Source of the DNA: Conexibacter sp. SYSU D00693
GTDB taxonomy: Bacteria; Actinomycetota; Thermoleophilia; Solirubrobacterales; Solirubrobacteraceae
Direction of reading: 5' to 3'
DNA length: 64,000 nt
Assembly (NCBI RefSeq): GCF_017084525.1
Contig: NZ_CP070950.1
Coordinates: 62,001 to 126,000, forward strand
Made by a program: the position numbers and the translations under genes. Position 1 is the stretch's first letter; the number at the start of each line of letters is the position of its first letter. This document shows, in pieces, positions 1 to 64,000 of the stretch. Below the pieces are notes generated by a model that did not search any database, had not been told where the DNA came from, and worked only from the letters and a program-made list of their open reading frames with translations.

Positions 1-46
1 AGGCTCACCCGCCGGAGTCTAGGCCCGCCCTCGGGGTGCCCTTCCC

Positions 47-52
47 TAGGGT
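47..52 (+). promoter_or_regulatory. -10 hexamer TAGGGT, leaderless-type
   Basis: TAGGGT lies 7 bases before the ATG at 60. The same layout recurs before many genes in this window. The very short gap leaves no room for a Shine-Dalgarno site, so a leaderless transcript is inferred. Confidence 0.55.
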
Positions 53-59
53 CCGGCCG

Positions 60-917
60 ATGGAGCTCTCGCTGGACGAGCTGCGCGCGGCCGCCGGGAT
101 CGGCGTCGCGGGGAACTTCGCGGGCCACCTCGAGCAGGCCGGGGAGGCGTCGGACTTCGTGCACGTCCAGGCCGCCGCCGAGGCGCCCAAGGGGATCTTC
201 CCCTGGTACCTCCCGAACGCGACCACGTTCGTCGGGACCTTCCCGCTCTCGCACGACACGATCGCGCTGCCCCCGCGCGACGCGCCCGGCGAGCTCCAGC
301 TCGAGCCGGAGGTCGGCGTCCTGCTCACCGTCACCTACGACGACGCCGGCCCGGCCGCCCTGACGCCGCGCGCCATCGCGGCGTTCAACGACTGCTCCAT
401 CCGCCGCCCCGGCGCCAAGCGCATCAGCGAGAAGAAGAACTGGGGAGCGGCGTCGAAGGGCGTCGCGCGCACCGCCATCGCCCTCGACGACCTCGACCCC
501 GCGGGGCCGACGAGCACCTTCCGCCTCGCCTGCTTGCTCACCCGCGACGGCGCGACCCACGCCTACGGCATCGACAGCCCGCTCCCGGGCTACTCGTACT
601 ACGGCGCGACCCTCCTGGACTGGGTCGTCGACCGCCTGCGCCATCAGCAGGGCGGCGACCCCACGCCGCTGGAGCCCGTCGGTGCCCTCCTCCACGAGGC
701 CGGCCGCCCGCAGACCGCCCTCGTCGGCATCGGCGCGACGCGCTACACGCCCTACGGCGAGACCACCTTCCTCCAGGACGGCGACGTCGCCACCGTCGTC
801 GTCTACGACGGCGCCCGCAGCACGCCGCAGGACGTCGAGCACGCCGTCGCCGCCGGCGACGCCCACGCGCTGCCTGCCGCGTCGGTGCTGCGCCAGGCCG
901 TCCGCGGGCAGGACTGA
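60..917 (+). CDS. DUF5718 family protein
   Basis: A 285-residue soluble protein of unknown function. The N-terminal stretch GVAGNFAGHLEQAGE followed by KGIFPWYLPN and GTFPLS is what I remember as diagnostic of DUF5718; no biochemical role is known to me. It has no signal peptide or membrane segment. An in-frame GTG exists at 36, but the ATG at 60 is preferred because a TAGGGT hexamer sits 7 bases upstream, as for many genes here. The next gene starts 4 bases after the stop, so the two are probably co-transcribed. Family assignment is by motif memory only. Confidence 0.75.
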   Translation: MELSLDELRAAAGIGVAGNFAGHLEQAGEASDFVHVQAAAEAPKGIFPWYLPNATTFVGTFPLSHDTIALPPRDAPGELQLEPEVGVLLTVTYDDAGPAALTPRAIAAFNDCSIRRPGAKRISEKKNWGAASKGVARTAIALDDLDPAGPTSTFRLACLLTRDGATHAYGIDSPLPGYSYYGATLLDWVVDRLRHQQGGDPTPLEPVGALLHEAGRPQTALVGIGATRYTPYGETTFLQDGDVATVVVYDGARSTPQDVEHAVAAGDAHALPAASVLRQAVRGQD

Positions 918-921
918 CCTC

Positions 922-2010
922 GTGACGGCCGGCCCGACGACCACGCCGACGCGGCCGGCCACCGACGAGCCCGACCTCCCGTTCGACCCGCGGCGGCTGG
1001 CGCTGCGGGTCGGCGCGTTCGTCGCCGTCGCGGCGGTGGGCATCCTGGCGCTGGCGACGCTCCCTGGCGTCGGCGAGGTCCGCGACCGCTTCGACGCGGC
1101 CGACTGGCACTGGATGGGCGTCGCCGCCGCGTGCTCGCTGGCCTCGATGCTCGGCTTCGTCGCGGCGCTCCTCGGCGCCTTCGACCGCGTCGTCCCGTTC
1201 CGCGTCGCCGTCGACCTGGGCTTCGCCGAGCAGGGCACGAACGTCCTGCTGCCCGCGGGCGGCGCCGGCGGCCCGGCGTTCGGGACGTTCGTCATGCGCC
1301 GCGCCGGCGTCCCCGCCCAGCTCGCCGCCGAGCGCCACGTCGCGCTCTTCCTCGTCACGAGCCTCGTGAGCTTCGTCGCCCTCGTGCTCGCGGGCACCGC
1401 GGTGTGGACGGGCCTCCTGGACGGCGAAGGGGTGCACGCGGTCGGGTCGATCCTCCCCGCGGCGTTCGGCGCCGTCGTCCTCGCCGCCGCGCTCGGCTTC
1501 GCCCGCGCCGGCGCGCCCGCGCCCACCCCGCCGGCCGGCCGCCTGCGCGTGCTCGTCTGGCGCCTGCGCGGCTTCCTGCACGGCGGCGTGCGCACGAGCA
1601 TGGACCTGGTGCGCCGCGGCGACCTCCTGCTCATCGCGGGCGCCGTCGCCTACTACGCCGCGGACGTCGCCGCGCTCGCCGCCGCCTTCCACGCCTTCGG
1701 CGACGACACGCCGCCCGTCGGCGTCTTCGTCCTGGCCTACACCCTCGGCCACGCCGGTGCGCTCATCCCGACGCCGGGCGGCGTGGGTGGGACCGACGGC
1801 GGCCTCATCGGGATGTTCGTCCTGTACGGCGCGCCGCTGGGCCTCGCGACCGCCGCGGTCCTCGGCTACCGCGTCTTCCAGCTCGGCCTGCCCGTCGTCC
1901 TCGGCGCCGTCAGCCTCCTGCGCATCCGCCACCGCCTGCGCCACGGCCCGTCGCGCGAGCAGGTCGCCGCCCGCTTCGCCGAGCTGGACGTGCGGTCGGT
2001 CACACACTGA
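922..2010 (+). CDS. Lysylphosphatidylglycerol synthase TM-region (UPF0104/YbhN) membrane protein
   Basis: A 362-residue integral membrane protein with about seven to eight hydrophobic helices. It matches the flippase-like membrane domain family (PF03706) found in MprF and in stand-alone YbhN/AglD-type proteins. The signature PTPGGVGGTDGG lies near residue 285, and a GTNVLLPAGGAGG stretch sits near residue 105. There is no C-terminal aminoacyl-transferase domain, so it is the transmembrane part alone; lipid transport is inferred. The GTG start at 922 directly follows the stop of the DUF5718 gene. The longer open frame upstream overlaps that gene and was discarded. Confidence 0.82.
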   Translation: MTAGPTTTPTRPATDEPDLPFDPRRLALRVGAFVAVAAVGILALATLPGVGEVRDRFDAADWHWMGVAAACSLASMLGFVAALLGAFDRVVPFRVAVDLGFAEQGTNVLLPAGGAGGPAFGTFVMRRAGVPAQLAAERHVALFLVTSLVSFVALVLAGTAVWTGLLDGEGVHAVGSILPAAFGAVVLAAALGFARAGAPAPTPPAGRLRVLVWRLRGFLHGGVRTSMDLVRRGDLLLIAGAVAYYAADVAALAAAFHAFGDDTPPVGVFVLAYTLGHAGALIPTPGGVGGTDGGLIGMFVLYGAPLGLATAAVLGYRVFQLGLPVVLGAVSLLRIRHRLRHGPSREQVAARFAELDVRSVTH

Positions 2011-2165
2011 GCCTCCGGGGGTCCGCGCCGCGACAGCACGACGGTCGGCACGCCGGGACCGGGCACCTGTGCGCTCACGCTGCCGCGGTGCCGTGACCCG
2101 GGCTGTGGCGGCGCCCTCTCCCAGAAGCCCCGACCTCCGGCCACCGCGCCGGAGCAGGAGACGCC

Positions 2166-3647
2166 ATGCCGCACAGCCCGACGCCCCAGGCGCCGGCCGG
2201 GTCCACCTTGGCCGACGCCACCCTCGCCGACCTCCCCAGCAGCATCGCCGTGCCGACCTACGACCGCTCGGCCCTGACGCCGTCCGTCGTCCACCTCGGG
2301 GTCGGTGGCTTCCACCGCGCCCACCAGGCCGTCTACCTCGACGACCTCGCCGAGCAGGGCATCAGCACGGACTGGGGGATCACCGGCGTGTCGCTGCGCC
2401 GCCCGGCGATGCGCGACGCCCTCGTCCCGCAGGACGGCCTCTACACCGTCGTCGAGCGCGACGAGCGCTTCGACCGTCCGCGCGTCATCGGTGCGCTCCA
2501 GCGCTGCCTGTTCGCGGGCGAGGACGCGGAGGAGGTCATGGCCGCGCTGACTGACCGCCGCACGCGGCTCGTGACCCTAACCCTCACCGGCGGGGCCTAC
2601 GACGCCGGCGAGGACGACGAGGACCTCGACCGCCCCGGGACCGCCTTCGGCTGGATCGCCGCGGCCCTGCGCCGCCGGCGCGCCGACGGCACGCCGCCGT
2701 TCGTCGTCCTCTCCTGCGACAACGTCCCGGAGAACGGCGCCGCCGCCCGGCGCGCCACGCTCGAGGTCGCGCGGCGCCATGACGCCGACCTGGCGGGCTG
2801 GATCGCCGAGGCGGTCCGCTTCCCCAGCAGCGTCGTCGACCGCATCACCCCCGAGACGACCGACGACCTGCGGGCGCTGCTCGCCGAGCGCCACGGCGTG
2901 GTCGACCAGTGGCCCGTGGCCACCGAGCCGTTCCGCCAGTGGATCGTGGAGGACGCGCTGGGCGTCGACGGCCCGCCGCTGGACCAGGTGGGCGTGCAGC
3001 TCGTCGCCGACGTCGCGCCGTACGAGCGCATGAAGAAGCGCCTGCTCAACGGCGGCCACTCGGCGCTGGGCTACGTCGGCTACCTGCTCGGCCACCGCGA
3101 CACCTCCGGCGCCATGGCCGACCCGCTCGTGCACGACTTCCTCGACCGGCTCATGGCCGACGAGGTGGCGCCGCTCCTGCCCGAGGTCCCGGGGATCGAC
3201 CTGGACGAGTACCGCCGCTCGCTGCTGCGGCGCTTCGCCAACCCGGCGGTCGGCGACCAGCTCGCGCGGCTCTGCGGGCGCGGGTCGACGAAGGTCCCGT
3301 CGTACCTGCTGCCGTCGATCGAGGAGGCCCGCGAGCGCGGCCGCCCGCACGAGCTCCTGACGCTGGCCGTCGCCGCGTGGGTGCGCTACCTGCGCGGCAC
3401 CGACCTCGAGGGGCGGGAGATCGCGATCCGCGACGCCCGCCTCGACGAGCTCCAGCCGCTGGCCCAGGAGGGCGGTGACGACCCCGCGCCGCTGTTCGAG
3501 CGCACCGACGACGTCTTCGGCTGGCTGGCCGACGACCCGATGCTCGTGCGCTCGGTGGAGCGGGCGCTCAGGGCCCTCGAGCGCGACGGGCTGCGCTGCA
3601 CGGTCGAGGCGTACGTCCGCGCAGAGGCGGGCAGGGTGGCTGCGTGA
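2166..3647 (+). CDS. Mannitol dehydrogenase family oxidoreductase
   Basis: A 493-residue polyol dehydrogenase of the long-chain mannitol 2-dehydrogenase family, which interconverts mannitol (or a related polyol) and fructose with NAD(P). The nucleotide-binding segment GVGGFHRAHQAVY lies near residue 45. SCDNVPENG follows near residue 185, and the catalytic K-x4-N-x2-H arrangement is seen in MKKRLLNGGH. A GRGSTK motif follows. Length is typical of the family. An AGGAG site 5 bases before the ATG supports this start. The HAD phosphatase gene overlaps the 3' end by 4 bases. The exact polyol cannot be told from sequence. Confidence 0.9.
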   Translation: MPHSPTPQAPAGSTLADATLADLPSSIAVPTYDRSALTPSVVHLGVGGFHRAHQAVYLDDLAEQGISTDWGITGVSLRRPAMRDALVPQDGLYTVVERDERFDRPRVIGALQRCLFAGEDAEEVMAALTDRRTRLVTLTLTGGAYDAGEDDEDLDRPGTAFGWIAAALRRRRADGTPPFVVLSCDNVPENGAAARRATLEVARRHDADLAGWIAEAVRFPSSVVDRITPETTDDLRALLAERHGVVDQWPVATEPFRQWIVEDALGVDGPPLDQVGVQLVADVAPYERMKKRLLNGGHSALGYVGYLLGHRDTSGAMADPLVHDFLDRLMADEVAPLLPEVPGIDLDEYRRSLLRRFANPAVGDQLARLCGRGSTKVPSYLLPSIEEARERGRPHELLTLAVAAWVRYLRGTDLEGREIAIRDARLDELQPLAQEGGDDPAPLFERTDDVFGWLADDPMLVRSVERALRALERDGLRCTVEAYVRAEAGRVAA

Positions 3648-4375
3648 CGACCGAGACGCGCGCGCTGCTGCTGGACGCCGACGGCAACCTCTTCCCCTCC
3701 GAGGAGCCCGCGTTCGTCGCCTCGACCGAGGTGACCAACCGCTTCCTGGAGGCCCACGGCGTGCAGCGCCGCTACGAGCCCGAGGAGCTGCGGCTCGCCA
3801 CGACGGGCAAGAACTTCCGCACCACGGCCGTCGACCTCCTCGCCGAGGCCGGGATGGCCGACCGGCTCAGCGCGGAGGCCCTCGAGCGCTGGGTCGCCGA
3901 GGAGCGCCGCGCGGTCAGCATCTACCTGGGCGAGGTCCTGCGCCCGGACCCGGCCGTGCTCGAGCCGCTGACGCGGCTGGCGGCCGGCCACACGCTCGCC
4001 GCCGTCTCGTCCAGCGCCACGCCACGCCTGGCGGCGTGCTTCGCGGCGACCGGGCTCGACGAGCTCCTGCCGCCCGAGGTGCGCTTCAGCGCCGAGGACT
4101 CGCTGCCCGTGCCGACCAGCAAGCCCGACCCGGCGGTCTACCTCCACGCGCTCGAGCGCCTCGGGCTGGACGCCGCGCAGGCGCTCGCCGTCGAGGACTC
4201 GGTGCCCGGCGCCCAGTCGGCGGTCGCCGCCGGCATCCCCACGATCGGCAACCTCTGCTTCGTCCAGCTCCCCGAGCGCGACGAGCGGCGCGTGGCGCTG
4301 CTCGAGGCCGGGGTCGCGACGGTCGTCACGTCGTGGGACGAGGTCGAGGACGCGGTGGCCTCACCGGTCCCTTGA
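3644..4375 (+). CDS. HAD-superfamily phosphatase, beta-phosphoglucomutase-like
   Basis: A 243-residue cytoplasmic HAD hydrolase. Motif I is DADGNLF (Asp nucleophile and acid/base, with Asn where Thr is usual), motif II is SSSATP, and the motif III/IV region is KPDPAVYLHALERLG followed by VEDSVPGAQ. The layout matches the sugar-phosphatase/phosphomutase subfamily with a helical cap. The GTG start overlaps the stop of the mannitol dehydrogenase gene (GTGA), which implies translational coupling. A role on mannitol phosphate or fructose phosphate is therefore attractive, but this is inference from position only. Confidence 0.82.
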   Translation: MTTETRALLLDADGNLFPSEEPAFVASTEVTNRFLEAHGVQRRYEPEELRLATTGKNFRTTAVDLLAEAGMADRLSAEALERWVAEERRAVSIYLGEVLRPDPAVLEPLTRLAAGHTLAAVSSSATPRLAACFAATGLDELLPPEVRFSAEDSLPVPTSKPDPAVYLHALERLGLDAAQALAVEDSVPGAQSAVAAGIPTIGNLCFVQLPERDERRVALLEAGVATVVTSWDEVEDAVASPVP

Positions 4376-4400
4376 CCTCGACCGCGCTTGAAGGTGCAGC

Positions 4401-4754
4401 ATGCGCGCTATGCCCACCGCAAGCGTCCAGATCATCGACGAGGCCACGTCCTGGGACGGCGTCGAGGTCCATCCGCCCGGCGAGCGTGGCGAGGTCGCGC
4501 TCACGGTCAACGGCTGGGAGATCGGCCACCTCCACGGCGACCGCGCCGCGCACTTCGCCTTCGCGGTCGCCGACGCCGACCGCCTGCGCGAGGAGGGCCG
4601 GATCGAGCCCCACCCCGCGTTCCCGACCTCCCGCGCCCTGGCGGCGCGGCGGATCGCCACGCAGGAGGACGTCGACGACGTCCTCGCCCTCCTGCGCCTC
4701 AACCACGAGCGCCTGCGGGCCCGCGCGCCCAAGCGCGCGAAGGACGCCGCCTAA
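4401..4754 (+). CDS. Luciferase-domain / DUF5519-like small protein
   Basis: A 117-residue soluble protein. The stretch GWEIGHLHGDRAAHFAF followed by EPHPAFPTSRALA and a C-terminal helix matches my memory of the DUF5519 'luciferase domain' family, whose true function is unclear and which has no proven light-emitting activity in bacteria. A GAAGGT stretch 7 bases before the ATG at 4401 favours that start over the ATG at 4410. It converges on the FKBP gene, and the two stop codons overlap at 4751-4754. Confidence 0.65.
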   Translation: MRAMPTASVQIIDEATSWDGVEVHPPGERGEVALTVNGWEIGHLHGDRAAHFAFAVADADRLREEGRIEPHPAFPTSRALAARRIATQEDVDDVLALLRLNHERLRARAPKRAKDAA

Positions 4755-5128
4755 CGGACGCCGAGCAGGTCCACGACGAAGACGAGCGTCTCGTCGGGCC
4801 CGATCACCGGCGGCGCGCCGCGCTTGCCGTAGCCGAGCATCGGCGGGATCGTGATGCGCCGCCGGCCGCCGACCTTCATGCCCTCGACGCCCTGGTCCCA
4901 GCCCTGGATGACCTGGCCCTTGCCGAGCGAGAACCTGAACGTGTCCCCGCGGTCCCAGGAGGCGTCGAACTGCTCCTTGGTCGACCAGCCCACGCCGACG
5001 TAGTGGACCTCGACGACCTTGCCGGCGACCGCCTCGTCGCCGTCGCCCACCTCCAGGTCCTCGAGCTCGAGCTGGTAGGACGGCGGGCCGTCCGGGACCT
5101 CGACGGTGGGCTTCTCGCTGGGCGCCAT
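4751..5128 (-). CDS. FKBP-type peptidyl-prolyl cis-trans isomerase
   Basis: A 125-residue single-domain FKBP that would isomerise Xaa-Pro bonds in the cytoplasm. The fold is visible as VEVHYVG, FDASWDRG, FSLGKGQVIQGWDQGVEGMKVG and IPPMLGYG, ending in LVFVVDLLGV. It has no signal peptide. The open frame continues 20 codons upstream, but the ATG at 5128 is preferred: it has a TAGCGT hexamer 8 bases before it, and the longer frame runs into the upstream terminator hairpin. The 3' end shares overlapping stops with the convergent gene. Confidence 0.92.
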   Translation of the reverse strand: MAPSEKPTVEVPDGPPSYQLELEDLEVGDGDEAVAGKVVEVHYVGVGWSTKEQFDASWDRGDTFRFSLGKGQVIQGWDQGVEGMKVGGRRRITIPPMLGYGKRGAPPVIGPDETLVFVVDLLGVR

Positions 5129-5136
5129 GTCCCAGC

Positions 5137-5142
5137 ACGCTA
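5137..5142 (-). promoter_or_regulatory. -10 hexamer TAGCGT for the FKBP gene
   Basis: On the minus strand TAGCGT lies 8 bases before the ATG at 5128, in the recurring leaderless arrangement. Any -35 would fall inside the adjacent hairpin. Confidence 0.5.
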
Positions 5143-5151
5143 GCGGCGGAG

Positions 5152-5181
5152 GGGACTGGGGGGCCTGATCCCCCCAGTCCC
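5152..5181 (-). terminator. Hairpin terminator of the beta-oxidation operon
   Basis: A perfect 12-bp stem (GGGACTGGGGGG with its complement) and a 6-base loop, starting 10 bases after the fadJ-like stop. There is no T-tract, as is common in high-GC actinobacteria. Confidence 0.7.
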
Positions 5182-5191
5182 ACGCCACGGA

Positions 5192-7392
5192 CTACGCGGC
5201 GGCCAGCGCCGCCGCGTCGCTGTACGTGTCGCCGCGCTCGGCCTTCTCCACGAGGGAGGCCGGCGGCTCGAAGCGCTCGCCGTACGTCGCGGCGAGCTCA
5301 CGGGCGCGGGCTACGAAGCCGGGCAGGCCGCCCTCGTAGCCGTTCATGTACTGGACGACGCCGCCGGACCAGCCCGGGAAGCCGATGCCCAGGATGGAGC
5401 CGATGTTCGCGTCGGCCACCGTCTCGAGCACGCCCTCGTCGAGGCACTTGACCGTCTCGAGGGCCTCGGCGAAGAGCATGCGCTCCTCGAGGTCCTTGAG
5501 CGAGATCGTCGACGGGTCCTCGACCGGCGGGAACAGGTCGCGCAGGCCCTTCCACAGGCCCGTGCGCTTGCCGTCCTCGTACTCGTAGAAGCCGGCGCCG
5601 CGCAGGCGGCCCGGACGGCCCGCCTCGATCATCGCGTCGATGACCGCCTCGGACGGGTGGTCGGCCCAGGGCGAGCCCTCGGCGTCCGCGGCCTCCTTCG
5701 TGGCCTTGCGGATCTTGACCATCAGCTCCATGTTCAGCTCGTCGGAGAGCTGGAGCACGGGGGCGGGGTAGCCGGCCTGCGAGGAGGCCTGCTCGATCGA
5801 CGCGGCCGGGACGCCCTCGGCGAGCATCGCGATGCCCTCGTTGATGAACGTGCCGATGACGCGCGAGGTGAAGAAGCCGCGCGAGTCGTTGACGACGATC
5901 GGCGTCTTCTTGATCGCCTTGGCGACGTCGAGCGCGCGGTACAGCGTCTCGTCGGTCGTCTGCTCGCCCTTGATGATCTCCAGCAGCGGCATCTTGTCCA
6001 CCGGGCTGAAGAAGTGCAGGCCGATGAAGTCGGCCGGGCGGGAGACGCCCTCGGCGAGGCCGGTGATCGGCAGCGTCGAGGTGTTGGACCCGAGCAGCGC
6101 GCCCTCGGCGAGGTACGGCTCGATCTCGGCGAAGACCTGCGCCTTGACCTTCGGGTCCTCGAAGACGGCCTCGATGACCAGCTCGGCGTCCTGCGCCGCG
6201 GACGGCTCGGTGGTCGGCGTGATCCGCGCGAGCAGGGCGTCGCCCTTCTCCTGCGTGACCTTGCCGCGCTCGACGCCCTTGGCGACGAGCTTCTCCGAGT
6301 AGCCCTTGCCCCGCTCGGCGGCGGCCTGGTCGACGTCCTTGAGGACGACCTCCATGCCGGCCTTCGCGCAGACGTAGGCGATCGCGGCGCCCATCATCCC
6401 GGCACCGAGGACCACGACCTTCTTGGGCTGGAACTCCTCCAGGCCGTCCGGACGCCCGCCGCCCGACGCGCGGCCGTTGACGGCCTGCATGTCGAAGAAG
6501 AACGCCTGGATCATGTTCTTGGCGACCTGGCCGGTCACGAGGTCGGTGAAGTACCGGCCCTCGATCTCGATCGCGTTGTCGAAGTCGACCTGGGCGCCCT
6601 CGACGGCCGCGGCCATGATCGCCTTCGGGGCGGGGTAGTTGGCGCCCTTGAGCTGCTTGCGCAGGTTGGCCGGGAAGGCCGGCAGGTTCTGCGCGAGCTT
6701 CGGGTTGGACGGCGCCCCGCCCGGGATCTTGTAGCCCTTGACGTCCCAGGGCTGGACGGCCTCCGGGTTCTCGGCGATCCACTTCTTGGCCGCCGGGAGG
6801 AGCTCGTCGGGGCTCGAGACGACCTCGTCGACGAGGCCCTTCTCCTTGGCCTGGGTCGCCGAGTAGCGCTTGCCCTGCAGCAGCCACTGCATGAGCGCGT
6901 CGACGATGCCGACCATGCGCACGGTGCGCACGACGCCGCCGCCGCCCGGCAGGAGGCCGAGCTGGACCTCCGGGAAGCCGAGCTGCACGCCCTTGGCGTC
7001 CAGCGCGATGCGGTGGTGGGTGGCCAGGCAGATCTCGAGGCCGCCGCCGAGCGCCGCGCCGTTGATGGCGGCGACGACCGGCTTGCCGAGCGTCTCGAGG
7101 CGGCGCAGGTCGGCCTTGACCTCGCGCACCATCTGCGCGATCTCGCCGGCCTGCTCCTTCGTGGCCTTGTGGAGGTCGTTGAGGTCGCCGCCGGCGAAGA
7201 ACGTCTTCTTGGCGGACGTCAGCACGACGCCCGTGATCGAGTCCTTCTCGGCCTCGAGGCGGTCCAGCGTGGCCGCCATCGAGGTCTTGTAGGCCTCGTT
7301 CATGGTGTTGGCCGACTGGTTGGGGTCGTCGAGCGTCAGGACGACGACGCCGTCGTCGTCCTGGTCCCAGCGGATCGTGGTCGACTCGGCCA

Positions 7393-7393
<1 letters not shown>
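5192..7393 (-). CDS. Fatty acid oxidation multifunctional protein: enoyl-CoA hydratase / 3-hydroxyacyl-CoA dehydrogenase (FadJ-like)
   Basis: A 733-residue alpha subunit of the fatty acid beta-oxidation complex. The N-terminal crotonase domain (about 1-200) shows GGDLNDL, GGGLEICLATHHR and PEVQLGLLPGGGG. The NAD-binding 3-hydroxyacyl-CoA dehydrogenase domain begins near residue 335 with VVVLGAGMMGAAIAYV, then NTSTLPI and HFFSPVDKMPLLEII, followed by the C-terminal dimerisation domains. The ATG at 7393 overlaps the thiolase stop (ATGA), so the pair is translationally coupled. A terminator hairpin follows directly. The frame stays open upstream through the thiolase gene, but that part is a shadow in another frame and not a fusion. 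Confidence 0.93.
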
Positions 7394-8613
<1,220 letters not shown>

Positions 8614-8712
8614 GTGATCCCTCTTCTGGTCGTTCCGGAGGCGCGCGCTTGACAGAGCGTCGTGTCGCGCCCGACATTCAACTATCGGTGCCGAGCGCGT
8701 GCCGCAGAGACT

Positions 8713-8734
8713 ACTGGCTGACTGGCCAGCCAGT
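8713..8734. promoter_or_regulatory. Inverted repeat, candidate operator for the beta-oxidation operon
   Basis: ACTGGCTG and its exact complement CAGCCAGT are separated by 6 bases, with a TGGCCA core. The site lies between the thiolase gene and the divergent Fur-family gene. A minus-strand TAGTCT directly beside it could be a -10. The size and symmetry fit a TetR-type operator; the regulator is not identified. Confidence 0.5.
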
Positions 8735-8769
8735 GGCGTCGCGGCGGCCGCCCCTCGCGTGCGCGCGTC

Positions 8770-8775
8770 TAGACT
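8770..8775 (+). promoter_or_regulatory. -10 hexamer TAGACT for the Fur/Zur gene
   Basis: TAGACT lies 7 bases before the ATG at 8783, the recurring leaderless layout in this window. Confidence 0.55.
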
Positions 8776-8782
8776 GGGGCCG

Positions 8783-9235
8783 ATGACCGAGGCCGCGCCG
8801 ACCTGGACCGAGCACGCGACCGCGCGGCTGTCCGAGGCGGGCTTCCGGCGCGGCGGGGCGCGCCAGGCCGTCGTCGAGCTGCTGGGACGCCAGACCTGCG
8901 CGGTCAGCGCCCTCGAGATCGAGGAGGCCCTGCGCGACGCGCCGCGGCGCCCGGCGCGCGCGTCGATCTACCGCGCGCTGGACGAGCTCGAGCGCCTGCG
9001 GCTGGTCTCGCGCATCGAGGTGGGCCAGGGCATCGCGCGCTACGAGGCCCTGCACCCCGGCGGCGCCCATCACCACCACCACCTCGTCTGCGACGACTGC
9101 GGCGAGATCCAGCCGTTCGCCGACGACGAGCTCGAGCGGACGATCGGCCGCGTCTCCAGGCGCGTGGCCTTCGACGTCGCCGAGCACGAGATCGTCCTGC
9201 ACGGCACCTGCGGCGACTGCCGCGAGCAGCGCTAG
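8783..9235 (+). CDS. zur: Fur-family metal regulator, probably zinc (Zur)
   Basis: A 150-residue Fur-family repressor: an N-terminal winged helix (about 15-85, with [16 protein letters not shown]-like recognition region), then a dimerisation domain with the [11 protein letters not shown] metal-binding segment and a second CGDC pair for the structural zinc. The adjacent convergent operon encodes a zinc-type ABC transporter, so Zur is the best functional guess over Fe or Mn sensing. The in-frame upstream start at 8699 was rejected in favour of the ATG with a TAGACT hexamer 7 bases before it. The stop TAG shares CTAG with the convergent permease gene stop. Confidence 0.85.
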
Positions 9236-10059
9236 CCCGTCGCCGGGAGCGCCCGCGCGGTCCGGGCCGCCGCGGCGGCGGCCAGCCAGGCGCCGACGAG
9301 CACCAGCGCGATCGTCGCGCCCGCCGCCGTACGGGCGTGGAAGGAGACGTAGAGCCCGGCCCAGCCGGCGCCGACGGCGATCGTGCAGGCGGCGGCGAGC
9401 TGGGTGCGCAGCCGGTGGCAGAGCTCCCGTGCCGCGGCCGCCGGAGCCACGAGGACGCTGACGACGAGCAGGTTGCCCAGGCCCTCGGTGGCCACGAGCA
9501 CGACGAGGGCCAGCAGGCCGAGGAGCGCGGCGTCGAGCCGCCCCGCGCGCAGGCCCAGGGCGCCGGCGCCCGCCCGGTCGAAGGCCGTCGCCGCCAGGCG
9601 CGGGTGCAGGACCCACAGCGCGGCGGCCAGGACCGCGAGGAGCGCGGCGCCGCGCAGCAGCGCGCCGTCGGTCGTGCCGAGGACGTCGCCGAAGAGCAGC
9701 TCGGCGAGCCGCGGGGGGACGTCGGGGGACAGGGCGAGCAGGACGCCTGCACCGAGGAAGCCGGTGACCACGACCGCCGTCGCCGTGTCGCGGCCGAGCT
9801 CGGGCACGCGGCCGGCGAGCGCCACCGCGAGGGCCGCGACGGCGAGGCCGGCGGCACCGCCGAGGACGAGCGGCAGCCCGGCGAGCGCGGCGACGACGAG
9901 CCCCGGCAGGAGCGCGTGCGACAGCGACTCGGCGGCGTAGGAGAGCCCGTTCCACACGACCCACACGCCGATCGCGCCGCCCGCGAGACCGAGCAGTACG
10001 ACCTCGGCGAAGGCGCGGCGCAGGACCGGGTCCTGCCACGGGTCCAGCAGGGCGTCCAC
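9232..10059 (-). CDS. Zinc/manganese ABC transporter permease (ABC-3 family, ZnuB-like)
   Basis: A 275-residue membrane protein with about eight hydrophobic segments. It belongs to the ABC-3 permease family that imports zinc, manganese or iron chelates. Recognisable parts are LSYAAESLSHALLPG early on and GNLLVVSVLVAPAAAAR late, which are typical of ZnuB/MntB. The GTG start follows the ATPase stop by one base. It is the last gene of the operon, and its stop overlaps that of the Zur-like gene. This is a second permease in the operon, the other being fused to the binding protein. Confidence 0.88.
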   Translation of the reverse strand: MDALLDPWQDPVLRRAFAEVVLLGLAGGAIGVWVVWNGLSYAAESLSHALLPGLVVAALAGLPLVLGGAAGLAVAALAVALAGRVPELGRDTATAVVVTGFLGAGVLLALSPDVPPRLAELLFGDVLGTTDGALLRGAALLAVLAAALWVLHPRLAATAFDRAGAGALGLRAGRLDAALLGLLALVVLVATEGLGNLLVVSVLVAPAAAARELCHRLRTQLAAACTIAVGAGWAGLYVSFHARTAAGATIALVLVGAWLAAAAAARTARALPATG

Positions 10060-10060
10060 G

Positions 10061-10789
10061 TCAGCGTGCGTCGCGCCCGCAGACCGGCAGCGCGACGACG
10101 TCGGCGCCGTAGGCGCGGGCCAGCACCGCGGCGTCGAGCACCGACGGCGCCCCGAAGGCGACCTGCTCGCCGTTGAGGCACAGCACGCGCTCCCAGCGGC
10201 GGGCCTGCTCGACGTCGTGGGTGGCGACCAGCAGTGCCCGGCCCTCGGCGGCGAGGTCGGCCAGCAGCGCCTCGAGACGGTGGGCGCTGGCCGCGTCCAG
10301 GCCGGTGAACGGCTCGTCGAGCAGGAGCACGGGGGCGTCCTGCACCAGCGCGCGGGCGACGAGCACGCGCTGGCGCTGGCCGCCGCTGAGCTCGCCGAAG
10401 GTCGTCCTGGCGCGGTCGCCCAGGCCGACGCGCTCCAGCGCCTCGTGCGCGCGCCGGCGCTCTGCGCGCCCCGGCCGGCGCCACCACGCCAGCCGCGACA
10501 GGGCGCCCATCACGGCCACGTCGAGAGCACTGACCGGGAAGTCCAGGCGCGAGCGGTCGGTCTGGGGCACGACGGCGCAGCGCGGCAGCTCGAGCCGGCC
10601 CGCGAGCGGGGCCAGCTCGCCGAGCAGCACGCGGAAGAGCGTCGTCTTGCCGCCGCCGTTGGGGCCGAGCACCGCGAGGCGCTGCCCGGGCCGCACGTCG
10701 AAGGAGACGCCGGTGAGCGCGGGGGCGCCGCCGTAGCCGGCGACGAGTCCCTCCGCGCGCACCAGCGGGGTCAGGACCGGCTCGGGCAT
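10061..10789 (-). CDS. Zinc ABC transporter ATP-binding protein (ZnuC-like)
   Basis: A 242-residue ABC ATPase. Walker A is GPNGGGKTT, the Q-loop segment is VVPQTD, the signature is LSGGQRQR, Walker B is VLLLDEPFTGLD and the switch His is in VATHD. It would energise metal uptake together with the two permease units. The ATG at 10789 lies inside the last codons of the upstream fused permease-binding protein (19-base overlap), so the genes are tightly coupled. The longer frame upstream of this ATG is a shadow of the neighbour. Confidence 0.92.
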   Translation of the reverse strand: MPEPVLTPLVRAEGLVAGYGGAPALTGVSFDVRPGQRLAVLGPNGGGKTTLFRVLLGELAPLAGRLELPRCAVVPQTDRSRLDFPVSALDVAVMGALSRLAWWRRPGRAERRRAHEALERVGLGDRARTTFGELSGGQRQRVLVARALVQDAPVLLLDEPFTGLDAASAHRLEALLADLAAEGRALLVATHDVEQARRWERVLCLNGEQVAFGAPSVLDAAVLARAYGADVVALPVCGRDAR

Positions 10790-12576
10790 CCCTGCCGTCC
10801 GTCGGTCAGGCCGCGCACCAGGCGGTCGGCGTTGGCCTGCAGCGCGCCGAGCACCGTCGCGCCCGGCGAGCCGGCGGGACCGAGCGTGTCGGCGTACAGC
10901 GCGTCGCCGATCCGGGCGCCCGCGGCTCGGGCGACGGTCCGGGCTAGCTGCGGGTTGAGCGAGCTCTCCGGGAAGACGACGCGCACGCCCTCGTGGCGGA
11001 TGGTGCGGCGCAGCTCGGCGAGGTCGCCGGCCGAGGCCTGCGCCTGGGTCGTCGTCGACGGGATGACGGCGCCCACGACGTGCAGGTCGTAGCGGTGGGC
11101 GAAGTACGCGAACGCGTCGTGGTCGGTGACGAGCTGGCGGTCGTCGTGGGGGATGCGCGCGAAGCACGCGGCGACCGTGCGGTCGGTGCGGCGGGTGCGC
11201 TCCACGTACCGGCGGGCGGCGGCGTCGAAGGCGGCGCGCCCCGCGGGCGCGGCGTCGCCGAGGGCGCGGGCGATCCGCGCGGTCGCCGCGACGACGTTGC
11301 GCGGGTCGTGCCACCAGTGGGGGTCGGTGTCGCCGTGGTCGTGCGCCTCCTCGCCGGCGTGCTCGTCCTCGGCGCCGTGGTCGTGGCGGGCCTCCTCACC
11401 GGGCTCGAGCACGACGGGCCGGCCCTTGCCGGCGTCGAGCACGCGCGCCGTGCTGCCGGAGCGGTCGACGACCTCCTGCACCCAGCCGTCGAGCCCGTCG
11501 CCCGAGGCGACGACCAGCTTGGCCTCCGCCACGGCCCGCACGTCGCTCGGGCGGGGCTCGTGGTCGTGGGGGTCGCTGTTGGGCTCGAGCAGCTGCACGA
11601 CCTCGACGCGGTCCCCGCCGACCTCCCGGACCAGGTCGCCCATCTGCGTCGTCGTGGCGACCACCTGCAGCCGCCCGGCGCCCGGGTCGTCGTCGCCGCC
11701 GGAGCCGCACCCCGCGGCCCCGACGGCGGCGACGACCGCCGCGGCCCCCACCGCGGCGTGCCGCCCCCTGCCGGGCGAGCGCAGCGCCCGCCCCAGCGCG
11801 ACGAGCACGAAGACGCTCGCGCCGAGCGCCGCGATCGTCGCGCCGGGCGGCGTGTCGAGCTCGAGCGCGAGCCAGACGCCGGCCACGCCCTCGGCCACCA
11901 CGAGCCCCACCGTCGCGACCTGCCACGTGGCGAGGCGCCGGCAGACCAGCCGCGTCGTCGCGGCGGGCACGACGACGAGCGCCGGGACCAGCAGCGCGCC
12001 GAGCGTCGTCAGCGCGGCGAGCGCCAGCAGCGCGACCAGGGCGACGAGCAGCGCGTCGGTGAGGCGGGGGCGTGCACCGAGCGCCCGCGCGCTCGTGCCG
12101 TCGAAGCCGACGGCGAGCCATCGCGGTCCGAGCGTGAGCGTCGCCAGCGCGGCGATCGCGCTCGCGGCGCCGGCCAGCACCAGGTCCCCGTCGTCGACCA
12201 GGAGCAGGCTGCCGAAGAGCAGCGACTCGACGCTGGCCTGCGACCGGAAGACGTCGCTGGCGAGGACGACGCCGGCGGCGACGGCGGCGACCAGCGCGAG
12301 GGCGGTGTGCGCGTCGTGGCGCTCACCGCCCCGGCGCGCCGCCCACGCGACGCCCGCGGCGCACGCGCCGCCCGTCCCCGCCGCCCCCAGCACGGCGGCG
12401 AAGCCCAGGCCGTCGGCGACGACGAGGCCGGGGAAGGTCGCGGTCCCGACGGCGTGGGCGAGGAACGCCAGGCCGCGCAGGACGACCCACGTCCCGACGA
12501 GGCCCGCGGCGACGGCCAGGAGCACGACCTCGAGGAGGGCGCGCTGGGCGAAGGGCAGGGTCAGGAGGTCGGGCAC
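10771..12576 (-). CDS. Fused zinc ABC transporter permease and ZnuA-type binding lipoprotein
   Basis: A 601-residue protein joining two ABC importer parts. Residues 1 to about 270 form an ABC-3 permease (hydrophobic segments, SHAVGT-like region AHAVGTATFPG, and LGALLVPALVVVPAATTR). Residues from about 270 resemble a lipoprotein signal ending in the lipobox VGAAGC (Cys290), followed by a ZnuA-type domain with ATTTQMGDLVREVGG, a His/Asp/Glu-rich loop around 395-430 and metal-site motifs such as PHWWHDP. No stop separates the halves; a GTG at 11806-11808 could restart translation before the signal region. The GTG start at 12576 has TACTGT 8 bases upstream; an earlier ATG frame was rejected. Confidence 0.85.
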   Translation of the reverse strand: MPDLLTLPFAQRALLEVVLLAVAAGLVGTWVVLRGLAFLAHAVGTATFPGLVVADGLGFAAVLGAAGTGGACAAGVAWAARRGGERHDAHTALALVAAVAAGVVLASDVFRSQASVESLLFGSLLLVDDGDLVLAGAASAIAALATLTLGPRWLAVGFDGTSARALGARPRLTDALLVALVALLALAALTTLGALLVPALVVVPAATTRLVCRRLATWQVATVGLVVAEGVAGVWLALELDTPPGATIAALGASVFVLVALGRALRSPGRGRHAAVGAAAVVAAVGAAGCGSGGDDDPGAGRLQVVATTTQMGDLVREVGGDRVEVVQLLEPNSDPHDHEPRPSDVRAVAEAKLVVASGDGLDGWVQEVVDRSGSTARVLDAGKGRPVVLEPGEEARHDHGAEDEHAGEEAHDHGDTDPHWWHDPRNVVAATARIARALGDAAPAGRAAFDAAARRYVERTRRTDRTVAACFARIPHDDRQLVTDHDAFAYFAHRYDLHVVGAVIPSTTTQAQASAGDLAELRRTIRHEGVRVVFPESSLNPQLARTVARAAGARIGDALYADTLGPAGSPGATVLGALQANADRLVRGLTDGRQGCPSRS

Positions 12577-12584
12577 GGCGCCGC

Positions 12585-12590
12585 ACAGTA
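12585..12590 (-). promoter_or_regulatory. -10 hexamer TACTGT for the znu operon
   Basis: On the minus strand TACTGT lies 8 bases before the GTG at 12576. It is 10 bases from a short palindrome that could be the Zur site. Confidence 0.5.
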
Positions 12591-12599
12591 CACCAGAAC

Positions 12600-12612
12600 G
12601 AGACCCAGTCTC
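12600..12612. promoter_or_regulatory. Palindrome, candidate Zur operator
   Basis: GAGAC and GTCTC separated by 3 bases, within AACGAGACCCAGTCTCATGA. It lies between the znu -10 (minus strand) and the -10 of the divergent mini-protein gene (plus strand), where a repressor could block both. It does not closely match the AT-rich Zur boxes I know, so the regulator assignment is inference. Confidence 0.4.
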
Positions 12613-12631
12613 ATGAACGGACGCGAAGCGG

Positions 12632-12637
12632 TACGGT
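12632..12637 (+). promoter_or_regulatory. -10 hexamer TACGGT for the CxxC mini-protein
   Basis: TACGGT lies 6 bases before the ATG at 12644, the recurring leaderless layout. Confidence 0.5.
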
Positions 12638-12643
12638 GGCGCC

Positions 12644-12826
12644 ATGTGCATGCAGTGCGCGATGGGGGCGATGACGGCGGGTGCGGCGGCGACCGGCGCG
12701 CGGAGCTACCTGCAGACGCGCGCCTGGGCGTGGCTCACGTCCGCCCGCCTGCACCGCATCACCGTCGTGCTGCTCGTCGCCGCGGTGCTGGCCGCCTCGA
12801 CGCTGCTGGCCGGCAGCGGCGGCTGA
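12644..12826 (+). CDS. 60-residue membrane mini-protein with N-terminal CxxC
   Basis: A small protein that starts MCMQCAMGAM, continues with an Ala/Gly-rich stretch and a basic region, and ends in one clear transmembrane helix (about 40-57, HRITVVLLVAAVLAASTLL). I recall similar short CxxC-membrane proteins in actinobacteria, but no function. It is divergent from the znu operon, and a palindrome lies between the two promoters. The Cys pair could bind zinc, and co-regulation by Zur is a reasonable guess but unproven. The stop codon is part of a hairpin that may end transcription from both sides. Confidence 0.65.
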   Translation: MCMQCAMGAMTAGAAATGARSYLQTRAWAWLTSARLHRITVVLLVAAVLAASTLLAGSGG

Positions 12827-12842
12827 TCGCTCAGCGCCGCTG
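12814..12842. terminator. Hairpin between convergent genes
   Basis: A 12-bp stem (CAGCGGCG-CTGA type with one bulged G) and a 4-base loop. It overlaps the mini-protein stop and precedes the 3' end of the convergent receiver gene, so it could act bidirectionally. Confidence 0.5.
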
Positions 12843-12848
12843 CACTGG

Positions 12849-13286
12849 TCAGCCCTCGTGGTGGCGGGCGTGGGCCTCGGCCACGGCGTCGAGCAGCGAC
12901 CGCAGGTGCAGGGCCTTGCTCACGAACGCCAGACCGCCGGCGTCGCGCACGAGCTCGCGCCACGACTCGTCGGAGCTCATCGCCACCGCCGGCACCCCCG
13001 CGGCCGCCGCGGCCCGGATGACGTGGAAGCCGTCCGGCCCAGGCGGCATGTGCACGTCGGTGAGCACCAGGTGTGGTCGCAGCGCGAGGGCGGCGACGGC
13101 GTCCAGCGCGTCGGCGACCGCCGCCAGCAGCGTGAACCGCGGGTCCGCCCGGACCGCGGCGGTGAGCGCCGCGCGCCAGGCATGGTCGTCCTCGGCCACC
13201 AGCAGCCGGATCGGCTGCCCTTCGTCCTCTGCGCCGCGCTCCCGGGCCGTCCAAGCCCCGCGTCCGGCGTCCTGCCGCGCGTCCAT
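12849..13286 (-). CDS. Single-domain response regulator (receiver only)
   Basis: A 145-residue CheY-like receiver without an output domain. The acidic pocket is AEDD, the phosphoryl-acceptor Asp is in LVLTDVHMPPGPDG, the switch Ser is in MSSDES, and the conserved Lys is in FVSKALH. About 25 residues precede the domain. The ATG at 13286 is chosen because a GGGGAGG ribosome site sits 4 bases before it; the frame is open upstream but has no such site. No histidine kinase is adjacent, so its partner is unknown. Confidence 0.82.
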   Translation of the reverse strand: MDARQDAGRGAWTARERGAEDEGQPIRLLVAEDDHAWRAALTAAVRADPRFTLLAAVADALDAVAALALRPHLVLTDVHMPPGPDGFHVIRAAAAAGVPAVAMSSDESWRELVRDAGGLAFVSKALHLRSLLDAVAEAHARHHEG

Positions 13287-13393
13287 CGCGCCTCCCCGAC
13301 TCAGGTACCTCCGGCGGTCCGTCTCCGGCCGCCCTTCCCCTGTCGGGAATCTTGGTCGGGACCTGACGCGCTGTCGACCCGGCTCCCCAGAAG

Positions 13394-13425
13394 TGACGAT
13401 GGCGTCATGTCCGGTGTCGGACACC
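13394..13425. promoter_or_regulatory. Two adjacent palindromes in a divergent intergenic region
   Basis: TGACG-n4-CGTCA at 13394-13407 and GGTGTC-n1-GACACC at 13413-13425, between the receiver gene (minus) and the DUF4178 cluster (plus). Both are short perfect inverted repeats and may be operators; no regulator is identified. Confidence 0.35.
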
Positions 13426-13459
13426 ACGAGCTGATCACCGGGCCGTCCGGGCCCGTCCG

Positions 13460-13465
13460 TACGGT
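13460..13465 (+). promoter_or_regulatory. -10 hexamer TACGGT for the DUF4178/SpeE cluster
   Basis: TACGGT lies 6 bases before the ATG at 13472, the recurring leaderless layout. It would drive the whole seven-gene cluster. Confidence 0.5.
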
Positions 13466-13471
13466 CCGCCC

Positions 13472-14077
13472 ATGGAGGTCGTCGTCGTCATCGTCGTCCT
13501 CGGCGCGCTCGCCGCCGGGGCCGTCGCCCTCTCGCGCCGGCGCTCCGCGGACGCTGAACGCCGGGCGGTGCTCGAGCGCGGCGCGCTGCAGTCGCCGCTG
13601 GACGAGCAGCGGATGCTGACCGGCGACGTCCGGCGCCTGGCGCCGGGCGACGTCGTCCACCACGACGGGACCGACTTCCTCGTCGACCGGACCGTCGAGT
13701 TCGACGAGGACGGGTTCCGCTGGCACGAGCACCTGCTCCTCGACGCGATCGGCGGTCGCAGGCTGTGGCTGTCGGTGGAGGACGACGAGGGCGTCGAGGT
13801 CGCGGTGTGGGAGAAGCTCGGCGGGCTCGACCTCGACCCGACCGCGCCGGAGGTCGTCCACGAGGGCGTCACCTACCGGCGCGAGGAGCGCGGCCGGGCC
13901 CGGTTCGTCGTCCGCGAGGCGGCGGGGGAGCGCGAGCGCGGCGAGATGGAGTACGCCGACTTCGTCGCGGGCGACAAGCGGCTGGGCTTCGAGCGCTACG
14001 GCACGGGCGGCTGGGAGACGTCGCTGGGGACGGTCGTGCCCGAGGCGGCCCTCGACGTCTACCCCAAGGGCGCATGA
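13472..14077 (+). CDS. DUF4178 domain protein, membrane-anchored
   Basis: A 201-residue protein with one N-terminal transmembrane helix (about 2-20) and a DUF4178-type beta-rich body: LAPGDVVHHDGTDFLVDRT, then DGFRWHEHLLLD and RRLWLSVEDDEG. Function is unknown. It is the first of seven genes that overlap or nearly touch (DUF4178, coiled coil, DUF2617, DUF4247, secreted protein, DUF350, SpeE-like). I recall the same families clustered in Streptomyces, which supports a joint role at the membrane. The start is set by TACGGT 6 bases upstream and by the family's usual length. Confidence 0.8.
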   Translation: MEVVVVIVVLGALAAGAVALSRRRSADAERRAVLERGALQSPLDEQRMLTGDVRRLAPGDVVHHDGTDFLVDRTVEFDEDGFRWHEHLLLDAIGGRRLWLSVEDDEGVEVAVWEKLGGLDLDPTAPEVVHEGVTYRREERGRARFVVREAAGERERGEMEYADFVAGDKRLGFERYGTGGWETSLGTVVPEAALDVYPKGA

Positions 14078-14346
14078 GCGCGCTCGACGACGCGCTGCTC
14101 GACGAGCTGGCGCTGCGCTCGCGGCTCAACGCGCTGGTGCACGAGCGCTCCGAGGCGCGCCAGGAGGCCGAGCGGCTGCGCGTGCGCGCCGGCGCCGCCG
14201 GGGCCGACCCGGACCTCGGCGCGCTGGCCGAGCGCTGGGAGGCGGTCGTCGCGCGGGTGGGCACCGAGCTCGAGCACCAGCGATCGCGGCTGCGCGAGCA
14301 GGAGGCGCTCGTCGCGCGCCTGCGCGCGGAGGCCGGCGGCGCGTGA
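14074..14346 (+). CDS. Small coiled-coil protein
   Basis: A 90-residue, almost wholly helical protein, rich in Arg, Glu, Leu and Ala with heptad-like spacing in two blocks (about 10-40 and 50-88). It has no signal peptide or membrane segment. I do not recognise a family. It overlaps the DUF4178 gene by 4 bases (ATGA) and the DUF2617 gene by 4 bases (GTGA), so its reading frame is well supported by packing alone. It may serve as a scaffold for the neighbouring membrane proteins; this is only inference. Confidence 0.7.
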   Translation: MSALDDALLDELALRSRLNALVHERSEARQEAERLRVRAGAAGADPDLGALAERWEAVVARVGTELEHQRSRLREQEALVARLRAEAGGA

Positions 14347-14846
14347 TCGCCCAGCTCGACGTCCCGTTCGCCGACGCGCGGGCGTCGAACCTGCGGTTCT
14401 CGCTCGCGCTCGAGGAGCAGCCCGCGCTCGGCCGGTGCGTCGTGGCGGCCGGCGGGGTGGAGGTCGAGCTGCGGATCCTCGGCGCGTCGCACCAGGCGAT
14501 CGCCCGCTGCGACGGCACGGAGCTGCGCGAGACGGTGGCGTGCGTGCCCGGCGCCGACACCGCGGTACCGGGCTGGCTCGAGCGCCACGACGGACCGGCG
14601 CGCTACGTCTTCCGCTCGTCGGTCGAGCGGCCGGGGGCGGTGGCGCTGCGCGAGCGCGCCGCCGAGCTGCGGGCGGCCGCGGAGACGGACGCCGCCGCGA
14701 TCGTCGGCGTCTTCCCGGGCGCGCGCGAGGCGCTGACCGCGATGCTCTGCCGGCCGGTCGAGGGCGGCGCCGCGTGGACGACGTGGCACCTGTACCCGGG
14801 CACGGGCGAGGTCGTCCGCACGCACAGCCGGCTGGTGGTGGCGTGA
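14343..14846 (+). CDS. DUF2617 family protein
   Basis: A 167-residue soluble protein of unknown function. The start MIAQLDVPFADARA, the central ELRILGASHQAI, and the C-terminal WTTWHLYPGTGEVV match the DUF2617 pattern I remember from actinobacteria, where it is found near DUF350 and spermidine-synthase-like genes. The GTG start overlaps the stop of the coiled-coil gene, and its stop overlaps the GTG of the DUF4247 gene. No catalytic residues can be assigned. Confidence 0.78.
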   Translation: MIAQLDVPFADARASNLRFSLALEEQPALGRCVVAAGGVEVELRILGASHQAIARCDGTELRETVACVPGADTAVPGWLERHDGPARYVFRSSVERPGAVALRERAAELRAAAETDAAAIVGVFPGAREALTAMLCRPVEGGAAWTTWHLYPGTGEVVRTHSRLVVA

Positions 14847-15277
14847 CGGTCGGGCGCTGGGGGCTCGTGGTCGCGGTCGTCGGCCTGCTCGTCGTGGGCT
14901 ACTCGGTCGCGCGCGGGACGAGCTCGGTGCGCGGCTTCGTCGAGGACCGCTGCCGGTCGACGGGCGTCGAGCGCGACCCGCAGGGCCGGCGCGCCGATGC
15001 CTTCACCTGCCGCGAACGTCCGTCGGTGCTCGCCGCCGCGCTGGCCAAGCGCCACAAGCCGGCCGAGCGGCGGACGACCGCCTCGGGCCTCTTCCTGCGC
15101 TACTCCAACCAGATGGTCGGCGTGCTCGGCGGCCCGGGCGGGCGCGGGTCGAAGGTCCTGCTCGCGCGCGAGCGCGACGGCTACGGCTTCTTCTACCCGT
15201 ACGTCGGCGGGTGGTGGGGGACCTACAGCGGCCGCGGGGAGTCCTTCCGCGGCGGCGGTCCCGGAGGCGGCAAGTGA
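14843..15277 (+). CDS. DUF4247 domain protein, membrane-anchored
   Basis: A 144-residue protein with an N-terminal transmembrane helix (about 6-23) and an extracytoplasmic domain. FLRYSNQMVGVLGG, RDGYGFFYPYVGGWWGTYSG and the Gly-rich end ESFRGGGPGGGK match DUF4247 as I know it from Streptomyces. Function is unknown. Two Cys residues lie in the outer domain. The GTG start overlaps the DUF2617 stop, and its own stop overlaps the next GTG, so the frame is firmly placed within the cluster. Confidence 0.8.
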   Translation: MTVGRWGLVVAVVGLLVVGYSVARGTSSVRGFVEDRCRSTGVERDPQGRRADAFTCRERPSVLAAALAKRHKPAERRTTASGLFLRYSNQMVGVLGGPGGRGSKVLLARERDGYGFFYPYVGGWWGTYSGRGESFRGGGPGGGK

Positions 15278-15987
15278 GGCGGGCGCTCGTCGCGCTGCTG
15301 TGCGCCCTGGCGAGCGTGCTCGCGCTGCCCGCCGCCGCCCACGCGCTGCTGCTCGAACCCGCCGACGCGACGGAGCTGGCCAACGACCTCGCGGACGCCT
15401 TCGAGGCCCAGGGCGTCTGCTACGGCTGGGAGATCCGGTTGAGCGACCAGGGCTCGCCGAGCCAGCAGGTCGGCTCGAGCTTCGGCCCCGACCAGCCGCT
15501 CGAGCTCGGCGACGCGCGCTGCACGAAGGGCAGCGTGAAGCTCGACGTCGACGTCACGTACACGAGCGAGTCCAGCGAGTCGGAGGACTCCGCGACCTTC
15601 GTCGTGCTCACGGACCGCTACGACGAGGTCGCGCTCACCGACGGGCTGCGGGCACTGGGCTTCGGCGACGGCGACCTCCTGGGCGGCGACGACGACACGG
15701 CCGTGGTGAACATGGCCGGCGCGCTGCCGGCGCTCGTCGCCGACCAGGCCGGCCTGCCCTACGTCCCCTTCGAGCCGACCACGCAGCCCGCCGCGCAGCA
15801 GGGCACGCCGACGAACTCGCCGGGCAGCGACTTCCTGCGCGAGAACGGGACGACGCTCGGCCTCGGGCTCGTCCTCCTCGTGGGCGGCGTCGCGTGGTTC
15901 TTCTGGGCGCGGCGCAAGGAGCGCAGGACCGCCCCGCCGCCACGCACGACGCCCGCCACCACCTCCACGACCCAGACGGAGCGCTGA
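15274..15987 (+). CDS. Secreted, C-terminally anchored protein of unknown function
   Basis: A 237-residue protein with a Sec signal peptide (about 1-24, ending AAAHA), an extracytoplasmic domain with two Cys residues that may form a disulphide, and a C-terminal transmembrane helix (about 195-212) followed by a basic, Pro/Thr-rich tail. I do not recognise the domain. It lies between DUF4247 and DUF350 in the tight cluster, with the GTG start overlapping the previous stop. The layout resembles the secreted TPM-type proteins with a C-terminal anchor, but that family's motif is not obvious here. Confidence 0.7.
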   Translation: MRRALVALLCALASVLALPAAAHALLLEPADATELANDLADAFEAQGVCYGWEIRLSDQGSPSQQVGSSFGPDQPLELGDARCTKGSVKLDVDVTYTSESSESEDSATFVVLTDRYDEVALTDGLRALGFGDGDLLGGDDDTAVVNMAGALPALVADQAGLPYVPFEPTTQPAAQQGTPTNSPGSDFLRENGTTLGLGLVLLVGGVAWFFWARRKERRTAPPPRTTPATTSTTQTER

Positions 15988-15993
15988 TCGCCG

Positions 15994-16425
15994 ATGGACC
16001 TCCAGGACTTCGCCCACGACCTGCTCGCCGGCCTGCTCTACGGCGGGGTCGGCATCGCGCTGATGATGGCCGGCTTCATGGTGCTCGACATGCTCACGCC
16101 GGGCAAGCTCGCGCACCTCATCGTCCACGACCGCCGTCGCGACGCGGGCATCGTCGTCGCCGCCGGCTTCCTGGCCGTCGGCGCGATCGTCACGTCGGCG
16201 ATCCTCGCGTCGGAGGGCGACCTCGACAAGGGCCTGGCCGAGACCGCGGGCTTCGGCGCCGTCGGGCTCATCCTGCTCGCGGTCGCGTTCGTCTCGCTCG
16301 ACCGGCTCATGCCCGCCAAGCTCGGGGAGATCCTCGCCGACGAGCACGAGGACCCGGCGGCGGCGTACGTCACCGGGGCGGCGCTGGTCGCGGTGGGCGC
16401 GATGATCGCCGCGGCGATCTCGTAG
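15994..16425 (+). CDS. DUF350 family membrane protein
   Basis: A 143-residue integral membrane protein with four hydrophobic segments in two similar halves: GGVGIALMMAGFMVLDMLTPGKL near the start and ILLAVAFVSLDRLMPAKL in the second half. This internal duplication and the D-x-L-[TM]-P-[GA]-K-L repeats are typical of DUF350 (YjfL-like) proteins. Function is unknown; it is commonly adjacent to spermidine-synthase-like genes. It lies 6 bases after the previous gene and 2 bases before the SpeE-like start. Confidence 0.85.
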   Translation: MDLQDFAHDLLAGLLYGGVGIALMMAGFMVLDMLTPGKLAHLIVHDRRRDAGIVVAAGFLAVGAIVTSAILASEGDLDKGLAETAGFGAVGLILLAVAFVSLDRLMPAKLGEILADEHEDPAAAYVTGAALVAVGAMIAAAIS

Positions 16426-16427
16426 CG

Positions 16428-17999
16428 GTGGCGGTCGCCCAGGCGCCCCTGCCGCTGCCCGCGGCGCTCGGGCCGCGCGGCGCCCGCCGCATCGTCCTGG
16501 GCGCGACGCTCGTCTGCGCGATCTGCGGGTTCGCCTACGAGCTGGTCATCGTCGCGCTGGGGACGGTCCTGTTCGGCTCGTCGACCGAGCAGACGGCGCT
16601 GGTGCTCGGGACGTTCGTCGCCGCGATGGGCCTCGGCTCGTGGGCGGCGGGACGGGTGCCGACGACGCGCGCGGTCGAGGGCTTCGTCGCGGTTGAGTGC
16701 GCGGTCGCCCTGGCGGGCGGCCTCTCGGCGCTCGGGCTGTTCGCCGCCTACGCGTGGCTCGACCTCTACGCGCCGGCGGTGCGGATCGTCAGCGTCCTGC
16801 TCGGCGCGCTCGTGGGCGCGGAGATCCCGCTGCTGGTGTCGATCGTCGGGCGGCTGCGCAGCGAGGCGGCGGGCCGGGCGGTGGGGACCCTGCTGGCGGC
16901 CGACTACGTCGGGGCGTTCGCGGTCGGCCTGGCGTTCCCGCTGGTGATCCTCCCCGCGCTCGGCCAGGTCCAGGCGGCACTCGCGTTCGGCGCGGTCAAC
17001 GCCCTGGGCGGCGCGGTCGTCCTCTGGCTGCTGCGCGGGTGGATCTCCCGCACCGCGGTGGCGGTGCTCGGCGCCGCGCTCCTGGCCGTGCTGGCGGGGC
17101 TGGGCGTGGCGGCGGCCACCGCGGGGTCGGTGGAGGCCAGCGCGCGCCAGGCGCTCTACGACGACCCGATCGTCGCCCACGTCCAGTCGCGCTACCAGGA
17201 CATCACGCTCACCGAGTCGCTCGACGGGCGCGACGTGCGCCTCTTCCTCAACGGCGACCTGCAGTTCTCCTCGGTGGACGAGCGCCGCTACCACGAGGCG
17301 CTCGTGCACCCGGTGATGGCGGGCCGCCACGACCGCGTGCTGGTCCTCGGGGGCGGTGACGGGCTCGCGCTGCGCGAGGTCCTGCGCTACCGCGACGTGC
17401 GCCACGTCACGGTCGTCGAGCTCGACCCGGCGGTCGTCCGGCTCGCGCGCGAGCGGCCGGAGCTGCGCCGGCTCAACGGCGGCGCGTTCGCCGACCCGCG
17501 CGTCGAGGTCGTCAACCGCGACGCGTTCAGCTGGTCGCGCGGCGCGGCGGCGGCGAGCTACGACGTCGTGCTCGTCGACCTCCCCGACCCCGACTCGGAG
17601 GACCTCGCGAAGCTCTACAGCGTCGAGCAGTACGGGATGCTCGGGCGCCGCGTGCTGGCCCCCGGCGGGCGGCTCGTGGTCCAGGCCGGCTCGCCGTGGT
17701 TCGCCCCGGAGGCGTTCTGGTGCATCGAGCGGACGGTCGCGGCCGCTGGGCTGGCGACGCGGCCGTACCACGTCGACGTGCCGTCCTTCGGCGACTGGGG
17801 CTACGTGCTGGCCCAGCGAGGCTCGCGCCCGCCGGCGCTCGGGCTCGACCCGCCGGCGCGGCTCGCGACGCTCGACGCCCCGACGCTGCGCGCCGCCGCG
17901 ACGTTCGCGCCCGACCGCCGGCGGCTGCGCGTGCGCGCGTCGACGCTCGACCGGCCGTCGATCGTCCGCTACAGCCGTCGCGGGTGGCGCGACGAGTGA
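16428..17999 (+). CDS. Membrane-embedded spermidine-synthase-like protein (polyamine aminopropyltransferase family)
   Basis: A 523-residue two-part protein. Residues 1 to about 230 hold roughly seven transmembrane helices. The C-terminal half is a SpeE-like methyltransferase fold with LVLGGGDGLALREVLRY, VVELDP, the DLPDPDSEDLAKLYS segment where aminopropyltransferases have their catalytic Asp, and SFGDWGYVLA. The enzymes of this family move an aminopropyl group from decarboxylated AdoMet to putrescine, but the membrane-fused form has no proven substrate that I know of. The GTG start 2 bases after the DUF350 stop was chosen over the long upstream frame, which is a shadow. It closes the seven-gene cluster. 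Confidence 0.85.
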   Translation: MAVAQAPLPLPAALGPRGARRIVLGATLVCAICGFAYELVIVALGTVLFGSSTEQTALVLGTFVAAMGLGSWAAGRVPTTRAVEGFVAVECAVALAGGLSALGLFAAYAWLDLYAPAVRIVSVLLGALVGAEIPLLVSIVGRLRSEAAGRAVGTLLAADYVGAFAVGLAFPLVILPALGQVQAALAFGAVNALGGAVVLWLLRGWISRTAVAVLGAALLAVLAGLGVAAATAGSVEASARQALYDDPIVAHVQSRYQDITLTESLDGRDVRLFLNGDLQFSSVDERRYHEALVHPVMAGRHDRVLVLGGGDGLALREVLRYRDVRHVTVVELDPAVVRLARERPELRRLNGGAFADPRVEVVNRDAFSWSRGAAAASYDVVLVDLPDPDSEDLAKLYSVEQYGMLGRRVLAPGGRLVVQAGSPWFAPEAFWCIERTVAAAGLATRPYHVDVPSFGDWGYVLAQRGSRPPALGLDPPARLATLDAPTLRAAATFAPDRRRLRVRASTLDRPSIVRYSRRGWRDE

Positions 18000-18001
18000 G
18001 C

Positions 18002-18007
18002 TAGCGT
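18002..18007 (+). promoter_or_regulatory. -10 hexamer TAGCGT for the lasso-B2-like gene
   Basis: TAGCGT lies 8 bases before the ATG at 18016, the recurring leaderless layout. It suggests this gene is transcribed separately from the SpeE cluster that ends 2 bases before it. Confidence 0.5.
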
Positions 18008-18015
18008 CCGGTTCG

Positions 18016-18474
18016 ATGCCCGCGGCGCCCGCCTCCCAGCCGCTGCCCGTGCGCGGCGCGCTGGCGCCCGCGACCAAGCTGCGCCTGGTGGCCGAGGTCC
18101 TACGCACGTACGCCGCCGTGCGCCGGCGCATGAGCCGCGAGGACCTGCGCGACGTGCTGGTCGACCTGCGGGCGCTCGCGCCCGGCCCGCTCGCACCCGA
18201 GGACCGCGACGCACTGGAGCAGAGCGTGCGGCTCGGACGCGTCGTCTCGCGCACGCTCGGGCCGCTGCCCGTCGACGCGACGTGCCTCGCGCGATCGCTC
18301 GTGCTCGTCGCGATGCTCGCGCGCCGGTCGCTGCCGGGGACCGTCGTCATCGGCGTGAAGCCGTCGGCCGGCGAGGGCTCGGACGGCGAGGGCTTCGGCG
18401 CGCACGCGTGGGTCGAGGTGGCCGGGCGGCCCGTGCTCGCCCCAGGCGCCTTCGCGCGCCTCACGGAGCTGTAG
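18016..18474 (+). CDS. Lasso peptide biosynthesis B2-like transglutaminase-fold protease
   Basis: A 152-residue protein resembling the B2 leader protease of lasso peptide pathways (Transglut_core3 fold). The catalytic Cys is in DATCLARSLVLVAML and the catalytic His in GFGAHAWVEVAGRPV, the usual Cys-His order and spacing, with a helical N-terminal region. B2 proteins normally work with a B1 recognition protein, a C cyclase and a short precursor; none is found next to it here. It could therefore be an orphan processing protease with another substrate. The start is supported by TAGCGT 8 bases upstream. Confidence 0.72.
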   Translation: MPAAPASQPLPVRGALAPATKLRLVAEVLRTYAAVRRRMSREDLRDVLVDLRALAPGPLAPEDRDALEQSVRLGRVVSRTLGPLPVDATCLARSLVLVAMLARRSLPGTVVIGVKPSAGEGSDGEGFGAHAWVEVAGRPVLAPGAFARLTEL

Positions 18475-18485
18475 GAGGAGCTGGA

Positions 18486-18522
18486 GCGGCCGGCCCCGCA
18501 GTCCGCGGGCAGGGCCGGCCGC
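18486..18522. terminator. Bidirectional hairpin between convergent genes
   Basis: A perfect 11-bp stem (GCGGCCGGCCC and its complement) with a 15-base loop, between the stops of the lasso-B2-like and YciE-like genes. Confidence 0.65.
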
Positions 18523-18528
18523 AAGCCG

Positions 18529-19488
18529 CTAGGAGGAGGAGCCGCTGCCGCTCGAGCCGCCGCTGCTGCGCCGGCTGGACGACGAGCCGGAGCCGCTGGA
18601 CTGCGCGCGCGAGGACGACGAGCCGCTGCTCTTGGCGCGCGACGTCGTGCCGCTGCTCTTGGCGCGCGAGGTGGAGCCGCTGCTCTTCGCGCGCGAGGTC
18701 GTGCGCGACGAGCCGCCCGACGACTTCGCCGCCGAGGAGCGCGACGTGCTGCGCGACGACCCGCCGGAGGACTTCGCCGACGACGAGCGCGAGGAGCCCG
18801 AGGACGACGAGCGCGACGTGCTGCGCGACGAGCCCGAGGACGTCGAGCGCGACGACGACGAGCGCGACGTGCTGCGCGAGGAGCGCGAGCCGCCGTTGGT
18901 CGGGGCCTTGCGCTCGGCCGCCGGGATCTCCTCCTTGACGACCGCCTTGGTCAGCTGCGGGATCTGCTTCTCGAGGAACGCGGCCATGCGCTCCTCCTGC
19001 TTGCGGTGGGTCACCGCGAGCTTGGCGGTCTCCTTGTCGTCGAGCTCGTTGGCCAGCGCCTCGATCGCGAGGTAGTTGGCGATCTCCTCGTGCTCGTTCC
19101 ACAGCTCGGTCTTCGCGTTCTTGAGCTGCTTCTCGGCCTCGCTCACGCCGCGGATGGCGTGCGCCGTGCCCTTGGCCAGCGACACCGCCTTGTTGGCGAC
19201 GGAGTTCGCGGCCGCCGCCGCGTCGGCGACGGGCTCCGGGACCTTGAGGCCGTCGGGCGCACCACCCAGCTGCTTGATGCGCTTCTCGAGGTTCTTGCTC
19301 TGCGCCTTGGTCTCCTTCAGGTGGTCCTGGAGGCGCTTCTTGTAGGTGGCCTTGGAGGCCATCTTGATGTGCGCCTGCAGTGCGGTCTCGAGCTCCTTCT
19401 CCTTCCCGTGTGCTTCCACGAGGTACTGGACGATCTTGAGCTCCCGCGACGTCTGCTCGGTGGGCATGAACGCGTGTGTTCCCGTCAC
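18529..19488 (-). CDS. DUF892/YciE-like helical protein with long Ser/Arg-rich tail
   Basis: A 319-residue protein in two parts. The first roughly 195 residues are helical and resemble the ferritin-like YciE/DUF892 family (ELKIVQYLVEAHGKEKELE, then repeated long amphipathic helices with Glu and His residues). The rest is a low-complexity tail built of Ser, Arg, Gly, Thr and Lys, with repeats such as RAKSSGSTS and AKSSGGSSR. This tail is not part of the family and looks like an intrinsically disordered, positively charged extension. Start is uncertain: GTG 19488 or ATG 19467. A hairpin follows the stop. Confidence 0.72.
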   Translation of the reverse strand: MTGTHAFMPTEQTSRELKIVQYLVEAHGKEKELETALQAHIKMASKATYKKRLQDHLKETKAQSKNLEKRIKQLGGAPDGLKVPEPVADAAAAANSVANKAVSLAKGTAHAIRGVSEAEKQLKNAKTELWNEHEEIANYLAIEALANELDDKETAKLAVTHRKQEERMAAFLEKQIPQLTKAVVKEEIPAAERKAPTNGGSRSSRSTSRSSSSRSTSSGSSRSTSRSSSSGSSRSSSAKSSGGSSRSTSRSSAAKSSGGSSRTTSRAKSSGSTSRAKSSGTTSRAKSSGSSSSRAQSSGSGSSSSRRSSGGSSGSGSSS

Positions 19489-19515
19489 GGCGCCGTGTAG
19501 TCGCGAATGCAGCGC

Positions 19516-19521
19516 TATCCT
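19516..19521 (+). promoter_or_regulatory. -10 hexamer TATCCT for tRNA-His
   Basis: TATCCT lies 12 bases before the tRNA 5' end, a normal distance for a tRNA promoter. No clear -35 was seen. Confidence 0.45.
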
Positions 19522-19533
19522 GCCGCTCGGCGC

Positions 19534-19607
19534 GGTGGGCGTAGCTCAGTTGGTAGAGCTCCTGGTTGTGGTCCAGGCGGTCGGGGGTTCGAGTCCCCTC
19601 GCTCACC
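19534..19607 (+). tRNA. tRNA-His (anticodon GTG)
   Basis: The cloverleaf can be drawn by eye. Acceptor GTGGGCG pairs with CGCTCAC with one G-U. The D arm contains AGCTCAGTTGGTAGAGCT. The anticodon stem is CCTGG/CCAGG around the loop TTGTGGT, giving anticodon GTG at 19568-19570. The T arm is GGGGGTTCGAGTCCCCT-like. The extra 5' G (19534) that is typical of tRNA-His faces C73 at 19607. The 3' CCA is not encoded. Confidence 0.95.
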
Positions 19608-19613
19608 CCTCAA

Positions 19614-19640
19614 GAAGCCCCGCGTGGTCCGCGGGGCTTC
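19614..19640 (+). terminator. Terminator hairpin after tRNA-His
   Basis: A perfect 11-bp stem, GAAGCCCCGCG with its complement, and a 5-base loop TGGTC, beginning 7 bases after the tRNA. There is no T-tract. Confidence 0.8.
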
Positions 19641-19662
19641 GTCGTCGAGGGAGGCGCCGGCC

Positions 19663-21800
19663 TCAGCGCGAGGCCGGAGACGGCGCCGGCACCACGCGCA
19701 GCGCGCGCGCCGCGCGCCGCGGCAGCCACCAGTTCCAGCGTCCGAGCAGCGCGACGGTCGCCGGGACGAGCACACCGCGGATGAGCGTCGCGTCCAGCAG
19801 GATGCCGCCCCCCAGGGCGGTCGCGAACATCTTGGCCTCGGTCCCCGGGGCGGTGCTCATGGCGACGAACGCCAGGCCGAGGATGAGCGCCGCGCTCGTC
19901 ACCAGCCGGCCGGTGCGCCCGATGCCCTCCACGACGGCGGCCTCCGTGGAGCCGGTGCGGTCATACGCCTCGCGCATCCGGCTGAGGATGAACACGTGGT
20001 AGTCCATCGAGATCCCGAACAGGAACGCGAAGACGACGATCGGCATCTCGACGTTGATCGCGTCGGTCGCCTCGATGCCCCAGACGGCCTCCGAGCCCAG
20101 CCCGTGCTGCCAGACGAGCACCATCAGGCCCCAGGCGGCGCCCACGGAGAGCAGGTTGAGCAGCACCGCCTTGAGCGGGATGACGATCGAGCGGAAGGCG
20201 CGGGCCAGGAGGAGGAAGGTCAGGCCGGCGATGAGGCCGATGACGAGCACGACGTCGCCGTAGACGGCATCGAGGAAGTCCGCGCTCTGCGCCGCCTCTC
20301 CGCCGGTCAGGGCGTCCTGGCCGGTCGCCGCGCGGATGCGGTCGAGCGTCGCCCGGCCCGCCGGGGAGTTGCCGTCGGCCGTCGGCACCACGGAGACCAG
20401 CGACGTGCCCTCCTGTCGCCAGTCGCGGGGCGCGATCACCCCGCGCACGCCCTCGAGGCGCTCGAGCGTCGCCACGACGCGCTGCGGGTCACCGCCCGCC
20501 ACGAGCGTGTCGAACGGCGAGAGCGGGCCGGTGCCGATGCCCGACCGCTCGAGCTGGTCGAGCCCCGCGCGGGCCGGCCCGGCGCCGGCGAGCGACTCGG
20601 CCCGGGGGTTGCCGAGCTGGATCGTCGATGCGGCGACGACCAGGCCCACGAGCACGGCGCCCGACAGCACCGCGGCGCTCGCACGGTGGCGGACGACGAA
20701 GCCGGCCCAGGCCGACCAGCCCCGGCCGGGTCGGTCCTGGCGCGCGGCGTGGCGGCGGTCCAGCCGCGGGCCCAGCGTGCTCAGGACGACCGGCAGCAGC
20801 GACAGGGCGACGGCCACGCTGACCAGCGGGATGAGCATCCCGGCGATGCCGATGCTGCGCAGGAACGGCACGGGCAGGACGACGAGCGCCAGCAGGGAGA
20901 TCGCCACCGTCGTGCCGCTGAAGACGACGGCGCGGCCCGCGTGCTCCATGGCCGCGACGACGGCGCCCTCCGGCGTCGCCCCGCGCTGGCGCTCCTCGCG
21001 CCATCGCACCACGACCAGCAGCGCGTAGTCGATCGCGATGGCGAGGCCGACGAGCGCGATCAGGACCTTGACGATGACGGAGACGTCCGTCGCGCTGGCG
21101 AGCGGCCAGACCGCCAGGAACGTCGTCGGGATCGCCGCGGCCGCCATGAGCAGCGGCACGACCGCCATCCACGAGGCGAAGACGAAGGCGAGGACGAGGA
21201 GGGCGCCGCCGCCGGCGATCGCCGCTTCGGCGGCGAGGCCGGCGCCGCCGCCCTGTCCGCCGTCGGCGGCGCCGGCGCGCAGCGCGTCGAGGCCGGTGAC
21301 CCGGACGGGCGCGCCGCCGACGGTGACGCGCGCCACGGCGTCCTGCGCCGCCCGCGCCTCGTGCTGGCCGGGGTCGATGCCGCCCTTGCCCGGGATGAAG
21401 ACCAGGGCGAAGGTGGTCCGGCCGTCGCGTGAGACGAAGGTGCGGTCACCGGTCGAGGCGAACGACGCGATCCGCGAGCCTGGGACGGCCTTCGCGATGC
21501 GGTGCAGGGCCGCGCGCAGCTGCGCCTGGACCTCCGGCGACTCGACCGTCGCCCCGCGTGGCAGCGTCACACCGGGACCAGCGGGGCGGCGTCGCCGCCG
21601 TTGCCGTAGGTCTTCGCGACGCGGTCGTTGACGACGAACGCCTCCTCGCCGGGGAGCGAGAACTGCTGGTCGAAGGACCGGTCGGCCGGTCCGGCTGCGG
21701 CGATGCCCGCGAGGGCGAGCGCCACCCAGAGGCCCACCACGAGCTTCTTGTGGCGCAGGACCCAGCGGGTCGTCGTGGTCAGGGCACGTCGCGTCGGCAT
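19663..21800 (-). pseudogene. MMPL/RND-family transporter, frameshifted near its N terminus
   Basis: Together the two frames make one MMPL-type exporter of about 710 residues: an N-terminal helix (WVLRHKKLVVGLWVALALAG), a periplasmic loop, membrane bundles with AIDYALLVVVRWREE and ISMDYHVFILSRMREAYD, and a second loop between them. Frame one runs from the ATG at 21800, with GGAGGA 8 bases upstream, through GDAAPLVPV to a TGA at 21567-21569. The homologous continuation (VTLPRGATVESPEV) is in the next frame and then open to 19663. A single missing base around 21567-21575 explains this. The rest is intact, so a recent mutation or a sequencing error are both possible. The gene is divergent from a TetR/MFS pair. 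Confidence 0.8.
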
Positions 21801-21825
21801 GAGGCGGGTCCTCCAGGTCGTCGTT

Positions 21826-21844
21826 GTACTTACGCTGTAAGTAC
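21826..21844. promoter_or_regulatory. TetR-type operator 1
   Basis: The perfect 19-bp palindrome GTACTTACGCTGTAAGTAC (8-bp arms, 3-bp centre) lies in the start region of the transcript for the MMPL gene. A second copy of its core lies 18 bases further on. It is most likely bound by the neighbouring TetR protein. Confidence 0.8.
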
Positions 21845-21855
21845 CGTCGGCCGGC

Positions 21856-21884
21856 GTTGTACACTTACGCCGTAAGTACGTCAA
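21856..21884 (-). promoter_or_regulatory. Promoter TTGACG-n17-TACAAC for the MMPL gene
   Basis: On the minus strand a -35 TTGACG (21879-21884) and a -10 TACAAC (21856-21861) are separated by 17 bases. Operator 2 fills the spacer, so bound repressor would exclude RNA polymerase. Confidence 0.55.
21863..21877. promoter_or_regulatory. TetR-type operator 2
   Basis: The 15-bp palindrome ACTTACGCCGTAAGT has the same core as operator 1 (CTTACGC-n-GTAAG). It sits between the -35 and -10 of the MMPL promoter and upstream of the TetR gene, so autoregulation is likely. Confidence 0.8.
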
Positions 21885-21930
21885 GCCGGGCGCCGCAGGG
21901 CGCCCCGCAACGACCGTCCGGAGATCCCCG

Positions 21931-22611
21931 CTGCCTCCTCGAAGCCGAAGCTCGTCGACCTCCCGCCCGCGGCTCAACCGCGAGCGGGTCCTGCACGCGG
22001 CCGTGGCGCTCGCCGACGAGCGCGGCCTGGGCGAGCTCTCGATGCGGGCGCTCGCGAAGGAGCTGGGCGTCGAGGCGATGTCGCTCTACAACCACGTCGC
22101 CAGCAAGCAGGACCTGCTCGACGGGATGATCGACCTGGTCTTCGCCGAGATCGAGCCGCCCAGGGCCGGAGGCGACTGGAAGGCGGAGCTGCGCAAGCGC
22201 GCGGTGTCCACGCGGCAGGCCCTGCTGCGCCATCGGTGGGCGGTCGGGCAGATGGAGGGGCGAACCACCCACGGACCGGCCAACCTGCGGGTGCACGACG
22301 CCGTGCTCGGGTGCCTGCGCGCGGCGGGCTTCTCGGTCGAGATGACGATCCACGCCATGTCGGTCCAGGACGCCTACGTCTACGGCTTCGCCCTGCAGCA
22401 GACGGACATGTCCTCCAGGACGCCCGAGGACTTCGCAGCGGAGGCCCGCCGGCAGATGGTCGACTACGCCGACGCGCTCGTCGACTTCCCCAACCTCGTC
22501 GAGGTGGTCGGCGGCCACGTGGCCGAGGTCGGCTACGACTACGACGCGGAGTTCCTCTTCGGGCTCGACGTCATCCTGGACGGGCTCGGCCGCCTGCTGG
22601 AGGACGCGTGA
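21931..22611 (+). CDS. TetR-family repressor with TetR_C-type ligand domain
   Basis: A repressor of about 226 residues. The DNA-binding domain runs from LNRERVLHAAVALADERG through LSMRALAKELGVEAMSLYNHV, and the C-terminal helical domain resembles the tetracycline-repressor class (GRTTHGPANLRVHDAVL). The domain needs sequence upstream of the first GTG in frame (22003), but no ATG or GTG exists there. A CTG at 21931 with GGAG 7 bases before it gives a sensible N terminus, so a CTG start or a mutated or misread ATG is proposed. Two palindromes lie just upstream, and the MFS gene overlaps the stop by 4 bases. Confidence 0.78.
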   Translation: MPPRSRSSSTSRPRLNRERVLHAAVALADERGLGELSMRALAKELGVEAMSLYNHVASKQDLLDGMIDLVFAEIEPPRAGGDWKAELRKRAVSTRQALLRHRWAVGQMEGRTTHGPANLRVHDAVLGCLRAAGFSVEMTIHAMSVQDAYVYGFALQQTDMSSRTPEDFAAEARRQMVDYADALVDFPNLVEVVGGHVAEVGYDYDAEFLFGLDVILDGLGRLLEDA

Positions 22612-24050
22612 CGCCGCCCGGGCCCACCGCACTCACCCGCCGGCAGCGCGTCGGCGTCCTGCTCATCTGCTCGATGAGCCTCCTCATCGGCGGACTCGAC
22701 GTGACGGCGGTGAACGTCGCGCTGCCGTCGATCGGCCAGCAGCTCGACGCCGACCTCGCGTGGCTGCAGTGGTCGGTCAGCGCCTTCAACGTCGTCATGG
22801 CCAGCCTCCTGCTCGTCGCCGGCTCCACGGCCGACCGCTTCGGCCGCAAGCGCGTGCTGACCGTCGGCCTCGCGCTGTTCACGGCCGCGTCGGTCCTGTG
22901 CAGCGTGGCGCCCACCGTCGAGCTCCTGGTGGTCGCGCGCGTCCTCCAGGGCGCGGGCGCATCGATGCTCAACCCGGTCGCGATGTCGATCATCACCAAC
23001 ACCTTCACCGACCCGCGCGAGCGCGCGCAGGCGGTCGGGGTCTGGGGCGCGGCGTTCGGCGTGTCGCTCGCGCTCGGTCCGATCGTCGGTGGGGCGCTGG
23101 TCTCCGCGGCGAGCTGGCGGTGGATCTTCCTGATCAACCTGCCGCTCGGCCTGCTCGCGATCGCGCTGGTGCGCCGCTACGTGCCCGAGTCCAAGGCCCC
23201 GCGGGCTCGGAGGTTCGACCCGGTCGGGCAGGTGCTCGTCGCGGTCCTGCTCGCGTCGGTGACGTTCGGGATCATCGAGGCGCCGGAGGCCGGCTGGACC
23301 GCACCGTTGATCGTCGGCGCGTTCGGCGCCGCCGTCGCGGCGCTCGTCGCGCTGCTGGCCTACGAGCCGCGACGGTCCGAGCCGCTCGTCGACCTGCGCT
23401 TCTTCCGCTCGGTCGCCTTCTCCTGCTCGATCGCCCTGTCGGTCGTCGCCTTCGCGACCTTCGGCGGCTTCCTGTTCCTCAACACCATGTACCTGCAGGA
23501 CGTCCGGGGCCTGTCGCCCGTCCAGGCGGGAGCGGCGGTGATCCCGATCGCCGTGATGATCTTCGCGCTGTCGCCCGTGTCGGGGGCCCTGGTGGGGCGC
23601 CGCGGGCCGCGGGCGCCGCTGACCATCGCCGGCGCCGGCTTCGCCGCCTCGTGCCTCATGCTCGTCGAGCTGGCCCCCGGGACGTCGATGGCGTGGCTCG
23701 TGGCCGCCTACGCGCTGTTCGGGGTCGCGTTCGGCCTCGTCAACGCGCCGATCACGAACGCCGCGGTCTCCGGCATGCCGCGCGCCCAAGCCGGGGTGGC
23801 GGCGGCCATCGCCACGACGTCCCGGCAGTTCGGCCAGGCGCTGGGCGTCGCCGTGGTCGGTGCCATCGCGGCGACCGGGAGCGGGATCGGCGCCGCCGAC
23901 TTCGTCGCGGCGACCCGCCCGGCCTGGTGGACGCTGACGGCCTGTGGCGCCGCGGTCCTCGTGCTCGGGGTGCTCGCCACGAGCGACCGCGCGCGGGCCT
24001 CGGCGCAGCGGACGGCGAGCAGCCTCGACCCGGAGGCCGTGCCGGCCTAG
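22608..24050 (+). CDS. MFS drug exporter, DHA2 (14-TM, EmrB/QacA-like) family
   Basis: A 480-residue membrane protein of the drug:proton antiporter-2 type. The motif D1 region is LDVTAVNVALPSIGQQL, motif A is GSTADRFGRKRVL, and the motif C region is LGPIVGGALV. About 14 helices can be drawn. It would export lipophilic or cationic compounds using the proton gradient. The GTG start overlaps the TetR stop (GTGA), so the repressor controls it in an operon. Its 3' stop shares CTAG with the convergent siderophore-interacting protein gene. Confidence 0.9.
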   Translation: MTPPGPTALTRRQRVGVLLICSMSLLIGGLDVTAVNVALPSIGQQLDADLAWLQWSVSAFNVVMASLLLVAGSTADRFGRKRVLTVGLALFTAASVLCSVAPTVELLVVARVLQGAGASMLNPVAMSIITNTFTDPRERAQAVGVWGAAFGVSLALGPIVGGALVSAASWRWIFLINLPLGLLAIALVRRYVPESKAPRARRFDPVGQVLVAVLLASVTFGIIEAPEAGWTAPLIVGAFGAAVAALVALLAYEPRRSEPLVDLRFFRSVAFSCSIALSVVAFATFGGFLFLNTMYLQDVRGLSPVQAGAAVIPIAVMIFALSPVSGALVGRRGPRAPLTIAGAGFAASCLMLVELAPGTSMAWLVAAYALFGVAFGLVNAPITNAAVSGMPRAQAGVAAAIATTSRQFGQALGVAVVGAIAATGSGIGAADFVAATRPAWWTLTACGAAVLVLGVLATSDRARASAQRTASSLDPEAVPA

Positions 24051-24826
24051 CCCTTGCGCTTCCAGTAGCCGCGCATCGCCATGGAGGGCGGCTCCGGCCG
24101 CCCCTGGAGCGCGCGGCGGATGTCGCGCATCGCGGTGCTCTCCGCGCCGCCCCACACCTGTCCGTCGCCGTGGGACAGGGACAGGGCGAGCACGGCGTCG
24201 CGCAGCCGCGTCGTCGTGCCGGGCGGCGCGTCGCCGCGGTGCGCCCACGTCCACGTGACGTCCGCGCGGCTGCCGACGGGGCGCTCCTCCTCGGGGCCGG
24301 CGACCTCGACCACCGCGAACGCCCGGTGGCCGGCGGGCAGGACCTCGACGGCCGCCTGCAGCGCGGGCAGGCCCGTCTCGTCGGCGACGAGCAGCGTCCA
24401 TGCGGCGTCGGGCGACGGCGACCAGTCGATGCGCGGGCCGGCGAAGGCGAGGCGGTCGCCGGCCTTCGCCGTGTCGGCCCACGACGAGAAGCGGCCGACG
24501 TCGCCGTGGGCGAAGAGGTCGACGTCGATCGCCGCGGCGGCCGGGTGGTGGGCGCGGACGGTGAAGTTGCGCCAGTGCTCGGTCCCCACGGAGGACTTGA
24601 GCACCCACTTCCACTTGCCGCCGAAGCCGCTCTGCGGCGGCGCGGGCCCGCCGGCGTCGACGGGCGGCCAGCCGAGGGTGATGACCTCGCCGGGCTGCTC
24701 GACGCCGAACCCCGCGCCGAAGCGCTCGCTCGCGAAGCGCACGCGGCGCATCCGCGGCGAGAGCTGCTCGACCGCCACGACCTCGGCGACGCCGGTGTGG
24801 AGGGGGAAGGGGCGCTTGTCGCTCAT
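24047..24826 (-). CDS. Siderophore-interacting protein (flavin reductase, ViuB/SIP type)
   Basis: A 259-residue cytoplasmic flavoprotein of the SIP family that reduces ferric siderophores to release iron. The FAD-binding barrel has LSPRMRRVRFASE and the RNFTVRAH motif (family R-x-Y-[ST]-x-R). The NAD(P)H domain shows LLVADETGLPAL and the C-terminal VWGGAESTAMRDIRRAL, ending MAMRGYWKRKG, which is typical. The ATG at 24826 is chosen because the TAGGGT hexamer lies 14 bases upstream and the family starts at this point. No siderophore synthesis or uptake genes are in the window. Confidence 0.92.
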   Translation of the reverse strand: MSDKRPFPLHTGVAEVVAVEQLSPRMRRVRFASERFGAGFGVEQPGEVITLGWPPVDAGGPAPPQSGFGGKWKWVLKSSVGTEHWRNFTVRAHHPAAAAIDVDLFAHGDVGRFSSWADTAKAGDRLAFAGPRIDWSPSPDAAWTLLVADETGLPALQAAVEVLPAGHRAFAVVEVAGPEEERPVGSRADVTWTWAHRGDAPPGTTTRLRDAVLALSLSHGDGQVWGGAESTAMRDIRRALQGRPEPPSMAMRGYWKRKG

Positions 24827-24840
24827 GCGTGCGTTCGGGG

Positions 24841-24853
24841 ACCCTAATACGGT
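24841..24853. promoter_or_regulatory. Back-to-back -10 hexamers of a divergent pair
   Basis: ACCCTA (TAGGGT on the minus strand, 24841-24846) and TACGGT (plus strand, 24848-24853) are separated by a single base. They serve the siderophore-interacting protein gene (gap 14) and the hydrolase gene (gap 9), which are only 36 bases apart. Confidence 0.55.
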
Positions 24854-24862
24854 TGCCACACC

Positions 24863-25708
24863 ATGACGCACACCTTCGGTGAGTCGCGCCACGTCACGCT
24901 CGCGGACGGCCGGCGCCTGCACGCCATGGTCCGGGGCGCGGGCGACGTGACCGTCGTCCTCGACGCGGGCATGGGCCTGTCGCGCTCGAGCTGGGGGCTC
25001 GTGGTGCCGGACGTCGCCGAGCAGGCGCGCACGGTCGTCTACGACCGGGCCGGCCTCGGGCGCAGCGACCGCGACCCGCGGCCGCGCACGCTCGAGCACC
25101 TGCGCGACGACCTGCTGGCCCTGCTCGCCGAGCTCGGCGACGGGCCGTTCGTCCTCGTGGGCCACAGCTGGGGCGGGCCGGTCGTGCGGACCGCCGCCGC
25201 GGCGCTCGGGCCCGGCGCGGTGCGCGGCGTCGTCCTCGTCGACCAGGTCGACGAGCACTGCGACCTGTACTTCGAGCCGTCCTCACGCAAGCGCTTCACC
25301 GCGTCGGCGCGGATGGTCGGGCCGATGGCGCGCGTCGGGCTCTACCGGCTCGTCGGCAGCCGTCCCGGCCGCCACCAGCCCGCCGACGTCGTCGCCGACC
25401 ACCGCGCGGAGGACTTCACGCCGGCGGCCGCCGCGGCGATGGGGGCCGAGCTCGACGTCTTCATCGACGAGCTCGAGGCGCTGCGCGCGGCGCCGCCGCG
25501 TCTCGACGGGATCCCGGTCAGCGTCATCACCGGCACGAGGCCCACGCGCGCCGACCGCAAGGTGCGCAGCGCGATCGTCGCGGCGCACCGCCGGACGGCC
25601 GAGGTCCTGCCGGACGCGCGGCTGGTCGAGGCGCCGGGCTCGGCCCACCTCGTCCCGTTCACCGAGCCCGAGCTCGTCGTCCGCGAGGTGCTTCGCCTGG
25701 CCGGCTAG
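24863..25708 (+). CDS. Alpha/beta hydrolase
   Basis: A 281-residue alpha/beta-fold hydrolase with no signal peptide. The oxyanion region is LDAGMGLSRSSW, the nucleophile elbow is GHSWGG with the catalytic Ser, and the C-terminal His is in GSAHLVPF. A VVYDRAGLGRSD strand-turn is typical of the esterase/haloperoxidase-like group. The substrate is unknown. Divergent from the siderophore-interacting protein gene, it shares overlapping CTAG stops with the convergent DUF808 gene. A role in opening siderophore esters is conceivable from the neighbour, but not supported by motif. Confidence 0.88.
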   Translation: MTHTFGESRHVTLADGRRLHAMVRGAGDVTVVLDAGMGLSRSSWGLVVPDVAEQARTVVYDRAGLGRSDRDPRPRTLEHLRDDLLALLAELGDGPFVLVGHSWGGPVVRTAAAALGPGAVRGVVLVDQVDEHCDLYFEPSSRKRFTASARMVGPMARVGLYRLVGSRPGRHQPADVVADHRAEDFTPAAAAAMGAELDVFIDELEALRAAPPRLDGIPVSVITGTRPTRADRKVRSAIVAAHRRTAEVLPDARLVEAPGSAHLVPFTEPELVVREVLRLAG

Positions 25709-26637
25709 TGCGCGGCGGCGTGGCGGCGGTGCAGGATCGCCAGGACGACCGCGCCGACGAGCACGCCGAGGACCGCCGACGCGAGCGTGTTCGTCAGCCA
25801 CGCCGCCACGCCGCCGACGGCGCCGAGCGCGTGGTCGACCTCGTGCTCGAGGTCGTGGACGAGGTCGTAGGGCGCGTGGAGGCCGAGGTCGTCGAGGCCG
25901 ACGAGCAGGATGTGGCCGCCGACCCACAGCATCGCCGCGATGCCGACCTTCGAGAGGACGCTCATGACGATCGGCATGGCGCGCACGAGGCCGCGCCCGA
26001 ACGACGCGGCGGCGCCCTTGCCGGTCTGGACGAGGCGCAGGCCGACGTCGTCCATCTTCACGATCGCCGCCACCGCGCCGTAGACGACGGCCGTGATCGC
26101 GAAGGCGACCGCGATGAGGATCAGCGCGCGGGACACGAACGCCTCGTCGGTCACCTCGTTGAGCGAGATGACCATGATCTCGGCGCTGAGGATGAAGTCG
26201 GTGCGGATGGCGCCCGAGACCAGCTCCTGCTCCTGCTCGGGCGTGTGGACGCCGCCGCCCTCCTGCGCCTCGTGCGCGTGCGGGCGCAGCATCTCCCAGA
26301 GCTTCTCCGCGCCCTCGAAGCACAGGTAGACGCCGCCGACCATGAGCAGCGGCGTGAGCAGCCAGTCCACGAACTCGCTCAGGACGAGCAGCGCGGGCAG
26401 GATGAACAGCAGCTTGTTGCGCAGCGACCCGACGGCGATGCGCTTGATGACCGGCAGCTCGCGCTCGGGCTTGAAGCCCTCGACGTAGCGCGGCGTCACG
26501 GCCGCGTCGTCGACGATCACCCCCGCCGCCTTCATGGAGGCGCGCCCCGCTCCCGCGGCGACGTCGTCCACCGACGCCGCGGCCAGGCGAGCCAGCGCGG
26601 CGACGTCGTCCAGCAGGGCGGCGAGACCGGCGCTCAC
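25705..26637 (-). CDS. DUF808 (YedI-like) membrane protein
   Basis: A 310-residue inner-membrane protein with about six transmembrane helices. The start AGLAALLDDVAALARLAAAS, the SMKAAGVIVDDAAVTPRYV segment, and IKRIAVGSLRNKL match DUF808 (E. coli YedI) as I remember it. Function is unknown. The GTG start has TAGGGT 8 bases upstream, so it probably has its own promoter, although it lies 37 bases after the ABC permease gene on the same strand. Its stop overlaps the convergent hydrolase stop in CTAG. Confidence 0.87.
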   Translation of the reverse strand: MSAGLAALLDDVAALARLAAASVDDVAAGAGRASMKAAGVIVDDAAVTPRYVEGFKPERELPVIKRIAVGSLRNKLLFILPALLVLSEFVDWLLTPLLMVGGVYLCFEGAEKLWEMLRPHAHEAQEGGGVHTPEQEQELVSGAIRTDFILSAEIMVISLNEVTDEAFVSRALILIAVAFAITAVVYGAVAAIVKMDDVGLRLVQTGKGAAASFGRGLVRAMPIVMSVLSKVGIAAMLWVGGHILLVGLDDLGLHAPYDLVHDLEHEVDHALGAVGGVAAWLTNTLASAVLGVLVGAVVLAILHRRHAAAH

Positions 26638-26645
26638 GCTTGCAC

Positions 26646-26651
26646 ACCCTA
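26646..26651 (-). promoter_or_regulatory. -10 hexamer TAGGGT for the DUF808 gene
   Basis: On the minus strand TAGGGT lies 8 bases before the GTG at 26637, the recurring leaderless layout. Confidence 0.55.
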
Positions 26652-26674
26652 AGGGTGCCGACCGTGAGAGGTCG

Positions 26675-27513
26675 TCACAGGTCGCGGCGTGCGAACAGCG
26701 CCGCCGCGGCGGCGAACACGGCCGCCACGTAGACGACCGCGAACGGGTACAGCAGTGCGCCGCTGTCCTGCGCGCCGCCGAACGGTCCGAGGGTGACGAT
26801 CGCCTCGGTGGTGCCGCCCACGTCGGCGGTCAGGAGCGCGAGGCCGTCCTGGTAGAGCGCCTCGAACGGCAGCACCCACGTCGCGACGTCGCTGATGCTC
26901 GTCAGCGTCTCCGAGCTCAGCGCCTCGCCGATCTGGCCGAGCAGCCCCGCGATGAGCCCCGCGCCGAAGACCATGAACACCGCGATGCCGTTGGCCGTCG
27001 CCGAGAGCAGGACGGAGCCCAGCAGCGAGAGCGCGGCGATGACGACCGTCGCGCCGGCGAGGCCGAGCATCGGCGCCAGGACGCGGTCGGGCCACCAGCC
27101 CGCCAGGCCGGTGATGACGACGCAGCCGCCGAAGAGGACCATCGCGTAGAGCGCGCTCACCGTGCCCGCCGCCAGCAGGCGCCCGCCGACGTACGCGGTG
27201 CGGCCCAGCGGCCGGACGATGAGCGGCTGCAGCAGCCCGCTGTCGGCGTCGCCGCGGACGGCGCCGTGGGTCAGGAACGTCGCCAGGACCGCGCCGAGGA
27301 AGAGGATCGCGAACATCCCGAGGCCCAGGACGGTCGCGCCGGCGACGGTCTCGGCCTCGACACCGAACTCGTTGCCCGCGAAGCCGCCGACGTCGTCGAA
27401 CAGCTCGTTGGTGCCCCAGGCGTAGAGGCCGAGGAAGACGACGCTCAACGCGAGCACGACGGCGAAGACCCGCCGGCGCACGGACTCGCGGATGGCGTGC
27501 AGCGCGACGACCT

Positions 27514-27517
<4 letters not shown>
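26675..27517 (-). CDS. ABC-2-type transporter permease (NosY-like)
   Basis: A 280-residue membrane protein with about six helices. It begins with the amphipathic VALHAIRESVRRRVF segment typical of ABC-2/NosY-type permeases, followed by a TM helix and a GDADSGLLQPLIVRPLGRTAYVGGR cytosolic loop. It forms an exporter with the ATPase encoded just upstream: the GTG overlaps that gene's stop (GTGA). The substrate is not evident. No nos or other pathway genes are adjacent. Confidence 0.87.
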
Positions 27518-28344
<827 letters not shown>

Positions 28345-28352
28345 GCGCCGCG

Positions 28353-28358
28353 AGGCTA
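28353..28358 (-). promoter_or_regulatory. -10 hexamer TAGCCT for the ABC-2 exporter operon
   Basis: On the minus strand TAGCCT lies 8 bases before the GTG at 28344, the recurring leaderless layout. Confidence 0.5.
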
Positions 28359-28560
28359 GCGGCGCCCGTGTCAGGGTCGTGTCGCGGTGAGGAGCTCGAG
28401 GCTGCCCCACACGGTGCGCAGGCGCTCGCGCACCTCGACGTCGCCGAACCCGGCTTCGGCGCCGAAGGCGGGCAAGCGGCCCGTGGGGCGGCCGGGCGGC
28501 TGGTGTCGCGTCGGCTCTCGGGGCTGCCGCTGACCGCCACGCCCGCGATGATGCGCGCCC

Positions 28561-29514
28561 ATGCGCGCGCTGCGGGTCCACGAGCTCACCGGCCCTGACG
28601 GCCTCCTCCTCGAGGAGGTCGACGAGCCGGCCGAGCAGGACGGGCTCGTCCTGGTCGACGTCGACGCGGTCGGCATCGGCTTCGTCGACCTGCTGACGAC
28701 GCGCGGGCAGTACCAGCTCAAGCCGCCGCCGCCGTTCACGCCGGCCAGCGAGCTCGTCGGCCGCCGGCGCGACACCGGCGAGCGCGTGATCGCGCTCGCG
28801 ATGTTCAGCGCGCTGGCGGAGGTGGCGCCGGCGCTGGGCTTCGCGCTGTTCCCGGTGCCCGACGCGCTGAGCGACGAGCAGGCCGCGGCCCTGCCGATCA
28901 ACTACCAGACCGCCCACCTCGCGCTCGTGCGGCGCGGGCGCATGCGGGCAGGGGAGGCCGTGCTCGTCCACGGCGCGGCGGGTGGCGTCGGCTCGGCGGC
29001 GATCCAGGTCGCCCGCGCGCTCGAGGCGTCGCAGGTCATCGCGGTCGCGTCGACCGACGACAAGCGGCAGGCCGCGCGCGAGGCGGGCGCGACGCACGTG
29101 CTCGACGCGGGCGAGGACTGGGTCGCGGCGGTCAAGGAGCTCACGGACGGCCGCGGCGCAGACCTCGTGGTCGACCCCGTCGGCGGGGACGCGTTCCACC
29201 AGAGCCTGCGCTGCATGGCGCCCTTCGGCCGGCTGCTCGTCATCGGCTTCGCGAGCGGGACGATCCCCGAGGTCAAGGTCAACCGGCTGCTGCTGCGCCA
29301 TCACGACGTCGTCGGCGTGAACTTCGGCGGCATGCTGCCGATCGACCAGCGCTTCGCCCTCGACGCGCACGCCGACCTCATGCGCTGGTTCGAGCAGGGG
29401 CACGTCCGGCCGCTGGTCGGGTCGGTCCACGACCTCGCCGACGGCGCCCAGGCCTTCCGCGACCTCGAGTCCCGGACGGTCGTGGGCAAGCCGGTGGTCC
29501 GCGTCAGCCGCTGA
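28561..29514 (+). CDS. Quinone oxidoreductase-like MDR protein (no zinc)
   Basis: A 317-residue medium-chain reductase related to NADPH:quinone reductase. The GroES-like N domain has DLLTTRGQYQLKPPPPFTPASE, and the Rossmann domain has HGAAGGVGSAAIQVARAL, which binds NADPH. Zinc-ligand Cys residues of the alcohol dehydrogenases are missing. The C-terminal region (RTVVGKPVVR) is usual for this group. The gene converges on the KdpD N-terminal gene, and the two coding ends overlap by 11 bases. The physiological substrate is unknown. Confidence 0.9.
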   Translation: MRALRVHELTGPDGLLLEEVDEPAEQDGLVLVDVDAVGIGFVDLLTTRGQYQLKPPPPFTPASELVGRRRDTGERVIALAMFSALAEVAPALGFALFPVPDALSDEQAAALPINYQTAHLALVRRGRMRAGEAVLVHGAAGGVGSAAIQVARALEASQVIAVASTDDKRQAAREAGATHVLDAGEDWVAAVKELTDGRGADLVVDPVGGDAFHQSLRCMAPFGRLLVIGFASGTIPEVKVNRLLLRHHDVVGVNFGGMLPIDQRFALDAHADLMRWFEQGHVRPLVGSVHDLADGAQAFRDLESRTVVGKPVVRVSR

Positions 29515-30570
29515 CGGCGCCGCGGTCGCGCACGAGCCGCACGTCGGCACCGGGCAGCGCCTCCACCAGCCGGTCGACGGGCGAGGCGCGCAGCCGGCGT
29601 CGCGCAGGCGGCGCGAGCAGGACGTAGGTCGCGTCGAGCTCGCGCGCGACGGCGACGACCGCCTCGACCGCCTCGTCGGCCTCGCGCACCAGGAGCTCGA
29701 CCCGCAGGGCCGCGCACAGGCGCGAGAGCGCGTCCAGCGCCGCCTGCTCGGGCGGCTCCGGCGGGCGCACCGGGCGGGTCACCAGGACGGTGAGCGGCGC
29801 GGCGAGGCGCTGGGCCGAGCGCCACGACCGGCGGACCACCGGCTCGCCGGCGGCGGGGTCCGGGACCCAGGCCAGCAGCCGCTCGGCCACGTCCGGCGCG
29901 TCGCCCGCCCGGGTCCCCAGGGGGACGTCGCGCCGGCGGCGCGCCTCGACCGCCTCGGCCACCTGGCGCAGCGCGAGCTCGCGCAGCGCGCCGAGGTGCT
30001 CGACCTTGAAGAAGCCGTTGAGCGCCGCCTCGACGCGATCGGGTGGGTGGACGAGCCCGGCGCGCAGCCGGTCCAGCAGCGCCGCGGGCGAGACGTCGAC
30101 GACGACCACCTCGTCGGCCTCGGCCAGCACGCGGTCGGGGACCGTCTCGCGCACGCGCACGCCGGTGATCTCGTGCACGAGGTCGTTGAGCGACTCGAGG
30201 TGCTGGACGTTGACCGTCGACAGCACGTCGATGCCGGCGGCGAGCAGCGCCTCGACGTCCTGCCAGCGCTTGGCGTGCTCGAGCCCCGGCGCGTTGGTGT
30301 GCGCGAGCTCGTCGACGAGGACGAGCTCCGGCGCGCGCGCCAGCACGCCCGGCAGGTCGAGCTCGGTCAGCGCGACGCCGCCCCGGCTGACGGTGCGGCG
30401 TGCGAGCAGCTCGAGCCCCTGGGCCTCGGCGACGGTCGCCGAGCGCCCGTGCGGCTCGAGGTAGGCGACGACCGCGTCGCGCCCGGCGTCGGCGGCCGCC
30501 CGCAGCTCCTGCAGCGCCCGGAACGTCTTGCCGACGCCCGCCGCCATGCCGAGGACGACGCGGTGGCTGC

Positions 30571-30574
<4 letters not shown>
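29504..30574 (-). CDS. kdpD: KdpD sensor half: KdpD and Usp domains without kinase
   Basis: A 356-residue soluble protein corresponding to the cytoplasmic N terminus of KdpD. It has the KdpD Walker-like motif [13 protein letters not shown], then YLEPHGR and [27 protein letters not shown] and TVPD. A Usp-like domain follows (about 225-350). In most bacteria these domains are joined to a membrane region and a histidine kinase; here the protein ends after Usp, and the kinase half is encoded by a separate divergent gene at 35030. The GTG start overlaps the kdpB stop, so it is the last gene of the kdp operon. Confidence 0.9.
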
Positions 30575-32594
<2,020 letters not shown>

Positions 32595-32598
<4 letters not shown>

Positions 32599-33134
32599 CG
32601 GGTGAGCTCCTCGATCCGGTCGTTGAGGTCGTTGACGTTCACCGTGGGCTCGCCGACGACGCCGAGCAGCCGGCCGCGCCGCACGGCGGCGACGACGTCG
32701 AGCACCCGGTCGGCGGGCAGGCCGCGCTCGCGCGCCACCCGGCGCGCCTGGATCCGGGCGTTGGCCGGCGAGATGTCGGGGTCGATCCCCGAGGCCGAGG
32801 TCTGCGCGGCGTCGTTGGGCACGTCGCGCACGGCGATGCCCTCGCGCGCGGCGTAGGCCTCGGCGTTGGCCTTGATCGCCTCGGCGGTGTCCTCGCCGTT
32901 CGGTCCGGCGTTGGAGAAGGACGTGGCGGTGGCGCTGAAGTCGGTGGCCGACGGTCGCGGCTGGAACAGGCCGGGCGCGCTGGACGGCGCGTGGGCGACG
33001 AGCCGGGCGTCGCCGTCGGCCTTCGCGCCGAACAGCGGCTGGGCGATCCCAGTGACGGCGAGCGGGTAGAGGACGCCGAGCAGGACCGTCAGGACGACGA
33101 CGGCCACCGCGCTGCGACGCAGGTCCTGGAGCAT
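32595..33134 (-). CDS. kdpC: Potassium-transporting ATPase subunit KdpC
   Basis: A 179-residue subunit with one N-terminal transmembrane helix (about 8-28, then [13 protein letters not shown]) and an outer domain. Family features are [34 protein letters not shown] and the C-terminal [14 protein letters not shown]. KdpC stabilises the pump and may help ATP binding. The start ATG has a strong GGGAGGG site 3-4 bases before it. It sits between kdpA and kdpB, whereas the common order is kdpF-A-B-C. Confidence 0.96.
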
Positions 33135-33143
33135 CTGCCCTCC

Positions 33144-34829
33144 CTAGAAGAGCTGGTCGGTGAGGCCCTGGACCACGGGTCCGAGGAGCAGGGCCGGGAC
33201 GAAGGTCAGGAGCGCGACGAGCAGGACCGCGCCGATGAGCAGGGCGACGAACGTCCCCGTGTCCGTGCGGAACGTCCCGGGGCCGACGGGCGCGACCTTC
33301 TTGCCCGCGAGCGCGCCCGCGACGGCCAGCACGGCGACCATCGGCCCGAAGCGCCCGAGGAGCATCGCCAGCCCGCCGAGCAGGTCGGCGAAGGTGATGC
33401 CGAAGGCGCCGGCGTTCGAGCCGTCGGGCTGGACGAACCCGGTGTAGCCCGCGAACGCCGAGCCGTTGTTGTTGCCCTGCGAGACGTAGGCGTACAGCGT
33501 CTCGGCGAAGCCCTGCGGGCCGCCGTTGAGGATCGACGGGTCGCCGTACCCCGAGCGGATCGCGACCGCGGTCGCGACGAGCACGAGCAGCGGCACCGCG
33601 AGGGTTCCGATCGCGACGAGCCGGATCTCGCGCGCCTCGAGCTTCTTGCCCAGGTACTCGGGCGTGCGGCCCACCATCAGGCCGGCGAGGAAGACCGCCA
33701 GCAGGACGAAGAGCAGCATCCCGTAGAGCCCGGAGCCGACCCCGCCGAAGACGACCTCGCCGGTCATCATGTTCGCCAGCGGGACCGCCGCGCCGATGCC
33801 GGTCAGCGACTCCATCGCCGCGTTCACCGCGCCGCACGAGGCGACGGTGGTGACGACGGCGTACAGCGAGGAGCCGCCGATGCCGAAGCGCGTCTCCTTG
33901 CCCTCCATGTTGCCGCCGGCGATCCCCGCGAGGTGCTGCGCGGGCGAGCCGCCGGCCTCCGCGGCGTAGACGATCGCGACCCCGGCGAGGAACAGGACCG
34001 TCATCGCGGCGAAGATCGCCCACCCCTGACGGCGCGAGCCGACCATCCGGCCGAACGTCGCGGTGAGCGCCGCGGGGATGGCGAGGATCGCCAGCAGCTG
34101 CACGACGTTCGTGAAGCCGTTGGGGTTCTCGAACGGGTGGGCGGAGTTGACGTTGAAGAAGCCGCCGCCGTTGGTGCCCAGCAGCTTGATCGCCTCCTGC
34201 GAGGCGACGGGGCCGACCGCCATGCCGTCGTGCGTGGAGGCGAGCGTCTGGACGACGCCCTGCGAGGCGAAGAGCAGCGCGAGCAGGACGCTCAGCGGCA
34301 GCAGGACGTGGACCAGGCCGCGGACGAGGTCGACGTGGAACGCGCCGACGGTGCGTCCGCTGCGGGCCGCGATGGCGCGGATGAACGCGACGGCGACGGC
34401 CATGCCGGCCGCGGCGCTGAGGAAGTTCTGCACCGCCAGCCCGACCATCTGGCTGACGTTGGTCATCGTCGTCTCGCCGGCGTAGAACTGCCAGTTCGTG
34501 TTCGTGACGAACGACGAGACGGTGTTGAACGTCGCGTCGGCCGGCGCGGCGCCGCCCATGCCGGACTGCAGCCGCAGCAGGACGTAGAGCGCGGTCCACG
34601 ACAGGGCGCTGAAGACCAGCAGGCTGCGGGCGTAGGCCTTCCAGCCCTGCTCCTCGTCGGCGCGCGCGCCGAGGAGCCGCAGCAGGCCGCGCTCGAGCGG
34701 GCCGACGACCGGCGTCAGGAAGGTGCGCCGGCCGGTGTAGACCGCGGCCATGTAGCCGCCGAGCGGCGGCGTGATGGCGACCAGGAGCGCGACGAAGAGC
34801 ACGACCTGGGCGATCCCCGCGGCGCTCAC
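33144..34829 (-). CDS. kdpA: Potassium-transporting ATPase channel subunit KdpA
   Basis: A 561-residue membrane protein carrying the potassium selectivity pathway. The four pore-loop motifs can be seen: [52 protein letters not shown] and [12 protein letters not shown]. About ten helices are present. The GTG start overlaps the stop of the tiny kdpF gene (GTGA); the longer upstream frame is basic, charged and unrelated to KdpA. Stop to kdpC start is 9 bases. Confidence 0.97.
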
Positions 34830-34927
34830 AGCCGGTCCAGCCCCTCGACGGCGAGGGCGAGGACGGCGAAGACGGCGGCCGCGAGGAGCACCGCCCACAC
34901 GTCGCCGGGGATGCCGAGGAAGTCCAT
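34826..34927 (-). CDS. kdpF: KdpF-like single-helix subunit, 33 residues
   Basis: A small gene below most length cut-offs. Reading the minus strand from the ATG at 34927 gives 33 residues: a short start (MDFLGIPGD), one hydrophobic helix ([18 protein letters not shown]) and the end EGLDRL, which fits KdpF, the stabilising mini-subunit of the Kdp pump. Its TGA overlaps the GTG of kdpA. Position, size and helix all agree; the family is too short for certainty. Confidence 0.8.
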
Positions 34928-35015
34928 GGCCCCACCTTGGGCTCGCCCTCGTCAAGCTCGGGTGCAGAAGCGCCGCGGCGGCGTCAAGATCCCATGAAGG
35001 ACGGGGTCGCGCGCG

Positions 35016-35021
35016 TACATT
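35016..35021 (+). promoter_or_regulatory. -10 hexamer TACATT for kdpD(kinase)-kdpE
   Basis: TACATT lies 8 bases before the GTG at 35030, the recurring leaderless layout, in the divergent region shared with kdpF. Confidence 0.5.
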
Positions 35022-35029
35022 GGCGGCCC

Positions 35030-36387
35030 GTGGGGCCTGCTCGCCGTCCTCCGCTCGCGCTCGGCGTCCTCGCCGCGTCGGCCGCCGTCGCGGTGACGAC
35101 CGGCCTGCTCTTCCCGCTGCGCGAGGTCGCGCCGGTGATCTCGCTGGGCGTCGTCTACCTGCTCGGCGTCCTGGGGGTCGCCGCGGTGTGGGGCGCGGGG
35201 CTCGGCGTCGCCACGGCGGTCGCCTCGGCGTTGGCGTTCAACCTCTTCCACATCGAGCCGACGGGCCGGCTGACGATCGCCCAGACCGAGAACTGGGTGG
35301 CGCTCGGGGTGTTCCTCGTCACCGCGGTCGTGGCCGGGTCGCTGGCGCAGGCGGCGCGGTCCCGGGCGCTCGAGGCCGAGGAGGGCCGGCGGGCGGCGGA
35401 CCTCTCGGCCGAGCTCGCGCGCGTGCTGCTCAGCGCCGACGACCTCGAGGCGGCGCTGGCGCCGGCCGCGCAGCGGATCGCCGCCGCGTTCGGGCTCGAC
35501 AGCGCGGCGGTCGTCCGCGAGGCCCCGGCCGCCGACCCCCGGCGGGTGGCGCTCCCGGTCGAAGGCCACGGCTGGCTGGTCGTCCCCGCCGCCGCACCGG
35601 GGGCGGTGCGCGAGCGGCTGGCCCGCGCCGTCGTCCCGACGCTGGCGGCGCTGCTGGACGCCGGCGACGCGCGGGCGCGCCTGCTGCACGAGGTGGTGGA
35701 GACGCGCGCGCTGCGCCGCAGCGAGGACATCAAGACGACGCTGCTGCGCACGGTCAGCCACGACCTGCGCACGCCCCTGACCGCGATCGCGGCGTCGGCC
35801 GAGGCGCTGGCGTCGCCGGCGCTCGCCGAGGACGAGCGGCGCGAGCTCGCCCAGGGCGCGGCCGACCAGGCGCGCGGGCTGTCGGCGCTCGTCGACGACC
35901 TCCTGGACCTGTCGCGGCTGGAGGCGGGCCGCGCCGAGCCGCGGCGCCAGTGGCTCGCGCTGGACGAGGTGCTCGACGCCGCCGCCGACGGCCTGCCCCG
36001 CGAACGCCTCGAGCTGCGCCTGGGCGACGACCTGCCGCTGCTGCACGCCGACCCGGTGCAGCTCGGCCGGGCGTTCCACAACCTGCTCGACAACGCGGTG
36101 CGCCACTCCGGCGGCCAGCCCGTGACCGTGCGCGCGCAGCCGGTGGGGGCCAAGCTCGTGGTCCGGGTGACCGACCGCGGCCCCGGCGTCCCCGAGGCCG
36201 AGCACGAGCGGATCTTCCAGCCGTTCTACCGGGCCGACCACGACCGGCCCCGCTCGGCGGGCTCGGGCCTCGGGCTGGCGATCGTCCGCGGCTTCGTCGA
36301 GTCCAACGGCGGGACCGTGCACGTCGAGAGCCACCCCGGCGCAGGGGCGTCGTTCGTCGTCAAGCTGCCGCTCGTGGAGGGCGCACG

Positions 36388-36391
<4 letters not shown>
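35030..36391 (+). CDS. kdpD: KdpD kinase half: DUF4118 membrane domain and histidine kinase
   Basis: A 453-residue sensor kinase. Three to four transmembrane helices near the N terminus (about 10-110) form the DUF4118 domain typical of KdpD, including AFNLFHIEPTGRLTI. A GAF-like linker follows. The kinase has the H-box TVSHDLRTPLTAIAASA, the N-box HNLLDNAVRHS, and G boxes DRGPGVPE and GSGLGLAIVRGF. The KdpD/Usp sensory domains are missing here and encoded at 29504-30574. In-frame ATGs exist upstream (34994), but GTG 35030 fits the TACATT hexamer. The kdpE start overlaps the stop. Confidence 0.92.
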
Positions 36392-37047
<656 letters not shown>

Positions 37048-37067
37048 GGCATCATGCGGCGCACTCG

Positions 37068-38777
37068 GTGGGCGCGGACGGCGGACAGCACGCGACAGGC
37101 CGCGCGCTGCTGCGCGGGGTGCTGCGCTCGCACCGGCGGGGCACCGCGCTCGGAGCCTCGCTGCTGGGCGCCCACCAGGCCCTCGAGGCGCTCGTGCCGG
37201 TGGTCGTGGGCGCGGCGATCGACGGCGCGGTGGCGCGCGGCGACGCCGGGGCGCTGGCACGGTGGATCGTCCTGCTGGTCGTCCTCTTCGGCTTCCTCTC
37301 GCAGGCCTACCGCTTCGGCGCGATCATCGCCATGCGCACCGCCGAGCGCGCGGCGCACGACCTGCGCCAGCGGTTGACCGCGCGCGTCGTCGACCCGCGC
37401 GGCGGCGGCGAGGGCGGACGGCTGCCCGGCGAGCTGCTCAGCATCGCGACGGCCGACGTCGACGCCGCCGCCGGCATCGTCCGGGCGTGCGCCTGGGGCG
37501 CGGGCGTCGTCGTCGCGCTCGGCGCGGGCGCGGCGGTCCTGCTCCTCACCTCGCCGACGCTCGCTCTCGTCGTGCTGGTCGGGCTCCCGGTCGTCGTCTG
37601 GCTGGGCAGTCGCCTCGCGGCGCTGCTCGAGCGCCACGCCGCCGGCCAGCAGGAGGCGGCGGCCGACGCCGCCGGCGTCGCCACCGACCTCGTGGAGGGG
37701 CTGCGCGTCCTGCAGGGCATCGGCGGCGCCCCGGCCGGCAGCGCGCGCTACCGGGAGGCGAGCCGCTCCTCGCTGCGCGCGACCCTCACGGCGGCGCGCG
37801 CCGAGGCGGCCTTCGAGGGCAGCGCGGTGCTCGTCAGCGGCATCGCGCTGGCCGCGGTCGCGCTCGTCGGCGGGCGGATGGCCGCGCAGGGCGACCTGAC
37901 GCTGGGCGAGCTCGTGGCAGCGGTCGGCATCACGCAGTTCCTCGTCGGGCCGCTGCAGCGGATGGCGGCGATGACCGCGCTGGCCGTGCGTGCGCAGGCA
38001 TCGGCCGACCGGCTCGCGGAGGCGCTGGCCGCGGCGCCGGCGGTCGGCGGGCCGGACGCGCCGGCGGCCGCGCCCAGCGGGTCCGCGGCGCTGCGCCTGC
38101 GCGCGGTGCGCGGGCGGTCGCTGCGCGGGATGGACCTCGACGTGGCCGCCGGGTCGACCGTCGCGCTGGTGGTCGACGCACGGCCCGCGGCCGACGAGCT
38201 GCTCGACGTCCTGGGGCGGGAGGTCGAGCTCGAGGGCGGGTCGGTGGAGGTGGGCGGTGTGGCCCTGGCGGCGCTCGACCCGGCCGCCGCGCGCGCGGCG
38301 GTGCTCGTCGCGCCCCACGACGGCGCACTGCTCGGGCGCAGCGTCCGCGACGAGGTCGAGGCCCTCGCGGGCGGCGACGCGGAGGCCGTGGCCCGGGCGA
38401 TGGACGCCGCGGCGCTGGACGACGTCGCGGCTGCGCTCCCCGACGGCCTCGACACGGCGCTCGAGGACGGCGGGCGCGCGCTGTCGGGCGGCCAGCGCCA
38501 GCGCGTCGGCCTGGCCCGCGTGCTCGCGGCGCCCGCCCCGGTGCTCGTGCTCGACGAGCCGACGACGGCGCTCGACGCGGCGACGGAGGCGCGTGTCGCG
38601 TCAGCCCTCGTGGGGGCGCGGGGCGGCGGCACGACCCTCCTCGTCACCGACAGCCCGGCGCTGCTCGCCGCGGCCGACGAGGTCGTCGTCGTGCGCGGCG
38701 GCGTCGTGGCGGCGCGCGGCACGCACGCCGAGCTCCTCGCGCGTGACGCGGGCTACCGCGAGGCGGTGCTGCGATGA
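37068..38777 (+). CDS. ABC exporter half with degenerate nucleotide site (TMD-NBD)
   Basis: A 569-residue half-exporter: six transmembrane helices (about 20-310) then an ATPase domain. The ATPase is eroded at its own Walker A (GSTVALVVDARPAADE, near residue 362, no Gly-Lys-Thr), at the Q-loop (VAPHDGALL) and at the switch His (TDSPALL). It keeps a perfect signature LSGGQRQR (near 472) and Walker B VLVLDEPTTALD. With the next gene it would form a heterodimer having one working ATP site. The GTG at 37068 is 20 bases after kdpE. The substrate is unknown. Confidence 0.88.
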   Translation: MGADGGQHATGRALLRGVLRSHRRGTALGASLLGAHQALEALVPVVVGAAIDGAVARGDAGALARWIVLLVVLFGFLSQAYRFGAIIAMRTAERAAHDLRQRLTARVVDPRGGGEGGRLPGELLSIATADVDAAAGIVRACAWGAGVVVALGAGAAVLLLTSPTLALVVLVGLPVVVWLGSRLAALLERHAAGQQEAAADAAGVATDLVEGLRVLQGIGGAPAGSARYREASRSSLRATLTAARAEAAFEGSAVLVSGIALAAVALVGGRMAAQGDLTLGELVAAVGITQFLVGPLQRMAAMTALAVRAQASADRLAEALAAAPAVGGPDAPAAAPSGSAALRLRAVRGRSLRGMDLDVAAGSTVALVVDARPAADELLDVLGREVELEGGSVEVGGVALAALDPAAARAAVLVAPHDGALLGRSVRDEVEALAGGDAEAVARAMDAAALDDVAAALPDGLDTALEDGGRALSGGQRQRVGLARVLAAPAPVLVLDEPTTALDAATEARVASALVGARGGGTTLLVTDSPALLAAADEVVVVRGGVVAARGTHAELLARDAGYREAVLR

Positions 38778-40522
38778 GCCTGCTGCCCACCGCCGACCGT
38801 GGCGCGGTCGTCGCCGAGGTCCGGGCGCTCGTGGCGCCGCGCCGCGGGCCGGCGGCGGTGGCGCTCCTCACGCTGCTGCTCGCCGCGGCCGCCGGCCTGG
38901 CCGTCCCGCTGCTGCTCGGCGAGGTCGTGGACCGCGTGACGGACGGCGACGGCCCCGGGGCGGTGACGACACCGGTCGTCCTGCTCGCGGGCGCCGCGGT
39001 CGCGCAGGCCGTCCTGACCGGCGTGGGCATGGTGCTCGTCGCGCGGGTGACCCAGCCGATGCTGGCGGCGCTGCGCGAGCGGGTGGTCGACCGCGTCCTG
39101 CGCCTGCCGGCCGACCGGGTCGAGCGCGCCGGGCGCGGCGACCTGCTCTCGCGGGTCGGCGACGACGTGGGCGTCGTCTCGCAGGCGGTCGTCGAGGCAC
39201 TGCCGCCGCTGGCGGGTGCCGGGCTGAGCGTCGTGCTGACCTTCGGCGGCCTGCTGGCGATCGACCCGCGCCTCGGGCTCGCGGCGATGCTCGCGGTCCC
39301 GGTGCAGGTCGCCGCCGTGCGCTGGTACGTCCCGCGGGCGACGCCGGTGTACGGCGACGAGCGCGTCGTCAGCGGCGCGCGGGCGCAGACGCTGCTCGAG
39401 GTCGTCGCGGGGGCGCGGACGGTCCGGGCGCTCGGGCTGAGCCGCGGCGAGCTCGCGCGCGTCGAGCAGCGCTCGCTGGCGGGCGTCGACGCGGTCGTGC
39501 GGTCGATGCGCGTCGGCACGTCGTTCGGCTCCCGGCTCAACGGCGCCGAGCTCGTGGGCACCGCGGCGGTGCTCGTCGCGGGCTTCCTGCTCGTCGACGC
39601 CGAGGCGCTGTCGGTCGGCGGCGCGACGGCCGGCGCGCTGCTCTTCATCCGGACCTTCGACCAGTTCAACGTCGTGCTGGGAGCGATCGACGAGGCCCAG
39701 CGCGCGATCGCCGGCCTGTCGCGCCTGGTCGGCGTGACGCTCGTGCCGGTGCCGTCCGAGCCCGTCGACCCTCCCGCGCCGCGGGGCGCGGCGGTGCGCC
39801 TGCGCGGCGTGCGCCACCAATACGCCGACGACGCGCCCGAGGTCCTGCACGGGGTCGACCTCGACGTCGCGGCCGGGGAGCGCGTGGCGCTCGTCGGCCT
39901 CTCCGGCGCGGGCAAGACGACGCTCGCGAAGGTCGTCGCGGGCTTCCACGCCCCGACCGCCGGCACGGTGCAGGTGGGCGGCGTCGCGCTCGCGGACCTC
40001 GGCCCGACGGCGACCCGCCACGCGGTGGCGCTGGTCACGCAGGAGGTCCACGTCTTCGCCGGCACGCTCGCCGACGACCTGCGCCTCGCCGCGCCCGCCG
40101 CCGACACCGCCGCCCTCGAGGCGGCCCTGGAGCAGGCCGGGGCGCTGGACTGGGCGCGCGCCCTGCCCGACGGCCTGGACACCGTCGTCGGCACCGGCGG
40201 GGTCGCCCTCACGCCGGCCCAGGCCCAGCAGGTCGCCCTCGCCCGTCTCGCGCTCGCCGACCCGCCGGTCGCCGTCCTGGACGAGGCGACGGCCGAGGCC
40301 GGCAGCGCCGGCGCCCGCGTCCTCGAGGCCGCCGCCGACCGCGTCCTGGCCGGTCGCACCGCGCTGGTCGTCGCCCACCGCCTCACCCAGGCCGCCCGCG
40401 CCGACCGCGTCGTCGTCCTCGAGGCCGGCCGCGTGGTCGAGGACGGCCCGCACGACGCGCTCGTCGCGACGGGCGGGCGCTACGCGGACCTGTGGGCGGC
40501 GTGGTCGGCCGCCCGCGGCTGA
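38774..40522 (+). CDS. ABC exporter half with intact Walker A (TMD-NBD)
   Basis: A 582-residue half-exporter overlapping the previous gene by 4 bases. It has six transmembrane helices, then an ATPase domain with a normal Walker A (GLSGAGKTT, near residue 376), Q-loop (VTQEVHVF), Walker B (VAVLDEATAE) and switch His (VVAHRLTQ). The signature is degenerate (LTPAQAQQ, near 479) where LSGGQ is expected. This is the mirror image of its partner: Walker A here plus the signature there make one complete site, while the second site is dead on both faces. Confidence 0.9.
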   Translation: MSLLPTADRGAVVAEVRALVAPRRGPAAVALLTLLLAAAAGLAVPLLLGEVVDRVTDGDGPGAVTTPVVLLAGAAVAQAVLTGVGMVLVARVTQPMLAALRERVVDRVLRLPADRVERAGRGDLLSRVGDDVGVVSQAVVEALPPLAGAGLSVVLTFGGLLAIDPRLGLAAMLAVPVQVAAVRWYVPRATPVYGDERVVSGARAQTLLEVVAGARTVRALGLSRGELARVEQRSLAGVDAVVRSMRVGTSFGSRLNGAELVGTAAVLVAGFLLVDAEALSVGGATAGALLFIRTFDQFNVVLGAIDEAQRAIAGLSRLVGVTLVPVPSEPVDPPAPRGAAVRLRGVRHQYADDAPEVLHGVDLDVAAGERVALVGLSGAGKTTLAKVVAGFHAPTAGTVQVGGVALADLGPTATRHAVALVTQEVHVFAGTLADDLRLAAPAADTAALEAALEQAGALDWARALPDGLDTVVGTGGVALTPAQAQQVALARLALADPPVAVLDEATAEAGSAGARVLEAAADRVLAGRTALVVAHRLTQAARADRVVVLEAGRVVEDGPHDALVATGGRYADLWAAWSAARG

Positions 40523-40528
40523 CGGCGC

Positions 40529-41317
40529 CTAGCGACGCCAGGCGGTGAGGTGCGCGTCGACCAGGAACTCGTCGACGCGGCGGAGGTCGCCCTGGGGCGG
40601 GAGGTCTCCGGCGGTCGTTGCCTCCTCGAGCTGCGCGGTCACCGCGTCGAGCTCGGCGAGGACGTCGTCGAGCGGGACGTCGCCGGCGCGCACCGCGCGC
40701 AGCCGGCCGCGGTGAGGCTCGGGCATGGGCAGCGTGATCCGTCCGGTGGCCAGCAGCTCGATGCCCTGGAGGCCGATGCGCAGGGCGTGCATCGCGTACT
40801 TCGTGTCGTAGCCGTGGGCGGCGGACAGCTCGCGGGTGCGGGTGGCGTGGCGCTCGCCGACAAGCCCGCGGCGCTGGGCGTCGACGTAGCCGCGGAACGC
40901 GTGCGCCGTGCGCTGGGAGAGGAAGGCCGGCGCCAGCGCCTGCAGCTCACGGCCCACGTCGTCGGCGTGGAGCAGGTGCTCGCCCTCGACGAAGAGCAGC
41001 AGCAGCACGGTCGGGCTGCCCTTGAGCGCCAACCGGCAGAACTTGCGCAGGCCGTACACGGTGAGGTCGAGGTCGCCCGGACCGGACGGCGTGCCCTCGG
41101 GCTGCGTGCGCGAGACGTAGTGGTCGAAGCGCCGCAGGCCGACGACGTGCGTCGCAGGCTCGAGGCAGACGCCCATCTCGTCGCGGTCGTCCGTCCCCGG
41201 GTTCGACAGGCCGTGGACCGTCGAGCCGACCAGCCCGCGGAGGACCAGGCCGTCGAGGGCGATCGAGCGGGCGAGGTCCGTGTCGGGCTCCTTGGTGTTG
41301 ATCGAGCGCTCCTCCAT
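40529..41317 (-). CDS. Predicted nucleotidyltransferase (COG3541 / RlaP-like)
   Basis: A 262-residue protein of the DNA polymerase beta-like nucleotidyltransferase superfamily. The catalytic block is GSTVHGLSNPGTDDRDEMGV, with the GS motif and metal-binding Asp residues, then FDHYVSRTQPEG, DLDLTVYGLRKF and a helical C-terminal half (GYDTKYAMHALRIGLQGIELL). It matches COG3541 or the RNA-repair-associated RlaP group as I recall. No RNA ligase or Pnkp gene is adjacent, so its substrate is unknown. The ATG has TAGGCT 6 bases upstream. Confidence 0.82.
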   Translation of the reverse strand: MEERSINTKEPDTDLARSIALDGLVLRGLVGSTVHGLSNPGTDDRDEMGVCLEPATHVVGLRRFDHYVSRTQPEGTPSGPGDLDLTVYGLRKFCRLALKGSPTVLLLLFVEGEHLLHADDVGRELQALAPAFLSQRTAHAFRGYVDAQRRGLVGERHATRTRELSAAHGYDTKYAMHALRIGLQGIELLATGRITLPMPEPHRGRLRAVRAGDVPLDDVLAELDAVTAQLEEATTAGDLPPQGDLRRVDEFLVDAHLTAWRR

Positions 41318-41323
41318 GGCCTG

Positions 41324-41329
41324 AGCCTA
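41324..41329 (-). promoter_or_regulatory. -10 hexamer TAGGCT for the nucleotidyltransferase gene
   Basis: On the minus strand TAGGCT lies 6 bases before the ATG at 41317, the recurring leaderless layout. Confidence 0.5.
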
Positions 41330-41382
41330 GGCGGCCGGTCGGCACAGCCACACGAGGCCTCCCGCTCGGGGCGCGGCTCCCC

Positions 41383-41388
41383 TAGGGT
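41383..41388 (+). promoter_or_regulatory. -10 hexamer TAGGGT for the SPFH gene
   Basis: TAGGGT lies 7 bases before the GTG at 41396, almost identical to the site before the first gene of the window. Confidence 0.55.
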
Positions 41389-41395
41389 CGCGGCC

Positions 41396-42427
41396 GTGAG
41401 CCCCAGCATCCCGTCGCGGCCGTCCGCCGGCCCCGGAGGCTTCATCGCCCTCGGCGCCGTGCTCCTGCTCGGCCTCGTCGTCGTCATCAGCGTCGGCGCG
41501 TTCGTCTTCTCGATCAAGGGGACCGACGCGGGCACGGTCTGCGTCGTGCGCGAGGGCGGGCCGTTCGACGGGCGCGACGTGAAGGAGATCCGGCAGCCGG
41601 GGGAGGGGCCCAAGCCGATCGGGCCGTTCAACAAGCAGGACTGCCTGCCGACGACCGAGCGCGACTCCACCGACGTCATCGAGGCCGACCCGACGTTCCC
41701 GACGCGCGACTCCGTCCAGGTCGTCGCCGACGGCCAGGCGCTGTTCTCGCTCACGACCGACCCGGCCAAGGTCGAGGCCTTCTACCGCAAGTACGGGCGG
41801 CGCCGGTGGGGCGGCGACGAGATCTCCAGCGACTCGGGGTGGCTGAACTTCCTGCGCCAGCGCTTCGCGCCCGTGGTCCTCGACGCGCAGCGCCAGGTCA
41901 TCGGCGAGTACGACTGCACGGCGCTCAACAACCTCTGCCAGTACGTGCAGAACCCGCGGGCGGCCGCGCGCGAGGGCGAGGCCAAGCGCGTCGACAACAC
42001 CCAGAACCTCTCCGAGGCCCAGGCGAAGATCGCCTCGACGCTCAAGGAGAAGCTGCGCGCCGCGTTCGGCGACGACTACTTCGAGAACGTGCGCTACCAG
42101 AACCTGCGCATCCGCTTCGAGACCGAGGTCCAGCGGCGGATCACCGAGGCGCAGTCGCTGCGCACCCAGGCGGCCAACGCCGAGCTCGACGCGCAGCGCA
42201 AGCAGGCCGAGGCGCGCGGCGAGGCGCAGCGGCGCGTCGAGGAGGCGACCGGCCAGCGCCGGGCGGCGTTCCAGCAGGCCCAGGCCTACCGCCTCAACCC
42301 CAACCAGCGGGTCATCGACCGCATCCGCGCCTTCTGCGGCAACGACGGCTGCGACCCGCAGGTCATCGGCGGCGACATCGGCGACGTCATCTCGTCGCTG
42401 TCGCAGCAGGCCGCCGGCGGGCGATGA
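41396..42427 (+). CDS. SPFH/Band 7 (prohibitin-like) membrane protein
   Basis: A 343-residue protein with a Pro/Ser-rich start, one transmembrane helix (about 18-40) and an SPFH/Band 7-like domain (residues 45-230), followed by a charged helix rich in Ala, Gln, Glu and Arg (AQRKQAEARGEAQRRVEEATGQRRAAFQQAQAY) that likely forms a coiled coil. Four Cys residues are spread through the outer part. SPFH proteins build membrane-associated rings or scaffolds. The start GTG 41396 is supported by TAGGGT 7 bases upstream. The next small gene overlaps by 4 bases. Confidence 0.78.
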   Translation: MSPSIPSRPSAGPGGFIALGAVLLLGLVVVISVGAFVFSIKGTDAGTVCVVREGGPFDGRDVKEIRQPGEGPKPIGPFNKQDCLPTTERDSTDVIEADPTFPTRDSVQVVADGQALFSLTTDPAKVEAFYRKYGRRRWGGDEISSDSGWLNFLRQRFAPVVLDAQRQVIGEYDCTALNNLCQYVQNPRAAAREGEAKRVDNTQNLSEAQAKIASTLKEKLRAAFGDDYFENVRYQNLRIRFETEVQRRITEAQSLRTQAANAELDAQRKQAEARGEAQRRVEEATGQRRAAFQQAQAYRLNPNQRVIDRIRAFCGNDGCDPQVIGGDIGDVISSLSQQAAGGR

Positions 42428-42714
42428 AGGTCCTCCTGGTCCTCGTCGTCCTCCTCGCGCTCGTCGTCGTCGTCCTGCGCCTGCGCGCGATGCTGCGCGC
42501 CCGCACCGACGAGCGCGCGCCGTGGCAGGTGCGCGAGGTGACCAACGGCAACCAGCTCGAGCTGTGGCTCGTGCGCGGCGCAGGGGAGCGCATGCTCTTC
42601 GCCGGCCTGCCGCTGCAGGCGCCCGACTTCGACGACCGCCTGCACGAGGCGCGCGCCGAGGCCGACGTCCGGCGCGCGGCGCTGCAGGCGGGCCGGCCGC
42701 CGCTGGGCCGGTAG
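42424..42714 (+). CDS. Small membrane-anchored protein, paralogue of the gene at 43179
   Basis: A 96-residue protein: an N-terminal transmembrane helix (about 3-20), a basic stretch, then a compact domain with APWQVREV, LWLVRGAGERMLFAGLPL and a C-terminal helix ending RRAALQAGRP. I do not know a family. The protein encoded at 43179-43457 has the same layout and shared residues (APWEVLEV, LVRGSSQRLFLG, RRAALQAERP), so the two are paralogues. The ATG overlaps the SPFH stop, which ties it to that protein. Confidence 0.75.
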   Translation: MKVLLVLVVLLALVVVVLRLRAMLRARTDERAPWQVREVTNGNQLELWLVRGAGERMLFAGLPLQAPDFDDRLHEARAEADVRRAALQAGRPPLGR

Positions 42715-42761
42715 GTCGCCATGGCGGCCGATCCGGGACGTGTCAACCGCTGCCACAAGAC

Positions 42762-42790
42762 TTGCACATTCGTTTGACTGTGTGTATGTT
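42762..42790 (+). promoter_or_regulatory. Promoter TTGCAC-n17-TATGTT for the ArsR-family gene
   Basis: A -35 TTGCAC (42762-42767) and -10 TATGTT (42785-42790) with a 17-base spacer, 12 bases before the ATG at 42803. The region is AT-richer than its surroundings. Confidence 0.6.
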
Positions 42791-42802
42791 CTCTCGCGAG
42801 CC

Positions 42803-43153
42803 ATGACCGGCGAGACGGGCGACCTGCTCCGCCTTGACCTCCCGAGGGCGGAGGAGGTGCGCGCGTCGCTGCCGGAGCGGGACGAGGTCGATGCGATGGC
42901 GGCGGCGGCCAAGGCGCTCGGGGACCCGACGCGGCTGGCCGTCGCCCTCGCCCTGCGCGAGGGCGGCCAGCTCTGCGGCCTCGACCTCGGCTGGGTCGTC
43001 GGCGTCAGCCAGCAGCTCGTCTCCCACCACGTCCGCCTCCTGCGCACCGCCGGCCTCGCCCGCTCCGAGCGCGACGGCAAGCTCGTCCTCTACGAGCTCA
43101 CGCCGGACGGCCGGACGCTGGTCGACACGGTCCGCGACCGCCGGGCCGCGTAG
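42803..43153 (+). CDS. ArsR/SmtB-family winged-helix regulator
   Basis: A 116-residue repressor. MAAAAKALGDPTRLAVALAL leads into a helix-turn-helix (GVSQQLVSHHVRLLRTAGL) and wing (RSERDGKLVLYELTP). The segment GGQLCGLDL has a Cys where metal-sensing relatives have the ELCVCD motif, but only one Cys remains, so the effector is uncertain. The preferred start is the ATG at 42803 after a well-formed promoter; a longer frame upstream crosses the promoter. It lies between the two paralogous membrane mini-proteins, which it may regulate. Confidence 0.88.
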   Translation: MTGETGDLLRLDLPRAEEVRASLPERDEVDAMAAAAKALGDPTRLAVALALREGGQLCGLDLGWVVGVSQQLVSHHVRLLRTAGLARSERDGKLVLYELTPDGRTLVDTVRDRRAA

Positions 43154-43163
43154 CGGCGCCGCG

Positions 43164-43169
43164 TAGGCT
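43164..43169 (+). promoter_or_regulatory. -10 hexamer TAGGCT for the small paralogue
   Basis: TAGGCT lies 9 bases before the GTG at 43179, the recurring layout. Confidence 0.45.
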
Positions 43170-43178
43170 CGACGGCTC

Positions 43179-43457
43179 GTGAAGCGCCTGCTCCTCCTCG
43201 TCCTGTCCGTCGCCGCCCTCGCCGGCGCCACCCGCCTGCGCGCCGCCCGGCGCGCCGAGGCCGAGCGCGTCGCGCCGTGGGAGGTCCTGGAGGTCGAGAG
43301 CGACGGGGCGACGGAGTTCCACCTCGTCCGCGGCTCGAGCCAGCGCCTCTTCCTCGGCGCGGTCGACCTGGACGCGCCGGACGTCGATGAGCAGCTGCGC
43401 TCGGCGCGCCACGTCGCCGAGCAGCGCCGGGCGGCGCTGCAGGCCGAACGGCCCTAG
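43179..43457 (+). CDS. Small membrane-anchored protein, paralogue of the gene at 42424
   Basis: A 92-residue protein starting with a hydrophobic helix or uncleaved signal (about 3-17), followed by a basic stretch and the same domain as the protein at 42424 (APWEVLEV, HLVRGSSQRLFLGAVDL, APDVDEQLRSARH, RRAALQAERP). Function is unknown. It follows the ArsR gene by 25 bases. The TAG stop shares CTAG with the convergent hypothetical gene, a packing that recurs in this window. Confidence 0.72.
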   Translation: MKRLLLLVLSVAALAGATRLRAARRAEAERVAPWEVLEVESDGATEFHLVRGSSQRLFLGAVDLDAPDVDEQLRSARHVAEQRRAALQAERP

Positions 43458-43777
43458 GTCGACCACCAGTCGACCAGCCAGCCGAGGCCGGCATCGCGCA
43501 GGCGCGTCGCGACGCGGCCCGGCTCCTCCCACGTGCTCGCCGGCGCGGCCTCCTCGAGCCGGCGCCAGAAGCGGTCGAGCTGCTCGGGAGCACCGCGCGC
43601 CCTGATGCGCACGCGCGCTGCGCCGCCGCGCTCCTCGCGCCGGACGACCTTCGCGTCGACCCTGCACACCAGGGCGAGGTCGCGCACGCGACGGTCGACG
43701 TCCCACGTGCTCGCGATGACGTGGGTGCGGACGTCGGCGAGGTCCGGGGCGCCGAGGGGCTCGCCGGCAGCGGGCAC
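43454..43777 (-). CDS. Hypothetical protein, 107 residues
   Basis: A soluble protein with an alternating pattern in its centre (THVIASTWDVDRRVRDLALVC, then AKVVRREERGGAARVRIRA) and a C-terminal region rich in Trp (FWRRLEEAAPASTWEEPG, DAGLGWLVDWWST). I do not recognise a family. The frame is supported by its stop overlapping the convergent gene's stop in CTAG. The start is uncertain; GTG 43777 is the best upstream choice, without a clear ribosome site or -10. The frame stays open beyond it, but the upstream residues are low-complexity shadow. Confidence 0.5.
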   Translation of the reverse strand: MPAAGEPLGAPDLADVRTHVIASTWDVDRRVRDLALVCRVDAKVVRREERGGAARVRIRARGAPEQLDRFWRRLEEAAPASTWEEPGRVATRLRDAGLGWLVDWWST

Positions 43778-43867
43778 CGCCTCGTGGTTCCCCCATGCGC
43801 GACCGGGAAGTCGCGACCGCCGCGCGTCTGGCCTGTCGCGCGCGAGCCCCAGGCGCCTCAGCGGTAG

Positions 43868-44179
43868 AAGGCGTCCGGGGCCACCCGGACGGTCGTGCGC
43901 CAAGGCGGCGGGGGCTACGGGTCCCCGCTGGACCGGCCGGCCGAGAAGGTGCTCGCCGACGTCTGCGACGGCTTCGTGACGGCCCGCCGGGCGGAGGACG
44001 CGTACGGCGTCGTCCTCACCGGCGATCCGGACCGCTGGGAGACGCTGGCCGTCGACGAGCAGGCCACGGCCGGCCGCCGCGCCCAGCTCCGCGCCCAGGG
44101 CTGGCTCGACCGCGACGCCGACGACGCCACGCGCGCCGGACGCGACGAGCGCAGCTGGTGGCTGGCCGCCGCGATCTGA
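43868..44179 (+). pseudogene. C-terminal remnant of hydantoinase B (HyuB)
   Basis: About 103 codons without the rest of the gene. The text RQGGGGYGSPLDRPAEKVL, ADVCDGFVTARRAEDAYGVVL and VDEQATAGRRAQLRAQ is what I know as the extreme C terminus of N-methylhydantoinase B, a protein of about 550 residues. Upstream, the frame is closed by a TAG at 43865 and no other HyuB sequence is present. There is no promoter or ribosome site for it. It is best seen as the relic of a gene removed by deletion or rearrangement; flanking direct repeats support this. Confidence 0.6.
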
Positions 44180-44273
44180 CCGGCCGGGCCGCCGCATGAC
44201 CTGGACGAGGCCCTCGCTCGACCACCAGAGCCTCTTCGCGGGAGCCGCCGGGAAGTCGCGCCCGCCGCCGCTC

Positions 44274-44279
44274 TAGCCT
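44274..44279 (+). promoter_or_regulatory. -10 hexamer TAGCCT for the kinase-regulator pair
   Basis: TAGCCT lies 11 bases before the ATG at 44291, within copy 2 of the direct repeat. A GGGAAG lies 18 bases further upstream. Confidence 0.45.
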
Positions 44280-44290
44280 GCCTCGCGCCG

Positions 44291-45598
44291 ATGCAGCGCG
44301 CGCCGAGCACCACCGCCGCGGTCCTGCGCTTCCTCGCCGGGAGCCTCGCGGCGATCGCGGTCGTGGTCGTCGGCTCGTCCTTCGTGCTGCGCGAGGTCGC
44401 CACGGACGAGGCCGAGCGCGACACGCGCCAGCAGGTGCAGCTGGAGGGACGGCTCGTGGAGTCGGCCGGGCTGACCGACGGCGTGCTGCGCGGGGACGCA
44501 CGAGCGCTGCGCCGCCTCGACGACGTCGTGGTCGGGCAGGTGCTCGTCGGGCCGGTCGTGCGCGCGAAGCTGTGGACGCGCGACGGGCGGGTCCTGTACT
44601 CCGACGAGCCCCGGCTCGTCGGCCGGCGCTTCGAGCTGGGCGACGAGGAGGCCGAGCTGTTCAAGACGGGCGGCGCGGACGCCGAGCTCAGCGACCTCTC
44701 CCAGCCCGAGAACCGCTTCGAGCGCCAGGAGGGCGAGCTGCTGGAGGCCCACACCGTCATCCGCACGCCCTCGGGGACGCCGGTGCTGTTCGAGACCTAC
44801 CAGCGCTTCTCGTCGATCACCGACGACCGGTCGCGGCTGCTCGGCGCGATCGCACCGCCGCTCCTGGGCGGCCTCGCGATCCTGCTGCTGTTCCAGGTGC
44901 CGCTGGCACTCGGCCTGGCGCGGCGCGTGCGCCGCGGGCATGCCGAGCGCGAGGCGCTGCTGCGCGCGGCCATCGACGCCTCGGACGCCGAGCGCCGGCG
45001 CATCGCGGCCGACCTGCACGACGGGGCGGTGCAGGACCTGGCGGGCGTCGCGTTCGGCCTCGCGCCGCTCGCCGACGACGCTCGCCGGCGCGGCGACGAG
45101 GACGCCGCGCGCGTGCTCGACCAGGCGGCGGGCGACCTGCGCGGCGGCGTGCGCGCGCTGCGCACGCTCCTGGTGGAGATCCACCCGCCGAGCCTGGCGA
45201 GCACGGGCGTCGAGCCGGCGCTCGACGACCTGCTCAGCCCGCTGGCGGCGGCCGGTGTGGCGACCGAGCTGCACGTCGACGACGCCGCCGTGGCGCCCGG
45301 GGCGCACGACGCGCTGGTCTACCGCGTCGCCCGCGAGGCCCTGCGCAACGTCGAGCGCCACGCGCAGGCCACGTCGGTCCGGGTGGACGTGACGCGCGAC
45401 GGGCGGGGAACCACCCGCCTCGTGGTCCACGACGACGGCCAGGGCTTCGACGCCGGCCAGCGTGCGCGGCGCGGGGAGGAGGGCCACGTCGGCCTGACGC
45501 TCCTCGACGGGCTGGTCGGTCAGGCGGGCGGGACCCTCGACGTCGCCTCGCAGCCGGGCGCCGGCACGACGATCACCCTGGAGGTCGGCGGCGCGTGA
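44291..45598 (+). CDS. Sensor histidine kinase, NarL-partner (HisKA_3) type
   Basis: A 435-residue membrane kinase: transmembrane helix 1 (about 12-35), an outer sensor domain of about 150 residues, helix 2 (about 195-215), then the HisKA_3 domain with the phosphorylated His in AERRRIAADLHDGAVQDL, and an HATPase domain (REALRNVERHA, VHDDGQGFD, GHVGLTLLDGLV). The ligand of the sensor domain is unknown. The stop overlaps the GTG of the response regulator gene, so they form a two-component pair. Confidence 0.9.
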   Translation: MQRAPSTTAAVLRFLAGSLAAIAVVVVGSSFVLREVATDEAERDTRQQVQLEGRLVESAGLTDGVLRGDARALRRLDDVVVGQVLVGPVVRAKLWTRDGRVLYSDEPRLVGRRFELGDEEAELFKTGGADAELSDLSQPENRFERQEGELLEAHTVIRTPSGTPVLFETYQRFSSITDDRSRLLGAIAPPLLGGLAILLLFQVPLALGLARRVRRGHAEREALLRAAIDASDAERRRIAADLHDGAVQDLAGVAFGLAPLADDARRRGDEDAARVLDQAAGDLRGGVRALRTLLVEIHPPSLASTGVEPALDDLLSPLAAAGVATELHVDDAAVAPGAHDALVYRVAREALRNVERHAQATSVRVDVTRDGRGTTRLVVHDDGQGFDAGQRARRGEEGHVGLTLLDGLVGQAGGTLDVASQPGAGTTITLEVGGA

Positions 45599-46230
45599 TC
45601 CGCGTGCTCGTCGCCGACGACCACGGCGTGGTCCGCGAGGGCCTCGGCCGGCTCATCGACGCCTTCGCCGACCTGGAGCTCGTCGGGACCGCGGCGGACG
45701 GCGCGCAGGCCGTCGAGCAGGCCCTGGCCCACGTGCCGGACGTCGTCCTGATGGACCTGGACATGCCGCACGTCGACGGGATCGAGGCGACGCGCCGCAT
45801 CGCCGCCGCCCAGCCGCAGGTGGCGGTGCTCGTCCTCACGTCCTTCTCCGACAGCGCGCGCATCACCGGCGCCATGGACGCCGGCGCCGTCGGCTACCTG
45901 CTCAAGGACGCGTCGGCCGACCAGGTCGCCGAGGGCGTGCGCGCCGCCGCGCGCGGCGAGTCCCCGCTCGACCCGCGCGCCGCCAGGACGATCCTCACCG
46001 CCCGCAGCGCGCCCGACCCGCTCGCCGCGCTGTCCCACCGCGAGCGCGAGGTGCTGGAGCTGCTCGTCGAGGGGCTGCCGAACAAGCTCATCGCGCGGCG
46101 CCTGGACATCAGCGAGAAGACGGTCAAGACCCACCTGACCAGCGTGTTCCGCCACCTCGGCGTCAGCGACCGCACGCAGGCGGCGCTGTGGGCCGAGCGC
46201 CACCGCCTGGGGCGCGGGTCCCAGGGCTGA
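45595..46230 (+). CDS. LuxR/NarL-family response regulator
   Basis: A 211-residue regulator and partner of the kinase encoded just upstream. The receiver has ADDHGVVREGL, acceptor Asp in VVLMDLDMPHVDG, and Lys in YLLKDASADQV. The output domain is a LuxR-type helix-turn-helix (LSHREREVLELLVEGLPNK, then KTVKTHLTSVFRHLGVSDR). The GTG start overlaps the kinase stop. Target genes are unknown; the secreted Asp-rich protein gene downstream is a possible one by position. An inverted repeat follows the stop. Confidence 0.93.
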   Translation: MIRVLVADDHGVVREGLGRLIDAFADLELVGTAADGAQAVEQALAHVPDVVLMDLDMPHVDGIEATRRIAAAQPQVAVLVLTSFSDSARITGAMDAGAVGYLLKDASADQVAEGVRAAARGESPLDPRAARTILTARSAPDPLAALSHREREVLELLVEGLPNKLIARRLDISEKTVKTHLTSVFRHLGVSDRTQAALWAERHRLGRGSQG

Positions 46231-46240
46231 CTGCGACCAA

Positions 46241-46261
46241 GGTCCCATTGCGCCCGGGACC
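46241..46261. other. Inverted repeat GGTCCC-n9-GGGACC
   Basis: A 6-bp perfect stem with a 9-base loop between the response regulator stop and the secreted-protein start. It could be a weak terminator or an operator for the next gene. Confidence 0.35.
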
Positions 46262-46284
46262 GCCCTCGCGCGACCGTGGCGCCC

Positions 46285-46782
46285 ATGCAGAAGACCACCG
46301 CACTGGCCTTGGCCCTCGTGGCCGCGCTCGGGTCGGCCTCGCCGGCGCTCGCCCGTCACGGCGACGACGACGGACCGGGCGACGACCGCGGCGGCGCGCA
46401 GGTGCGCGGCGGCGACGACGGACCGGGCGACGACCGCGGCGGCAGCGACGACCGCGGCGACGACCGTGCCCGCACCGAGGTCCGCCGCGCCGGCTCCTGC
46501 GGGCGCGGCGCCACCTCCAAGCTCAAGCTCAAGCACGACGACGGCCGCATCGAGGCCGAGTTCGAGGTCGACCGCAACCGGGCCGGCGAGCGCTGGCGCG
46601 TGACGCTGTCGCGCGGCGGCCGCGTCCTGGTCCGGGGCACCGCGCGGACCGCCGGGCGCAGCGGCTCGTTCTCCTTCGAGCGCCGGATCTCCGACCTCGA
46701 CGGGGCCGACCGCGTCACCGCGCGCGCCGTCGGGCCCGACGGCCTGACCTGCACCGCCACCGTCACGCTGCCCTCAGCCTGA
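46285..46782 (+). CDS. Secreted Asp/Gly-rich repeat protein
   Basis: A 165-residue exported protein. A Sec signal peptide (about 1-24, ending SPALA) is followed by an acidic repeat region with GDDDGPGDDRGG and GGDDGPGDDRGG, encoded by two identical 30-bp DNA repeats, then a compact beta-rich domain (TSKLKLKHDDGRIEAEFEV, RWRVTLSRGGRVLVRGTA) with two Cys residues far apart that may form a disulphide. I recall similar proteins in actinobacteria without known function. The ATG at 46285 gives a proper signal peptide; the GTG at 46276 is an alternative. Confidence 0.72.
   Translation: MQKTTALALALVAALGSASPALARHGDDDGPGDDRGGAQVRGGDDGPGDDRGGSDDRGDDRARTEVRRAGSCGRGATSKLKLKHDDGRIEAEFEVDRNRAGERWRVTLSRGGRVLVRGTARTAGRSGSFSFERRISDLDGADRVTARAVGPDGLTCTATVTLPSA
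46366..46443 (+). repeat. Two identical 30-bp in-frame repeats, 48 bp apart
   Basis: 46366-46395 and 46414-46443 are identical and encode DDGPGDDRGG. They lie within the secreted protein gene and would allow copy-number change by recombination. Confidence 0.85.
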
Positions 46783-46804
46783 TGGCGGCCCCCTGGGTCG
46801 ACCG

Positions 46805-47416
46805 CTAGCCCAGCTCGAACAGCTCGTCCACCAGCGCGAGTAGCGGCTCTCGCAGGGTCGGCAGCTCCTCGAGGCGGCCCAGGGAGACCCGGGTCGTCAC
46901 GAGCGAGCTGACGGCCGCGACCAGGGCCTCGGCGCGGAAGCGCGCGTCGGCGTCGCGCGCGCCGAGCACGTGGGCGACGAGCTCCACGAACGTCGCCTGC
47001 AGCTCGGCCCGGCGCTCGAGCGCGGCGGGGCCCGCCGCGTAGACCTCGACGAGGAAGGTCCGGGCGAACGACGGGCGGTCCAGGAACGCGGCGAAGTACG
47101 CGTCCAGGGCGCGGCGCAGGCGCTCCTGCGGCGGGCCGGAGGCCTCCTCGAGCCCCTCGCGCATCCGGGTCTGCATGTGCTGGACGCCGTGGTCGTAGGC
47201 GGCCAGGAAGCAGGCTTCCTTGTCGGCGAACTGCTCGTAGAACGTCTCGCGCGACACCCGCGCGCCCTTGATGACGTGCGCGACCGTCGTCCGGGCGTAG
47301 CCGTGCTCGGCCACGGCGTCGGCCATCGCCGCGAGCATCCGCCCGCGCTGGGACGCGAGGACCTCCTCGCGCGAGAGCCCGTGCCGGCCGCGCGGGAGCT
47401 GCCGGGGCTCCGCCAT
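46805..47416 (-). CDS. TetR-family transcriptional regulator
   Basis: A 203-residue regulator. The DNA-binding domain covers about 14-65 (REEVLASQRGRMLAAMADAVAEHGY, then TVAHVIKGARVSRETFYEQFADKE); the C-terminal ligand domain is helical and divergent. No clear operator or target is seen next to it. The ATG has TAGGGT 6 bases upstream in the leaderless layout. It is divergent from the lipoprotein gene at 47511, which it might control. Confidence 0.9.
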   Translation of the reverse strand: MAEPRQLPRGRHGLSREEVLASQRGRMLAAMADAVAEHGYARTTVAHVIKGARVSRETFYEQFADKEACFLAAYDHGVQHMQTRMREGLEEASGPPQERLRRALDAYFAAFLDRPSFARTFLVEVYAAGPAALERRAELQATFVELVAHVLGARDADARFRAEALVAAVSSLVTTRVSLGRLEELPTLREPLLALVDELFELG

Positions 47417-47422
47417 GGGGCC

Positions 47423-47428
47423 ACCCTA
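47423..47428 (-). promoter_or_regulatory. -10 hexamer TAGGGT for the TetR gene
   Basis: On the minus strand TAGGGT lies 6 bases before the ATG at 47416, the recurring leaderless layout. Confidence 0.55.
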
Positions 47429-47510
47429 CGCCCTCGGTCGCGCAGGTCCGGGGACCGGATCAGGGTGCACCCCGATGGCTCGGGGTCCCGCGGCCTCCAC
47501 GATGCTGCCC

Positions 47511-47840
47511 ATGCGACTTCGTCACGCCATCACCGCCATCGCCATCGCCGGAGCTGCCGCGTTCGCCGGCTGCGGCGACGACACCGCCGACACCGAGAAG
47601 CTCCAGCAGCAGGGCCAGGAGCTGCGCGAGAAGGCCGAGCAGGCCGCCGAGGACGTCCGCTCGGGCAAGCGCGACGTCGAGGAGGTCTCCGAGGAGCTCA
47701 CGAAGGACTCGACCGACCTGGCCGACCAGGCCATCGAGGAGGTCAAGGACGACTCGCGCGTCCCGGACGAGGCCAAGCAGCAGCTCGAGGACGCCCAGCA
47801 GCAGCTCAAGGACCTGCAGGAGCAGCAGCAGACGCCGTAG
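47511..47840 (+). CDS. Small lipoprotein with Gln/Glu-rich coiled coil
   Basis: A 109-residue predicted lipoprotein. The signal peptide ends in the lipobox FAGC (Cys21). The mature part is nearly all helical and highly charged (EKLQQQGQELREKAEQAAEDV, then EEVSEELTKDSTDLADQA, ending QQQLKDLQEQQQ), so a coiled coil on the outer membrane face is expected. Function is unknown. The ATG at 47511 gives the usual signal peptide length; in-frame starts further upstream are less suitable. Two hairpins follow the stop. Confidence 0.75.
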   Translation: MRLRHAITAIAIAGAAAFAGCGDDTADTEKLQQQGQELREKAEQAAEDVRSGKRDVEEVSEELTKDSTDLADQAIEEVKDDSRVPDEAKQQLEDAQQQLKDLQEQQQTP

Positions 47841-47856
47841 CGGTCCCCACGGCCGC

Positions 47857-47915
47857 TGCGACCCCACGAGGTCGCACAGCACGACGGGCTCCGGTGCATG
47901 GCCGGGGCCCGTCGT
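47857..47915. terminator. Tandem hairpins between convergent genes
   Basis: Hairpin 1 at 47857-47876 has the stem TGCGACC/GGTCGCA. Hairpin 2 at 47881-47915 has a 14-bp stem (ACGACGGGCTCCGG with its complement, one G-T) and a 7-base loop. They separate the lipoprotein gene from the convergent MOSC gene. Confidence 0.7.
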
Positions 47916-47923
47916 CGTCCTGG

Positions 47924-48640
47924 CTAGCCGGGTGCCTCGAGGACGACGTCGTCGCCGACCGCGACGCGCCCCGGGGTGACCGTCGCCCCGTAGACGCCGG
48001 CGCACGACCCGCGCTCCTGGGCGACCGTGCGCAGCACGACAGGGTCGCGCTCGAGCGTCCGCGGGTCGACGTTGACCATCACGCAGCGCTTGTCGCGCTG
48101 GTCGAGGCGCAGCCGGACGCCACCCGCGCGCAGGACCGCCCCGACCCAGCCGTCCTCCGCGAACGGCACGTCGTCCACCGCTTCGACGAGGAGGTTCGGG
48201 CGGAAGCGCAGCGGCTCGAGCTGCCGGCCCGCGAGCCGCCCCAGCTCGGCGACCGACTGGGTGGTGATGAGCGACAGCGGCTCGGTGTCGAAGACCCCGC
48301 GGCTCTGGCGCAGGACCCGGACGCCCTCGCCCAGCGCCTCCGCGAGGGCCGGGTCGACGACGTCGAGCTCCTCGCCGGACGGCGTGCGCACGAGCGTCGC
48401 GGACCGGTCCGGGTCGCCGGGCTCGGCGAAGCGCGGGACGTGGTGGGCCATGTCCGCCCGCTCGCGGATGGTCAGCCACGGGAAGCCGCTGCGCTCGAGC
48501 CCGGGCCGCACGAACGCCCAGCGCCGGTCGCCGGCCAGCCCGTGCCACGACACGTCGACGGCGTCCAGCGCCTCGGCCGCCATCGACTTCACCGGGTAGC
48601 GCCACAGCGCCGCCACCCGGCCGACCACCCGCTCGTCCAC
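47924..48640 (-). CDS. MOSC domain protein (molybdenum cofactor sulfurase-like)
   Basis: A 238-residue protein with the N-terminal MOSC_N beta-barrel (ALWRYPVKSMAAE, GLAGDRRWAFV) and the C-terminal MOSC domain (RFRPNLLVEA, then RDKRCVMVNVDPRT and the Cys in GSCAGVYG). MOSC proteins bind molybdenum cofactor or act in reductases of the YcbX/mARC type. This is of interest because a molybdoenzyme (nitrate reductase) is encoded 8 kb away, though no direct link is shown. The GTG at 48640 fits the family N terminus; no clear -10 was found. Confidence 0.85.
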   Translation of the reverse strand: MDERVVGRVAALWRYPVKSMAAEALDAVDVSWHGLAGDRRWAFVRPGLERSGFPWLTIRERADMAHHVPRFAEPGDPDRSATLVRTPSGEELDVVDPALAEALGEGVRVLRQSRGVFDTEPLSLITTQSVAELGRLAGRQLEPLRFRPNLLVEAVDDVPFAEDGWVGAVLRAGGVRLRLDQRDKRCVMVNVDPRTLERDPVVLRTVAQERGSCAGVYGATVTPGRVAVGDDVVLEAPG

Positions 48641-48706
48641 GTGGCGAAGTCCATCGCATCCGCCCGACGGCGGGAAGGATCCGGCGCGGCGTGCGTCAGT
48701 GAGGGC

Positions 48707-49180
48707 ATGACCCACCTCATCCCGCGCCGCGCCGTCTGGCTGACGGCGCTCTGCCTGGCGGTCGGCGGCGTGGCCGGCTGCGGCGACGACGACGAGGGCG
48801 GCAGCGCCGCCGCCACGACCCAGGAGGCCGCCCCCGCGCCCGCTGAGACGGCGCCCGCGGAGACCGCGGCCGGCGGCGGCGAGACGCAGCTCGAGATCGA
48901 CGCGACGGAGCCCGGCGACCCGCCGTTCGGCTTCAGCAAGGAGGAGCTCACGGCGAAGCCGGGCCAGGTGACGATCACGATGGCCAACCCGGACGGCAAC
49001 AAGGCGCCGCACGCCGTCGCGCTCGAGGGCCCGGGGGTCGACGAGTCCGGCGAGGTCGTGCCGGGCGGGGGCGGGGACTCCACGGTGTCCGCGCCGCTCG
49101 AGGCCGGCACCTACACCTTCTACTGCCCCGTCGGCCAGCACCGCCAGAACGGCATGGAGGGGACGCTCACCGTCGAGTAG
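48707..49180 (+). CDS. Cupredoxin-like lipoprotein
   Basis: A 157-residue exported protein. The signal peptide ends in the lipobox VAGC (about residue 25), then comes an Ala/Thr/Glu/Pro-rich linker and a plastocyanin-like beta domain. Type 1 copper ligands can be seen: His in NKAPHAVALEG, then Cys, His and Met in TFYCPVGQHRQNGM. It could carry electrons or copper at the cell surface. A GAGGG lies close to the ATG. The partner is unknown; an ECF sigma/anti-sigma pair follows. Confidence 0.85.
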   Translation: MTHLIPRRAVWLTALCLAVGGVAGCGDDDEGGSAAATTQEAAPAPAETAPAETAAGGGETQLEIDATEPGDPPFGFSKEELTAKPGQVTITMANPDGNKAPHAVALEGPGVDESGEVVPGGGGDSTVSAPLEAGTYTFYCPVGQHRQNGMEGTLTVE

Positions 49181-49228
49181 CGCCGTCCGCGTGACGCCGC
49201 CGCTGCCCCTCGCGGGCATGCCGCCGAC

Positions 49229-49234
49229 TACGGT
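49229..49234 (+). promoter_or_regulatory. -10 hexamer TACGGT for the sigma factor gene
   Basis: TACGGT lies 7 bases before the GTG at 49242, the recurring leaderless layout, and decides the start of that gene. Confidence 0.5.
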
Positions 49235-49241
49235 CGTCGGC

Positions 49242-49778
49242 GTGCCCGCGGAGGCGCAGCCACCCCACCGGCTGGATCCGGCCGCGCTCGGCGACCACGT
49301 CGACCGGCTGTTCCGCGCCGCCTGGGCGATGTGCGGCAGCCCGCACGACGCCGAGGACCTCGTGCAGGAGACCTACGTCCGGGTGCTGGCGCGTCCGCGG
49401 TTCCTGCGTCGCGGCGACGACCTCGCCTACCTGCTGCAGACGCTGCGCAACGTCCACGTCAGCCGCCACCGCGCCGCCGGCGCGCGCCCCGACGAGCTCC
49501 TGAGCGACGACCTCGACCACCACGAGGACCCGCGCACGGCGTGGCGCCCGGACGTCGCGCTCGACGCCGGCGAGCTCTTCGCCGCCATCGCCGCGTTGCC
49601 GGACCCCTTCCGCGACGCGCTCGTGGCCGTCGACCTCGTCGGCCTGAGCTACGCGGAGGCGGCGCGCGCCGTGGGCACGACGGAGCCGACGCTGACCACG
49701 CGCCTGCATCGCGCCCGGCGTCGCGTGGCGCGCCGGCTGGCTCCCGCGGCCCACCCCGAGGCGGTGCGGGAGGCATGA
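49242..49778 (+). CDS. ECF-type RNA polymerase sigma factor
   Basis: A 178-residue sigma-70 family protein with regions 2 and 4 only. Region 2 is LGDHVDRLFRAAWAMCGSPHDAEDLVQETYVRVL; region 4 is ALPDPFRDALVAVDLVGLSYAEAARAVG followed by TLTTRLHRARRRV. The frame is open 17 codons further upstream, but GTG 49242 is preferred because of TACGGT 7 bases before it and the usual ECF length. The anti-sigma-like membrane gene overlaps by 4 bases. No matching target promoters were identified. Confidence 0.9.
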   Translation: MPAEAQPPHRLDPAALGDHVDRLFRAAWAMCGSPHDAEDLVQETYVRVLARPRFLRRGDDLAYLLQTLRNVHVSRHRAAGARPDELLSDDLDHHEDPRTAWRPDVALDAGELFAAIAALPDPFRDALVAVDLVGLSYAEAARAVGTTEPTLTTRLHRARRRVARRLAPAAHPEAVREA

Positions 49779-50425
49779 GCGAGCGCCACGAGACCGACGC
49801 CTTCGGCGCGGCGGTCCAGGCGGCGGCCGCGGAGGTCCGCGCGCCGCAGGCGCTGCGCGAGCGCCTCGCGACCCTCGAGGCCCCGCCGCGCCGCCGGCGC
49901 ACCCACTGGCCCTCCGTGCTGGCCGGGGCGCTCACGGCCCTCCTCGTCGCGCTCGTCGTCGTCCTCGGCGGCGGGAACGACGGGCCCGCTGACGTGCTCG
50001 ACGGCGTCGAGCTCGCCCTGCGCGCGCCCACCGCTCCGCCGCCCGCCCGCGACGCGCGGGACCAGCGCTTCACCGCCCTGCGCGTCGGTCGCGTCCGGGT
50101 CCCGGACTACGGCTACGGCACCGGCTGGGAGGCCCGGGGCCGGCGCACGGACGAGGTCGACGGCCGCCGCGCCGTGACGCTGCTCTACCGGACCCCCGCG
50201 GGCCGGCAGGTCGGCTACACCGTCGTCGACGGGACGCTGCCCGTCCCCGGCGACGTCGCCCGACACGCCGGCGGCCCCCGGGGCCCGGCGGAGGTCCGCC
50301 GCGACGGCGCGGGCGTGCTGACCTGGCGGGTGCAGGGCCAGACCTGCCTGCTGGCCGGCCGCGGGGTCGGCCCCGACGAGCTGCGCGCCGCCTACGACCG
50401 GGTGACCGGCCGGCTGGTGCCCTGA
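49775..50425 (+). CDS. Membrane protein, probable anti-sigma factor
   Basis: A 216-residue protein with a cytoplasmic N-terminal part (about 1-45), one transmembrane helix (about 48-66, SVLAGALTALLVALVVVLGGG) and an outer domain of about 150 residues. The ATG overlaps the sigma factor stop, and this order and topology are typical of ECF sigma/anti-sigma pairs. The usual zinc-binding HxxxCxxC motif of ZAS-domain anti-sigma factors is missing, so either a different class is involved or the role is inferred wrongly. Confidence 0.7.
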   Translation: MSERHETDAFGAAVQAAAAEVRAPQALRERLATLEAPPRRRRTHWPSVLAGALTALLVALVVVLGGGNDGPADVLDGVELALRAPTAPPPARDARDQRFTALRVGRVRVPDYGYGTGWEARGRRTDEVDGRRAVTLLYRTPAGRQVGYTVVDGTLPVPGDVARHAGGPRGPAEVRRDGAGVLTWRVQGQTCLLAGRGVGPDELRAAYDRVTGRLVP

Positions 50426-50432
50426 GCTCGCC

Positions 50433-50438
50433 TAGACT
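50433..50438 (+). promoter_or_regulatory. -10 hexamer TAGACT for the lipoprotein gene
   Basis: TAGACT lies 8 bases before the GTG at 50447, the recurring leaderless layout. Confidence 0.55.
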
Positions 50439-50446
50439 CGCGTGCC

Positions 50447-51259
50447 GTGCGAGGACGGGGACGGCTGGTGCTCACGGCAGCCTGCATGGCGGCGCTCGTC
50501 GCGGGCTGCGGCGGGGGCGGCGACGAGGGCGAGCGGGGCGCGCCCGCGCCGAAGGGGACCCCGGCGCGCAGCTCCGAGCTCGACGCCGCCGCCAAGGCCA
50601 CCAAGGCGATCCGCAGCTATCGCGCGACCGTGAAGATGCGCTCGGACGTCGCGGGCGCCGCCCAGCGCTTCGACGGCGTCGTGATCTCGGCGGTCGACGC
50701 CCGGAGCGGGCGGATCTTCGGCCGCTTCGCCGAGGCCGGCGCGCGCGAGACCCAGCTCGAGGCGATCACGCAGGGCGCGACGCAGTGGGTGCGCTCCGGC
50801 CAGCTCACGCGCCAGCTGCCCGACGGCAAGCGCTGGCTGCGGGTGGAGGGCGACGCGAGCACCCCGAGCACCCTGACCCCCGTCGAGTTCGTGACCTTCC
50901 TGCGCGACTCGGGCAGCGCCCGGGAGCTGGGGGAGGAGGACGTCCGCGGCGAGCCCACGACGCACGTCACCGGCGAGCTGGACTCGAAGGCGATCGCCCG
51001 CACGAGCGGCGTCGCCGCCCAGCAGCGCCTCCAGCGCGTCGTCGGCGCGGGCGACTTCCGGGCGACCGTCGACCTCTGGATCGGCGAGGACGACCGCCCC
51101 CGGCGGATGCAGCTGACGATGCGCCCGCCCAAGCCGACGACGGGGATGCTGCGCAGCACGCTCGAGGTGCTCGGCTACGACGTCGACCTGCGCAACGCCG
51201 CGCCGCCGCCGGCGAGGGAGACGGTCACGCCGGCCGAGCTCGGCGCGCCGGGCGGCTGA
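50447..51259 (+). CDS. Lipoprotein, LppX/LprG-like fold suspected
   Basis: A 270-residue exported lipoprotein with signal peptide and lipobox VAGC (about residue 21), followed by a Gly-rich stretch and a beta-rich domain (SYRATVKMRSDVAGAAQRFDG, then ATQWVRSGQ, DGKRWLRVEG and TVDLWIGEDDRPRRMQLTM). The alternation of long antiparallel strands resembles the LolA/LppX type of lipid-binding lipoprotein found in actinobacteria; this is judged by pattern only. The GTG start is supported by TAGACT 8 bases upstream. Confidence 0.75.
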   Translation: MRGRGRLVLTAACMAALVAGCGGGGDEGERGAPAPKGTPARSSELDAAAKATKAIRSYRATVKMRSDVAGAAQRFDGVVISAVDARSGRIFGRFAEAGARETQLEAITQGATQWVRSGQLTRQLPDGKRWLRVEGDASTPSTLTPVEFVTFLRDSGSARELGEEDVRGEPTTHVTGELDSKAIARTSGVAAQQRLQRVVGAGDFRATVDLWIGEDDRPRRMQLTMRPPKPTTGMLRSTLEVLGYDVDLRNAAPPPARETVTPAELGAPGG

Positions 51260-51335
51260 GCCGGGAGCAGGCTCCCACCACCCTCGGGGGGTGACCGCAC
51301 CCGCCCGCCCGTCCCGGGCGCGGAGGATCTGCGAC

Positions 51336-52007
51336 GCCGTGCCGAAGGTCCTCATCGCCGACGACGTCGCAGGGGTGCGCCGCACCCTGCGCGCCGTGCT
51401 GGACGAGGCCGCGGGCCTCGACGTGGTCGGCTGCGCGGCCGACGGGGGCGAGGCGGTGGAGCGCACGCTGCGCCTCCAGCCCGACGTCGTCCTGATGGAC
51501 GTCCGCATGCCGGGCGTCGACGGCATCGAGGCGATCCGCCGCCTGCGCGCCGCGGGCTCGCGCGCGCGGGTGCTCGTCCTGACGACCTCCGACATGGACG
51601 ACGTCGTCCAGGACGCGCTCGAGGCCGGCGCGCTGGGCTTCCTGCTCAAGGACGTCGCCTCCGACCGCCTCGCCGACGCGGTCCACGCTACGGCGCGCGG
51701 CGAGACCGTGATGGATCCCGTCATCACCCGCCGGCTGGTCGACCACTGGCTCGCGCGCCCGGCGCCGGAGCCCGAGGTCCGCGAGCGCCTCGCGCAGCTC
51801 ACCGACCGCGAGCTGGAGGTCCTGCGCCTGCTCACGCGCGGCCTGTCCAACGCGCAGATCGCCGACGAGCTCGTGCTCGGCGAGGCGACGGTGAAGACCC
51901 ACGTCGCCCGGCTCCTGGGCAAGCTCGGCGTCGACAGCCGGCTGCAGGCGGTGGTCCTGGCCTTCGGCGCCGGTGTAGGTGGACCACCGGGTCCGCGGCT
52001 CAGCTAG
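51336..52007 (+). CDS. Orphan LuxR/NarL-family response regulator
   Basis: A 223-residue regulator. The receiver has IADDVAGVRRTL, acceptor Asp in VVLMDVRMPGVDG and Lys in FLLKDVASDRL. The output helix-turn-helix is LTDRELEVLRLLTRGLSNA then ATVKTHVARLLGKLGV. No kinase gene is adjacent. The start is uncertain: GTG 51336 with GGAGGA 11 bases upstream, or GTG 51291 with 15 extra residues. The last codons contain a TAGCCT that may be the -10 of the next gene. Confidence 0.87.
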   Translation, partial: AVPKVLIADDVAGVRRTLRAVLDEAAGLDVVGCAADGGEAVERTLRLQPDVVLMDVRMPGVDGIEAIRRLRAAGSRARVLVLTTSDMDDVVQDALEAGALGFLLKDVASDRLADAVHATARGETVMDPVITRRLVDHWLARPAPEPEVRERLAQLTDRELEVLRLLTRGLSNAQIADELVLGEATVKTHVARLLGKLGVDSRLQAVVLAFGAGVGGPPGPRLS

Positions 52008-52044
52008 CCTCTGGTCGTCACCGATCGGTGGCGCATGATGCGCC
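52005..52044 (+). promoter_or_regulatory. -10 TAGCCT and palindrome GGCGCAT-G-ATGCGCC in a 5' leader
   Basis: TAGCCT (52005-52010) overlaps the previous stop codon. A perfect 7+1+7 palindrome lies at 52030-52044 in the leader of the S15 peptidase gene, before its ribosome site. It could be an operator or a stabilising RNA hairpin. Confidence 0.45.
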
Positions 52045-52066
52045 GCCGCGGAGAGGGAGAGCGCAC

Positions 52067-54130
52067 ATGCTGGAGCAGGGTCTGGGTCGCAGGCTGTGGC
52101 GGGCGGTGCTGGCCGCCGTCTGCCTGGTGCTGGTCGGGGGCGCCGCGTCGGCGCACGCCGCGAGCTGGTCGGACTACGACCGGCCGGCCACGAACGGGGT
52201 GGTGACCGACCGCGAGGTGCCGATCACCATGCGCGACGGCATCGTCCTCTCGGCCACCGTCTCCCGGCCCGACCGGCCCGGGCGCTACCCCGTGCTCGTC
52301 ACCCAGACGCCGTACGGCAAGGAGGGCGTCGGCGGCTTCTTCGGCGCGGGGGCCAACTACCTCGTCCAGCGCGGCTACGTGCAGGTGACCGTCGACGTCC
52401 GCGGCACCGGCGCCTCGCAGGGCCAGTGGGACTCGTTCGGCACCGCCGAGCAGCTCGACGGCAAGGACGTGGTCGAGTGGGCGGCCAGGCAGCCGTGGAG
52501 CGACGGCAACGTGGGGCTCAACGGCCCGTCGTACATGGGCCTCAACCAGCTCTACACCGCGGCGCTGCAGCCCGCCGGGCTCAAGGCGATCTTCCCCGTG
52601 GTCCCGATGGCCGACGGCTACCGCGACATCGTCTTCTCCGGCGGCGCGATCAACGCGGGCTTCATCCCGCTGTGGCTCGGGCTCGTCACGGCGGGCTCGA
52701 TCACGCCGCCGTCCTACGCGCTGAGCGGCAAGAAGGAGGACCTCGTCCGTGGCCTGTCGGCGCTGACGAGCCACGTCACCGGCGTGGCGAACTTCCAGCT
52801 CAACACGCTGCTCGGCGCGATCCTCGGCACCGACACCGTCTACGACGGGCCGTTCTGGCGCACGCGCTCGCCGCTCGAGGTCGTCGACGACATCAAGGTC
52901 CCGGCGTTCGTGGTCGGCGGCCTGCACGACATCTTCCAGCGCGGCGAGCCGCTCGTCTACGAGCGCCTCAAGCAGCGCGTCGACGCGCGCCTGCTCATCG
53001 GCCCGTGGACGCACGTCGGCGGCTCGATGGGGGAGGGCCTGCCGCGCGACGGCGTCCCGTCGCTGAGCAGGATCCAGCTGCGCTGGTTCGACCACTGGCT
53101 CAAGGGCCTGGACTCGAAGGTCGGCGAGATCCCCAAGGTCACGCAGTACGCCTGGGGCGCCGAGCGCTACGAGGTCCAGGACGACTGGCCCCGGCCGCAG
53201 ATGGCGCCGCGCAGGATGTTCCTGCGGGGCGGCAAGGCCCTGTCGGCGGACGCGCCGCGCGCGGCCGAGTCCCCGCAGGGCTACGTCCAGCAGCCGCTGT
53301 CGGGCATCTGCACGCAGAGCACCGTGCAATGGACCGCTGGCCTGCTGGGTTCGATCCCGTGCGCGCAGGACAACCGGCTGGACGAGGCGCTCGGCCAGGC
53401 GACCTACACGACGCCGCCGCTCGAGCAGGACCTCCACGTCGACGGCCCGATCGCCGCGAAGCTCTGGATCACGACGACCGCGAAGGACGCGCCCGTCACG
53501 GTGCGCCTGACCGACGTCTCCCCGAGCGGCGCGTCGACCGAGCTGACCTCGGGCTGGCTGGCGGCGACCTTCCGCGCGCGCGACACGAGCCGCGACCGCG
53601 TCGTGCGCGGCGAGACGATCCAGCCCTGGCACCCGTACACGCGCTCGTCGGTGCAGGCGGTCAAGCCCGGCGAGGCGACCGAGATGGACGTCGAGGTCTT
53701 CCCGACCAACGCGGTCATCCGCAAGGGCCACCGCCTGCGCGTCGTCGTCGCCCCGAGCGACTTCCCCCACCAGGTTCCGCCGCTGCCCCAGCTGCGCGAC
53801 TCGCTCCTGGGCTCCGTGAAGGTCCTCACCGACCCCGAGCACGCCTCGCACGTCGTGCTGCCGACCGTGGGCAGCGAGTGCGCGGTGCCGGCGAAGGCGG
53901 CGGCGAAGAAGAAGGCCGCGAAGAAGAAGGCCGCCAGGAGGAAGCAGGCCTCCAAGCGCAGGACGTCCTCGGCGAAGCAGCGCAAGGCCGCGGCGAAGAC
54001 GAAGACGAAGGCGAAGGGCAAGCCGCGCAAGGGCGCGAAGACCAAGGCGAAGGCGAAGAAGCCCGCCAAGCGCCAGGCCGCCCCCGCGGGGTGCGCGGCG
54101 CTGCCGATGCCCGACCTGACGCGGGGCTAG
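52067..54130 (+). CDS. Secreted S15/CocE-type alpha/beta hydrolase with Lys/Ala-rich tail
   Basis: A 687-residue exported hydrolase of the X-Pro dipeptidyl-peptidase / cocaine esterase family. A signal peptide (about 1-30, ending SAHA) precedes the catalytic domain: VTVDVRGTGASQGQW, the nucleophile Ser in LNGPSYMGLNQ, Asp in VGGLHDIFQRGEP, His in GPWTHVGGS. A C-terminal beta domain follows. The last roughly 70 residues are a cationic tail (KAAAKKKAAKKKAARRKQ, KTKTKAKGKPRKGAK) not found in the family. The ATG at 52067 follows GAGAGGGAGA and gives a proper signal peptide. The 3' stop shares CTAG with nirD. Confidence 0.87.
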   Translation: MLEQGLGRRLWRAVLAAVCLVLVGGAASAHAASWSDYDRPATNGVVTDREVPITMRDGIVLSATVSRPDRPGRYPVLVTQTPYGKEGVGGFFGAGANYLVQRGYVQVTVDVRGTGASQGQWDSFGTAEQLDGKDVVEWAARQPWSDGNVGLNGPSYMGLNQLYTAALQPAGLKAIFPVVPMADGYRDIVFSGGAINAGFIPLWLGLVTAGSITPPSYALSGKKEDLVRGLSALTSHVTGVANFQLNTLLGAILGTDTVYDGPFWRTRSPLEVVDDIKVPAFVVGGLHDIFQRGEPLVYERLKQRVDARLLIGPWTHVGGSMGEGLPRDGVPSLSRIQLRWFDHWLKGLDSKVGEIPKVTQYAWGAERYEVQDDWPRPQMAPRRMFLRGGKALSADAPRAAESPQGYVQQPLSGICTQSTVQWTAGLLGSIPCAQDNRLDEALGQATYTTPPLEQDLHVDGPIAAKLWITTTAKDAPVTVRLTDVSPSGASTELTSGWLAATFRARDTSRDRVVRGETIQPWHPYTRSSVQAVKPGEATEMDVEVFPTNAVIRKGHRLRVVVAPSDFPHQVPPLPQLRDSLLGSVKVLTDPEHASHVVLPTVGSECAVPAKAAAKKKAAKKKAARRKQASKRRTSSAKQRKAAAKTKTKAKGKPRKGAKTKAKAKKPAKRQAAPAGCAALPMPDLTRG

Positions 54131-54474
54131 GCCGCCACGGCGGCCGCCGGCGCGGCGTCGTCCGCGCCGGCGTCCTCGCCCAGCGCCACACACACGCGAC
54201 CGTCGAGCACCTGCACGCGGTGGGTCGCCACGGGGCCGCCGGCGTGGCCGATCGGCGCGCCGGTGTCCAGCGCGTAGCGGCGCTCGTGCAGCGGGCAGAT
54301 GACGGAGCAGTCCGCGGCGATCCCGTCGGCGAGCGGGCCGCCCGCGTGCGGGCAGGCGTGGTCGATGGCGTACCAGCCCGTCGGCGTGTTGAACAGGGCG
54401 ATGCGGCGGCCCTCCACGTCGATGGAGCGGCCCTCGCCGGCCGGGACGTCGTCGACGGAGCAGACGGGGATCAT
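54127..54474 (-). CDS. nirD: Nitrite reductase small subunit NirD (Rieske type)
   Basis: A 115-residue protein with a Rieske [2Fe-2S] domain: the Cys-His pair in DHACPHAGGPL and the second pair in CPLHERRYALD. It works with NirB in assimilatory NADH-dependent nitrite reduction. The ATG overlaps the nirB stop (ATGA). It has a short Ala/Asp-rich C-terminal tail, and its stop shares CTAG with the convergent S15 gene. Confidence 0.93.
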   Translation of the reverse strand: MIPVCSVDDVPAGEGRSIDVEGRRIALFNTPTGWYAIDHACPHAGGPLADGIAADCSVICPLHERRYALDTGAPIGHAGGPVATHRVQVLDGRVCVALGEDAGADDAAPAAAVAA

Positions 54475-56894
54475 CGGAGCGCCTCCTCGGGCGGGCCGAC
54501 GACGGCAGGCTCGCGCGCGGCGGCCGGCTCGTCGTCCAGGTCGGTGAACTGCCGGGGGTGGTAGGGCTCGCGGCGCTCGAGCCACGGGTCGGTGACCGCC
54601 GCCTTGGCGAGGCGGAAGCGCTCGCGCAGGGCGGCACCGGACGCCTCGCCCAGGACCTCCTCGCGGATGCGGTCCAGGCCCCACCGGGGGACGAAGTCGT
54701 ACGTGCGCTCCTTGAAGTCCGCGTTCTCGCGGTAGAGCTGGAGGAACGTCGTGGCGACGCGCAGCGCCTCGGCGCGCGAGTCGACCGTGGCCAGGACGTC
54801 GGCCTCGCGGACGTTGCCGCCGGCCGCGCCGCCGACGCGGACCTGCCAGCGGCCCTCGCCGACCGCGACGAGCCCGACGTCCTTGATCGTCGCCTCGGCG
54901 CAGTTGCGCGCGCAGCCCGAGACGCCGGCCTTGACCTTGTGGGGCGTGTGCAGGCCCTCCCACGCCTTCTCGAGCTCGACGCCGAGGCCCATCGAGTCGC
55001 CGAGGCCGAAGCGGCAGAAGTCCTCGCCCACGCACGTCTTGACCGTGCGCACCGCCTTGGCGTACGCGTGGCCCGAGGGCATGCCGAGCGCCTCCCAGAC
55101 GGCCGGCAGGTCCTGCTTCTTGACGCCGAGGAGGTCGAGCCGCTGGCCGCCGGTGACCTTCACCAGCGGCACGTCGAACTGCTCGGCGACGTCGGCGATG
55201 CGGCGCAGCTCCTCGGGCGTGGTCACGCCGCCGTACATGCGCGGGACGACGCTGAACGTGCCGTCCTTCTGGATGTTCGCGTGGACGCGGTCGTTGATGA
55301 AGCGCGCGTGGCGTTCCTCGCGGTGGCGGTTGGCGTTGACCTCGGAGACGAGGTAGGCCAGCGCCGGCTTGCAGGCGCCGCAGTCGCGCCCCGTCCCGCA
55401 GGCCGCGGAGACCTCGGAGACCGACTCGAGGCCCTGTTCGCGCACCACGGCGGCGAGGTCCTCGCGCGTCTGGCGCTTGCACGGGCACAGGTAGGCGGGC
55501 TCGTCGGCGACCTCGCCGCCGGCGGCCAGCGCGACGAGGTCGACCACGGTCGCCTTGCACGAGCCGCAGCCCGTGCCGGCGCGGGTCATCGCCATCACCT
55601 CGCGCGGCGTGCGCGCGCCCTCCTCGGTGACCGCGGCCGTGATCTGGCCCTTGCAGACGCCGTTGCAGTCGCAGACCTGGGTGTCGTCGCTCCACTCGGC
55701 GGGGCCCGCCTCGGCCGAGGCGGCGAGCACGGCGAGCGGGTCCTCGACCTCGTCCCCGCGGCGCACGAGGCCGAGCAGCGCCTCGGCGCCACGCACGTCC
55801 CCGAGGAGGATGGCGCCCGCCGCCCGGCCCTCGTGCACCACGAGCTTGCGGTAGACGCCGCGCCCCGCGTCCTGCGAGACGACCTCGCCGTCGCCGTCGG
55901 TGGCCCCGATGGCCACGAGCGGCACGTCGGAGACCTTGAGCTTCGCGCTCGGGATCGAGCCCTCGTAGGCGGCGGTCGTGTCGCCGCAGATCGCCGCGGC
56001 GGCAGTGCGCGCCTGGTCGAGGATCGGGGCGACGAGCCCGTGCACGATCCCGCGGTGCTGGGCGCACTCGCCGACCGCCCACACGCCGTCGACCGTGGTG
56101 CGCAGGCCGTCGTCGACGACGATCCCGCGCTCGACGGCGCAGCCGGTGGCGCGGCCGAGCTCGGCCTGGGGCCTGATGCCGATGGAGACGACCACGAGGT
56201 CGGCCTCCAGCTCGTCGCCGCCCGCGAAGCGCAGCCGGTCGGGGGCGATCTCGGCCGTCTGGCGCTCGAAGAGGACGTCCATGCCCAGGGCGCGTTCGAG
56301 CAGCGCGGCGGAGCCGGCGTCCAGCTGGCGCTCCATGAGCCGGTCCATGAGGTGCACGACGGTGACCGCGCAGCCCTGGGAGGCGATGCCGCGCGCGGCC
56401 TCGAGGCCGAGCAGCCCGCCGCCGATGACCGCGGCGTGCCTCGCGGTGGTCGCCGCGTCGCGGATGGCGTCGCAGTCCTCGGGGCCGCGGAAGGGGTGGA
56501 CGTGGGGCTGGTCGATGCCGGGGATCGGCGGCATCAGCGCGTCCGACCCGGTGGCGAGGACCAGCGCGGTGTAGGGCAGCTCGGCGCCGTCGTCGAGCAC
56601 GACGAGGCGCTCGGCGGCGCGGACCTCGACGACGCGGCGTCCGACGAGCGTGCCGACGTGGTGGTCGGTGAACCACTCGGCGGGGCGCAGCGCGAGCGTC
56701 TCGCACGAGGCGCCCGACACGAGGATCTCCGAGAGCCGGACGCGGTCGTAGGGCAGCCGCGGCTCGGCGCAGACCAGCGTGATCGGGGTCAGCGCGTCGA
56801 GCTCGCGCACCGCCTCGCAGACCGCCTGGCCGGCGATGCCGCCCCCGACCACGACGACGCCAGGGGCGCCCGGGACCGTGCCGTCCATGCTCAT
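54471..56894 (-). CDS. nirB: Assimilatory nitrite reductase large subunit NirB
   Basis: An 807-residue enzyme reducing nitrite to ammonium. From the N terminus: FAD-binding GGGIAG, NAD-binding IGGGLLGLEAARG, BFD-type [2Fe-2S] segments (CDCNGVCKG then GTGCGSCKA, and a second set CPCKRQ and GRDCGACKP), and a sulfite/nitrite reductase part with the siroheme-[4Fe-4S] Cys residues in TCVGEDFCRFG and SGCARNCAEA. The ATG overlaps the nasA stop by 4 bases; a GlnR-like box lies in the last codons of nasA, 22 bases before this start. nirD overlaps its end. Confidence 0.95.
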   Translation of the reverse strand: MSMDGTVPGAPGVVVVGGGIAGQAVCEAVRELDALTPITLVCAEPRLPYDRVRLSEILVSGASCETLALRPAEWFTDHHVGTLVGRRVVEVRAAERLVVLDDGAELPYTALVLATGSDALMPPIPGIDQPHVHPFRGPEDCDAIRDAATTARHAAVIGGGLLGLEAARGIASQGCAVTVVHLMDRLMERQLDAGSAALLERALGMDVLFERQTAEIAPDRLRFAGGDELEADLVVVSIGIRPQAELGRATGCAVERGIVVDDGLRTTVDGVWAVGECAQHRGIVHGLVAPILDQARTAAAAICGDTTAAYEGSIPSAKLKVSDVPLVAIGATDGDGEVVSQDAGRGVYRKLVVHEGRAAGAILLGDVRGAEALLGLVRRGDEVEDPLAVLAASAEAGPAEWSDDTQVCDCNGVCKGQITAAVTEEGARTPREVMAMTRAGTGCGSCKATVVDLVALAAGGEVADEPAYLCPCKRQTREDLAAVVREQGLESVSEVSAACGTGRDCGACKPALAYLVSEVNANRHREERHARFINDRVHANIQKDGTFSVVPRMYGGVTTPEELRRIADVAEQFDVPLVKVTGGQRLDLLGVKKQDLPAVWEALGMPSGHAYAKAVRTVKTCVGEDFCRFGLGDSMGLGVELEKAWEGLHTPHKVKAGVSGCARNCAEATIKDVGLVAVGEGRWQVRVGGAAGGNVREADVLATVDSRAEALRVATTFLQLYRENADFKERTYDFVPRWGLDRIREEVLGEASGAALRERFRLAKAAVTDPWLERREPYHPRQFTDLDDEPAAAREPAVVGPPEEALR

Positions 56895-59800
56895 GCGGGC
56901 ATCGTGGCCGGGGGCGGTTTCGCGTCCGCGACGCTCGTGTTTCGAGCTGATGACGCGTGGAGGTCGAGCAGCTGACGGACCTGGCCGGCGCAGCCGCCAC
57001 AGCCCGTCGAGGCGCGCGTGGCCGTCGCGACCTGCGCCACCGTCCGGGCCCCGCCGCCGACGATCGCCTGCTCGATCGTCCCCGCCGTCACGGCGTTGCA
57101 GGAGCAGACGAGCTCGTCGGGGTCGGGCGGTGCCGGGGGCCGGGTCGCGGCCGGGCCGTCGAGGAGCCCGTCGTCGACCGCGTGGCCGGTGCGCAGGAGC
57201 GTCGAGCAGCGCCGCGCGTCGGCGACGTCGCCGAGCATGAGCGCGCCGACGAGGCGGTCGCCGTCGAGCACGAGCTTGCGGAACACGCCCCGGCGGGTGT
57301 CGCGCAGGACGACCTCGTCCTCACCGTCGGCGGCCTCGGGCCGGCCGCCGCAGAACAGGTCGACGCCGGCGACCTTGAGCGTCGTGGCGGGGACGACGGG
57401 GTGGAAGGCGGCGGGGTCGCCGGCGATGCCCGCGGCGGCGACCCGGGCCTGCTCGGCCAGCGGCGCCCAGAGCCCGTAGACCGTGCCGCGGTGCTCGGCG
57501 CACTCGCCGACCGCCCAGACGCGCGGGGCGCCGGCGCGCAGCTGGTCGTCGACCTCGATCGCCCGGCCGACCGGCAGGCCCGCCGCGGCGGCCAGCGTCG
57601 TCTCGGGCCGCACGCCCGCCGCGACCACCACGACGTCGGCGGGCAGCCGCGTGCCGTCGTCGAGGACGACCGCGTCGGCCTCGATCGCGGCGGCCAGGCG
57701 CCCGCAGCGCGCGGTGATGCCGCGGGCGGCGAGCGCCCGGGCGAGCATCGCCGCCGAGGCCTCGTCGAGCTGGCGGCCCATGAGCCATGGGGCCGCCTCG
57801 ACGACGTCGACCGCGGCGCCGCGGCCGGCCAGGCCGGCGGCGGCCTCGAGGCCGAGCAGGCCGCCGCCGAGGACGACGGCGCGCCGCGCGCCGGCGCCCA
57901 GCGCCGCCTCGAGCGCGGCGACGTCGGCCTGCGTGCGGAAGACGTGGACGTGGTCGGCGCCGGCGCCCGGCACCGGCGGCACGAACGGCCGCGAGCCCGT
58001 CGCCACGACCAGCGCGTCGTAGCCGTGGACCTCGCCGTGCGCGTCGGTCACGGTGCGAGCCGCCGTGTCGATCGCCGTCGCCGGGCAGCCGCCGCGCAGG
58101 TCGACGCCGTGCTGGGCGTACCACGCGGCGGGCCGCAGCCCGAGCTCGGCCGGCCCGCAGTCGCCGGCCAGGAGCTTGGAGAGCAGGATCCGGTTGTACG
58201 CCGGCCCCGGCTCCTCGCCGAGCATCGTCACCCGCCACGACGGGTCGCGCTGCAGCAGCTCCTCGACCACGCGCAGCCCCGCCATCCCGGTGCCGACGAC
58301 GACCAGCCGCGGGCGTCCGGATGGAAGGTGCCTGGCACCTTCCACCCGCGCGGCCGGGGTGACCCCCGCCGGCGCGAGGCCGACGGCGATGGCCTTGAGC
58401 TCGGGCTGGCCCGAGGTCGGGTCGACGCTGCGGTGCCCGAGGACGTTCAGCGCGCCGGCGCCCGCGGGGGCGTGCAGCGCCCCGAAGTGGAACGGCGCGA
58501 AGGCGACGCCGCGCGGGAGCGTCGCATCGAGGCGGGCGCGCAGCACGACCTCGCCGCGGCGGGAGGACACCCGGACGCGGTCGCCCTCGTCGACACCGGC
58601 GTCCGCCGCGTCCTCGGGGTGGACGTCGACCGTCGGCTCACCCGCCGCGCGCCGCAGCGCCTCGGACTTCCCGGTCCGCGACATCGTGTGCCACTGGTCG
58701 GCCAGGCGGCCCGTCGTGAGCACCAGCGGCCGGTCCTCGTCGGGGGCGTCGGCGGGGTCGGCGTGGGGGGTGGGGGCGAAGTGCGCCTTGCCCGCCGGCG
58801 TCGGGATGCCGCGCCCGCCCTCATAGAGGCGGGTCGTCCCGTCGTGCTCGACCTGTGCCGGCGCGGGCCACTGCACCGAGCCCTCGCGCCGCAGGCGCTC
58901 GTGGGAGATCCCGCTCTGGTCGCACGGGCGTCCCGCAGTGAGGGCGACGTACTCGGCGTGGACCTCGGCGGGCGTCGCCCACGCGAAGTCGGCGCCGAAG
59001 CCCAGCTCGCGTGCCAGCCCGGCGTAGATCTGCCAGTCGGGCCGCGCGTCACCGGGCGGGTCCAGCAGCTGGCGCACGAGCCCGACGCGCCGCTCCGAGC
59101 TCGTCATCGTGCCCTCCTTCTCCGGCCAGGCGGCCGCGGGCAGGACGGCGTGGGCGAGCGCCGAGGTCTCCGTCGGGTGGTGGCAGTCCTGGACGACGAG
59201 CAGCTCTGCGCGCTCGAGCGCCTCGCGCACGCGCCCGCCGTCGGGCAGCGAGACGACCGGGTTGGTGGCCGCCACCAGCACGGCCTTCACCCGGCCCTCG
59301 AGGAGCGCGTCGACGAGCTCGACCGCCGTGAGCCCGGGAACCGCCGGGAGCCGCTCGGCCGGGACGCCCCAGTGGGCGGCGACCTCCGCGCGGTGCCCGG
59401 CGTCGACGACCTTGCGGTAGCCGGGGAGCAGGTGGGCCAGGCCGCCGGTCTCCCGCCCGCCCATCGCGTTGGGCTGACCGGTCAGCGACAGCGGACCGCA
59501 CCCAGGACGGCCGAGGTTGCCCGTCGCCAGGCAGAGGTTGATGAGCGCGCGGTTCTTCAGCGTCCCCACGGTCGACTGGTTGGCGCCCATCGACCACAGC
59601 GCCATGGCCGTCCCCGCCGTGCCGAACAGCCGCGCCGCCCGCACGATGTCGGCCGCGGGGACGCCGCAGGCCTCGGCGGCCCGCGGCACCGGCCACGCGC
59701 GCGCGGCCTCCAGCGCCCGGCCGAAGCCCGTCGTGTGGCGCGCCACGAACGCCTCGTCGAGCAGGCCCTCGTCGGCCAGCACCCCCAGCATCGCGTTGAG

Positions 59801-60469
59801 CAGCGGCAGGTCGCTGCCCGGGCGCACGGCGAGGTGGAGGTCGGCGGCCTGGGCCGTGGGCGTCGCGCGCGGGTCGACCACGACGACCTTCGCGCCCTCG
59901 GCCTGGCGGTCGCGGATGCGGCTCCAGACGATCGGGTGGCAGGCCGCCGCGTTCGAGCCGAGCAGCAGCAGGCAGTCGGCGAGGGCCAGGTCGGCGTAGG
60001 CGGGCGGCGGACCGTCGGCACCGAAGGCGCCCGTGTAGCCCGCGACCGCGCTCGACATGCACAGCCGCGAGTTGGAGTCGACGTTGTTCGTCGCGAGGAA
60101 GCCCTTGGCCAGCTTGTTGACCGCGTAGTAGTCCTCGGTCAGCAGCTGGCCCGAGACGTAGAAGGCGACCGCGTCGGGCCCGTGCTCGGCCACGATCCGT
60201 GCGAGCTCGCCGCCGACGTGGCCCAGCGCCTCGTCCCACGTCGCCTCCGTGAAGCGCTCGTCGCGCGAGGCGCGCAGCAGCGGCACCGTCGCGCGGTCCG
60301 CGGCGTGCACCGCGGAGCCCAGCTCGATCGGCTTGCGGCAGGTGCGCCCGCGGTTGACGGGGTGGCGCGGGTCGCCGGCCACCCGGGCGACGCGGCCCCC
60401 GTCGACCTCGACGCGCAGCCCGCAGCCGGTCCCGCAGTACGGGCAGAGCGTCGCCTGGGCCTCGGGCAC
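56891..60469 (-). CDS. nasA: Fused assimilatory nitrate reductase: molybdopterin, FAD/NAD and [2Fe-2S] domains
   Basis: A protein of about 1192 residues. The N-terminal two thirds form a NasA/NarB-type molybdopterin reductase: [4Fe-4S] ligands in LCPYCGTGC and GRTC, the Mo-ligand Cys in NSRLCMSSAV, and GANQSTVGTLKNRAL. From about 730 a NirB/NasB-like FAD-NAD(P)H module follows (VVVGTGMAGLRVV, VVLGGGLLGLEAAAG), then a BFD [2Fe-2S] domain (VCSCNAV, TGCGGCAGQ). Thus NAD(P)H oxidation and nitrate reduction are on one chain. GTG 60469 is preferred over GTG 60478 because the promoter layout matches nirB exactly. Confidence 0.9.
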   Translation of the reverse strand: MPEAQATLCPYCGTGCGLRVEVDGGRVARVAGDPRHPVNRGRTCRKPIELGSAVHAADRATVPLLRASRDERFTEATWDEALGHVGGELARIVAEHGPDAVAFYVSGQLLTEDYYAVNKLAKGFLATNNVDSNSRLCMSSAVAGYTGAFGADGPPPAYADLALADCLLLLGSNAAACHPIVWSRIRDRQAEGAKVVVVDPRATPTAQAADLHLAVRPGSDLPLLNAMLGVLADEGLLDEAFVARHTTGFGRALEAARAWPVPRAAEACGVPAADIVRAARLFGTAGTAMALWSMGANQSTVGTLKNRALINLCLATGNLGRPGCGPLSLTGQPNAMGGRETGGLAHLLPGYRKVVDAGHRAEVAAHWGVPAERLPAVPGLTAVELVDALLEGRVKAVLVAATNPVVSLPDGGRVREALERAELLVVQDCHHPTETSALAHAVLPAAAWPEKEGTMTSSERRVGLVRQLLDPPGDARPDWQIYAGLARELGFGADFAWATPAEVHAEYVALTAGRPCDQSGISHERLRREGSVQWPAPAQVEHDGTTRLYEGGRGIPTPAGKAHFAPTPHADPADAPDEDRPLVLTTGRLADQWHTMSRTGKSEALRRAAGEPTVDVHPEDAADAGVDEGDRVRVSSRRGEVVLRARLDATLPRGVAFAPFHFGALHAPAGAGALNVLGHRSVDPTSGQPELKAIAVGLAPAGVTPAARVEGARHLPSGRPRLVVVGTGMAGLRVVEELLQRDPSWRVTMLGEEPGPAYNRILLSKLLAGDCGPAELGLRPAAWYAQHGVDLRGGCPATAIDTAARTVTDAHGEVHGYDALVVATGSRPFVPPVPGAGADHVHVFRTQADVAALEAALGAGARRAVVLGGGLLGLEAAAGLAGRGAAVDVVEAAPWLMGRQLDEASAAMLARALAARGITARCGRLAAAIEADAVVLDDGTRLPADVVVVAAGVRPETTLAAAAGLPVGRAIEVDDQLRAGAPRVWAVGECAEHRGTVYGLWAPLAEQARVAAAGIAGDPAAFHPVVPATTLKVAGVDLFCGGRPEAADGEDEVVLRDTRRGVFRKLVLDGDRLVGALMLGDVADARRCSTLLRTGHAVDDGLLDGPAATRPPAPPDPDELVCSCNAVTAGTIEQAIVGGGARTVAQVATATRASTGCGGCAGQVRQLLDLHASSARNTSVADAKPPPATMPA
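56917..56954 (-). promoter_or_regulatory. GlnR-type box before nirB
   Basis: Minus strand: GTCAT-n6-GAAAC-n6-GTCGC-n6-GAAAC, the spacing of actinobacterial GlnR boxes (GTNAC-n6-GAAAC repeated). After exactly 10 bases comes CACGAT, then 6 bases, then the nirB ATG. It lies inside the 3' end of nasA. Confidence 0.75.
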
Positions 60470-60492
60470 GCCGAGCACTGTGCGGGGCCGCG

Positions 60493-60530
60493 GTTTCTCC
60501 CGCGCGACGCGTCTGTTTCGGGCTGATGAA
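60493..60530 (-). promoter_or_regulatory. GlnR-type box between nasA and glnA
   Basis: Minus strand: TTCAT-n6-GAAAC-n6-GTCGC-n6-GAAAC. After exactly 10 bases comes CACAGT, then 7 bases, then GTG 60469 of nasA. On the plus strand it lies 64 bases before the glnA -10, so one box could serve both directions. Confidence 0.75.
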
Positions 60531-60594
60531 CAGCTCGACCGAGTGGCACGGATCTTCCGACGAAGTGGCGACTCGGAGGCCCTCCGGGCGCCCC

Positions 60595-60600
60595 TACCTT
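60595..60600 (+). promoter_or_regulatory. -10 hexamer TACCTT for the glutamine synthetase gene
   Basis: TACCTT lies 6 bases before the GTG at 60607, the recurring leaderless layout, and decides the start of that gene. Confidence 0.5.
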
Positions 60601-60606
60601 GCAGTC

Positions 60607-61908
60607 GTGGACCTGCGCAAGGCCTACGTGCAGCGCACCGTCGAGGAGCGCGGGGTGCGCTTCGTGCGCCTGTGGTTCGTCGACGTCCTCGGCGCCCTGA
60701 AGTCCCTCGCGGTCCCGGTCTCGGAGCTCGACGCCGCGCTGGAGGAGGGCGTGGGCGTCGACGGCTCCGCGCTCGAGGGCGCCGCGCGCAAGCGCGAGCG
60801 CGACGTCATCGCGATGCCCGACCCGGGCACCTTCGCGCTGCTGCCGTGGCGCGGCGGCGACGTCGCCCGGATGTTCTGCAGCCTCGAGCAGCCCGGCGGC
60901 GCGCCGGCGCCCGCCGACTCCCGCGCGGTCCTGGCACGCGTCCTGGAGTCGATCGCCGACCTCGGGTGGACCGCCCAGGTCGGGGCCGAGCTGGAGTTCT
61001 TCCTCTTCGCCGACGACGGGGACGGCGCGGCGCCGCGGCCGCTCGACGCCGGCAACTACTTCGACCTCACGCCGCTGGACGAGGGCAGCGACTTCCGGCG
61101 GCGCACCATCGACCTGCTCGAGCAGCTCGGCATCCCCGTGAAGGCCAGCCACCACGAGGTCGGCCCGAGCCAGCACGAGATCCAGCTCGCGCATACCGAC
61201 GCGCTGTCGATGGCCGACGCCATCACGACCTTCCGCCTGGCGGTCAAGGAGGTCGCCAGCGAGCTCGGCGTCTTCGCGACGTTCATGCCCAAGCCGCTCG
61301 AGCGCCACGCCGGCAGCGGCATGCACCTGCACCTGTCGCTCTTCGACGGCTCGCGCAACGCGTTCTTCTCGCCCGACCCCGGCGAGCCGCTCTCCGCGCT
61401 GGGCCGCCAGTTCCTCGCCGGCCTGCTGGCCCACGCCGGCGAGCTCACGCTGCTGACCAACCAGTGGGTGAACTCCTACAAGCGGCTGGCCAACGGCTTC
61501 GAGGCCCCGCGCCACGTGCTGTGGACGCGCACCGGCGGCGCCGGCCTCGTGCGCGTCCCGTCCAACCGCCCGGACCGCGAGAGCGCCGCCCGCATCGAGC
61601 TGCGCTCGCCCGACCCCGGTGCCAACCCGTACCTCGCCTGCGCCCTCATCCTCGCCGCGGGCCTGCGCGGCATCGAGCGCGGCTACCAGCTGGCGCCCGA
61701 GGAGCACGGCGGCGTGACCCACGAGGCGCCGCTGCTGCCCTCCGACCTGCGCGAGGCGACCGACGCCTTCGCGTCCTCGGAGCTCGCCCGTGAGACGCTC
61801 GGGGACGCGCTCGTCGACCTCGTCGTCGCCAACAAGCGCGCGGAGTGGGACGCCTACCAGTCCACCGTCACCCAGTGGGAGCTCGAGCGCTTCCTGCGCT
61901 CCCTGTAG
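60607..61908 (+). CDS. glnA: Glutamine synthetase, type I family
   Basis: A 433-residue enzyme making glutamine from glutamate, ammonium and ATP. The N-terminal beta-grasp domain has RFVRLWFVDVLGALKSL; the catalytic domain has VGAELEFFLF, KASHHEVGPSQHEI (metal-binding Glu and His residues), GSGMHLHLSLF, and SNRPDRESAARIELRSPDPG. It is shorter than the adenylylated GlnA1 type and no NLYD-type adenylylation loop was seen, so it resembles the secondary actinobacterial GS group. An ATG frame 27 codons upstream overlaps the GlnR box and was rejected. It would assimilate the ammonium made by NirBD. Confidence 0.93.
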   Translation: MDLRKAYVQRTVEERGVRFVRLWFVDVLGALKSLAVPVSELDAALEEGVGVDGSALEGAARKRERDVIAMPDPGTFALLPWRGGDVARMFCSLEQPGGAPAPADSRAVLARVLESIADLGWTAQVGAELEFFLFADDGDGAAPRPLDAGNYFDLTPLDEGSDFRRRTIDLLEQLGIPVKASHHEVGPSQHEIQLAHTDALSMADAITTFRLAVKEVASELGVFATFMPKPLERHAGSGMHLHLSLFDGSRNAFFSPDPGEPLSALGRQFLAGLLAHAGELTLLTNQWVNSYKRLANGFEAPRHVLWTRTGGAGLVRVPSNRPDRESAARIELRSPDPGANPYLACALILAAGLRGIERGYQLAPEEHGGVTHEAPLLPSDLREATDAFASSELARETLGDALVDLVVANKRAEWDAYQSTVTQWELERFLRSL

Positions 61909-61914
61909 CCGGCC

Positions 61915-62598
61915 GTGGCCGAGGCCTGGATCTACACCGACCCCGACGCCGACGGCGACGCCGCCGGCGAGGTCGCGCGGGTCCTGGCCGACCTGGGCTT
62001 CGCCCCGCGCAGGGTGACCGCCAACGGCTCGCTGCGCCCCGAGGGCGACGGCGTCGCGGCGGGCCGCCCGCCCGACCTCGCGCTCGTCCTGGGCGACGTC
62101 GGCCTGTGCGCGCGGCTCGAGAGCGACGAGGACCTCGGCGACGTCCCCGTCCTCGTGGCGGTCGACGACGAGGACCTCGAGTCCGGCGCGGTGCACGAGG
62201 GCCACGAGCTCGTGGTCCTGCCGATCCGGCCGGTCGAGCTGCGCGCGCGCATCGCCCGCGCCCGCCGCCGCGTCACCGGCGTCACCGACGACGAGGTCGT
62301 CCGCGTCGGCTCGCTCGAGGTGAACCTCGCGACCTACCAGGTCGCCGTCGACGGCAAGCCGGTCGACTTCACCTACCTCGAGTACGAGCTCCTGAAGTTC
62401 CTCGTCACCCACCCCGGGCGCGTCTTCAGCCGCGAGGCGCTGCTGAGCCGCGTCTGGGGCTTCGACTACTACGGCGGCGCGCGGACGGTCGACGTCCACG
62501 TGCGACGGGTCCGGGCGAAGCTCGGCACCGAGCACGCCCAGCGGATCAAGACCGTGCGCAGCGTCGGCTACCTCTTCGAGGGAGAGGCCCAGCGATGA
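61915..62598 (+). CDS. glnR: GlnR-like orphan OmpR-family nitrogen regulator
   Basis: A 227-residue regulator. The N-terminal 115 residues have the length of a receiver, but the phosphorylation site is not conserved (DLALVLGDVGL where a normal receiver has its Asp on strand 3). The C-terminal winged helix (LEVNLATYQVAVDGK, TYLEYELLKFLVTHPGRVFS, RVWGFDYYGGARTVDVHVRRVRAKLG) is very close to what I remember of actinobacterial GlnR. It lies 6 bases after glnA and near two GlnR-type boxes, which supports the identity. The trpD2-like gene overlaps its stop. Confidence 0.82.
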   Translation: MAEAWIYTDPDADGDAAGEVARVLADLGFAPRRVTANGSLRPEGDGVAAGRPPDLALVLGDVGLCARLESDEDLGDVPVLVAVDDEDLESGAVHEGHELVVLPIRPVELRARIARARRRVTGVTDDEVVRVGSLEVNLATYQVAVDGKPVDFTYLEYELLKFLVTHPGRVFSREALLSRVWGFDYYGGARTVDVHVRRVRAKLGTEHAQRIKTVRSVGYLFEGEAQR

Positions 62599-63635
62599 CC
62601 GACCTCAGCACGCAGCCCGTCCGGGGGCGCGCCGGCTACGCCGGCTTCCGCTCCGTCATCAAGGCGGTGGCCACCGGCCCGCGGGGCTCGCGCGACCTCA
62701 CCTTCGACGAGGCGCGCGAGGCCGGCGCCGCGCTGCTGGCCGGCGACGTCACGCCGGCACAGGCCGGCGCGTTCCTCATCGGCCTGCGCGTCAAGGGCGA
62801 GGCGGCCGACGAGCTCGCCGGCCTGGCGCAGGCGTTGCGCGACCGGGCGACGGCGCTGCGCGCGCCGGACGGCGGCGGGCCGCTCGTCGTCAGCGCCGGC
62901 GCGTTCGACGGCATCGCCGAGGCGCCGCCGCTGTCGCTGGCCGCGGGCGCGTGCGCCACGGCGGCCGGCGCCCGCGTGGTCGTCGCCTGTGGCAGCCGCA
63001 TCGGGCCCAAGCACGGCGTGACGGCCGCCGACGTCCTCGGCGCGCTCGGCGGCCCGGCACGGCCCGGGCCCGAGGAGTCCGCGGCGCTCCTCGCGCGCGC
63101 GGGGATGACGGTGGTGCACGCCGGCGAGTCGCTGCCCGGCTGGGAGGGCCTGGCCGAGGTGCGCAACGAGGTCGGGCTCCGCGGCCCGGTGCACTCGGCC
63201 GAGAAGCTCGTCGACTGGTTCGGCGCGCGGCGCTTCGTCGTCGGCCACACCCACGGCGGCTACGCGCCGCGGCTGCTCGGCGCGCTCGAGCGCCTCGGCG
63301 CCGACCACGCCGTCGCCCTGCGCGGGGTGGAGGGCTCCGACGTGCTGCGCCCCGGCCGGCCGGTCGCCGCGACGCTCGCGGGGCCGGTCGAGCTGCCCGA
63401 GCGCCTCGGGCTCATCCTGCGCGGCGACCCGGACCCGGAGCTCGCCGGGGGTCTCACGCGCGCGGTGCTGGCGGGCGACGAGCACGGCGCCGCGCGCCGC
63501 GCCGTCGTGCTCAGCAGCGCGGTCCGGCTGCTCGCGGCCGGCGTGGCGACCGACCCCGCCGAGGGCGTGCGCCGCAGCGAGGCGGCGCTGGCCGACGGCC
63601 GCGCCGCCGCGGTGCTCGACGCGCTCGTCGGCTGA
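62595..63635 (+). CDS. TrpD2/YbiB-like glycosyl transferase-family protein
   Basis: A 346-residue protein with the fold of anthranilate phosphoribosyltransferase: helical N domain (LTFDEAREAGAALLAGDVTPAQAGAFLIGLRVKGE) and nucleoside-phosphorylase-like body (GSRIGPKHGVTAADVLGALGG). The GTGGD phosphoribosyl-binding loop of true TrpD is replaced (SAGAFDG), so it is likely not tryptophan biosynthesis but the TrpD2/YbiB group, some of which bind nucleic acid. It overlaps the glnR stop by 4 bases (ATGA), placing it in the nitrogen operon. Its role there is unknown. Confidence 0.8.
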   Translation: MTDLSTQPVRGRAGYAGFRSVIKAVATGPRGSRDLTFDEAREAGAALLAGDVTPAQAGAFLIGLRVKGEAADELAGLAQALRDRATALRAPDGGGPLVVSAGAFDGIAEAPPLSLAAGACATAAGARVVVACGSRIGPKHGVTAADVLGALGGPARPGPEESAALLARAGMTVVHAGESLPGWEGLAEVRNEVGLRGPVHSAEKLVDWFGARRFVVGHTHGGYAPRLLGALERLGADHAVALRGVEGSDVLRPGRPVAATLAGPVELPERLGLILRGDPDPELAGGLTRAVLAGDEHGAARRAVVLSSAVRLLAAGVATDPAEGVRRSEAALADGRAAAVLDALVG

Positions 63636-63638
63636 GGG

Positions 63639-64000
63639 TCAGGCCTCGTCGGCCAGCGCCGCGACGACGCCCTCGAGGAGGTCGACCGCCTGCGCCATGC
63701 AGGCGAGGTCCAGGCGCTCGGGGACGTCGGTCGGCTTGTGGTAGTTCGCCGGCAGCTTCATGTCGTCCAGGCCGCCCAGGAGCATCGAGGGGTAGCCGGC
63801 GTGCAGGGGGATCTGGCCGTCGGAGGCGAAGGCGTTGCGCAGGCCGCGCCAGACCTCGATGCCCTTGGCGTCCGCCACGCGGTTGGCGAGGTCCTTCACG
63901 CGGTCGGTGTAGGCGTGCTGGACCAGGAAGCCCTCGGACTCGGCGATGACCAGGTGGCCCGAGCCGAGCGTCTCGAGCGCGATGAAGGTCGTGGTCGCCT
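63639..64000 (-). CDS. M28-family metallopeptidase, C-terminal part (truncated by window end)
   Basis: The last roughly 120 residues of a gene that begins beyond base 64000. The readable part has AFASDGQIPLHAGYPSMLL and the metal-ligand region NYHKPTDVPERLD, followed by a final helix, in the pattern of M28 aminopeptidases (zinc peptidases). The start, any signal peptide and the other ligands lie outside the window. It converges on the TrpD2-like gene with 3 bases between the stops. Confidence 0.7.
   Translation of the reverse strand, partial: ATTTFIALETLGSGHLVIAESEGFLVQHAYTDRVKDLANRVADAKGIEVWRGLRNAFASDGQIPLHAGYPSMLLGGLDDMKLPANYHKPTDVPERLDLACMAQAVDLLEGVVAALADEA

Follow-up and report, generated by a model that had tools for sequence, protein, structure and literature searches.

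The 64,000-nt stretch of the Conexibacter sp. SYSU D00693 genome analysed here (the window) very probably carries a self-contained GlnR cassette for nitrate assimilation, in which GlnR activates nirBD and nasA through two boxes; we put the probability of this reading at about 0.85. GlnR orthology, the boxes, their conservation, a fixed spacing of 10 nt to the -10 hexamer and co-occurrence with glnR were all computed. We infer that GlnR binds the boxes, that it activates rather than represses, and that nitrogen limitation is the signal. The GlnR encoded at 61915 would bind two boxes of four half-sites each, which cover the -35 regions at nirB and nasA, the bound protein would recruit RNA polymerase to these leaderless promoters, and nitrate and nitrite reductase would be made when nitrogen is short.

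Gene content of the cassette

The gene calls for NirB, NirD, a fused NasA, a glutamine synthetase (GS)-like protein and an OmpR-type regulator were upheld (Table 1), by profile, domain and PDB matches. The preliminary description had placed a GlnR-like regulator, a glutamine synthetase and nirD in one block. NirB scored 750 bits with TIGR02374, above the curated cutoff of 578, and NirD scored 74.0 bits with TIGR02378, just below the cutoff of 74.65. The nasA ORF (56891-60478, 1195 codons) is an open frame from GTG 60478; because this codon overlaps the predicted -10, the start was revised, and GTG 60469 is probably the one used. The GS-like gene, glnR and a trpD2-like gene form a predicted operon with a leaderless GTG start at 60607, and the trpD2-like gene was also adjacent in seven of the nine relatives with a cassette GS. 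The host is a soil-type actinobacterium, and its class has been little studied.

Table 1. Genes and predicted regulatory elements of the cassette (positions in the window)
Feature	Position	Strand	Basis or remark
nirD, nitrite reductase small subunit (Rieske type)	54127..54474	-	Rieske domains; TIGR02378
nirB, nitrite reductase large subunit	54471..56894	-	TIGR02374; predicted leaderless start ATG 56894 from box/-10 spacing
Predicted -10 of nirB, CACGAT	56901..56906	-	Starts exactly 10 nt past box 1; all relatives share this spacing
GlnR box 1, four half-sites, 11-bp period	56917..56954	-	Within 3' end of the nasA ORF; PWM 53 bits
nasA, molybdopterin nitrate reductase + NirB-like FAD reductase + BFD [2Fe-2S] fusion	56891..60469	-	Pfam domains, promoter layout
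Predicted -10 of nasA, CACAGT	60477..60482	-	Box spacing
GlnR box 2, facing nasA	60493..60530	-	PWM 48 bits; lies 77-114 nt before the start of the divergent GS gene
Predicted -10 of the GS-glnR-trpD2 operon, TACCTT	60595..60600	+	Sequence reading; TAnnnT at the same place in relatives
GS-like paralogue	60607..61908	+	Gly311 for catalytic Arg, Ala for NGSGMH Asn, Arg62 kept
glnR, OmpR-type regulator without receiver Asp	61915..62598	+	Domain, PDB, tree and fold matches
trpD2-like gene (Glycos_transf_3)	62595..63635	+	4-nt overlap with glnR

Identity of the regulator

The 61915 protein matched the winged-helix DNA-binding domain PF00486 at 90 bits, and its best PDB matches by sequence were the GlnR chains 8hig and 8hih. 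In its predicted structure (pLDDT 90.5), the first whole-length fold match was the GlnR chain 8hih_N, and the DNA-binding domain superposed on solved GlnR at 1.8 A with 52% identity. No match to Pfam Response_reg was found in the protein, despite a receiver-fold N-terminal domain in the predicted model. In a tree of 111 proteins, built as a quick tree with SH-aLRT support only, the regulator fell inside GlnR with a support of 100 against MtrA, RegX3 and the paralogues; a place outside GlnR had been set beforehand as the refuting outcome. The same tree grouped all actinobacterial GlnRs, including PDB 8hig/8hih, at 86, and the Thermoleophilia branch at 97. The branch order was Thermoleophilia, then Acidimicrobiia and Coriobacteriia, and the sister group was the GlnR of Actinomycetes, including both PDB proteins. 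By its place in the tree, the 61915 protein is a genuine GlnR, and the branch that it shares with Thermoleophilia, Acidimicrobiia and Coriobacteriia is a deep one.

The conserved Asp (D44/D48/D50) of the degenerate phosphorylation pocket is Leu in the 61915 protein. This receiver Asp was kept in 28/29 GlnRs of Actinomycetes, 0/13 of Thermoleophilia and 2/15 of Acidimicrobiia, and the position was occupied by Glu in 14 of the 16 from Coriobacteriia. It is a trait of the Actinomycetes GlnR and not of the whole clade, and its loss lowers functional equivalence, not clade membership. In Actinomycetes, dimerisation or activity depends on the residue, and its loss counts against the cassette reading. 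Because the Asp is absent, the 61915 GlnR probably works without phosphorylation at this site.

GlnR boxes in the window and the genome

The two spaced boxes of the preliminary description were both found where it had placed them, on the minus strand. Each is 38 bp long with four half-sites at 11-bp spacing: GTCAT-n6-GAAAC-n6-GTCGC-n6-GAAAC at 56954-56917 (box 1) and TTCAT-n6-GAAAC-n6-GTCGC-n6-GAAAC at 60530-60493 (box 2). They stand before nirB and nasA, as described, the nirB box lying inside the last codons of the nasA fusion and not in an intergenic gap. Compared with GTnAC-n6-GAAAC-n6-GTnAC-n6-GAAAC, the nirB box has two mismatches and the nasA box three; the b half-sites are perfect in both, and the a half-sites read GTCAT or TTCAT and GTCGC, a deviation from GTnAC that counts against the cassette reading. 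When the window is modelled as a first-order Markov chain, sites with up to three mismatches are expected 0.005 times per 64 kb and 0.35 times per genome, and two were observed in the window and four in the genome.

The genome scan that had been proposed for box pairs returned, with the stricter form TTCAY/GAAAC/GNCGC/GAAAC at up to three mismatches, only these two boxes in the whole 4.43-Mb genome. When box and -10 were combined into one pattern, the same two boxes were recovered from the genome at zero mismatches, with one more match at three mismatches. The scans were pattern searches, to which degenerate sites are invisible; by pattern and PWM together, strong sites in the Conexibacter genome were confined to the cassette. 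A three-mismatch match at 385116, which scores 5 bits and by eye resembles coding sequence, was rejected. The canonical glnA (G000:C1:1499009) and two amtB genes lie away from the cassette, and no GlnR box was found at canonical glnA or at either amtB locus (best PWM 1.7 bits). The narK gene is located about 350 kb away, outside the window. A site before it that was fitted by eye (GTCAC-GATGC-TTCAC, -10 CAGACT) has a poor matrix score, and a three-mismatch array at 471134 points away from narK; the narK site is weak at best, and both it and the array are no more than putative. On this distribution of sites, what can be detected as a strong regulon in this genome is the nitrate pathway and not a global control of nitrogen.

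Promoter architecture and probable mode of action

All 16 nirB, nasA and gntR sites from nine genomes have an A at -11 and a T at -7. A hexamer with A second and T sixth starts exactly 10 nt after the box, and other offsets fit at most one of the 16 sites. The same 10-nt rule is obeyed by seven narK and permease sites of relatives, in two of which (L034 and L035) the box register is shifted by 22 bp. The hexamers of nirB and nasA (CACGAT, CACAGT and similar) are poor, mostly CAnnnT, and are followed by 6 to 9 nt and the start codon; at so short a distance, the nirB and nasA messages are probably leaderless. The second a half-site falls on the -35 region of both promoters. An RNA leader was considered and discarded, since the conservation is already explained by the promoter layout.

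At the amtB promoter of Streptomyces coelicolor, the a2 site lies over the -35 region, and GlnR is thought to stand in for the -35 contact (PMC5826061). In Mycobacterium tuberculosis, GlnR targets nirB and narK3 directly, with a peak at nirB that adjoins the start site (PMC4950008). The box/-10 layout matches amtB and fits M. tuberculosis nirB/narK3, and activation at nirBD and nasA is the best reading. GlnR might instead repress nirB and nasA, with a box near the start codon blocking RNA polymerase, for example on ammonium: the gap from box to start codon is only 22 nt at nirB (ATG) and about 23 nt at nasA (revised start), and some M. tuberculosis genes are repressed by GlnR (PMC4950008). Such repression is improbable, however, given that the box is always 10 nt upstream of the -10 and never over it, which is the amtB activator layout (PMC5826061), that poor -10 hexamers are expected of activator-dependent promoters, and that GlnR acts as an activator of nirB, nas and narK where such systems are known.

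Conservation of boxes and cassette in relatives

Sixty related genomes were compared, and in ten of them a GlnR orthologue stood out above the paralogues, weakly so in one. The arrangement GS-glnR(-trpD2) with divergent nasA-nirB-nirD recurs in most GlnR-bearing relatives, and regulator and targets form one conserved block in them. When a leave-one-genome-out matrix, trained without the tested genome, was applied upstream of nirB, a box of 30-45 bits was found right before the gene in 7/9 GlnR-bearing genomes having nirB, and in 0/10 GlnR-less genomes with nirB (best score -1.2 bits). The one-sided Fisher value for this difference, computed by hand, is about 0.0007 and is optimistic, the relatives not being independent samples. 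No box was found before nirB in two GlnR-bearing genomes: in G024 about 15 kb separate nirB from glnR, and in G026 a box precedes narK instead. An extra box behind the cassette in relatives precedes a NarK-type nitrate transporter, and in a Conexibacter MAG a gntR-GS-glnR operon is preceded by a one-mismatch box, with a further box upstream of a peptide permease. The boxes are, by these comparisons, conserved predicted operators tied to the presence of GlnR.

It is very improbable that the boxes are bound mainly by another OmpR-family protein, or by an NnaR-type co-regulator, and not by the 61915 protein. Further OmpR-type regulators are encoded in the genome, and two reports describe NnaR as acting with GlnR on nas/nir in Streptomyces and mycobacteria (PMC6277429, PMC11162112), but the boxes track the presence and absence of glnR in 19 genomes, while other OmpR proteins occur in nearly all, and glnR is physically linked to the boxes.

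The GS-like paralogue beside glnR

The preliminary description had joined the regulator, the operators and a nitrate-to-glutamine pathway into one unit, of which the regulator, the boxes and the nitrate targets are supported and the glutamine part is not. The cassette GS matched PF00120 at 345 bits, with the GS fold, metal-binding Glu residues and Glu-flap conserved, and stayed below the curated GlnA cutoff (361.6 vs 429 bits). It carries Gly311 where solved GSs have the catalytic Arg (R314 in 8oow; R316 in Bacillus subtilis numbering, PMC10799026), and the Asn of NGSGMH is replaced by Ala. Among Thermoleophilia, the cassette GSs have lost this Arg in 9/10 and the Asn in 10/10 cases; both residues are present in 15/15 canonical GlnAs of the class. 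In the GS tree, the glnR-adjacent genes formed one group (84), and the canonical GlnA of these genomes formed another (clade 100). Residues and tree together identify the cassette GS as a paralogue and not the canonical GlnA. Its promoter has a TAnnnT -10, with box 2 ending 77 nt upstream and no box at a start-proximal (activating) distance. With the canonical glnA located elsewhere, the claim that this GS completes the nitrate-to-glutamine path is not supported.

A GS stands directly before glnR in 14/15 loci of Acidimicrobiia, 6/6 Acidimicrobiia-like loci and 13/15 of Coriobacteriia (33/36 when pooled), and next to glnR in 1/27 loci of Actinomycetes. The proposal that glnR usually lies apart from the genes it controls fits Actinomycetes, but in Acidimicrobiia and Coriobacteriia a position of glnR directly behind a GS-like gene is the rule. 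Upstream of the GS-glnR pairs of other classes, a weak box excess appeared only at six or more mismatches (17 loci vs 5.8 expected), and this excess was left out of account.

The GS-like protein could be a working gamma-glutamyl ligase whose substrate is another amine and whose co-regulation serves the use of amine nitrogen, a reading that we hold at somewhat less than even odds. The metal and most substrate residues of the cassette GS are intact, the catalytic Arg is retained in most Acidimicrobiia copies, and GS paralogues with other substrates, GlnA3 and GlnA4, are known in Streptomyces. Against such a ligase, the catalytic Arg itself is gone in nearly all Thermoleophilia members, and at least four Coriobacteriia copies show a clear replacement of the Glu-flap.

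An unlikely role for the protein is that of a glutamine-sensing pseudo-enzyme that regulates GlnR through contact and provides the nitrogen input of OmpR-type GlnR in deep-branching Actinobacteriota. It is suggested by a separate GS clade that is linked to glnR across three classes and mirrors the tree of GlnR, by catalytic residues lost differently by class, and by partner GlnRs mostly without the receiver Asp. It is also suggested by the feedback Arg62, which is kept in 10/10 Thermoleophilia cassette GSs and 15/15 Acidimicrobiia copies, while 13/15 canonical GlnAs of Thermoleophilia have lost it. The linkage of GS and glnR together with receiver-Asp loss allows the sensor reading, an association that is no more than suggestive, as few evolutionary events underlie the counts. 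The catalytic Arg kept in most Acidimicrobiia copies speaks against a sensor, and much would be accounted for by an amine ligase as well. Since Arg62 is found in only 3/14 Coriobacteriia copies, a single glutamine-sensing mode is disfavoured. Such sensing, if it occurs, would be an independent parallel to the GS/MerR-GlnR switch of Bacillus. With a GS paralogue linked to glnR in three classes, the sensor hypothesis is testable.

Comparison with known GlnR systems

GlnR has been studied almost only in Actinomycetes, and none of the papers searched names GlnR together with Thermoleophilia, Acidimicrobiia or Coriobacteri-. The input signal of GlnR has been called unknown in a review (PMC10704036). 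As GlnR, the predicted operators, targets and predicted starts lie within about 10 kb, binding and activation could be rebuilt in vitro.

The 61915 protein shares its clade and its architecture of REC and winged helix with the GlnRs of M. tuberculosis and Saccharopolyspora erythraea (8hih, 8hig, 8hml), and the systems are alike in half-sites with an 11-bp period and in the targets nirB and narK; they differ in that Leu replaces the receiver Asp here, and glnR follows a GS-like gene in an operon that adjoins its targets. The S. coelicolor amtB/nas promoters have the same 5-nt sites at n6 spacing with a2 over the -35 (PMC5826061), whereas two boxes, an a2 of GTCGC and mostly leaderless nirB/nasA starts 6-9 nt past the -10 are seen here, and no box was found at amtB or canonical glnA. 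In B. subtilis, too, a GS is paired with a regulator named GlnR, and the feedback-inhibited GS passes the nitrogen signal to this MerR-type protein (PMC10799026); the regulator families are unrelated (OmpR here, MerR there), and the GS here is a paralogue that has lost catalytic residues, its contact with GlnR being hypothetical. Nitrate assimilation is also under GlnR control in the nasACKBDEF operon of Amycolatopsis mediterranei (PMC10704036), but glnR is not part of that operon, whereas nasA here carries its own FAD/BFD module and is divergent from GS-glnR-trpD2. Set beside these systems, the cassette is a well-supported GlnR regulon, ordinary in kind and unusual in its self-contained arrangement with a GS-like partner.

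A single reading frame joins NasA with a FAD/rubredoxin-C reductase of the NirB type and with a BFD domain, which suggests that the nasA product is an assimilatory nitrate reductase that depends on NAD(P)H and consists of one polypeptide. The same fusion was also found in relatives when related genomes were compared.

In the promoter region of the divergent GS-glnR genes, a conserved element, TCGACCGAGTGG, was found to be shared with some relatives, being present in the GS upstream regions of two of their loci (L034 and L035). It is distinct from the GlnR box and may be the site for another regulator. Behind glnR, the TrpD2/YbiB-like gene stays adjacent in seven of the nine relatives having the cassette GS.

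Features in and beside the cassette
Feature	Position	Strand	Remark
Predicted X-Pro dipeptidyl-peptidase-type hydrolase	52028-54130	+	Recognised by eye
nasA fusion ORF	56891-60478	-	NasA, NirB-type FAD/rubredoxin-C reductase, BFD [2Fe-2S] domain
Conserved element TCGACCGAGTGG	60540-60590		GS-glnR promoter region, this genome
TrpD2/YbiB-like protein (Glycos_transf_3)	62595-63635	+	Start overlaps glnR end

The predicted hydrolase carries a long, Lys/Ala-rich, histone-H1-like C-terminal tail (about 53880-54100; KKKAAKKKAARRK...). Elsewhere in the genome, a third, strongly diverged GS-domain gene with an open frame of 794 codons adjoins a divergently oriented amtB (L051; G000:C1:4095354 and 4096871).

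GlnR-like regulators were found too in marine Acidimicrobiia, in Chloroflexota/Dehalococcoidia and in one Omnitrophota MAG (loci L084, L090, L096, L106 and L114), some of these loci having a GS gene nearby.
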